DNA from: an uncultured Bacilli bacterium
GTDB lineage: Bacteria > Bacillota_I > Bacilli_A > RFN20 > CAG-449
Reading direction: 5' to 3'
Length of the DNA: 40,546 bases
Assembly: GCA_947626895.1 (NCBI GenBank)
Contig: CANQTY010000008.1
Span: 1-40,546 of the forward strand
In this document: positions 1-40,546 of the stretch, piece after piece
Numbering within the stretch: position 1 is the stretch's first letter
Layout: every line of letters begins with the position of its first letter
The notes under the pieces: generated by a model
Database searches by the model: none
What the model was told of the DNA's origin: nothing
What the model saw: only the letters and a program-made list of their open reading frames with translations
Program-made: the position numbers and the translations under genes

Positions 1-1218
1 TTTTTTTGTTAACTTTAAGACTTTTTCTTTAACTCTTTCAATAGTTTCTTCGCTTGGATTCATTAATATTTCATCGATATATGAAGCGACTTCTTCCATT
101 TCTTTTTCTTTAAATCCTCTTGTAGTTACCGCTGGAGTACCAAGACGAATTCCAGAAGCTAAAAATGGCTTTTCTTGATCATTAGGAATCGTATTTTTAT
201 TTACTGTAATATACGCTTTTCCTAAAAGTTTTTCTGCTTCTTTTCCAGTTAAACCAGTTTTAGACTTTACATCTAATAATAAAAGGTGATTATCTGTTCC
301 ATTTGAAATAACATGATATCCTTTTTTCATTAAAGCATCGCTTAAAGTTTTCGCATTTAAAATCACTTGTTTTTGATAAGTGATAAAGTCTTCTTGTAAG
401 GCTTCATGAAAGGCGACAGCTTTTGCAGCGATAACATGCATTAAAGGACCACCTTGCACTCCTGGAAAGACACTTTTATCGATACGTTTTGCGATTTCTT
501 CATCATTTGTTAAAATAATTCCCCCGCGAGGACCTCTTAATGTCTTATGGGTAGTTGAAGTTACAACATGCGCATATGGGCATGGATTCATATGTAAATG
601 GGCCGCGACTAAACCTGCAATATGAGCCATATCTACAAGTAGATAAGCCCCTACTTCATCGGCAATTTGCCTAAATCTTTTAAAATCGATGAATCGAGGA
701 TACGCTGAGGCTCCCGCAATAATCAAATTAGGTTTTACTTCTTTAGCAATTTTTAATACATTATCATAATCGATTTGTTCCGTGATAGGATCTACTCCAT
801 AAGTAAAGCTAAGATAATCTTGTCCAGAAAAAGATAAAGAATATCCATGAGTTAAATGTCCTCCATGGTCTAAAGCCATCCCTAAAATTTTATCTCCAGG
901 ACGAATTAGCGCTCTAAAACTAGCCATATTTGCTTGAGAACCTGAATGAGGTTGAACATTTGCAAAAGAAACATCAAATAATTTTTTTAGTCGTTCTTTG
1001 GCTAAATCTTCAACTGTATCAACGTTTTCACAACCTCCATAATATCGCTTTTTAGGATACCCTTCTGCATATTTATTTGTCAAAATACTTCCTTGTGCCT
1101 CTAAAACAGCTTGAGAAACAAAGTTTTCAGAAGCAATTAATTCAATATGTTCTTGTTGCCTTTTTGTTTCTTTTTGAATTGCATTAAATATTTCTAAATC
1201 TTTTTCTTTTAAGCTCAT
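1..1218 (-). CDS. glyA: Serine hydroxymethyltransferase, 3' end cut by or very near the window edge
   Basis: Reverse-strand translation from ATG at 1218 reads [35 protein letters not shown]...; contains [16 protein letters not shown]-lysine motif and HLTHG typical of SHMT. No stop seen before base 1. Confidence 0.95.
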
Positions 1219-1311
1219 AACAATCACCTCTTCAATATTTTATGATGTTTATTTCTTTTTTACATTCTTTTTCTTCTATATTTTTTCGAAAGTGTGCTAT
1301 ACTTTTTATAT

Positions 1312-1388
1312 CGGGACGTAGCACAGCTTGGTAGTGCACTACCTTGGGGTGGTAGGGGTCGTGGGTTCAAATCTCATCGTTCCGACCA
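1312..1388 (+). tRNA. tRNA-Pro (anticodon GGG)
   Basis: Cloverleaf folded by eye: acceptor CGGGACG/CGTTCCG, D arm GCAC/GTGC with AGCTTGGTA loop, anticodon arm CTACC-TTGGGGT-GGTAG, T arm GTGGG-TTCAAAT-CTCAT, discriminator A and encoded CCA. Confidence 0.93.
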
Positions 1389-1398
1389 TTTGTAAATA

Positions 1399-1422
1399 TA
1401 GCCTAGAAATAGGCTTTTTTTA
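1399..1422 (+). terminator. Rho-independent terminator after tRNA-Pro
   Basis: AGCCTA-gaaa-TAGGCT followed by T-run. Confidence 0.8.
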
Positions 1423-1536
1423 TTTTTTGCGTAGGAAATTTTTTTGAAAACAAAAAGGGGGATTTTTGTAAACATCACAAAATAACACCCTAACAAATCA
1501 AGCCTTCTAATGTACAAAGGATGCTTAATTGTTTTT

Positions 1537-1630
1537 ACTATAATTAAAAAAGGACAACTGAATGGCTAGACCGAAGAGGGCTCCAATTGCCCAAGTCATC
1601 TAACGACTCAATGTCCTTCTTAATTAAAGT
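1537..1630. other. Long branched inverted-repeat element, possible structured RNA
   Basis: ACTATAATTAAAAAAGGACA (1537-1556) pairs imperfectly with TGTCCTTCTTAATTAAAGT (1612-1630); interior holds hairpins GGGC-TCCAATT-GCCC and AGTC-ATCTAAC-GACT. No ORF. Confidence 0.5.
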
Positions 1631-1823
1631 AAAATAAACAAAATTTAAAATCAAAGAAAATCTCTATATTTCTTTTATTTGTATCTTATTTTAGAATGAA
1701 AGTGTCAAGATAAAGCCATTATTCAGCCATATTTTCACCTTCAAACCATATCTTGTATGTTATTCACTATCCTATTCTATATATTTTTAAAACTTAATAT
1801 TTATGTTCTAAGAACAATTATTT

Positions 1824-1903
1824 TTGCAACGATATGTCTTTCGTTGCATTTGTTTTGCAACAATCCATTAATCGTTGCAAAATAGTTGCCACGATTATAT
1901 AAT
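1824..1903 (+). promoter_or_regulatory. Operator/promoter of gene 1: two TTGCAACGA-N8-TCGTTGCAA palindromes and a -35/-10
   Basis: Palindromes at 1824-1849 and 1855-1880, both with 9-bp arms and 8-bp spacer; TTGCAA (1875-1880) - 17 bp - TATAAT (1898-1903). Confidence 0.75.
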
Positions 1904-1926
1904 AATTAAGGAGGAAGATTATCTAT

Positions 1927-3177
1927 ATGCTAAAAGAAAGTAAAAACTTAGAGTACAAAGAAAAAATAAGTAAATCCTATTTAAAAACCGTTAGCGCTTT
2001 TGCCAATTATAATGATGGTGAAATTATTTTTGGGATTACCGATGATTATAAAATAATTGGAGTTATTAATCCTCAAGTGGAATGCAAAAATTTAGAAAAT
2101 CAAATCAATGATTCCATTAAACCAAGACCCGATTACACATTAAAAATAAACGAAGATAACACGATTACTTTATCAATTAAAAAAGGTTTCAATACCCCAT
2201 ATAGATATAATGGAAAAGCCTATAAAAGAAATGATTCTTCAACAATAGAAGTTGATGAAATTGAAGAAAATCGTTTAGTTCTTGCAAGAATGAACTTAAA
2301 TTATGAAGAATTAAGTGTCAGTAATAATAATTTAAAATTTGAATATCTAAGCAAACAAATAAAAAATGTTTTGGATTTATCAGAGTTTAATTTAGATTCA
2401 TTAAAACTTTTAAATCTATATAATTCAAAGGCTGGATATAATAATGCTGCAAAATTATTTGCTGATACAAATGATATGCCTGGACTTGATATTGCCGTTT
2501 TTGGGAATTCCATGAATATATTTAAAAAGAGAATCACTCTTGCTGGGGAATCTATTTTAAAACAATATTATGATGCTTTAGAAATATACAAAGATGAATA
2601 TATTGTTGAAAAAATTGAAAACGGATTTAGAAAAAAATATGAATTAATTCCTTTTGATGCTTTTAGAGAGGCTTTAGCAAATGCTTTAGTTCATCGAACT
2701 TGGGATATTAATGCCAATACAAAAATAGAAATGCATCCTGATAAAATCATCATTTCCTCACCTGGAGGATTGATGGTTGACATGACAAAAGAAGATTTTC
2801 TAGAAGGAAATTATTCCAGTTTAAGAAATCCAATCATCGCAAATATCTTTAGAAGAATGAATATTATTGAAGCTTTTGCAACTGGAATCAAAAGAATCAA
2901 TGCTACCTATAACAATACTTTAGCTAAACCAACATTTACTATCACACCAAGTGCAATATCTATCACTCTTCCTTCACTTGATCAAACAAATCTTTCCTTT
3001 AATGAACAAAAAGTACTTGATACTATGAAACAAAACTATTCATATACAAGAAATGAAATAGAATTATCAAGTGGTTTTTCTAAAGATACTTTACTTCGAA
3101 TTTTAAATTCCCTTATAAAAAAAGGATTAATCATGAAAGGTGGTAAAGCTAAAACTACCTACTATATCAAGAAGTAA
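1927..3177 (+). CDS. AlbA_2/Schlafen-like ATP-binding putative DNA-binding protein with C-terminal HTH
   Basis: N-term ESKNLEYKE...AFANYNDGEIIFGITDD (AlbA_2-like); central AFREALANALVHRTWD (HATPase_c_4-like); C-term winged HTH. Good RBS ggagg. Confidence 0.8.
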   Translation: MLKESKNLEYKEKISKSYLKTVSAFANYNDGEIIFGITDDYKIIGVINPQVECKNLENQINDSIKPRPDYTLKINEDNTITLSIKKGFNTPYRYNGKAYKRNDSSTIEVDEIEENRLVLARMNLNYEELSVSNNNLKFEYLSKQIKNVLDLSEFNLDSLKLLNLYNSKAGYNNAAKLFADTNDMPGLDIAVFGNSMNIFKKRITLAGESILKQYYDALEIYKDEYIVEKIENGFRKKYELIPFDAFREALANALVHRTWDINANTKIEMHPDKIIISSPGGLMVDMTKEDFLEGNYSSLRNPIIANIFRRMNIIEAFATGIKRINATYNNTLAKPTFTITPSAISITLPSLDQTNLSFNEQKVLDTMKQNYSYTRNEIELSSGFSKDTLLRILNSLIKKGLIMKGGKAKTTYYIKK

Positions 3178-3191
3178 TCGTCGCATATGAG

Positions 3192-3217
3192 TTGCAACGA
3201 AAGGCGAATCGTTGTAA
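3192..3217. repeat. Third TTGCAACGA-N8-TCGTTGTAA palindrome, immediately downstream of gene 1
   Basis: TTGCAACGA-aaggcgaa-TCGTTGTAA; same arm length and spacer as the upstream pair. Confidence 0.75.
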
Positions 3218-3257
3218 ATTTATGCTTTATCTATACTATTTTGTGATTTAAATTACA

Positions 3258-3346
3258 TTTTACCTATGCTTTTTCGTTATCAAAATCACGTTTTACCATA
3301 GATAATATGTAAAATAGTTGTCATATTTTTCCCTTTAATATAAAAT
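3258..3346 (+). promoter_or_regulatory. Putative operator/promoter of gene 2 with repeated TTTTAC motifs
   Basis: TTTTAC at 3258 and 3291, inverted GTAAAA at 3309; possible TTGTCA (3318-3323) - 17 - TAAAAT (3341-3346). Weaker than the other gene-specific sets. Confidence 0.4.
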
Positions 3347-3367
3347 AAGACTAAAGGAGATGATGAT

Positions 3368-4672
3368 ATGGAACGTTTAATTAAAGATAAATTAATAGCC
3401 TGGAAAAATAACATCTATAGGAAACCCTTAATTGTATATGGTGCTAGACAAATTGGTAAGACTTATACCATTTTGGACTTTGGTAAAAGTGAATATGATA
3501 ATGTTTTATATTGTAACTTTGAAGAGGATAAAGAACTTCATCAAATATTTAAAAAAAGCTTAAATCCAGAGAGAATTATTGACTCTTTAATGGCACATTA
3601 TTCTACCTCCATTATGAAAGAAAAAACACTCATATTCTTTGATGAAATTCAAGCCTGTGAAGAGGCATTAACTTCCTTAAAATATTTTAATGAAGCCGCG
3701 AATGAATATCATATTATTGCCGCGGGTAGTTTATTAGGCCTTGCTTTAAATCATGGTGCTTTTTCTTTTCCTGTTGGTAAAGTCGATATGATTAATATGT
3801 TTCCAATGAATTTTGAAGAATTTTTGTTAGCGACGAATAATAAAAAACTCCGCGATTTAATTGTTGAGTCATATCATTCATATTCACCCATGTCCTTACA
3901 TGATTTAGCTATGGACTTATATCGTATTTATTTAGTTGTTGGAGGTTATCCTAAAGTAGTAAAAACATATATTGAAACAAAAGATTTCAATTTAGTTCGT
4001 TCGGAGCAATCCTCTATCTCTAATGCCTATATATCCGATATGTCTAAATACGCTACTCCAAATGAAACGGTTAAATGCATGGAAATTTATAATAGTATTT
4101 TTGCTCAATTAGGAAAAGAAACTACTAAATTTCAGTATTCTGTAGTTACTCCTAAAGCAAGAAGTAAAAATTATGATATTGCTTTAAGTTGGTTAAAAGC
4201 ATCTAGAGTTGTAATTAATTGTACATTAACTAAAGAAGGATTTTATCCATTAACAGCAACTGAAGAATTACAAACATTTAAAATATACTATTGCGATATA
4301 GGATTATTTACCCTGAAAGGAGCTCTAGCTCCAAATAAAATTATTCAAAATATCGGGATACAAGATAAGGTAAGAGGAATTATTTCAGAAAGTTATGTTG
4401 CCACGCAATTAAACAGCAATGGTTTTAAACTTTTCTATTGGAATTCGAATAATACTTCTGAATTAGATTTTGTCATTCATTTAAATGGTGAAGCGATTCC
4501 TATCGAAGTTAAATCCGCGGATAATGTAAGATCAAAATCCTTAAAAACTTATATATCAAAATATAATCCTAAATATAGTATTAGAATTTCAAGCAAAAAT
4601 TTTGGCTTTGAAAATAATATTCAATCTATACCTTTATATGCAGTATTTTGTATTAAAGAATCCACCGAATAA
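3368..4672 (+). CDS. AAA_14/DUF4143-family ATPase
   Basis: Walker A GARQIGKT, Walker B LIFFDEIQ, C-terminal ELDFVIHLNGEAIPIEVKSA (PD-(D/E)XK-like signature). Confidence 0.85.
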   Translation: MERLIKDKLIAWKNNIYRKPLIVYGARQIGKTYTILDFGKSEYDNVLYCNFEEDKELHQIFKKSLNPERIIDSLMAHYSTSIMKEKTLIFFDEIQACEEALTSLKYFNEAANEYHIIAAGSLLGLALNHGAFSFPVGKVDMINMFPMNFEEFLLATNNKKLRDLIVESYHSYSPMSLHDLAMDLYRIYLVVGGYPKVVKTYIETKDFNLVRSEQSSISNAYISDMSKYATPNETVKCMEIYNSIFAQLGKETTKFQYSVVTPKARSKNYDIALSWLKASRVVINCTLTKEGFYPLTATEELQTFKIYYCDIGLFTLKGALAPNKIIQNIGIQDKVRGIISESYVATQLNSNGFKLFYWNSNNTSELDFVIHLNGEAIPIEVKSADNVRSKSLKTYISKYNPKYSIRISSKNFGFENNIQSIPLYAVFCIKESTE

Positions 4673-4775
4673 CCTATATAAAACTTCCCTATTTTACTTA
4701 CTATTACACTCTTTAATTGAGAAAATCATAATAATCATATAGATTGGGTGCATAGCGTCTGAAGAATTAATTATA

Positions 4776-4817
4776 TGACACAAATTCAAAATAATTTTAA
4801 ATTTGTGACACATATTT
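4776..4817 (+). repeat. 42-bp repeat copy 1 containing a 29-bp near-perfect palindrome, in the promoter region of gene 3
   Basis: tgacacaaattcaaaataattttaaatttgtgacacatattt; palindrome CACAAATTCAAAAT-A-ATTTTAAATTTGTG. Right arm TTGTGA (4803-4808) is 16 bp before TATGTT (4825-4830). Confidence 0.9.
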
Positions 4818-4857
4818 TAAAAACTATGTTACACTATACAAGGAGGTACTTTAAAAG

Positions 4858-6087
4858 ATGATTATTAAAAGAACTCAATATTTGGAGCATATTCGAAGAT
4901 TTTATGAATCTAATTTAATTAAAGTTTTAACTGGCGTAAGAAGATGTGGTAAAAGTATTTTATTAAATCAAATTAAAGAAGAACTAATAAAAGATAAAAA
5001 AATAAAAAAAGACCATATCATTTCTATCAATTTTGAAGACGTAATATTTGCTAAGCTTAAAATTACTAACTACATCAAATTAAATGATTACATTTTAAAG
5101 CAAATTAAAGATGATAAAAAATACTATATTTTTTTAGATGAAATTCAGCATATCCATCAATTTGAAAAAGTTTTAGCTTCTTTAAAAGCCACCCAAAATG
5201 TCTCTATATTTGTAACAGGAAGTAATTCTACATTGTTATCGGGTAGACTAGCTACTTTATTAGTGGGTAGATGCAAAGAATTTAAAATTATGCCTTTTAC
5301 TTATAGTGAATTTATTCAATATTACAAAGAAAATAATTTAGAACTTCCTAATAAACCTTTACTAAATTATATAAGGTTTGGGGGAATGCCCCAACGGATG
5401 GACTACACTATAGAAAAAGATATTAAAGATTATTTAAGTTCCATATATTATGGAATTATTGATAAAGATATTTGCAATAGTAAAGCAAAAATCGATCGAG
5501 AAACTTTTATTTTGATAGCAAATTATATTATTAGTAATGCATCAAAAGATTTCTCTGCACAAAGCATTGTAGATTATTATAATTCCCGTAATAAAGATAA
5601 GATTTATCGAAAAACAATTTATAGATACTTGGAGAAATTGGAACAAGCTTTTTTAATCTCTCGTGTTAAAAGATATGATATTTCTACTAAGCGAACATTA
5701 AAGCAAATTGAAAAACAGTTTGCAATCGATAATGGACTTATTCTAGCCTGTAGTGAAGCAAATAAAATATTTGAATCTCATGCTTTAGAAAATGTAGTAT
5801 ATAATGAATTACTATATCGAGGTTATGAGGTAAAAATCGGTAAAACTTATAAAGGTGAAATTGATTTCATAGCCATGAAAGATGGTAAAAAATGTTTTAT
5901 TCAAGTTGCCTATTTATTATTGAGTGAAGAAGTTATCAATAGAGAATTTAATGCCTTTGATTCTGTTCGTGATCCATCACCAAAATATGTATTTAGCTTA
6001 GATGAATTCGATATGTCAAGAGATGGAATAACCCATTTAAACATTGAAGAATGGTTGCTAAATAAAGTGAATATAGCATTGTCTTAG
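4858..6087 (+). CDS. AAA_14/DUF4143-family ATPase
   Basis: Walker A GVRRCGKS, Walker B YYIFLDEIQH; C-term GEIDFIAMKDGKKCFIQVAYLL then SLDEFDMSRDGITHLNIEEWL, typical of this family. Confidence 0.88.
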   Translation: MIIKRTQYLEHIRRFYESNLIKVLTGVRRCGKSILLNQIKEELIKDKKIKKDHIISINFEDVIFAKLKITNYIKLNDYILKQIKDDKKYYIFLDEIQHIHQFEKVLASLKATQNVSIFVTGSNSTLLSGRLATLLVGRCKEFKIMPFTYSEFIQYYKENNLELPNKPLLNYIRFGGMPQRMDYTIEKDIKDYLSSIYYGIIDKDICNSKAKIDRETFILIANYIISNASKDFSAQSIVDYYNSRNKDKIYRKTIYRYLEKLEQAFLISRVKRYDISTKRTLKQIEKQFAIDNGLILACSEANKIFESHALENVVYNELLYRGYEVKIGKTYKGEIDFIAMKDGKKCFIQVAYLLLSEEVINREFNAFDSVRDPSPKYVFSLDEFDMSRDGITHLNIEEWLLNKVNIALS

Positions 6088-6088
6088 C

Positions 6089-6130
6089 TGACACAAATTC
6101 AAAATAATTTTAAATTTGTGACACATATTT
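6089..6130 (+). repeat. 42-bp repeat copy 2, directly after the stop codon of gene 3
   Basis: Identical over 42 bp to 4776-4817. Confidence 0.95.
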
Positions 6131-6171
6131 AGCTTTAGCTTTATTAATAAAATTCACTTATAAAATAAAAA

Positions 6172-6219
6172 ATAAAGTGTCTAATTTAAATCTAATGGAA
6201 ATACAAATAAACACTTTAT
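6172..6219. repeat. Inverted repeat ATAAAGTGT...ACACTTTAT
   Basis: 9-bp perfect arms (6172-6180, 6211-6219) with a 30-bp loop. Confidence 0.5.
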
Positions 6220-6298
6220 CTTGGAACTTTCATATGTTTAATTATGGATTACTTTCACATTAATGATCATCTACTTTTCAAATAATAGTCTGAAAAGT

Positions 6299-6385
6299 CA
6301 CGGATTAAAATAGCTAAATATCTCGGATTGAAAATCAAAAATCTCACGGATTAGAATTGACAAATCTCTCGGATTAAAATACTAT
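6299..6385 (+). promoter_or_regulatory. Four 23-bp-spaced CGGATT iterons plus promoter of gene 4
   Basis: CGGATT at 6301, 6324, 6347, 6370 (spacing 23 each); TTGACA (6357-6362) - 17 - TACTAT (6380-6385). Confidence 0.8.
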
Positions 6386-6394
6386 AAGTACGAG

Positions 6395-7687
6395 GTGATA
6401 TGTATGGAAATTAAAAACTACCGCAAAAGAATTGTAGATGATAAGATTGAATATTATTTAAAATTATTTGGAGCGATTTGTATCGAAGGTCCAAAATATT
6501 GTGGAAAAACTTGGACTGGAAGATATCACGCAAATAGCGAAATTCTTTTATATACTTCCCCTACTATAAATCACCAAGACAATGTAACATTGGCAAAAAT
6601 GGCACCAAGCATCATTTTAGAAGGAGAAAAACCTAGGCTCATTGATGAATGGCAATTAGCCACAAATTTATGGGATGAAGTAAGAATTGATGTTGATAAA
6701 ACTGGATTAAAAGGGCAATATATTTTAACAGGTTCATCAACACCTAATAGAGAGGGTATCTTTCATAGTGGTGCAGGTAGATTTGGAAAAATTTATTTAA
6801 GAACAATGAGTTTATATGAATCAGGAGATTCTTCTGGAGATATCTCTTTAAAAGACTTATGTAATCATAAATTTAAACCCAAATTTACTGGCGAAGTAGA
6901 TTTAAAAAAATTAGCTAGATTAATTATTCGAGGAGGATTTCCTGCAAATATCGAATATTCTATAAAAGATGCCAGTATGATGGTAAAGCAATACATCAAA
7001 TTAACCATTGACCATGATTTATTTCAATTAGACGGAATACAAAGAGATAAACATAAAGTTCATCTATTATTAAAGTCTTTAGCAAGAAATGAATCCACGA
7101 CAGCATCTAAGGCAACATTAAAAAAAGATATTTGTGATCAGGATCATGAAGATATTAATATTGATACCGTTTCTTCCTATTTAGATGCTTTTGATAAATT
7201 ACATTTATTAGATAATGATGAACCTTTTGCATCAAATATTCGCTCTTTCATTAGAGTTAAGCAAATGGAAAAAAGACATTTTGCGGATCCATCCATTTCA
7301 TGTGCATTGTTAAATATTAATGATGAAAAAAAATTAATCGAAGATTTAGAGACCTTTGGATTTTTATTCGAGGCAATGGTAGAAAGAGATTTAAAAATTT
7401 ATGCTGATAGTTTTAATGCTAAATGTTATCATTATCAAGATTATCAAAATAATGAAATCGATTATGTCATTGAACTTGAAGATGGAAAATGGTGTGCTTT
7501 TGAAATTAAGCTTGGAGCAAATCAAATTGATAAAGCCGCGCAAAATTTAGTGAAATTAAAAAATATTATTGAAAAAGAAAATAGAAAAGCTCCCTCTCTT
7601 CTTTGCGTAATATGTGGGTTAAGTAATGCAGCATATCAAAGAGATGATGGTGTATATGTTGTTCCCATAACGGCTTTAAAAAACTAA
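6395..7687 (+). CDS. AAA_14/DUF4143-family ATPase
   Basis: Walker A EGPKYCGKT, Walker B-like PRLIDEWQ, C-term NEIDYVIELEDGKWCAFEIKLG. ATG at 6404 is an alternative start. Confidence 0.85.
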   Translation: MICMEIKNYRKRIVDDKIEYYLKLFGAICIEGPKYCGKTWTGRYHANSEILLYTSPTINHQDNVTLAKMAPSIILEGEKPRLIDEWQLATNLWDEVRIDVDKTGLKGQYILTGSSTPNREGIFHSGAGRFGKIYLRTMSLYESGDSSGDISLKDLCNHKFKPKFTGEVDLKKLARLIIRGGFPANIEYSIKDASMMVKQYIKLTIDHDLFQLDGIQRDKHKVHLLLKSLARNESTTASKATLKKDICDQDHEDINIDTVSSYLDAFDKLHLLDNDEPFASNIRSFIRVKQMEKRHFADPSISCALLNINDEKKLIEDLETFGFLFEAMVERDLKIYADSFNAKCYHYQDYQNNEIDYVIELEDGKWCAFEIKLGANQIDKAAQNLVKLKNIIEKENRKAPSLLCVICGLSNAAYQRDDGVYVVPITALKN

Positions 7688-7748
7688 AAATATTATCTAT
7701 TTATAACTTATTATTTACAAATGGAATTACAAAAAATCGTCGAATTTT

Positions 7749-7881
7749 AAAGTGACATTTAAAGTGACATTTTTTCTAATCAAAATTTAGAAAATGCCTA
7801 ATTATAGCCATTCTATAAAAAATTTAAAGTGACATTTAAAGTGACAAATATAGTGACATAATAAATCGAATTTTCTTTAAT
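7749..7881 (+). promoter_or_regulatory. Five 12-bp AAAGTGACATTT iterons (2+3) and promoter of gene 5
   Basis: Units at 7749, 7761, 7826, 7838, 7850; last unit's GTGACA (7853-7858) is 17 bp before TTTAAT (7876-7881). Confidence 0.75.
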
Positions 7882-7901
7882 ATATATAAAGAGGAAAAGA
7901 T

Positions 7902-8867
7902 ATGGAAGAAAAAAATTTTAGATCAAAATGGGAAAATTATCTAACTAAATATGACATCGAAAGTGTCGATAAGGATGCTCTTCTTTCTTATTACAAAGAA
8001 TCTATTTCATGTGGAAGATTAGATTCCTTAAAAAACTATAGCGAAGTAGAATTACTAACAAGACTTGGTTTATTTGAAAATGGTTACTTAACTAATGCAG
8101 GATTTTATCTCTTTTCAAATAAAAAACCTGTAGTTTTAAAAATGGCAACTTATGTAACAGATGCTAGAATTAACTTTTCAGACATTCGAAGAGTCGAAGA
8201 TAATATTTATAATTTAATTCGATGTACAAATGCCTATATTAAAGAGAAAATGAATTTGCGAGTGGAAATGGGAGAGGGAACATCTAGAATTGAAATTCTC
8301 GAAGTACCTGTTTTAGCCATTCGTGAAATTATCGTCAATTCCTTTGCTCATGCAAATTATCGTGGTGTTACTGAACACGAAATAGATATCACTCCAACTC
8401 AAATAAAAATTTATAATCCAGGTGAATTTCCTATTAATTTAAAGCCAGAAATGTTTGTAACAGCCTCAAGAAAAAGTCATCCAAGAAACAAGGTCATCCT
8501 TACTACCTTATATAAATGCAAAGACATAGAAATTTTTAGCAGTGGATTTAAAAAAGTCTTCTCTTTATGTGAAGCAAGTAATGTTAAATTTGACTATGAA
8601 ACTAGTGAAGATGGATTTTCTTTTGTCTTTTATAGACCAAATGCAATAAATAAGACACCTCTAGTAGCAGAAACTATTTTAAGAACTAGTGATTACAAAG
8701 TATTAAATGTCTTAAGAGATAATCCTAATCTTACTCGCGAGCAAATTGCTTCTTTAATTTGTATGGACAAAAGAACGGTACAAAGAAAATTAAATACTCT
8801 AGTTGCAAATGGATTTATTATAAGAATTGGTTCTAAAAAGACTGGATATTGGAAAATACTTAATTAG
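7902..8867 (+). CDS. HATPase_c_4-like ATP-binding regulator with C-terminal HTH, lacking an obvious AlbA_2 N-terminal domain
   Basis: AIREIIVNSFAHANYRG...EIDITPTQIKIYNPGEFP; C-term LTREQIASLICMDKRTVQRKLNTLVANGFI winged HTH. Confidence 0.75.
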   Translation: MEEKNFRSKWENYLTKYDIESVDKDALLSYYKESISCGRLDSLKNYSEVELLTRLGLFENGYLTNAGFYLFSNKKPVVLKMATYVTDARINFSDIRRVEDNIYNLIRCTNAYIKEKMNLRVEMGEGTSRIEILEVPVLAIREIIVNSFAHANYRGVTEHEIDITPTQIKIYNPGEFPINLKPEMFVTASRKSHPRNKVILTTLYKCKDIEIFSSGFKKVFSLCEASNVKFDYETSEDGFSFVFYRPNAINKTPLVAETILRTSDYKVLNVLRDNPNLTREQIASLICMDKRTVQRKLNTLVANGFIIRIGSKKTGYWKILN

Positions 8868-8890
8868 AAATCCACGTTCATTTTAAATTC

Positions 8891-8950
8891 AATTTATCTA
8901 CCAATTTATTTACCAGTTTATTTACCAATTTATCTACCAATTTATTTACC
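8891..8950 (+). repeat. Five tandem 12-bp units AATTTATTTACC (cluster 1)
   Basis: Units 8891, 8903, 8915, 8927, 8939 with variants t/c and a/g. Confidence 0.9.
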
Positions 8951-9026
8951 AATTTTGATTTTTATAAATGCAATATCAAAATAAATAGTGGCAATTTTTA
9001 GGCGTTTTATTAAAATTAATATTTAT

Positions 9027-9086
9027 TTTTTATTTACCAATTTATTTACCAATTTATTTACCAGTTTATTTACCAATTTATTTACC
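9027..9086 (+). repeat. Five tandem 12-bp units AATTTATTTACC (cluster 2)
   Basis: Units 9027, 9039, 9051, 9063, 9075, uninterrupted. Confidence 0.9.
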
Positions 9087-9110
9087 ACTTTGGAAATAAA
9101 GTGCTATAAT
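9082..9110 (+). promoter_or_regulatory. Promoter of gene 6 overlapping the last iteron
   Basis: TTACCA (9082-9087) - 17 - TATAAT (9105-9110). Confidence 0.55.
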
Positions 9111-9136
9111 AAATAAGGAAAGGTGAGGTAGAAAAA

Positions 9137-10546
9137 ATGAATTTTACAAACGCAGATACAAATTTAATTAATATAGTTAATGATTTAAGAGCCAGACAAC
9201 ATGAGGAAGAATGGTTTGAATTTAAAGAAAATTGGTATGAGCCTAAACAAATTGGTGAATATATCAGCGCATTATCTAATTCTGCCGCTACATGTGGTAA
9301 AGATTATGGTTACTTTATTTGGGGTATTAATGATAAAACCCATGAAATTGTTGGAACAACTCTAGATTATACAATCAATTATAGTAATGAACCATATCAA
9401 AATTATCTTGCAAGAAATTTAAATCCTTCAATTGCATTTGAATTTAAAGAGTTAATAATTGAAAAAAAAAGAATCGTAGTTTTGATAATTCCTGCGGCAA
9501 AAAGAGTCCCAACATCATTTTTAAAAGATCGTTTTTATAGAATTGGATCCAGCAAAGTAAATTTAGATAGATATCCCGAAAGGGAGGCTTTGGTTTGGAA
9601 AGTGTTGAATGAGGGTTATCCTACAATGACAAATACCGAAAGTCCAATTCAGGATTTAACTTTTGATAAATTGCGCTCATTTTTTCTAGATCACAATCTT
9701 GAACTTAAAGAAAACTTTCGAATATATTTACGTCTTTATACTCCATCAGGAAAATATAATATGCTCGCTTGTTATTTAGCGGATAATGGCAATATTCCAG
9801 TAAGAGTATCAATTTTTTCAGGATCATCAAAAGCAGAAAAGCTATTTTCTGTTAAAGAATTCGGAAATGAATCATTAATTTCTGTTATTGATAGAATTAT
9901 AGATTATTCTATTTCTATTAACATCAGCAGAACTATAGAACATCCAAATGGTTTTAGAGAGGATGTTCCCTTATTTGATCAAGCAAGCTTTAACGAAGCA
10001 GTCAAGAATGCTTTTATCCATAATAATTGGACAAATAGGGCTTCTCCAATGGTAACATTCTTTAATGATAGAGTTGAGATTGTTTCCTTCTCATCTCTTG
10101 CACCAAATCAAACGATTGAAGGATTTTTCCGTGGAGATAGTAAACCAGTAAATGAAGACTTATCTGTCATCTTTTTAGAAACACATTTAAGCGAAAGAAC
10201 TGGCAAAGGTGTACCTTATATTGTCTCTCAATATGGACGAAATGTATTTGATATTCAAGAAAATTATATCAAAGTGACTTTACCATATAATTGGAGACAT
10301 AAATTTGAAGCCGAAAGCTTAACTTTTGATGAATCTTCATTAAATTTGCAACTTACCCAAAATGAAACTACCGTTTTAAATATGATGAATAACAATCCCA
10401 CGATAACTCAAAAAGAACTTGCTATAGCCATTGGATTAAGCAAAACAACTATTCAAAACATTATCATTCGTTTAAAGGGATTGAATTATATTAATCGTGT
10501 GGGTTCAAACAAAAAAGGTTATTGGAAAGTAAATAATAAAGCTTAA
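9137..10546 (+). CDS. AlbA_2/Schlafen-like ATP-binding putative DNA-binding protein with C-terminal HTH
   Basis: HEEEWFEFKENWYEPKQIGEYISALSNSA...YGYFIWGINDKT (AlbA_2-like); SFNEAVKNAFIHNNW; C-term ITQKELAIAIGLSKTTIQNIIIRLKGLNYI winged HTH. Confidence 0.8.
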   Translation: MNFTNADTNLINIVNDLRARQHEEEWFEFKENWYEPKQIGEYISALSNSAATCGKDYGYFIWGINDKTHEIVGTTLDYTINYSNEPYQNYLARNLNPSIAFEFKELIIEKKRIVVLIIPAAKRVPTSFLKDRFYRIGSSKVNLDRYPEREALVWKVLNEGYPTMTNTESPIQDLTFDKLRSFFLDHNLELKENFRIYLRLYTPSGKYNMLACYLADNGNIPVRVSIFSGSSKAEKLFSVKEFGNESLISVIDRIIDYSISINISRTIEHPNGFREDVPLFDQASFNEAVKNAFIHNNWTNRASPMVTFFNDRVEIVSFSSLAPNQTIEGFFRGDSKPVNEDLSVIFLETHLSERTGKGVPYIVSQYGRNVFDIQENYIKVTLPYNWRHKFEAESLTFDESSLNLQLTQNETTVLNMMNNNPTITQKELAIAIGLSKTTIQNIIIRLKGLNYINRVGSNKKGYWKVNNKA

Positions 10547-10701
10547 TTTTTGCGATTTTTAATTCATTTTATGCTTTCTTTTAATTTCCTTTATTTTGGA
10601 AAATAATCTTTTCTATTGTATTCTATTTTTGATTTGTTAAAATACCTTTGATAAATTTTTCTTGATGTATTTATCATATGATTTAAAAAGGAGAACACTC
10701 A

Positions 10702-11571
10702 ATGGAACAATTTATACAAATCTTAAAAGCCATCTTATTTGGCATTATTGAAGGAATTACTGAATGGTTACCTATTTCCTCGACAGGTCATATGATTCTT
10801 CTTGAGGATATTTTAAAAGTCAATACGATGTTTTCGCGTGATGGTGTCCCTGAATATGGTGATGCCTTCTGGGGATTATTTTTAGTAGTCATTCAACTCG
10901 GAGCAATTATCGCAGTAATCATTCACTTTTGGAATAAACTATGGCCATTTACAAAGAAGAAAACTCCCGAAGAAAAAAAGGTGATTTTTCATACATGGGG
11001 TAAAACTTTAGTCGCTTGTATTCCCGCGGCAATCATAGGATTATTACTTGATGATTTTTTAGATCAACATCTATATAATGTTTTAACAGTATCCATTACC
11101 TTAATCGTCTATGGTATTTTATTTATCATCATGGAAATTTGGAATAAGAAAAGAGAATTTAAAATCGATTCGATTAAAAATATGTCTTATAAATATGCTT
11201 TAATTATTGGAGCAATGCAGCTACTTGCTCTCATTCCTGGAACTTCAAGAAGTGGAGTTACAATTTTAGGAGCGATGCTTTTAGGTTGTAATCGAGAATC
11301 TAGCGCGGAATTTTCTTTCTTCTTATCCATCCCTGTGATGTTCGGGGCTTCATTACTCCGTGCCGTGAAATTTTTAATTAAATATGGTTTACCTGGAGTA
11401 AGTGAAATCATCTTTTTACTTGTTGGATGTTTAGTAGCCTTTATTGTTTCGTTATTGATTGTTAAATGGCTCATGAATTTTGTTAAAAAGCACGACTTTA
11501 AGCCATTTGGTATTTATCGAATCGTTTTAGGCATAGGCTTAATTATTTATATGCTCTGCACAAGTTTATAA
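10702..11571 (+). CDS. uppP: Undecaprenyl-diphosphatase
   Basis: GIIEGITEWLPISSTGHMILLED and LIPGTSRSGVTILGAMLLGCNRESSAEFSFFLSIPVM motifs. Confidence 0.95.
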   Translation: MEQFIQILKAILFGIIEGITEWLPISSTGHMILLEDILKVNTMFSRDGVPEYGDAFWGLFLVVIQLGAIIAVIIHFWNKLWPFTKKKTPEEKKVIFHTWGKTLVACIPAAIIGLLLDDFLDQHLYNVLTVSITLIVYGILFIIMEIWNKKREFKIDSIKNMSYKYALIIGAMQLLALIPGTSRSGVTILGAMLLGCNRESSAEFSFFLSIPVMFGASLLRAVKFLIKYGLPGVSEIIFLLVGCLVAFIVSLLIVKWLMNFVKKHDFKPFGIYRIVLGIGLIIYMLCTSL

Positions 11572-11646
11572 ACTAAGAAAAGGATAAATTGCATTTTTCT
11601 TCATTTTCAGTTATGCTAATTTTAATGAAAGTCGAGGAAAAATCAT

Positions 11647-12792
11647 ATGAAAATTGTCACTTCTAAAACTAGAGAACTTCTCAATCGTTATATTGAAAGA
11701 TTGATGAATGACTCTACACCTGATTTACCTATTTGGAACATCGAATCCATCAAGGGAGGTAAAAAACCAGCTTGGAACTATATCGATGGTTGCATGATGA
11801 CCTCTTTATTAAATCTTTATAATTTAAATCACGATGAAAAATACTTTGATTTTGTCGAACATTTCGTCGATTATTATGTCTTTGATGATGGAAGTATTCG
11901 GGGTTATGATAAAGAAACATATAATCTTGATAACATCAATGAAGGACGTGTGCTTTTTGAATTGTATGAAAGAACGAAAAAAGAAAAATATAAAAAAGCC
12001 ATCGATCTTTTATATTCACAATTAAAAGAACAACCAAGAACAAAAGAAGGAAACTTCTTTCATAAAGCCATTTATCATGATCAAGTATGGTTAGATGGTT
12101 TATATATGGCTCAACCATTTTATACTCTATATGCTTTACATAATAATCCATCTTTAATCGATGATATTTTAAATCAATTCCAAAATGTCTATCACATCAT
12201 GTTTGATCAAGAAAAAGAACTTTATTATCATGGCTATGATTCCTCAAAAACGATGTTTTGGGCAAATAAAAATACAGGACTATCAAAAAGCTTCTGGCTC
12301 CGTTCGATTGGATGGTATACGGTTGCCTTAATCGATGTCTATGATTTTTTAAGTGAAGATCCTAGAAAAGAACAGATTAAAGAAATCTTTATTCACACTA
12401 TCAAAGGATTATGTAGATATCTAAATAAAGATAAATATATGTTCTATCAAGTCGTTGATCAAGGAGAAAAAGAAGGTAATTATTTAGAATCTTCTGGATC
12501 TAGTATGATTGCTTATGCCATTTTAAAAGGGGTTCGTTTAAATGTCTTAACTCAGGATTATAAAGAAATCGGTTTAAAAATTTTCCAAGGAATTTGTGAT
12601 GAATATTTAAGCGAAGAAGATGGAACCCTAAATTTAGGAGGAATTTGTCTTTCCGCGGGACTTGGTCCAGAAAAAAGTCCTAAAAGAGATGGAACTTTTG
12701 AATATTATATTTCTGAACCCATCGTGAAAAATGATGCTAAAGGGGTAGGACCTCTTGTCATGGCTTATATTGAAGTAATTCGTGCAGAATAA
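11647..12792 (+). CDS. Glycoside hydrolase family 105-like (unsaturated rhamnogalacturonyl hydrolase)
   Basis: WLDGLYMAQPFYTLY, FWLRSIGWYTVALIDV, YLESSGSSMIAYAILKG, GPLVMAYIEV. Confidence 0.8.
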   Translation: MKIVTSKTRELLNRYIERLMNDSTPDLPIWNIESIKGGKKPAWNYIDGCMMTSLLNLYNLNHDEKYFDFVEHFVDYYVFDDGSIRGYDKETYNLDNINEGRVLFELYERTKKEKYKKAIDLLYSQLKEQPRTKEGNFFHKAIYHDQVWLDGLYMAQPFYTLYALHNNPSLIDDILNQFQNVYHIMFDQEKELYYHGYDSSKTMFWANKNTGLSKSFWLRSIGWYTVALIDVYDFLSEDPRKEQIKEIFIHTIKGLCRYLNKDKYMFYQVVDQGEKEGNYLESSGSSMIAYAILKGVRLNVLTQDYKEIGLKIFQGICDEYLSEEDGTLNLGGICLSAGLGPEKSPKRDGTFEYYISEPIVKNDAKGVGPLVMAYIEVIRAE

Positions 12793-12816
12793 ACTTTATC
12801 TAGCATATAATAAACT

Positions 12817-13854
12817 ATGCTAGAACAAGATTATAAATCCCTTCATCAAATCCCTGAATTAGGGTTTAAAGAATTTAAAACAAGTGCTTATCTACTTTCT
12901 AGATTAGCTCATACAAAAGCTAAAATTACAAAAATCAATACAGGTATTTTAGCTTTTTTTGATTTTCAAAAAGAAAAGACAATTGCCTTTCGAGCAGAAG
13001 AAGATGCTTTACCTATAAAGGAAAAAACTTCTTTACCCTATGCCTCACGTAATCATAGAATGCATGCCTGTGGTCATGATAGTCATATGGCAATTCTTTT
13101 ATCTCTTGGAGATTATATTCACCATCTAGATGATTATCCATATAATCTTCTTTTAGTATTTCAACCCTCTGAAGAATCCTTTGGAGGAGCACTTTCTTTA
13201 ATTCCTAGCTTATCTTCTTTTTCTTTTGAGGCCTTTTTTGGAATGCATGTATTCCCTCATTTTAAAAAGAATACCTTTTATACTTCAAAAATCCCTTTAT
13301 TTTCAAGTGCGACAGAAATCGATTTAATAATTCTAGGAAAGCAAGATCATATCGCTCATTATAAAAAACAAAATGATTCGATTTATTTAGGATATCATTA
13401 TTTAAAAAAGATAGAAAATTTAGCAAAAAAAGAAAAAATCTTTTTTCATGCAGGAAAAATAAACGGAGGAACAAAACGGAATGTTATCGCAGGTAAAACA
13501 ATGATCAAAGGCACTCTAAGAAGTGATGATATATCTAAAAATGAATCTTTTATAAAAAAGATGAAAGCTTTAGAAAATGATAAATTGAAAATTCAATGTT
13601 CTCCAAGTATACCCTCTTTAATAAATGATAAAAACGTATTAAAAAAACTAGATAGTTTACCCTTAAACTATCTCAATAAAACGCTTTTTGAGGCCGAAGA
13701 TTTTGCTTTTTATCCCTCTTATTTTCATCCATGTTTTTTTATCATGGGGTTAGGAAATATCTCTTCTTTACATACAAATACTTTTCATGTACCCTTATCT
13801 TCATTAAAAGAAGGTCTTAATTTTTATATTTCCATACTAAATCTTTTTAAATAA
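12817..13854 (+). CDS. M20-family N-acetyldiaminopimelate deacetylase (by motif and context)
   Basis: HQIPELGFKEFKTSAYL, MHACGHDSHMAILL, adjacent to dap genes. Confidence 0.7.
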   Translation: MLEQDYKSLHQIPELGFKEFKTSAYLLSRLAHTKAKITKINTGILAFFDFQKEKTIAFRAEEDALPIKEKTSLPYASRNHRMHACGHDSHMAILLSLGDYIHHLDDYPYNLLLVFQPSEESFGGALSLIPSLSSFSFEAFFGMHVFPHFKKNTFYTSKIPLFSSATEIDLIILGKQDHIAHYKKQNDSIYLGYHYLKKIENLAKKEKIFFHAGKINGGTKRNVIAGKTMIKGTLRSDDISKNESFIKKMKALENDKLKIQCSPSIPSLINDKNVLKKLDSLPLNYLNKTLFEAEDFAFYPSYFHPCFFIMGLGNISSLHTNTFHVPLSSLKEGLNFYISILNLFK

Positions 13855-14900
13855 GGTTTTAAAATCAACAAAGCTTTTTTTAATGTCTTTGTTTTACCTA
13901 CAAAAGAAAGACGAATATATGATTCTAAATGGAAAAAGATCCCAGGAATGATTACAATTCCTTCTTGATCAATCAGTTCTTTAGCAAAATCTAATGAACT
14001 ACCCTTGATTTTAATAAATACATAAAAAGCCCCTTCAACAGGAACATAATCTAAGTTTAATTCACGGAGATAATCTAAAACGATTTTCCGATTTTTTTGA
14101 TACCGTTTATAACCTTTTTTATCTTTTAAGGCACTTGCACCAATTTTTTGAATAAAACTAGGTACACTAATTAAGCTCATTCTAATTCTTCTTTTTAATT
14201 CAAGAATGGTTTTATTTCCACTTAAAATATAACCAAGTCTTAAACCTGTAAGATTATAAGCTTTAGAAAAACTTTTAATTCTAATTATATAATCATCGAT
14301 ATCCTTTAAAACGTAGTGATTTTTTTGATAAATTATATCTTCATAGACTTCATCTAAAATTACATAGATGTTTTTAATTTTGGCAATTTGTAAGATTGCT
14401 TCAAGTTCTGAAGAAGAATATATTCTTCCTGTCGGATTATTTGGACTATTGATGATAACACATCTTGTTTTACTAGTGATTGCTTCAAGAAAAATATCTT
14501 TTGTTAATAAAAAAGAAGAATTTTCTAAAGAATAATAACGAATTTTATATTCATAATATTCACATAAATCACTATATAAAGGATATGAGGGATTAAAAAT
14601 AACAATTTCATCTTTCTTTTTAAATAAACTTAAGGCCAAAAATAGGCCAAAAGTGGATCCGTTTACGATAGCAACATTATCCTTGTTGATTAATACTCCC
14701 TTTTGATTTTCTTTAAAAATGATGCTTTTTATAAGTGTTGGATTTCCCTTGCTAGATTCATATTTAAGTTTTCCTTTAAAAAAAGTGGATATCAAGGGTA
14801 ATAAATACTTTCTTTTAGTTGGGGTAGGATCTTCTCCAATACTTAAATAGTATTTAGCCCCTTGATTTTTCGCTAGATCATTAAATTCTTGTAGATTCAT
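13824..14900 (-). CDS. PLP-dependent aminotransferase class I/II, probable N-acetyl-LL-DAP aminotransferase (PatA-type)
   Basis: NSPNNPTGRIYS, YVILDEVYEDIIY, RIKSFSKAYNLTGLRLGY; divergent from dapF. Confidence 0.75.
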   Translation of the reverse strand: MNLQEFNDLAKNQGAKYYLSIGEDPTPTKRKYLLPLISTFFKGKLKYESSKGNPTLIKSIIFKENQKGVLINKDNVAIVNGSTFGLFLALSLFKKKDEIVIFNPSYPLYSDLCEYYEYKIRYYSLENSSFLLTKDIFLEAITSKTRCVIINSPNNPTGRIYSSSELEAILQIAKIKNIYVILDEVYEDIIYQKNHYVLKDIDDYIIRIKSFSKAYNLTGLRLGYILSGNKTILELKRRIRMSLISVPSFIQKIGASALKDKKGYKRYQKNRKIVLDYLRELNLDYVPVEGAFYVFIKIKGSSLDFAKELIDQEGIVIIPGIFFHLESYIRLSFVGKTKTLKKALLILKPYLKRFSMEI

Positions 14901-14973
14901 AATTTCACCTATATTTTTTTATGATGAACATACTAATTTCATGACTTCATTCATAAAATGAATTGGTGATAAA

Positions 14974-15717
14974 ATGGATCTATATCTTTATGATGCAGTA
15001 GGAAATACATTTTTAGTATCAAGGCAAAAAAGAAGTCCTAGTGAAAGAAAAAAATGGATGGATTATTTTAATGTTGATGGGTTTATTGAATATCAAAATA
15101 ATCCCTTAAAAATGCGTATATTTAATAAAGATGGTAGTCCTGCGCTTATGTGTGGAAATGGGTTACGTTGCTTTTTACATTATGGGATGGAAAAAGGCGA
15201 TTTAAATATAGGAAGTTATGTTGTAGATACTTTAGATGGTCCTATTGATTGTCGCATTTTAGAACGTTTTCCTTTCCATAGTGAAATCTATTTAAAGCCA
15301 AAGAAAAAGATGTTTATCAATAAAAAAATGATCTCCGTGGATGGAATATTAATTCCTGTATATACTCTATTTTTAGGAACTTTATCTCATATTATTATCG
15401 ATTATAATATTTCTTTAAATAAAGAAATAATTATTAAAAGAATCCAAGATGAATTTAAAAAAACTGTTGGAAATATCTCCTTTGTTCATCCTTTAAATAG
15501 TGAAGAATTTGAAATATTAACTTATGAAAGAGGCGTAGGTTATACACTTTCCTGCGGGACTGCAAATGGCGCGGCATATTATTTATTAAAAACTAAAAAT
15601 CTTATCTCCTCTTCCGCGATAGGGAAAAATAAAGGAGGTAATTTATATTTAAAATCTTTTGAAAATGGCGTTTTACTTTCTGGAGATGTTACATTAAAAG
15701 GAAGATATGAAGGATGA
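14974..15717 (+). CDS. dapF: Diaminopimelate epimerase
   Basis: ALMCGNGLRCFLHY and YTLSCGTANGAAYY (the two catalytic Cys motifs). Confidence 0.88.
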   Translation: MDLYLYDAVGNTFLVSRQKRSPSERKKWMDYFNVDGFIEYQNNPLKMRIFNKDGSPALMCGNGLRCFLHYGMEKGDLNIGSYVVDTLDGPIDCRILERFPFHSEIYLKPKKKMFINKKMISVDGILIPVYTLFLGTLSHIIIDYNISLNKEIIIKRIQDEFKKTVGNISFVHPLNSEEFEILTYERGVGYTLSCGTANGAAYYLLKTKNLISSSAIGKNKGGNLYLKSFENGVLLSGDVTLKGRYEG

Positions 15718-16598
15718 AAGGAATCTATACAGCCTTACTTACTCCATTTTATCAAAATGAGCTAGATTTACCTGCTTTTAAAAATCTTTTACAAAGACAA
15801 AAGGAAGCAAAAGTCGATGGTGTTGTTTTATTAAGCACAACTTCTGAAGCATCTACATTAACAAAAAAAGAATGTATCACTTTATTAAGTGTAGCAAAAA
15901 AAGAATATGATCAGGATATCATTATAGGAATCTCACAAAATAGCATAGAAAACGTATTAGAAAAGATGAAGTTATATAATGAATTTGAACCTATTGCGTA
16001 TTTAATTTGTTCGCCATTTTATAATAAGATGACGCAAAATGGACTTATAAATTTTTATGAAACAATAGCTCATTTTTCTAAATACCCCTTAATTTTATAT
16101 AATGTTCCATCAAGAACGGGTTATGATATACCTCTTGAATGCATTGAAAAATTAGCTAAAAATAAGAAAATTATAGGAATTAAAAATGCCTCGAATTCAT
16201 TAAGTTATAGCCTTCAATTAGATCGATTCCATTCACAAGAATTTAAAATTTTTTCAGGGAATGATGATAATTTTATAGAAAATATAGCAATGCATCATGA
16301 TGGTATCATTTCTGTTTTATCTAATTTGATTCCTAGTTTTTTAAAAGATCTTTATGAAACCTCAAAAAAAGACTTTGAAAAGGCGAAAATGAAGTTTCAT
16401 TTATTATCTCCTTTATTTAATTTTCTTTCTCTAGAGATAAATCCCGTGCCGATTAAAGCCTTAATGAGTTATTTTAAATTGATGCAAAATGAATGTAGAA
16501 CTCCCTTAAGTCCTTTAGATTTTCCTTATAATAAAATGATTTCAACACTTGTAGAAAGGAATAAAACGCTATTTTATGAATATACTTCTCGTTGGTAA
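15714..16598 (+). CDS. dapA: 4-hydroxy-tetrahydrodipicolinate synthase
   Basis: TALLTPF, LLSTTSEASTLTKKE, LILYNVPSRTGYDIP, GIKNASNS; ATGA overlap with dapF. Confidence 0.9.
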   Translation: MKGIYTALLTPFYQNELDLPAFKNLLQRQKEAKVDGVVLLSTTSEASTLTKKECITLLSVAKKEYDQDIIIGISQNSIENVLEKMKLYNEFEPIAYLICSPFYNKMTQNGLINFYETIAHFSKYPLILYNVPSRTGYDIPLECIEKLAKNKKIIGIKNASNSLSYSLQLDRFHSQEFKIFSGNDDNFIENIAMHHDGIISVLSNLIPSFLKDLYETSKKDFEKAKMKFHLLSPLFNFLSLEINPVPIKALMSYFKLMQNECRTPLSPLDFPYNKMISTLVERNKTLFYEYTSRW

Positions 16599-17211
16599 TG
16601 GACGTATTTCTCAAAAAATTCAAGAATATGTTAAAAATAACAATAATTATCAAATTATAGGTATTTTAGATAAGAAACATCCTTATTTAAATATTGAGGA
16701 TTGTTTACATGCAATTATAGACTTTTCTTCGCCGAATGCTATTGATTTAACTCTTTCACTTGCCTTACAAAAAAAGGTCCCTTTAATTATTGGCACAACT
16801 GGATATAGTGATAACGATTTAGAAAAAATTAAAAAAGCCGCGGAAAAAATACCTATAGGCATGGATGCAAATTTTTCTTATGGATTTCATCTTTTTAAAA
16901 AATTCCATGAAGGAATGAAAAATAAGAAAAATATCACAAAATATCTTCTTGAAACTCATCATAAAAATAAAAAAGATATTCCAAGTGGTTCCTCACTCCT
17001 TTTAAAAGATGATAATTTAATTACTTTTTCTTTGCGCGGAGGTAATATTCCTGGAGTTCATGAGCTTCGTTATCTATTCGATGATGAAGAAATCATCTTT
17101 ACTCATCGAGTATATGATCGGATGACATTTGTAAAAGGTGCCTTTTTCTTATTAAATAAAATTAAAGATTTATCCCCGTGTTTATATCATATGGATGATT
17201 TTATTCGTTAA
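16576..17211 (+). CDS. dapB: 4-hydroxy-tetrahydrodipicolinate reductase (short)
   Basis: LLVGNGRISQKI, AIIDFSSPNA, IIGTTGY, ETHHKNKKDIPSGSS. Confidence 0.88.
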   Translation: MNILLVGNGRISQKIQEYVKNNNNYQIIGILDKKHPYLNIEDCLHAIIDFSSPNAIDLTLSLALQKKVPLIIGTTGYSDNDLEKIKKAAEKIPIGMDANFSYGFHLFKKFHEGMKNKKNITKYLLETHHKNKKDIPSGSSLLLKDDNLITFSLRGGNIPGVHELRYLFDDEEIIFTHRVYDRMTFVKGAFFLLNKIKDLSPCLYHMDDFIR

Positions 17212-17214
17212 ATT

Positions 17215-17859
17215 ATGGATATATTATATTTGCAAACTAAAAAAGAAATATCTTTTCCTTTAGATATCAAAGTCTTTGGTCAATATCCTTTTTATATTCT
17301 TATGGATAATACTTCTTCTTTAACAAACATTTTAAAGGAATTTAAAGAAGACATTTTATTTTATCATCTTGAAAAGGAAGCAAATTTTCCCTTATTTAAC
17401 TATCCTAATATATCTTATTATCATGCTCGAATTGAAAAAGGTGCCATTATTCGAGATGGTGTAATTATTAAAGACACTGCGATTATTTTAATGGGCGCGG
17501 TTATCAATAAAAATGCGTATATTGGTGAACATACGATGATTGATATGAATGCCGTGATAGGAAGTAGCGCTATTATTAAAAATCAAGTTCATATCAGCGC
17601 AGGTGTTGTTATCTCTGGAACTATGGAGCCCAAATCAAAACAACCCGTGATTATTGAAGATGATGTCTTTATTGGTGCGAATAGTGTAATTTCTGAAGGT
17701 ATCCATATAGGAAAAGGGGCTATTATTGGTGCACTTAGTTTTGTAAATCATGATGTACCGTCTTATTCTTTAAACTATGGATGTCCTTCTAAATTTATTC
17801 GAAATGTAACTAAAAAAGATATAGAAAAAGTAGGACTTAATTGGACATTAAGAAAATAA
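17215..17859 (+). CDS. dapH: Tetrahydrodipicolinate N-acetyltransferase (left-handed beta-helix)
   Basis: Hexapeptide repeats IRDGVIIKDTAIILMGAVINKNAYIGEHTMIDMNAVIGSSA; end of dap operon. Confidence 0.85.
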   Translation: MDILYLQTKKEISFPLDIKVFGQYPFYILMDNTSSLTNILKEFKEDILFYHLEKEANFPLFNYPNISYYHARIEKGAIIRDGVIIKDTAIILMGAVINKNAYIGEHTMIDMNAVIGSSAIIKNQVHISAGVVISGTMEPKSKQPVIIEDDVFIGANSVISEGIHIGKGAIIGALSFVNHDVPSYSLNYGCPSKFIRNVTKKDIEKVGLNWTLRK

Positions 17860-17866
17860 GGTACTT

Positions 17867-17977
17867 TTAAATAGATTCTTTACCTAAAAATAAATCTAAT
17901 GCTGAAATATGATGAACCCCATCATGTTGGTTTTCTACAATTGCAATATGACAATTTGGTAAAAAAGAAGTTAAGGG
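17867..17977 (-). pseudogene. Relic of the C-terminus of a second substrate-binding protein
   Basis: Reverse-strand reading PLTSFLPNCHIAIVENQHDGVHHISALDLFLGKESI* aligns with TLTSSLPNCHIAIEENQQEAIEFYFTKLNEIGLGKTYG in the 18766-19686 protein. Confidence 0.75.
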
Positions 17978-18015
17978 TAGTATTTTTTAATTTTTTTAAA
18001 AAATATACCCCTTAA
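17971..18015. repeat. Long hairpin abutting the SBP relic
   Basis: ttaagggtagtattttttaa / ttaaaaaatataccccttaa inverted arms around a T-rich loop. Confidence 0.55.
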
Positions 18016-18105
18016 GAGGCATTTATCTAAAACATACGGAAACTATTTATTAACCTAAAATTTATAAACTAATTAAAATATTGCAACTCAGACAAAAAAT
18101 TATGA

Positions 18106-18687
18106 TTAATTCTTAAGTTGAATAAAATTTCTTTTTTTAATAATTTTATCTTCTTTTAAAAGAATACTTAAAGATCTAGATAAAGAAGGACGAGGAATAA
18201 ATAGATAAGAAGCTAAATCACTAATAGAAATATGAATTCCTTCTGGATATAGGTTTAAATAATAAAGGATTTTTTGTTCAATAGGATGTTTTGAAAGCAT
18301 CTTAATTCTTTTTTTTGCTTCAAATGTGTCATTGGCTTCCATAGTTAAATACGCTTCTAAAAAGCTTTTATTTTTTGATAATAAAGAAAGTAGCTCTTCT
18401 TTATTAAGACGATATATATGACTTCTTTTTGTAGCAATAACATTTCCTAAATATCTTTTAGATGAGGAAAATAATAAGCTATTTCCAAACATATCGCCTT
18501 TTTTTAGGATGTTATAAATATCTTCATTTCCCTCTTCATCATAGGAAATGATTTTAATTTCACCCTCTAAAAGGAAGATAACTTCACGACAAAGATCTTG
18601 TTCATAAAATAAAATACTATCTTTTTTTAGCCATGTCTTTCTTCCTATATTCATTTCTTCTTTAGTTAATGTATCAAATAAGTTCAT
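18106..18687 (-). CDS. Crp/Fnr-family transcriptional regulator
   Basis: Cyclic-nucleotide-binding-like fold (REVIFLLEGEIKIISYDEEGNEDIYNILKKGDMFGNSLLF) plus C-term HTH ISDLASYLFIPRPSLSRSLSILLKE. Confidence 0.88.
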   Translation of the reverse strand: MNLFDTLTKEEMNIGRKTWLKKDSILFYEQDLCREVIFLLEGEIKIISYDEEGNEDIYNILKKGDMFGNSLLFSSSKRYLGNVIATKRSHIYRLNKEELLSLLSKNKSFLEAYLTMEANDTFEAKKRIKMLSKHPIEQKILYYLNLYPEGIHISISDLASYLFIPRPSLSRSLSILLKEDKIIKKRNFIQLKN

Positions 18688-18699
18688 AATTTTAACTCC

Positions 18700-18713
18700 G
18701 TAACAAATGTTAC
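18700..18713. promoter_or_regulatory. Palindrome GTAAC-AAAT-GTTAC in the divergent promoter (putative Crp/Fnr-type operator)
   Basis: GTAACAAATGTTAC, 5-bp perfect arms with 4-bp centre, between 18687 and 18766. Confidence 0.65.
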
Positions 18714-18765
18714 AAATATTTTAAAGGATTTTATCTATAATATAAATGATTTTGGGAGGTATTTT

Positions 18766-19686
18766 ATGAAAAAATTAAAATTTTGTGCCTTATGTTTATT
18801 ATTAACTTTTAGTTGTTTTTCTTGTTCTAGTAATGAAGATATTGGAGAAATTAACATGATTGCTCCGAATGGTACACCTTTATTATCAATATCTACTTTT
18901 TTAAGTGAACATGAAAATGTAAAATGCTCCGCGGTTGAAGGAAGTGAACCCTTACTTGCAGCTTTTACCTCGAAAGAATATGATTTGATTGTTGCTCCTA
19001 TGAATCTTGGCGCACAACTATACAATAAAGCCAAAGATTATCTTTTATTTGAAACTCTTGTATGGGGTAATTTATATGTTGCATCAAGAAATGAAATGAC
19101 TTCTTTTAGTGATTTAAACGAAAAAAATATCACTTTATTTGGAACCAATCAAACTCCAGATATTGTCATGAAATGTTTAAGTTCTTATCATCAAGTTGAA
19201 TATAATGTTACACGTGTTGATGACGTTAGTAGCGCAAATGCATTACTGCTTCAAAATCAGGCAGAATATATTGTTTCTGCAGAACCATCTCTTAGTAAAT
19301 TAAAAGAAAAAATGCCTAATTTATATACTTTAGATTTACAAGAAGAATGGAAAACTTTTTCAGGAATTTCTTCTTATCCTCAGGCAGGAATCTTTGTGAA
19401 AAAAGATGAAGTAAATCGTTTAAAAAGCACTTTATTATCTTTAAGACAAAATGTAAAAGATATCTTAAAAGATGTTTCATATACTGTTTCTTGTGCTTTA
19501 AAAATAGATAAATTAGCCTCTCTTGGGGAAACAACCCTAACTTCTTCTTTACCTAATTGTCATATTGCAATTGAAGAAAACCAACAAGAAGCTATTGAAT
19601 TTTACTTTACCAAATTAAATGAAATCGGCTTAGGAAAAACTTATGGAGAAAAATTACCAGATGAAGAATTTTACATTACGTTATAA
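18766..19686 (+). CDS. ABC-type substrate-binding lipoprotein
   Basis: Signal/lipobox LTFSCFSCSS; IAPNGTPLLSISTFL...DLIVAPMNLGAQLY periplasmic-binding-like. Confidence 0.75.
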   Translation: MKKLKFCALCLLLTFSCFSCSSNEDIGEINMIAPNGTPLLSISTFLSEHENVKCSAVEGSEPLLAAFTSKEYDLIVAPMNLGAQLYNKAKDYLLFETLVWGNLYVASRNEMTSFSDLNEKNITLFGTNQTPDIVMKCLSSYHQVEYNVTRVDDVSSANALLLQNQAEYIVSAEPSLSKLKEKMPNLYTLDLQEEWKTFSGISSYPQAGIFVKKDEVNRLKSTLLSLRQNVKDILKDVSYTVSCALKIDKLASLGETTLTSSLPNCHIAIEENQQEAIEFYFTKLNEIGLGKTYGEKLPDEEFYITL

Positions 19687-20437
19687 AATTTTCTTTCTAT
19701 CCTCTGGAATTTTATCTTTTATTCTTATTGCTTTTATCTTATCTCAAGTAAATGGAGGGTTTTTATTTCCCCCAATACACGAAGTAATTGGAAGATTTTT
19801 TAGTCTATTTATCGATACCCATTATCTAGAAAAATTTATGATGAGTTTACTTAGACTATTGATTTGCTTAGTCATTTCATTTTTAATTGCATTACTATTA
19901 TCATATTTAAGGCAAATAAAAAAAGAAAGTAGTGAATTTTTTACACCGTTTATCGTATTTTTAAAATGTTCCCCCTTAGCGGTTTTATCTATTTATTTAT
20001 TTTTAATCTTCGGGGCAAATAAAGGACCCTATTTTATTATTTTATCTATGATTATTCCTATTATGATCGAAGCTTTTTTTACCGCGCAAGATTCTATTCC
20101 TAGAGAAATAAAACAAGAACTAATGGTCAATGATGTATCTTCATTTAATAAATATTTTAAAGTCATTTTCCCCTTGATGTTACCTAATATTGCAATGTCT
20201 TTTTTAATGTGTTTTGGCTTAGGACTTAAAGTTGCCGTCATGGGTGAATACTTAATGCAAACACCATCTTCACTAGGTTCCTATCTATATGAATTAAAAG
20301 CCAATTTAGATATTGTTACTCTTTTAAGTGTATTATTATTCTCAATCTTTTTTACTTTAATTATTGATTTACTTGCTAAAATAATCTTTAAAAAACTTCA
20401 ACAAGTATTATTTAATCATTCTGATTTGGTTTCTTAA
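19643..20437 (+). CDS. ABC transporter permease (SsuC/TauC-like)
   Basis: Multiple TM helices; IPREIKQELMVNDVSSFNKYFKVIFPLMLPNIAMSFLMCFGLGLKVAVMGEYL (EAA-loop-like). Confidence 0.75.
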   Translation: MEKNYQMKNFTLRYKIFFLSSGILSFILIAFILSQVNGGFLFPPIHEVIGRFFSLFIDTHYLEKFMMSLLRLLICLVISFLIALLLSYLRQIKKESSEFFTPFIVFLKCSPLAVLSIYLFLIFGANKGPYFIILSMIIPIMIEAFFTAQDSIPREIKQELMVNDVSSFNKYFKVIFPLMLPNIAMSFLMCFGLGLKVAVMGEYLMQTPSSLGSYLYELKANLDIVTLLSVLLFSIFFTLIIDLLAKIIFKKLQQVLFNHSDLVS

Positions 20438-23400
20438 ATACTTTGATATCCTTAGGTTTTGGAACTAAATCATAAAGCCTTTCAAGAATAGCACGATAAT
20501 CTCCATTATAGTTAATCTTTTCAAGCGAAGTACATCCATCAAAGGAAGTTTTAGAAACATAAATTAAAGAATTTGGCAAAGTAACCTCTTTTAATGCAGT
20601 ACAATTGTTAAAAGCAATCTCTGCAATACCTAAGCAGTTGTTTCTAACCTCATAACTCTCTAACGTGGTGTTTTCTTTAACTCTAAGTAAAACATTACCA
20701 ACATATAAATCCACGTCATTCGAGGCTAAAAAAATCTTGAAGAATTTACAATTTGTAAATGCATTTGCGCCTATATCTTCTAGACGAGAATGGCTTTCCA
20801 CAGTAATAGATTCCAAATTTTCATTATCATTAAAGGCATAGTCTGCAATATAAGTGATATACCAAGGAATATAGACCGATGTAATATCATTACTCTTATA
20901 GTAATATAATGTATTCCCTAGAATGACTAAATTGGGTTGTTCGTTAAAAAAGCGTGTCCCATCAAGAGCGTAAGAATAAACTCGATCTAATTCATTTTCA
21001 TGGATAATCTTTAATTTATCACAGAAATAAAAGGCAAATTCTTGTAAAGTTATAACATTTTTTAAATCGATTTCTTCAAGATATTCTTGATAAGAAAAGG
21101 CTCCTTCTAGGATGTTTTTTGTCTCATGAGGAACACTATATTTTGTTTCCGTTTTATATAAGGGATAATAGATTAAATTTTCCTTACCCTTTGTAAATAA
21201 AACCCCATCACTTAGTTCAAATAAGGGCGAATGATTGATAATTTCTACTTGGGTGCATTCAAAGGGGTTTCTTCCAATGATTTTTAAACTCTTAGGTAAA
21301 TAGACCTTTCTTAAATAGATATTATTAGAAAATATCCAGGAATCGATTTCTTCTATATTTTCTTTAATCTTTAATTCACTATTTTTTACATCATATGGAT
21401 AAAAGATGATACGTTTTGTAGGATTATCAATAATCATCCCATCTTTTTCTTTTAAAAAATACTTATTATTACTTTCAATATGTAGAGAAATACAATTTGC
21501 AAATGCACTCCTTCCTATCGTCATGAGCGATTTAGGAAGTGTCAATTCTTTTAGTTTATAACAGAAGCGAAAAGCACTTTTTCCTAGTTCTATAAGCCCT
21601 TCAATTAAATTAAATTCTTCTAAATCATAACACCAATAAAAAGACCATGAACCAATCTTTTTCACCCCATCTAAAAGTTTTATAGATTTTAAACTTTCAC
21701 ATTTAAAGAAAGCAAAGTCTTGTATTTCTTTTAACGTCGAAGGAAATACAATAGTTTTTAAGTTGTTACAACGGGCAAAGGAATTATAAGGAATCTCTTG
21801 AATTTCACTTAAAATCAATACCCCAGTTAAATTATGGATATTAAAGAAAGATGATTGTTTTAGACCTTTGATTTCTTTAGAAAGGATGATATGACCCATA
21901 TACTCTTTTTGACATGAAATGATATTGTCATCTTTTATAATTAATGACTTATTCATTTCTTCTTGAATTTTATTTATTACTTCAAGGGTTCTTTGAAGTT
22001 TTTCTTCTTTTACGTATTGATTTAATTGCGATTTTAAATCTTCTTTTCTAAAGATTTCTCCTGTAATAAAGATATTTTCTATATAAAATAGGTCATGAAG
22101 TTTTTCTTTTTTAATCAGCAGAAGAGCCACATCAAAAAGTAAATATTTTTCAATATAATAAATACTCCTTGGATAAAGAATATTGTTTTCTTCTTGTTCT
22201 TCTTGATAAATCCGTTTTAAAAGATAATAAGCAAATTCTTTTTTCATTGTGCCAATCAATTCATTTGCCAAAGCAAAATAATCTTCATCTAAAACACTAT
22301 TTAAAATCACTTCTTCTATCAAAGGGGTTAAATAAGATAAAGGCATTTTCGTATACGCATTAGAGATGATTAAGAAGATATATTGAATGACATCTTCATC
22401 ATGATGAGATTTACAAAGTTCTACAATATATTTTTTATTTTCTTCATAGTTTTCATTTAATAGATCATAAAGTTTTAAAGCTAAACAATATTCATATAAG
22501 TCCTCGACACTAAAATATTGACTCTTATTTTTATTTTCTTCCTTAAAACGGATATCAAAAGCAATTTGTTTTAATTTTTCAATAGAAATATTGCTTTCTA
22601 CGACGTAGAATTTTTCCATATAATTTTTTAGTAACGCAACTTTATTAATCCGTGATAAAAAATCATCATCAGAGTTATTAATATAATATAAAAGTGTGAT
22701 GTTATAGGCATTATTAAAGAGTTTATTTTTCGCAACAATCATCTTTAATTCATGAATATAATCCACATTTTGATTGGTATTTAAAAAGAGATTATCAACG
22801 AGTTGATACTTTTGGGACATGGATAAATCAACAATTCGATAATTCACACACCCCTTAGAAATAAATTCATCATGAACATAAATTAAACGCACATCAAATA
22901 AAGATTCGAATTCTTTGATATAGCGATCTAAAAGAAGGATAAAGTCTTGATCAATCGATTCATTTAATCCATCGATAATTAAAGTAAGTGAATACTTTTT
23001 AATTTTCTTTATAAAATCTTCTTTTTGCAAAGGTTTATTTAAAAGTGAAGTAAATTCTTCATATAGATAACTAAGGATAGAATCATGATGGGAGGAAAGA
23101 AAATTTCCCGCATTCATATAAAAACATAATTTATTTTTATAAGGAAAATATTGCATTAATCTTAAACATAATAAAGTTTTTCCCATGCCATGGGAGCCAA
23201 TAAGAGAAATATCATTTTTCATATTGACATTAAAGATTAAATCATAAATGCTAATTAAATCATCTTCACTTCCATGATAAGAAACAAGATTATTTTCGAT
23301 ATAAACGTATTTAAAAAAGTGTTCGTAATCACATTTTTTATCGATCTTACATTGATTAAATACTTGTTGCCCCATTAAATAGATGAACTTTTTATAATAC

Positions 23401-23546
23401 TTTTTAAAATGCATCTTTATCATGAGGATTTGATAAAAATGAATGATATATTTACGAAAGACAAATAAAATGAATGTTCCAAGAATCATGGAAACAATAC
23501 CAATAATTAAACTCATCATTTCAGGACTAATCATAAATATATTCAT
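20412..23546 (-). CDS. Membrane-anchored NACHT-like NTPase fused to LRR_5/BspA-type leucine-rich repeats (bacterial NLR-like)
   Basis: N-terminal TM segment (MMSLIIGIVSMILGTFILFVF); Walker A LIGSHGMGKT; Walker B LTLIIDGLNES; C-terminal half is LRR_5 repeats (LKTIVFPSTLKEIQDFAFFKCESLKSI...). Confidence 0.75.
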   Translation of the reverse strand: MNIFMISPEMMSLIIGIVSMILGTFILFVFRKYIIHFYQILMIKMHFKKYYKKFIYLMGQQVFNQCKIDKKCDYEHFFKYVYIENNLVSYHGSEDDLISIYDLIFNVNMKNDISLIGSHGMGKTLLCLRLMQYFPYKNKLCFYMNAGNFLSSHHDSILSYLYEEFTSLLNKPLQKEDFIKKIKKYSLTLIIDGLNESIDQDFILLLDRYIKEFESLFDVRLIYVHDEFISKGCVNYRIVDLSMSQKYQLVDNLFLNTNQNVDYIHELKMIVAKNKLFNNAYNITLLYYINNSDDDFLSRINKVALLKNYMEKFYVVESNISIEKLKQIAFDIRFKEENKNKSQYFSVEDLYEYCLALKLYDLLNENYEENKKYIVELCKSHHDEDVIQYIFLIISNAYTKMPLSYLTPLIEEVILNSVLDEDYFALANELIGTMKKEFAYYLLKRIYQEEQEENNILYPRSIYYIEKYLLFDVALLLIKKEKLHDLFYIENIFITGEIFRKEDLKSQLNQYVKEEKLQRTLEVINKIQEEMNKSLIIKDDNIISCQKEYMGHIILSKEIKGLKQSSFFNIHNLTGVLILSEIQEIPYNSFARCNNLKTIVFPSTLKEIQDFAFFKCESLKSIKLLDGVKKIGSWSFYWCYDLEEFNLIEGLIELGKSAFRFCYKLKELTLPKSLMTIGRSAFANCISLHIESNNKYFLKEKDGMIIDNPTKRIIFYPYDVKNSELKIKENIEEIDSWIFSNNIYLRKVYLPKSLKIIGRNPFECTQVEIINHSPLFELSDGVLFTKGKENLIYYPLYKTETKYSVPHETKNILEGAFSYQEYLEEIDLKNVITLQEFAFYFCDKLKIIHENELDRVYSYALDGTRFFNEQPNLVILGNTLYYYKSNDITSVYIPWYITYIADYAFNDNENLESITVESHSRLEDIGANAFTNCKFFKIFLASNDVDLYVGNVLLRVKENTTLESYEVRNNCLGIAEIAFNNCTALKEVTLPNSLIYVSKTSFDGCTSLEKINYNGDYRAILERLYDLVPKPKDIKVFKKPNQND

Positions 23547-23626
23547 AACTTCTTCCTATCTTTAAGAAAATTATAAAAGAAAAGAGTGATATTGAAAAGA
23601 TATTTTAAAAAGGAAATTTCTTCCAT

Positions 23627-23668
23627 AGAAAAAGTTTTACTCCAGAGAGAAGGGAGTAAAACTTTTCT
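23627..23668 (-). terminator. Strong hairpin terminator after the M3 peptidase
   Basis: agaaaaagttttactcc / gggagtaaaacttttct inverted arms. Confidence 0.7.
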
Positions 23669-23689
23669 TTAAGATAAATTTAATCACCA

Positions 23690-25378
23690 CTAGAGGTCAA
23701 TAGATTTTAAATAGCTCTTTAAGGGTTGAACAATCTTTTTCACCGTACCTTCTTCAAAAGGATTCTTTAAATGAGCTTTTTGAAGAAGTGTTACGAAAGG
23801 ATATTTCCCTCCGAGCTTGCATAAACGGACATACTTTTTCCAAGTCTTTTCATGATTCTTACGATCTTCATTGAAGAACTCAAAGGCTAAGACTTGCGCT
23901 AAAGTATAGTCAATATAATAAAATGGGGAACTAAAGACATGGTGTTGTTTCATCCACCAACCCCCACGTTCAAACACAGGCGCGCCATCATATTTTTTAT
24001 GTGGTAAATATTTTTTTTCAATTTCTCTAAATTTCGCACATCGTTCTTGATGTGTTGCAGTTGGATTTTCATATACCCAATGTTGGAATTCATCAATTGT
24101 GACTCCATATGGAATAAAACGAATGGAATCCGCGGTATGAGAATATAAATATTTTTCTGTATCTTCTTTAAAGAATAAATACATCCATGGATGGGTTAAA
24201 AATTCCATACTCATAGAATGAATTTCACAAGCTTCAAGTGTTGGCATACGATATGAAGGACAAGCGAAATTTCTTGACATATAGCCTTGGAAAGCATGAC
24301 CAAATTCATGAGTTAAAACATCGACATCACCAGAAGTACCATTAAAATTAGAAAAGATAAATGGCACTTTATATTTAGGAATATAAGTCATATATCCTCC
24401 TGGTGCTTTACCATCTTTTGCTTCAAGATCCATCAAATGGTGTTCATTCATTAAACGGAAGAAATCATCGGTTTCTTTAGATAAATCATGATACATCTTT
24501 TGCGCATTTTCTATTAGATAATTCTTATCTCCTTTTGGAGTAGCATTTCCATCTAAGAAGTCTAAGTTGTAATCAAACCATAAAGGTTTTTTAACGCCAA
24601 TTCTTTTTATTTGTTCTTTAAATAATTTATTTGTAAATGGAACTAAATCTTTATAGATTTGTTCTCTATATCCTTTGACCATCTTGGGATTATAATCGGT
24701 TCTACCTAAAGAATAATATCCCATTTCAACAAAGTTTTTATACCCAAGTTTTTGAGCACAAGTAGTTCTTAATTTTACTAATTGATCATAAATCGCTCCG
24801 ATTTGTTCATCATGTTCTTCAAAGAAGGAAGCAGAAGCTAAAGATGCTTTTTCACGAACACTACGATCAGGAGATGTCGTAAACTTTCCTAATTGAGCAA
24901 GAGTATATGTCTTTCCTTCAAATTCGATTTGTGCGGAGGCAATAATTTTCGTATATTCAGAACATAAACGATTGATTTCTTGTAATTCAGGAATGATTTT
25001 CTCATCAAAACACTTTAAAGAAACTTCCGCCATATTGAAAAGATGGCTCCCCCATTTTTTCTCTAATTCTTTACGATATTTCGCATGAATGAGAGCTTTA
25101 GTAAATTCATTATCTAAAGATGAAATTAAAGGAGATATCTCATCGATATATTCTTGATCTTTTTGATATTTTTTATTTTTTGTATCAATCGAATACCAAA
25201 TTTGAATTAAAGTAAAATCCGTGGAGATTTTATCTTCCATTTTAAAATACTTTTTTAAGGCTTTATTTTGTGCTTCAAAACTTGGGGCATTATTAAATTC
25301 CTCAAGTAATGCTTTATATTCCTTTTTAATGCGTTCCAAATTGGGACGATGATATTTCATTTCTTCAAAATTTTTCAT
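23690..25378 (-). CDS. M3-family oligoendopeptidase
   Basis: VLTHEFGHAFQGYMSR zinc HEXXH motif. Confidence 0.93.
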   Translation of the reverse strand: MKNFEEMKYHRPNLERIKKEYKALLEEFNNAPSFEAQNKALKKYFKMEDKISTDFTLIQIWYSIDTKNKKYQKDQEYIDEISPLISSLDNEFTKALIHAKYRKELEKKWGSHLFNMAEVSLKCFDEKIIPELQEINRLCSEYTKIIASAQIEFEGKTYTLAQLGKFTTSPDRSVREKASLASASFFEEHDEQIGAIYDQLVKLRTTCAQKLGYKNFVEMGYYSLGRTDYNPKMVKGYREQIYKDLVPFTNKLFKEQIKRIGVKKPLWFDYNLDFLDGNATPKGDKNYLIENAQKMYHDLSKETDDFFRLMNEHHLMDLEAKDGKAPGGYMTYIPKYKVPFIFSNFNGTSGDVDVLTHEFGHAFQGYMSRNFACPSYRMPTLEACEIHSMSMEFLTHPWMYLFFKEDTEKYLYSHTADSIRFIPYGVTIDEFQHWVYENPTATHQERCAKFREIEKKYLPHKKYDGAPVFERGGWWMKQHHVFSSPFYYIDYTLAQVLAFEFFNEDRKNHEKTWKKYVRLCKLGGKYPFVTLLQKAHLKNPFEEGTVKKIVQPLKSYLKSIDL

Positions 25379-25390
25379 TATATTCTCCTT

Positions 25391-26989
25391 TTATTCATGA
25401 ATAATCATGCTATCTTGTTCCATTTCTTCAGGTTTAGTTGCTCCAAGTAAATCTAAGATTGTTGGAGCGATATTCGATAATTTTCCATCACTTCTTAATT
25501 TAAGGCCTTTTTTAGAAATAGCAAAAGGAACTAAATTTGTCGTATGCGCCGTGAATGGATGACCTTCTTCATCTTCACATTGTTCAGCATTTCCATGATC
25601 TGCAGTAACAATTAATATCGCATCATTATTTTCTACCCAATGAATAAGTCTTCCGACACATTCATCGACGGTTTCTACAGCTTTTACTACACTTTCTTCC
25701 ACGGCAGTATGACCAACCATATCACAATTTGCATAATTTAAGATGACAACATCTAAATCTTTCTTTTCTAATTCTTCCATGAGACGATCGGTTACTTCAT
25801 ACGCAGACATCTCAGGCTTTAAATCATAAGTAGCAACTTTAGGTGAATTCACTAAAATTCTTCTAGATCCCTTTAATTCAGGCTTTTCTTTTCCATCATA
25901 ATTAATGGTTCCATCAAAGAAGAATGTCACATGTGCATATTTTTCTGTCTCTGCTATACGGAGTTGAGTATATCCATTATTTGCAAGATATTCTCCAAGA
26001 GTATTATGGATACTTGGTAAAGCAAAGGCGATACTACCTTTTACAGAATCGGCATACTTCATCGTGCATACATAACAAATATTATTTACTATATGTTTCG
26101 GACTATAGGCTTTCCATTTTGGTGATCCATCAGCGTTTTTATCAGGATTTAAATAAAACGTAGGATTTGTAAATACAGTAGAAATTTGTATTGCTCTATC
26201 AGGACGGAAATTCATAAAGATAATTGCATCATTATCTTTAATACGTCCATCAATAGTATCATTATAAGCAGGAATGATAAATTCATCACTAGGATCTTTT
26301 CCCTGTGTTGGTAAATATTTATATTGTTCTTTTAAATAATCTTGATAAGAAGAAAAATGATTTCCTATATGATCCACGAGCATTTCATAAGCGATATTGA
26401 TACGATCCATATTTTTATCACGATCCATAGCATAATATCTACCAGAAATGGAAGCAATATGGCCAAAATTTAATTCATTCATCGTTTCTTGAACTTGATT
26501 TAAAAATATTACTCCCGATTGGGGATCAACATCTCTTCCATCCATGAAAGCATGAACAAAAACATCTTTTAAACCTTGCTCTTTTGCCATTTTAATCATG
26601 GCACAAATATGATCTACATGGGAATGTACCCCTCCAGAGGACATCAAGCCAAAAACATGTAAAGATGAATCATTTTGTTTTACATGATTCATAGCTTTTA
26701 AATATTCTTTATTTTGGAAAAATGAGCCATCTCTTACGGCTTTATTGATTAAAGTTAACGATTGATAAATGATACGACCCGCGCCAATATTCATATGACC
26801 AACTTCCGAATTTCCCATTTGTCCATCAGGTAAACCAACTGCTTCTCCACTTGCTTCAATTAAAGTTGTTGGGTATGTATTAAAGAAATAATCTAAATTT
26901 GGTTTTTTTGCTTTTAATACACAATTTCCTTTGACTTTTTTAGAAATTCCATAGCCATCCATAATACATAGAATAACTGTTTTTTTCAT
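25391..26989 (-). CDS. gpmI: 2,3-bisphosphoglycerate-independent phosphoglycerate mutase
   Basis: CIMDGYGI, GNSEVGHMNIGAGRIIYQSL, GGVHSHVDH, DGRDV, TADHGNAEQ. Confidence 0.97.
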   Translation of the reverse strand: MKKTVILCIMDGYGISKKVKGNCVLKAKKPNLDYFFNTYPTTLIEASGEAVGLPDGQMGNSEVGHMNIGAGRIIYQSLTLINKAVRDGSFFQNKEYLKAMNHVKQNDSSLHVFGLMSSGGVHSHVDHICAMIKMAKEQGLKDVFVHAFMDGRDVDPQSGVIFLNQVQETMNELNFGHIASISGRYYAMDRDKNMDRINIAYEMLVDHIGNHFSSYQDYLKEQYKYLPTQGKDPSDEFIIPAYNDTIDGRIKDNDAIIFMNFRPDRAIQISTVFTNPTFYLNPDKNADGSPKWKAYSPKHIVNNICYVCTMKYADSVKGSIAFALPSIHNTLGEYLANNGYTQLRIAETEKYAHVTFFFDGTINYDGKEKPELKGSRRILVNSPKVATYDLKPEMSAYEVTDRLMEELEKKDLDVVILNYANCDMVGHTAVEESVVKAVETVDECVGRLIHWVENNDAILIVTADHGNAEQCEDEEGHPFTAHTTNLVPFAISKKGLKLRSDGKLSNIAPTILDLLGATKPEEMEQDSMIIHE

Positions 26990-27041
26990 GAACTAACCTC
27001 CTCTAAATCATTATAATAATCTTTTATTTTAAAATAAAGAA

Positions 27042-27569
27042 TTATTGTAAAGGTTCTCTTTTATGCCAATGGAAAATAAGAGAAATTAAACGAAAAGTCC
27101 AAAAGTGAATCCAATAATTATAAGCATAAATATCTTGATTATATAAAACGATTTCTTGGCGATAACGGTGATTAAACTCGAGCATTGAACGATGAAGACT
27201 ATCGATTTCTTCTGGGGTGCTAATTTTCGAAGTTTCTAATAATAAAAATAAAGCTCCCGCCGTATCGGTGATAATCGTTTTCATTTTTAATCGTTCCACT
27301 GTGGATAATTTCATCATTTCTTTTTTCTCATGAAGATTTAAAGAAATTAATAATTCTTCAGGAAGTTTATATCCTGCTTTTAACATCTTATCTCCAAGAA
27401 TTACGGTTAAATCATAATGTTGAGCCATTAAAGAATTGATGGTTATTTGTCTTTTCTTCAATCTTTTCTTTAAGCGAATAACATTGATCATAATTAAAGT
27501 ATCAACGATAAGTAGAACACCAATAAGCACGGAAAGAACAATAATGAAAATCAATAATTCTTGTGACAT
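27042..27569 (-). CDS. LemA-like membrane protein
   Basis: N-terminal TM, QHYDLTVILGDKML helix, C-term RYRQEIVLYNQDIYAYNYWIHFWTFRLISLIFHWHKREPL resembling the LemA YN...FP...F..... tail. Confidence 0.5.
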   Translation of the reverse strand: MSQELLIFIIVLSVLIGVLLIVDTLIMINVIRLKKRLKKRQITINSLMAQHYDLTVILGDKMLKAGYKLPEELLISLNLHEKKEMMKLSTVERLKMKTIITDTAGALFLLLETSKISTPEEIDSLHRSMLEFNHRYRQEIVLYNQDIYAYNYWIHFWTFRLISLIFHWHKREPLQ

Positions 27570-27696
27570 TTTTTTAAACTCCTTTTAAAAAGATAGCTAA
27601 AAATCAATCTTTTTTCAACACTTACGAATTCTTTTTAAAAACAAATGATTTTTTTCAACTGATTCATTATAATTGTAATAGAAATCAGGTGAAGAT

Positions 27697-28062
27697 ATGC
27701 TTTATCAAGTCGGTGACATCGTTGTTGGAGAAGTAACTGGTATTCAATCCTACGGAGCATTTGTACGCCTAGAAAGTGGAGAATCTGGACTAGTTCATAT
27801 CTCTGAAATCTCTTCTTTATTTGTGAGAAATATCGAAGATTATGTTTATGTTGGTCAAGAAATTAGAGTCAAAATTCTTGAAGTTCTTAAAGATAAAGGA
27901 TTATATCGTTTATCGTATAAACAAGCTTTATTAAGAAGAAGACAAAATGTAAGAAAAATCACTTCAAGAAGAAGACTTATTCAAGATCATGATTTTCACC
28001 CCTTAGCACGTCTTTTACCCATATGGATGAATGAAGAATTAAAGAAAATAAAGGAGGAATAA
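27697..28062 (+). CDS. S1 RNA-binding domain protein (YugI/CvfD-like)
   Basis: VGDIVVGEVTGIQSYGAFVRLESGESGLVHISEIS...VGQEIRVKILEV. Confidence 0.85.
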   Translation: MLYQVGDIVVGEVTGIQSYGAFVRLESGESGLVHISEISSLFVRNIEDYVYVGQEIRVKILEVLKDKGLYRLSYKQALLRRRQNVRKITSRRRLIQDHDFHPLARLLPIWMNEELKKIKEE

Positions 28063-28063
28063 T

Positions 28064-29344
28064 ATGATCCATGTTGATTTGACCCATGTAAGAGAGTCCA
28101 TCCCATTTAAAACTTACTTAGAAAAAGTAAAAATGATCAATCAAATGATTGATGATAAATCTGGAAAAGGAAATGATTTCCTTGGTTGGACAACTTGGCC
28201 ATCTACTTATGATAAAGAAGAAGTAGAAAGAATTATCTCATGTGCAGAAAGAATTAAAAAAGAATATGAAACTCTTGTCGTATGTGGAATTGGAGGTAGT
28301 TATCTAGGCGCACGCGCAGCAATTGAAGCCCTCACAGGTCTATATCCAGAAAATCGTATTGAAATCATTTATTTAGGTCAAACATTATCCCCAAATTATA
28401 TTGCACAAGTCTTAAATTATTTAAAAAATAAAAAATTCTGTGTTAATGTCATTTCTAAATCTGGAACCACGACTGAAACAAGTGTTGCTTTCCGTTTATT
28501 AAAAAAACTTTTAATGGAAAAATATGGTAAAGATGCCTCTAAAGCAATCTTTGCTACAACGGATAAGGCTCGTGGAGCTTTAAAGCAAGAAGCTAATAAA
28601 GAAGGTTATGAAACTTTTGTTATCCCTGATGACATTGGGGGTCGATATAGTGTCATTACCGCGGTAGGTCTTCTTCCAATCGCTTGTGCAGGTGGAGATA
28701 TCATCGCCTTATTAAAGGGCGCAGATGATGCACGTATTGCTTATGATAATGGGGATTTAATGAATAATCCATGTTATCAATATGCTGTGACAAGAAATTA
28801 TTTCTATAATCACAATAAATCCGTTGAATTATTCGTCACTTATGAACCCCATCATACTCAAATTGGTGAATGGTTAAAACAACTCTATGGCGAATCTGAA
28901 GGTAAAGAAAAGAAAGGATTACTTCCTGATTCTGTAACCTTCTCTACTGATTTACATTCTTTAGGTCAATTTGTTCAAGATGGTTCACCTATCTTATTTG
29001 AAACTATTGTAAGAGTCAATACCCCAAGTGAAGATATCACGATGGAAGAAGAAGAAAATAATCTTGATGGTCTTAATTATCTCGCGGGTAAAAAATTATC
29101 CTTTGTCAATGAAAAAGCTTTCGAAGGAACTTTAAAAGCCCATGAAGAAGATGGAAAAGTACCTAATATCATCATCACTATGGACAAAATGGATTCTTAT
29201 AATTTAGGCTATTTATTCTATTTCTTTATGAGAGCCTGTGCAATGTCTGCTTACTTAATGGATATTAACCCATTTAATCAACCGGGTGTAGAAATCTATA
29301 AACATAATATGTTTGTTTTACTTGGTAAACCAGGTGTTAAATAA
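28064..29344 (+). CDS. pgi: Glucose-6-phosphate isomerase
   Basis: VVCGIGGSYLGARAAIEAL, VISKSGTTTETSVAFR, DDIGGRYSVITAVGLLPIA. Confidence 0.97.
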   Translation: MIHVDLTHVRESIPFKTYLEKVKMINQMIDDKSGKGNDFLGWTTWPSTYDKEEVERIISCAERIKKEYETLVVCGIGGSYLGARAAIEALTGLYPENRIEIIYLGQTLSPNYIAQVLNYLKNKKFCVNVISKSGTTTETSVAFRLLKKLLMEKYGKDASKAIFATTDKARGALKQEANKEGYETFVIPDDIGGRYSVITAVGLLPIACAGGDIIALLKGADDARIAYDNGDLMNNPCYQYAVTRNYFYNHNKSVELFVTYEPHHTQIGEWLKQLYGESEGKEKKGLLPDSVTFSTDLHSLGQFVQDGSPILFETIVRVNTPSEDITMEEEENNLDGLNYLAGKKLSFVNEKAFEGTLKAHEEDGKVPNIIITMDKMDSYNLGYLFYFFMRACAMSAYLMDINPFNQPGVEIYKHNMFVLLGKPGVK

Positions 29345-29360
29345 ATATCATTACTAGCTA

Positions 29361-29385
29361 AAAAGAGGAGCAATCCTCTTTTTTT
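29361..29385 (+). terminator. Rho-independent terminator of pgi
   Basis: AAAGAGGA-gcaa-TCCTCTTT followed by T-run. Confidence 0.85.
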
Positions 29386-29394
29386 CATGCTTAT

Positions 29395-30132
29395 TTAATA
29401 ACCTCCTCGAATTTGGGACAAAAGATCTTTTGGTGCCATTAATTGCCAATAAGAATCATATACTATTTCCTTATAATCATTTTTTAAAAAATATTTTACT
29501 TGTTTTGTAAGATGACTCTTACATTCAAGAAAAAAATCTTCACTAAGTCCAAATTTAGTTTGATAATGCTTTAGAATATATCCTACCTTTTGATATAAAA
29601 ATATAGAATTATAAGCACTAAGTGCTCCAAGTAATTCTTTTTCATTTAGGTTAGGAATAATCTCAAGAGCATATAGAAGTTCATCAATTCCTCCTGAAGA
29701 ATCAATATCATCAATACAATCTATCACTGTGCGTTCTAAAGATGTGACACGAACGCGTGCTTGATTAATGTAGTTAATACCATAACTATTGTTTGGTTTT
29801 TGACGAATATAATCGATATCAAGAAAGGTAAATGAATTAAATCGTGACTTGCTTCCCACCATTAAAGTATGGAATACTTGATTTGCTACGCCATAATATT
29901 CAAGCGCAGAATGATAACAAAGAAATGCATCATCAGTGATTTTACTAGCAATCTCAAATTTTGTAACTAATGGCTCACCTGTGACATCTAGTAAGACATA
30001 AAGTTTCTTACGCACTTTCATAATTCTTTTTGCACGAAGTAGACCTGCAATCCAATTATTGTATTGCACTTCACTTGAAAACTGTGATTGTACATCTGCT
30101 TTTGTAAAAATATAAGAGGCTAGTTTTTTCAT
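29395..30132 (-). CDS. AbiEi-like antitoxin/regulator family protein
   Basis: N-term winged helix, FEIASKITDDAFLCYHSALEYYGVANQ, VRVTSLERTVIDCIDDIDSSGGIDELLYAL. Confidence 0.7.
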   Translation of the reverse strand: MKKLASYIFTKADVQSQFSSEVQYNNWIAGLLRAKRIMKVRKKLYVLLDVTGEPLVTKFEIASKITDDAFLCYHSALEYYGVANQVFHTLMVGSKSRFNSFTFLDIDYIRQKPNNSYGINYINQARVRVTSLERTVIDCIDDIDSSGGIDELLYALEIIPNLNEKELLGALSAYNSIFLYQKVGYILKHYQTKFGLSEDFFLECKSHLTKQVKYFLKNDYKEIVYDSYWQLMAPKDLLSQIRGGY

Positions 30133-30160
30133 ATTGATTCATCCTTTTTAACCATTTGAA

Positions 30161-30192
30161 CTCAGAACAATGCTATTTTCAATTGTTTTGAG
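30161..30192. promoter_or_regulatory. Inverted repeat upstream of 29395-30132
   Basis: CTCAGAACAAT ... ATTGTTTTGAG, 10/11 match. Confidence 0.5.
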
Positions 30193-30218
30193 TAAATATA
30201 GATAAAAAATTATAACAT

Positions 30219-30830
30219 TTATAACCAAATACCTAAGATATCCGTTGCTTTAGTTTCTACATGTAGCATACGAGCGTAATCAAAAAGAGGAACTACTTTA
30301 ATTCTTGTATTATATACATAGGATTTAAGCGCTTGAGTAACCATCTTTTTATCCATTTTATGCATATTTTTTAAAACATCACAAATGGTTCGTTCTCGAT
30401 CATAAATTGGTATCTTTTGACCATCTATTTCTATGGTTGTAAGTCCTATAGAAAAAAGATGAGATTCCATACGATATGCTTTAATAAGGGGATAATTTAT
30501 ATCTAAATTAACTTTAGAACTATGTTTATCTAAAGCAATATTCCATTTATCAGGTAAAGTATCTATATATCCATAATAATAAAGTGCTGTTTCCATACAG
30601 AATATTGCATTAGGAAAAAGACGATGGATAAAATATATTTCATTCTTTTGTTTTTTTTCACTTGCCCAAAAATAAATATCTTTATTGTTTTTAAAAAGAT
30701 ATCCTTCTTTTACCATCGGATTAAGAATATCGTAATAGATATTTTCTTTTTTTAGTTCAGACAAAGTCATGACATATTGATATTTTTTAAATAATTCATG
30801 AAGTGATTCAATTTGATTTTTATCTAGCAT
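30219..30830 (-). CDS. AbiEi-type antitoxin, orphan paralogue of 31838-32446
   Basis: LFPNAIFCMETALYYYGYIDTLPDKWNIALDKHSSK...IYDRERTICDVLKNM, parallel to the 31838 protein. Confidence 0.75.
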   Translation of the reverse strand: MLDKNQIESLHELFKKYQYVMTLSELKKENIYYDILNPMVKEGYLFKNNKDIYFWASEKKQKNEIYFIHRLFPNAIFCMETALYYYGYIDTLPDKWNIALDKHSSKVNLDINYPLIKAYRMESHLFSIGLTTIEIDGQKIPIYDRERTICDVLKNMHKMDKKMVTQALKSYVYNTRIKVVPLFDYARMLHVETKATDILGIWL

Positions 30831-30845
30831 ATTTTTCTCCCTTCG

Positions 30846-30879
30846 ATAAATTTCTGAGATTTTTTATTAAGAAATTTAT
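30846..30879. promoter_or_regulatory. Inverted repeat upstream of 30219-30830
   Basis: ATAAATTTCT ... AGAAATTTAT, perfect 10-bp arms. Confidence 0.55.
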
Positions 30880-30941
30880 ATATTATTTAATCTTTATACT
30901 TAAATAAATTAGTTAGATAAACATAGAAAATTTATTTTGAA

Positions 30942-31847
30942 TTAACACCATTCTCCTTTTTCTGCGAACCATTTTTTATTCCATGTAGTATGACTTAACA
31001 TAGCATCTGAGACTGGTTTTAAAAATTTAGCTATTTCTTTGATAACAACGGATAATTTAAGTGAATCATTCTTTATATTTTTCATAAAATCAGTCCATCG
31101 TTTCTTTATATTTTCGTTATCAATAAGAGCAATAATTCGCAAAAAACTTTCATGATTATAAACTGTATTATTATGCTGCAAAGCCTCAAAAATTGCCTTT
31201 TGTAAAATCTCTCCATCGAAATCGAAAGTGTTTGACAAGTAATAAATATCATAAAAATCCTTCATTCGACTAGTTAATTCGTAACGTTCTAAAATTGCAC
31301 TGAATTTTTCTGCAATAGTGCTTTCAAGGGAATATGTATTAATTATTGGAGATTCAAAATCAGGAAGTAACGCTTGTATCGTTCTTTTTTTGGCCTCTGG
31401 AATGATAACATTTCCGATAGCAAAATCTAAATATAACTTTGCACGAGCGTTATTTACATATCCCATGATTGTGACACCCACTCCTGGATAATTTTTATGA
31501 ACAGCAATAGGATGATATTCAACTGGCACCATCCGAATAAAATCATTGCCTGTTGGTACTTTAATAATTTCTTCAATCATTTTTTTAATATCATCACTTG
31601 AATGCGAATAGTTTCTTAATAGGAAATCAGCATCCATTGTTAAACGACTTTCAAAATTCGTTAATACATAGATAAACATTCCACCTTTTAAAACTAAGCA
31701 ATCACAATACTTAGATTTAGCAATTTTTCTATAAAATTCCTCAAGTAAAAAAAGCTCAATAAATTTTTGATGAGTAATATTAAATGTCTTTGTTTTATTT
31801 TTAAGTCTTGCAAGAACAGACGCACCTTTATCTTCCATTATAACCAC
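30942..31847 (-). CDS. AbiEii-type nucleotidyltransferase toxin
   Basis: VLKGGMFIYVLTNFESRLTMDADFLLRNY nucleotidyltransferase signature; AEKFSAILERYELTSRMKDFYDIYYL; overlaps antitoxin ORF by 10 nt. Confidence 0.9.
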   Translation of the reverse strand: MVIMEDKGASVLARLKNKTKTFNITHQKFIELFLLEEFYRKIAKSKYCDCLVLKGGMFIYVLTNFESRLTMDADFLLRNYSHSSDDIKKMIEEIIKVPTGNDFIRMVPVEYHPIAVHKNYPGVGVTIMGYVNNARAKLYLDFAIGNVIIPEAKKRTIQALLPDFESPIINTYSLESTIAEKFSAILERYELTSRMKDFYDIYYLSNTFDFDGEILQKAIFEALQHNNTVYNHESFLRIIALIDNENIKKRWTDFMKNIKNDSLKLSVVIKEIAKFLKPVSDAMLSHTTWNKKWFAEKGEWC

Positions 31848-32446
31848 ACTCCTATAAAACGATTTACTTTTTTTTCGACATGCAGTATCTTTGCATATTT
31901 TTTCAGTTTAAACAAATTTTTTTCCGAATCTTCAATATAAGCAATAATTGCTTTATTAAATGTTTCTGCATATAGCTTATTCATATAACGCAAAACATCA
32001 CAAATGGTACGATCTTTATCATAAATTTTTACTTCAAAACCATCGACATCCCCTTTAGTTTCCCCAAGATGAAGGATACTAGAATCCATACGAATAGCTT
32101 TAACAAAAGGATAGTCTATTTTAGTACGATCTTTAGAAACATTTCTATCAAGAGCAAGATTCCATTCATTAGGGATAAAATCACTATAACCATAATAAAC
32201 AAGAGCAGTTTCTAAACATAGTATAGCATCTGGAAAAAGACGATTAATAATTAGAATATCACTATATATTCCATCCTTTTCCCAGTGATAAAAGCCTCTT
32301 TTAAGTCTTTCAATCAAACCTTCATTTAGCATACGCTGAATATCAACATGATATAATTTTTCTTTTAAAAGTTCTTTAGTTGTCATAATATATTGGTAAC
32401 TAGCAAATAGATTTTCTAGCTCAACAACTTTATTTTCATCAAACAT
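31838..32446 (-). CDS. AbiEi-type antitoxin
   Basis: LFPDAILCLETALVYYGYSDFIPNEWNLALDRNVSK...IYDKDRTICDVLRYMNK; first gene of overlapping pair. Confidence 0.88.
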   Translation of the reverse strand: MFDENKVVELENLFASYQYIMTTKELLKEKLYHVDIQRMLNEGLIERLKRGFYHWEKDGIYSDILIINRLFPDAILCLETALVYYGYSDFIPNEWNLALDRNVSKDRTKIDYPFVKAIRMDSSILHLGETKGDVDGFEVKIYDKDRTICDVLRYMNKLYAETFNKAIIAYIEDSEKNLFKLKKYAKILHVEKKVNRFIGVWL

Positions 32447-32457
32447 AATTTCACCTC

Positions 32458-32573
32458 TTTTCGTAAACCACCATATTTTTTATTAATTAAATGTTGCAAA
32501 TATAGTATGACATAATTTCAAAAGAAAATCAACATGTTTTTAATGCATACAAAAGATATTTTCGTAAACCACC
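32458..32573 (-). promoter_or_regulatory. Two 15-bp direct repeats TTTTCGTAAACCACC flanking the AbiE promoter
   Basis: Identical copies at 32458-32472 and 32559-32573 (101 bp apart). Confidence 0.75.
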
Positions 32574-32617
32574 TCAAAATATTTTACTATGAACTCTTAA
32601 AATTTGTTTCTTTCCAA

Positions 32618-32654
32618 ATGAAAATGACCCTGAATCCTAAGACTCATAGGTCAT
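32618..32654 (-). terminator. Terminator-like hairpin after the lipoprotein operon
   Basis: Minus strand ATGACC-ta-TGAGTC-ttag-GATTCA-g-GGTCAT followed by TTTTCATTT. Confidence 0.6.
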
Positions 32655-32673
32655 CTCCACTTAATGGTTTCAC

Positions 32674-34371
32674 CTAATTTTTATTAGGTAAGGAAGCTAA
32701 GAAATTATCTAAACTCTCGACTTTGGCTTTACCAAATCCTGTATATTCAAAATCACTATAATAATAAGTCATATTCCCCATGACATCGAAAAGTCCACCA
32801 TATCTAACTTTTGTATTTGAGGGTTCTTGTTCATCATAATTAATACTTAGAATGATACCCATAGGGCTAAACATTCCTGTAGAAACTAAATCAGAAAAGA
32901 TTTCTTTAGCAATATAAGAACCAAAAGTTGTCCAAGAAGCATATTCTTTATAATCCTTTAAATTTTCATAATCATCTGTAGATGTTTCTTCAAACGAATA
33001 TAATACTGTCTGCATTTGATCCATGATGAGCGCTAAATTTTCTACATAATCATAATATTTTAAATATCTTAATCCTAGATAACCTGTTTCAGTAATCATA
33101 TCGCCAATCGTATAAACAATATTATTTTCTTCATCTTTTGAGGCCGTAAATTCATATACGCCATCTTCATAATCTTGTTTACCTTCAAGATTGATATAAC
33201 CATTATCTACATACGTATAGGTTTCTTTTGTTTCTTCAATATATTCATCACTATAATCGATAAAACAATAATCTTCTGTATAATAGCTTTTTCCCATTGA
33301 AATAGATGTTTTATCTTCTTTTGTATAAGTTCCTAACTCACAATAGAAGTTATGATTTGCACTTAATTCTTTCACTTTAGTGATATCATCATATGTTTCA
33401 GGAACAACGACCTTATGATTTTTTAAATAATTATGTAATGCTTCATTTTCTTTATTTCCTAAATCATGGAAATGAAGAGAAAAACTCGCATCGATATTAT
33501 AAGTAATAAAGCCATAATCTAATTTAAATTCATAAGGGGATATTATATTAATTGTAATATTTTTTAAGTTCGTATATAAATCCATCATGATGTCTTGGCT
33601 AGACATATTTTGTGTTAACATTAATACACATGCTTCGACAAAAGATTGATCTTCAATTTCATAACTATTTTCATCATTTAATTGATTTACACGAAGACTA
33701 GATAAAGGTAAATCTGTGACATCTGTAATCATTACATGATAATCACTAATTCCTTTTCTAAAATATTGGGCTCCGACAACTTCATTATTTTGTTTTCCAT
33801 ACATGAAAGCATTATTCACATCATAACTAATTCCATAAGAGCCAATAAAGGGTTGAGATCCTTTTCCTTTTAAAGTGAATTCATAAGAATCACTATAGAA
33901 GTTTTCTTCATAATCTAAGGAATATTGACTTGTATCATCATTATAGTAACCCTCGCCTGTAACTACATAACTTGTAGAATTTAAGTATCTTCTTAAGACC
34001 ACTTCTGGTTCCATACTATCAATAACTTCTAGTTCAAAAGAAGTTTTAATACTAGAATCACTATTTAAAGTAGCTTCAATAGTTGTTTTACCTAAAGCAA
34101 TTCCTTTTAAAAGTCCAGAAGAGGATACCGTAGCGACCTTTTTATTGCTACTTATGTAACTTACTTCACATTCATCTTCCCCTAGATAGGCCTTTAATTG
34201 AAAATATTCTCTTATGCCAATTCTATCTTTCTTTTCTAGAGTTAAAGTCTTTTTAGTTGATTCACTACTTGTACTATCTTCACTAACCTGTGAATGATTA
34301 CAACTATAAAAGTTAAAGGATAATAAGGTTAAGGAAAGAACACATAATATTCCTTTTAAAGCTTTTTTCAT
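32674..34371 (-). CDS. Lipoprotein with Big_2-like Ig domain, unknown function
   Basis: Lipobox FNFYSC; YISSNKKVATVSSSGLLKGIALGKTTIEATL (Big_2-like). Confidence 0.75.
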   Translation of the reverse strand: MKKALKGILCVLSLTLLSFNFYSCNHSQVSEDSTSSESTKKTLTLEKKDRIGIREYFQLKAYLGEDECEVSYISSNKKVATVSSSGLLKGIALGKTTIEATLNSDSSIKTSFELEVIDSMEPEVVLRRYLNSTSYVVTGEGYYNDDTSQYSLDYEENFYSDSYEFTLKGKGSQPFIGSYGISYDVNNAFMYGKQNNEVVGAQYFRKGISDYHVMITDVTDLPLSSLRVNQLNDENSYEIEDQSFVEACVLMLTQNMSSQDIMMDLYTNLKNITINIISPYEFKLDYGFITYNIDASFSLHFHDLGNKENEALHNYLKNHKVVVPETYDDITKVKELSANHNFYCELGTYTKEDKTSISMGKSYYTEDYCFIDYSDEYIEETKETYTYVDNGYINLEGKQDYEDGVYEFTASKDEENNIVYTIGDMITETGYLGLRYLKYYDYVENLALIMDQMQTVLYSFEETSTDDYENLKDYKEYASWTTFGSYIAKEIFSDLVSTGMFSPMGIILSINYDEQEPSNTKVRYGGLFDVMGNMTYYYSDFEYTGFGKAKVESLDNFLASLPNKN

Positions 34372-34383
34372 GTCTTCTCCTTA

Positions 34384-36105
34384 TTAAGCTTGGTGTTCAT
34401 GATTTAAAAATTCTTCATGACTCACACCAAATTCAAGATGAGTTTTTGCTTCGGAAATATTTAAATTAGCAAATAAAGCTTCTTGATCTTTAGATTCAAA
34501 TAAGATACATAAATCAGGATCTCCATCTTTTCTAAATTTATTTAAGAAAGCAGATGGAGCAATTTTAGTAACACTACTTGGAATAAAGACTTTTCTTAAT
34601 GCATTACAATCCGCAAGAGCGCTTTCGCCAATTTCTTCTAAACCAGAATTAAAGTCTACGACTTCTAATTTAGAGCATTGATCAAAACATTGTTCACCAA
34701 TCTTTTTTAACGTTGTTGGGAACTGAATACTTTCAATATTACTATTCATAAAAGCAACATCCCCAATAGAGGTTACTTTGGTATTGGATAAATCAACAGA
34801 TGTCATTGCTTGGCAAGAAGTAAAGGCACGATTTCCAATGCTTTCTAAATCACTACCAAAGCTTAGATTTTCTAATGTCCAACAATATCCAAATGCGCCT
34901 TCTTCAATCTTTTTTAATTTTGTTGGTAAAGTAAAGTTAGCAAGTTTAGCACATGCATTAAATGCATTAGCGCCAATTTCTTCAACATTTTGAATACCAT
35001 TTACAGTAGTTAATGTATTACATCCTTGGAAAGCACTCTTACCAATTTTTGTTACAGTCGTTGGTAAAGTAACAGTTCCTAAACGAGAACAAGCACTAAA
35101 GAAGCCTTCAGGTACTTCACTCATCTTTCCATCCGCGTAGTTAAAGCTAGCTAAAGAAGAATCACTAGCAAATACACTTTTACCAAATGAAGTGATCGTC
35201 GTAGGTAAACTAATACTTGTAAGGGAATCATTTTCCGCGAGAGCTTTATCTCCAAGAGTTTCAATTTTCGTACGATTGAAGTTAAATGAACTTACTCCAT
35301 CTAAAGCGGCTAAACCGTGTTCCTCAACGGTTTTTAAAGCAGAAGAAAGGGTCATTCTTTGTAAAGAAGCATTGCCATAAAAAGCACTTTTTGCAATGGT
35401 TTCAACAGTATTTGGCATATCATAAGCGACTAATTTAAGTCCTTCTGGATAGCATAATAAAGTCTTTTGTTCTTTATCAAATAAAACATTATTCACTGCA
35501 CAATAATAAGGATTATCTTCAGCAACTTTTAGTTTCTTTAAGTTTTCACATAGATGGAATACTTCTCTACCAATGGATTTCACAGTACTTGGAATATTTA
35601 CTTCTTCAAGAGTAGGGCACCATTCAAAAGCGGAATCTTCAATCACCTCTAAACCTTCTGGTAATTCAAGTTTTGTAAGTTCTGATCCAGATTCAATATT
35701 TAAGAAGGCTTCTTCACGAATAATTCTTAAACTTCTAGGTAAAATAAGGGAATCCATCGTGGTATATCTAAATGCTGCAGGACCGATTTCTCTTACAGGT
35801 AATAAACCACCTTCACCATCATATAATTCAGGAATTTGAATATCGGTTTCAATGGATAAATATTCTGTGACGACATAACCATCGCCAGCTTCATTTAATT
35901 CATAAAGAATTCCATCGGTACCTTCCGTGATTGTATAATCCCAACCTTCACTAGAACTTGATCCGTTTTGAGAATTTACTTCACTTGTTTCTCCATTTGA
36001 AGAAGTATTTTCTTCACTATTTTGATTTCCCCCATTATTATTACTTGCACATCCTGCAAATAAAGATAAGGATAATAAGGATACTAATAATATTTTTTTA
36101 TTCAT
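34384..36105 (-). CDS. LRR_5/BspA-like leucine-rich-repeat lipoprotein
   Basis: Start moved to internal ATG (MNKKILLVSLLSLSLFAGC) behind GGAGGG; repeats LTSISLPTTITSFGKSVFASDSSL... Confidence 0.88.
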   Translation of the reverse strand: MNKKILLVSLLSLSLFAGCASNNNGGNQNSEENTSSNGETSEVNSQNGSSSSEGWDYTITEGTDGILYELNEAGDGYVVTEYLSIETDIQIPELYDGEGGLLPVREIGPAAFRYTTMDSLILPRSLRIIREEAFLNIESGSELTKLELPEGLEVIEDSAFEWCPTLEEVNIPSTVKSIGREVFHLCENLKKLKVAEDNPYYCAVNNVLFDKEQKTLLCYPEGLKLVAYDMPNTVETIAKSAFYGNASLQRMTLSSALKTVEEHGLAALDGVSSFNFNRTKIETLGDKALAENDSLTSISLPTTITSFGKSVFASDSSLASFNYADGKMSEVPEGFFSACSRLGTVTLPTTVTKIGKSAFQGCNTLTTVNGIQNVEEIGANAFNACAKLANFTLPTKLKKIEEGAFGYCWTLENLSFGSDLESIGNRAFTSCQAMTSVDLSNTKVTSIGDVAFMNSNIESIQFPTTLKKIGEQCFDQCSKLEVVDFNSGLEEIGESALADCNALRKVFIPSSVTKIAPSAFLNKFRKDGDPDLCILFESKDQEALFANLNISEAKTHLEFGVSHEEFLNHEHQA

Positions 36106-36119
36106 GATTTTTCCCTCCA

Positions 36120-37565
36120 TTAATTAGCGTTGATTAAATAATCTGGAATCACTGTAGAATCGATCCCTACATAGGTAATCGTCGTAGTTTGCTTTGTGGT
36201 TTCATAGGTAACATCTGAAGATGCATACATATGTGTACCTGTTAAAATAACACTTAAAGTATTATTTGCTCCAAGAGACACTTTAAAAGTATCTCCCATT
36301 AAAGAAAAGTATTCATCATAGGGTAATAATGCCATTTCACAATATAATTCTGTAAGGGCATAAGTACCAAAAGTATTATTTCCTAAAGATTTATAACATT
36401 CTGGAGCAATTAAACCGACCTTTGGCATTAAAAATTCCATATCTCGATCCGTTGTGCCCATATATTCGTTATAATCTCCATAAGATATTACAGCATGATT
36501 ATTCTCCGTATCAAAATAGTAATAATACGTTTTACCATCTTTTTCTTTATAACCTAGTAAATAATTATAATATTCAAACTCATCATTTTCAGCGCGTCTT
36601 GCTCCTGTATGAACTTCACTTGAATAAAGCATACTATTTTCTACATCAACAAAATAATCATAGCTTTCATCCTCAATCGAGGAAGTTTCATAATCAATTG
36701 CCACATGAACAGTATAATTTTTTGCCGTTTTAAAGGGTTCAAAAGCTTTCTTTAAGTTTTCATGATCTTGTGTAGATTCAAAGGGCTCTAATGTTCTTGG
36801 AGTCGTTTCGCCAATATCTAAAACATCTAATTCAAAAAGATATTGTTCTAGATAATAAGAAGATTCATCATATTCTTCTTCATACTCTACTAAAATTCTA
36901 AATTGATCAAAATCATCACCATCAAAGTGAATACAAAATTCACTTAATGATAGACCTGCTTCTAAATAAGATGAAGCGATTTGATAACCTGTAATATAAC
37001 TTGCAAATTTAGCGGCGACAGTAGTATCTTGAATCACATACCAATTTGGCTGATCACGAATTCCTTTGAGTTTTCTAACCTCTAAAGAAGAGATAGGATT
37101 TTTCATCACTTGGAAATATAATCCTGAAGATGTAAGTTCCTCGACTTCATTTGTTAAGGGATTTAAGGCTCTTTCACAATACTTTCCTGCACTATTAGAG
37201 AAAGCATTTGCAACTGTGATTAAATCACCAGTTGTCGTATCTCTTTCTTCGTAATAGTAACTATCACCACCTACCTCGGATAGACAGTTATAAATGAATT
37301 CTTGTCCAGATGATCCATTATAAACATAGTAACTTAATGTCCCTGAGGCAGTAAAAGTACTATTTAAGTGCTCTAATGCTCTATTTAATTTTGTGTATAG
37401 TCCTTCTTTTGCACTAGATTGACCTACACTAGAATTATCATTAGAGTCTTGACTACTAGTGAGATCACTAGTCTCAGTAGGGGTGCTATTACTTTCTTGG
37501 CAGGAAACTAATCCCATGCCAAGACTTAAAAGTAATGCAAGTGAAACCATTAATTTCTTTTTCAT
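36120..37565 (-). CDS. Lipoprotein of unknown function
   Basis: Start moved to internal ATG (MKKKLMVSLALLLSLGMGLVSC) behind GGGAGGAAG; lipobox GLVSC. Confidence 0.8.
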   Translation of the reverse strand: MKKKLMVSLALLLSLGMGLVSCQESNSTPTETSDLTSSQDSNDNSSVGQSSAKEGLYTKLNRALEHLNSTFTASGTLSYYVYNGSSGQEFIYNCLSEVGGDSYYYEERDTTTGDLITVANAFSNSAGKYCERALNPLTNEVEELTSSGLYFQVMKNPISSLEVRKLKGIRDQPNWYVIQDTTVAAKFASYITGYQIASSYLEAGLSLSEFCIHFDGDDFDQFRILVEYEEEYDESSYYLEQYLFELDVLDIGETTPRTLEPFESTQDHENLKKAFEPFKTAKNYTVHVAIDYETSSIEDESYDYFVDVENSMLYSSEVHTGARRAENDEFEYYNYLLGYKEKDGKTYYYYFDTENNHAVISYGDYNEYMGTTDRDMEFLMPKVGLIAPECYKSLGNNTFGTYALTELYCEMALLPYDEYFSLMGDTFKVSLGANNTLSVILTGTHMYASSDVTYETTKQTTTITYVGIDSTVIPDYLINAN

Positions 37566-37590
37566 AACTTCCTCCCATGTATGTTTCAAA

Positions 37591-40497
37591 TTATGCTTTT
37601 TGTACTTGTGTAAAAGTATATGTACCATTAGCGAATCCATCAGAAGAGAATTCTGAAATAGTAATTGTCATTGTTGTATCTGTAATTTCTGTAATTGTAA
37701 TTGGATTACCATATATATAGTAATTTGGATGTACGCCATTGACTTTAAATGAAGAAGCATATTTATCAATCTCCCCATATTTATATGAAGATGTAGGAAG
37801 CTTCCAAACAAATTCAATAGTATGAGTTCCATCTGCATCAGAAAGTTTCATCAAAGGAAGTGGATTCAACGTTGTCGAAGAATCTACTAAAGTCATCTCT
37901 AATTGCTTTAATGTCCATCCATTTTCACAAGTCATATTTGTAAATGAACTATGTGGTTCCCAAGATGGATAAACAGAATTCATAAATTTACCTTCAATTG
38001 AATTGTCCTCTTTATCTTTTAAAATAACATTGTCTAAATGACATAAAGGTTTATCTACATTTGATAAAAACTGAGTAAATTCACAAGTAAATTCTGATAA
38101 ATCGTCACTGGAATCTAAAAGGATAGTGTCGCAACGTGAATTATATTTCCATGTAAAGTTATACGTTTTTGGAGTTGCATTATCTTCATCTTTAATTGTA
38201 ACAATTCCAGTTCCATCTGATTTAAGTTCAATTGTATTTTTATCGCAAACATAAGTATTTGCTACTAAATCTTTTTCAAGTGGTTCTAAAACATAACTTG
38301 GTGAAATCGTTTTTTCAATTTTTTTATCACCATAAATATTATATGCCGAGACAGTAGATGTAGCAGTTAATGTTACACTAGATGTTAAAGCCTTGTTCAC
38401 TTTAATTTTGAAATGAGCCTCACCCTGAGCTTTTTGTGTAGCTTCATCATCTAAATCTATAATTTCAATACTTTCAGGATCAGAGGATACAACTTTACAA
38501 CTTGGATCATATCCAGTTGAAGCAGTAACTTTACAATCATATTCTCCACCTATATATAGTTTTGTATAATTAATGCTACTGCCATTTAATAGAGTCATAT
38601 CTAAGCTAATACTAGTGCTCGAGTAATTATAGTCAATGTCCAAGATAATCTCATCTGTTACATCATTATACACATTACCAACAACAATTTTTGTTGTTCC
38701 AGCTTTTGATAAGGTAAAAGATTCACCATTCCAATTCAATGATAAATATTTGCTATCATATTCCATAACCTGATAATTTCCAGCATCCATAGCAGAAGAA
38801 GACTCTATATAAGTTGGTTTCAAATCTTTCTTTTCTAAATAAGCTCCACCCATTGCCATAGAAATAGGTTCTGAACTACATTCAATATAGGATGCAATAT
38901 ATTTTTCAGGAGCTAGAAGTAAATCTTCATCCTTAATTTCTTTTCTTTCTTCATATTTATATGAAAATTCATAAGTAGTTACTTTAGTTGGAATCATATC
39001 TTCAGTAGCTACGAAGTTACCTTCTTCATCAACAACTGTACCACCTTCATATTCCGTAGAAGAAGTACCATAAGCAGTAAAAGTAATCTTACCTGAATTT
39101 ACATGACCCTCATTATCTGTTAAGAATTCAACTTCATCAACAAATGCGATGTTTTTATGATTTGTTTGCATTTCAATATTTCTAGCTTTAACACTCATGC
39201 CATCGCCATAATCTTCGCGATAAGACACATCTAATTCTAATTTATCAAGATATTCATCTACTGGATACTTATTGCTAAGCAATTTGCTTTGGTCTAAAAC
39301 ATCTAAAAAGTCATCTTTTAAAGAAGGGTCTTGGCTACCAGAAGGAGCATGTAATTTTTTAACTGCATCTTCTTCAGTCACATAGTTTTTAGCTATCTTT
39401 CTAATTGTAGATGAACTATCAGTTTCTTCTTTAGGTGCTTCACCTAAAAGATAACCAGTCACAGATGGAGTTGTAGTTGTTAATAAGTTCATATCTTCAT
39501 CAAATGAACCTTGTAATTCAAAATAATTTGTTTCAGTAATGTAATTATTACGAATTTTAAGAGTATTATCTCCTTCTTCATTAACGCCATCAATTTCAAT
39601 AGCATAATATTGATTTGCATCGAAATGTTCTTCATATGATTTTCTATTTGCCTCAACTTCTTTTCCTTCACTATTAAATTCTTTAGTTACTAAAGTGAAA
39701 TCAGAAGCTTCTTCAGTAAATTGATCTTCTAAACTTTCTACATAAACTCTATATTCTTCTGCATTTTCAGGAATTAATACAGGTTTTCTTAATATATCAG
39801 AGGTACATAATAAAGGATTTGCTTTACTAAAATCTAAAGTAAAGTCAAATGTACCTTTTTGTACAACATATACTTCTTCTTCTTTAAATCTAAAGACATC
39901 ATAATATACGTCATTATAATCAAGTGCAGTATATTTTAGATGTTCTCCATCTAAATCGATATAGAATTGATCTCTATAACGTAAATCTACGTCATTTAAA
40001 GTAAAGGTAAAATCTTCATTTTTTGTGAATGCAAATTCTTGACCATCTTTTCTTTTTAAAACGACTTTAGAATAAGTTGAATCTTTCTTTGTTAATGTTA
40101 GTGTAGGAGTACTTTCTACATTAAGTGAAACATCATAGACTCCTTCATTTAAGACACGAATGTGTCCATTTTTACCTTCCTCAAAGCCATCCTTATTGGT
40201 TAAAGCATCATACGAATAGAAGACATCTTTAGAGGAATAAATCGATAGTGAATTACCTCTTTTAAGTTTTACATTACCATACGTATATGTATCACCTTGT
40301 TTCAGTAATTCTACCCTAACTTGATTTCCTAAATCTAAATCTCCAGTTAAGTAATAATGAGGGGATTCCGTTGGTCCACTTTCACTTGTGTCCATAGAGT
40401 TACCTGAAAAGCTAGTAGAAGTATTCGGTTCTTCTGTTTCTTGACACGCAACGAGGGCACATAGAGCTATAAGGGGTAATAAAAATTTTCTTTTCAT
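37591..40497 (-). CDS. Large lipoprotein of unknown function
   Basis: MKRKFLLPLIALCALVAC lipobox; long beta-rich ORF, acidic; RBS ggaggac. Confidence 0.8.
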   Translation of the reverse strand: MKRKFLLPLIALCALVACQETEEPNTSTSFSGNSMDTSESGPTESPHYYLTGDLDLGNQVRVELLKQGDTYTYGNVKLKRGNSLSIYSSKDVFYSYDALTNKDGFEEGKNGHIRVLNEGVYDVSLNVESTPTLTLTKKDSTYSKVVLKRKDGQEFAFTKNEDFTFTLNDVDLRYRDQFYIDLDGEHLKYTALDYNDVYYDVFRFKEEEVYVVQKGTFDFTLDFSKANPLLCTSDILRKPVLIPENAEEYRVYVESLEDQFTEEASDFTLVTKEFNSEGKEVEANRKSYEEHFDANQYYAIEIDGVNEEGDNTLKIRNNYITETNYFELQGSFDEDMNLLTTTTPSVTGYLLGEAPKEETDSSSTIRKIAKNYVTEEDAVKKLHAPSGSQDPSLKDDFLDVLDQSKLLSNKYPVDEYLDKLELDVSYREDYGDGMSVKARNIEMQTNHKNIAFVDEVEFLTDNEGHVNSGKITFTAYGTSSTEYEGGTVVDEEGNFVATEDMIPTKVTTYEFSYKYEERKEIKDEDLLLAPEKYIASYIECSSEPISMAMGGAYLEKKDLKPTYIESSSAMDAGNYQVMEYDSKYLSLNWNGESFTLSKAGTTKIVVGNVYNDVTDEIILDIDYNYSSTSISLDMTLLNGSSINYTKLYIGGEYDCKVTASTGYDPSCKVVSSDPESIEIIDLDDEATQKAQGEAHFKIKVNKALTSSVTLTATSTVSAYNIYGDKKIEKTISPSYVLEPLEKDLVANTYVCDKNTIELKSDGTGIVTIKDEDNATPKTYNFTWKYNSRCDTILLDSSDDLSEFTCEFTQFLSNVDKPLCHLDNVILKDKEDNSIEGKFMNSVYPSWEPHSSFTNMTCENGWTLKQLEMTLVDSSTTLNPLPLMKLSDADGTHTIEFVWKLPTSSYKYGEIDKYASSFKVNGVHPNYYIYGNPITITEITDTTMTITISEFSSDGFANGTYTFTQVQKA

Positions 40498-40546
40498 ACT
40501 ATGTCCTCCCTAAAAATAGTAATTTATCAAGATTCTACCCCCCCCC

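Follow-up and report, generated by a model that had tools for sequence, protein, structure and literature searches.

The window analysed here, a 40,546-nucleotide stretch from an uncultured, gut-type Bacilli bacterium, carries on its reverse strand a gene (20412-23546) whose ORF and domain matches give a TM helix, a NACHT-type NTPase, a helical middle and an LRR_5 array in a single chain of 1044 aa. The locus raises the question of whether a bacterium holds here an NLR-type immune sensor in one gene, and by what means such a sensor would act. The ORF is intact, with 1044 codons free of stops and frameshifts, and its length, its motifs and the 26-bp overlap with a permease gene converging on it (19643-20437, forward strand) are all as described in an earlier inspection of the letters, here called the sequence-only reading.

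The NTPase and the repeats behind it

The candidate switch spans residues 110-253 (22788..23219, reverse strand). Its Walker A, GSHGMGKT (residues 117-124; 23175..23198), fits the P-loop pattern GxxxxGK[ST], and its Walker B, LTLIIDGLNES (residues 187-197; 22956..22988), fits the hhhhDGhDE type in the NACHT-type form D-G-h-N-E and aligns with the DGLDE of L118, L115, and L126. The claim of a NACHT-type NTPase is suggestive by Pfam alone, where NACHT reaches 17 bits (E 0.0056), below the cut-off of 26.7, and AAA_22 likewise remains below its cut-off (E 0.0022); it becomes convincing with profile–profile controls. NACHT-type reference proteins were taken from genomes of the same order, eight of them being scanned against Pfam, and in hhalign the window NTPase matched nine such proteins with a score of 67.1 over 142 columns (residues 110-253). 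With Walker A removed, the score against the NACHT profile was still 41.6, compared with 13.1 for the alignment of ABC transporters, the one other P-loop family used as a specificity control, and no more than 25.3 in any of 40 shuffles. Leave-one-out comparisons of L122 and L121, both above the Pfam cut-off, gave 37.6 and 35.7 after the same removal, and ABC proteins match NACHT over 19-37 columns around the P-loop only. Because the score survives the removal of Walker A and exceeds both the ABC and the shuffle controls, these profile comparisons support a grouping of the window NTPase with NACHT, as a divergent member, rather than outside NACHT/STAND. A PDB search with an eight-sequence NACHT profile (seven sequences from the order) ranked NLRP3, NLRC4, and other NLRs first, which characterises the NACHT set of the order and not the window protein alone.

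The divergence is seen in two motifs. At the position of the sensor-1 Arg, carried by most of the compared NACHTs, the window NTPase reads YVHD, and where HD1 would show its NP motif it has NNAYNIT instead. The switch may therefore be non-canonical; since both motifs are common and not universal in the set, as in L121, a full-length NACHT of the order that also lacks the sensor-1 Arg, their loss was treated as divergence and not as exclusion. The same losses, together with an unrecognisable winged-helix region and one of the most atypical codon usages in the window (-0.084), could be taken as signs of a degenerate or decaying NACHT-LRR protein, a pseudo-switch without remaining function. However, the reading frame is unbroken over its whole length, Walker A and B are intact, the SD and promoter are plausible, and the Arg is absent from full-length L121 too, which makes decay very improbable.

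The hhalign match to NACHT stops at residue 253, where the helical middle begins (residues 254-545; 21912..22787, reverse strand). In low-confidence models, this part is predicted to be almost wholly helical and would represent HD1 with a winged-helix or HD2 equivalent. It has no detectable homologue, and the winged-helix part after HD1 gave ambiguous alignments and low-confidence models, from which no placement was obtained. AlphaFold without an alignment gave the full chain a mean pLDDT of 37 and a model of residues 75-450 one of 53; Foldseek with the latter model returned nothing below E 0.001, with ORC/Cdc6 AAA+ among the top matches. These models are too poor for a fold test, and both they and the Foldseek result were left out of the evidence.

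The C-terminal BspA/LRR_5 repeats named in the sequence-only reading are unambiguous. They occupy residues 546-1025 (20472..21911, reverse strand), where Pfam LRR_5 matches in five stretches (residues ~546-1025; E 4.9e-60) and LRR_8 also matches (E 1.2e-8), and the repeat units and the closest PDB sequences, which are solved BspA-like LRR chains, give the same assignment. Comparison with the genome and its relatives did not support a recent derivation of the array from a close LRR protein encoded there, the best matches being only 24-29% identical.

The membrane helix and predicted topology

A KD scan of the protein detected one hydrophobic segment, at the N-terminus (residues 11-30, MSLIIGIVSMILGTFILFVF; 23457..23516, reverse strand), and no second TM segment anywhere in the 1044 aa. 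The helix is followed by a basic juxtamembrane stretch (residues 31-56; 23379..23456), and the net charge is -1 on its N side and +7 on its C side. By the positive-inside rule, these flanking charges suggest an N-out/C-in orientation and, with the absence of a second TM, place the NTPase and the LRRs in the cytosol, a location that is a prediction only. Cytosolic LRRs had been expected in the sequence-only reading, and the predicted topology agrees with this, putting the repeats inside the cell and not outside. Pfam detected no enzymatic effector domain in the chain, and the single TM helix may serve only as an anchor rather than as an effector.

These genomes are rich in LRR_5, which they carry mainly on lipoproteins but also on cytosolic-looking zinc-ribbon proteins. 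Two of the cytosolic-looking proteins, L096 (1058, forward strand) and L103 (7137, reverse strand), have long LRR_5 arrays in chains of 1598 and 1305 aa with an N-terminal zinc ribbon (CPNCGQ...CNYC and CPICES...CDVC, respectively). A second LRR_5 protein of the window (34384-36120, reverse strand) is a lipoprotein, encoded alongside three further large proteins that are putative lipoproteins (the run spans 32674-40497). Such company would favour a surface or secreted LRR_5 protein with a chance P-loop, like the many lipoproteins of the genome. However, the N-terminus (MNIFMISPEMMSLIIG) has no lipobox Cys, the charge pattern is N-out/C-in, and the NTPase signal lies far above the shuffles; the BspA-type surface-lipoprotein identity was rejected on the N-terminus and the topology, the chance P-loop on the shuffles, and we give a surface protein next to no credence.

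The locus, its distribution and related layouts

An SD-like AGGAAG (23552-23557, reverse strand) precedes the ATG, and a promoter-like TTTTCA-17-TATAAT lies approximately 24 bp before it (23570..23598, reverse strand), a consensus match only, from a scan in which the total count of promoter-like sites was not above shuffles. Further upstream, between PepF and the NACHT-LRR gene, a stem-loop followed by a T-rich stretch (23629..23667, reverse strand; -19.5 kcal/mol for the fold of an 80-nt stretch) is a likely terminator that the consensus scan did not list (loop of 9). Because it separates PepF from the NACHT-LRR gene, the latter is probably monocistronic, forming its own transcription unit and a single-gene system. 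The description of the gene as standing alone holds for the transcription unit and not for the surroundings: the immediate neighbours are metabolic genes, and behind them, approximately 6 kb away, lies an AbiE-type cluster (29395-32446, reverse strand) with three AbiEi-like genes and one AbiEii. The AbiEii nucleotidyltransferase toxin gene (30942-31847) is overlapped by an AbiEi-like antitoxin gene (31838-32446), and the two further AbiEi-like genes (30219-30830 and 29395-30132) come without a second AbiEii, all on the reverse strand.

With one TM helix and no enzyme in the chain, the protein could be a phage-sensing receptor that uses the TM as an inner-face anchor and leaves killing or restriction to a partner protein encoded elsewhere. 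That arrangement is distinctly unlikely, as there is no co-transcribed partner, and the upstream stem-loop and the downstream convergent gene isolate the NACHT-LRR gene.

The gene is present in one of the three genomes of the genus. Its N-terminal half has no match in the two other genus genomes or the other 15 genomes of the family (18 with its own), no true match among 279 order genomes and 395 class genomes, and no true relative in genome and viral collections scanned by pattern, a kind of search for which a four-NACHT alignment was too divergent, or in phages and plasmids searched by tblastn. Weak order-level matches to this half (E ~1e-3 to 4e-7) were not taken as relatives, those inspected being ABC transporter P-loops. 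Plasmid and phage matches of the full protein are confined to the LRR, with no more than the end of the helical part added, and the four plasmid matches examined are annotated as LRR proteins only. Across genus, family, order, and class genomes, the gene is not vertically conserved, and the searches support a patchy occurrence, as would be expected for an accessory defence gene.

In the sister genome G001, the orthologues of the flanking genes (65% and 84% identical) are separated by 281 bp that hold no gene other than tRNA-Leu(GAG), and PepF and tRNA-Leu are arranged likewise in G002. The DNA similarity between the window and G001 ends at 20320 and restarts at 23697; the permease of the window genome has the longer C-terminus of the two (264 vs 251 aa). 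The tRNA-Leu(GAG) of the window genome is found at the edge of another contig (G000:C17:41-125), beside a LysR-like gene, a displacement which suggests that the junction occupied by the NACHT-LRR gene (window 20437-23690) has been rearranged. Taken with the comparison of the locus in G001 and G002, the displaced tRNA places the gene at a derived, tRNA-associated junction that is variable within the genus, and the atypical codon usage would weakly favour gain of the gene here over loss elsewhere.

The order of NACHT followed by LRR_5 was seen in two other proteins of the order. The G154 protein (L122:3022-6966; 1315 aa) is a multi-TM-NACHT-LRR_5 chain with NACHT above the cut-off (27.5 bits) and LRR_5 at 1.4e-45; its gene adjoins a type II REase and MTase, and no relative of it was found in 274 order genomes. 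The G096 protein (L120:1832-7411; 1860 aa) is a TIR-NACHT-LRR_5 chain whose TIR domain, at 25.9 bits, narrowly misses the Pfam cut-off of 28, and its gene adjoins a PDC-S27 defence-candidate gene. L118, another NACHT of the order, adjoins a ZorD-like helicase gene. From these neighbourhoods and the search with the G154 protein, the layout is seen to recur in unrelated, patchy genes, several of them in defence surroundings. The repetition of NACHT followed by BspA LRRs in one order suggests that surface-protein LRRs were recruited as intracellular sensors.

Two further proteins of the set differ in their C-terminal part. A G085 protein (L119:1491-5753) starts like the G096 protein and ends at 1421 aa with no detectable LRR_5, perhaps as a truncated allele, and L121 (3222-6065) is a DUF4062-NACHT-TPR protein; according to PMC13174449, DUF4062 acts in antiphage systems as a TIR-like NADase.

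The protein might instead be a non-immune STAND regulator, a membrane-tethered hub for stress, envelope or host-interaction sensing that would use the same switch without killing. MalT is an example of a STAND regulator. The single TM would fit an anchor, metabolic genes lie directly beside the gene, and PADLOC matched the protein to no curated defence model, Avs included (best E 0.16). Nevertheless, apart from the TM, the chain carries neither a DNA-binding nor an output domain, the lack of conservation in genus and family is unusual for a physiological regulator, and the related layouts adjoin restriction-modification and defence-candidate genes; a regulator is rather unlikely on this balance.

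Proposed mechanism and comparison with known systems

The reading we favour, with a probability of approximately 0.58, is that of a one-gene, membrane-anchored bacterial NLR-type sensor that would kill via TM clustering in abortive infection. The architecture and the variable occurrence of the gene are shown; as to function, we infer that the protein would most likely be a sensor for anti-phage defence or cell suicide and that it probably serves abortive-infection defence. The proposed mechanism follows the tripartite effector-NACHT-sensor scheme of bacterial NACHT proteins (PMC12169576). The cytosolic LRR array would either hold the NTPase closed or bind a phage- or damage-derived ligand, and on ligand binding the NACHT module would be free to exchange its nucleotide and to form oligomers. 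Oligomerisation would cluster the N-terminal TM helices, with no enzymatic partner domain involved, and the clustered helices might permeabilise or otherwise damage the inner membrane, by which the infected cell would be stopped.

More tentatively, and with considerable doubt on our part, the protein may belong to a distinct, as yet unclassified clade of bacterial NLRs composed of a bare TM effector, a diverged NACHT switch without the sensor-1 Arg, and a BspA LRR pathogen sensor borrowed from the abundant pool of surface-protein LRRs. It would then be an analogue of a membrane-perforating resistosome, held in a single gene in small-genome bacteria. Bacterial NACHT receptors with true LRRs form a link between the immunity of bacteria and that of animals, and a compact one-gene TM-NACHT-LRR protein would be a simple model in which to ask whether phage proteins are sensed by LRRs in bacteria and whether TM clustering alone kills.

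Among the known systems, bNACHT proteins share with the window protein an N-terminal part, a central NACHT and a C-terminal sensor, and LRR-bearing members are said to exist: in the account of Kibby et al. (2023) given in PMC12169576, bNACHT proteins include bacterial NLRs whose C-terminus carries LRRs. The bacterial NACHT proteins that PMC12169576 describes from experimental work carry C-terminal domains other than LRRs. The window protein differs from bNACHT proteins in having one TM helix and not an enzyme at the N-terminus, in a NACHT too divergent for the Pfam cut-off, and in showing no SNaCT or NCH C-terminal family by Pfam. L122, beside a type II R-M system, resembles it in domain order, N-terminal TM and C-terminal BspA LRR, whereas L122 has approximately three hydrophobic segments (by inspection) and not one; the two are not orthologues because their pairwise similarity consists of the LRR and a trivial P-loop match. 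L120 likewise has NACHT and then BspA LRR, but with an N-terminal TIR and in a chain of 1860 aa. Avs (AVAST) proteins have a STAND NTPase switch with an effector in front and a sensor behind, whereas the window protein has no PADLOC Avs match and its sensor is LRR_5. Eukaryotic NLRs such as NLRP3 and NLRC4 share the NACHT and LRR layout, whereas the window protein has no death-fold effector, a different LRR class and a membrane anchor, and the likeness may be convergent. The NLR-like order, NACHT and then LRR in one chain, that the sequence-only reading had recognised is borne out; the architecture stands, and its presence in a bacterium is less surprising than had been implied because PMC12169576 already counts bacterial proteins with NACHT and LRRs as bona fide NLRs and because LRR_5 follows NACHT elsewhere in the order. 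Bacterial NACHT-LRR proteins have thus already been described, and the window protein is a further, divergent one.
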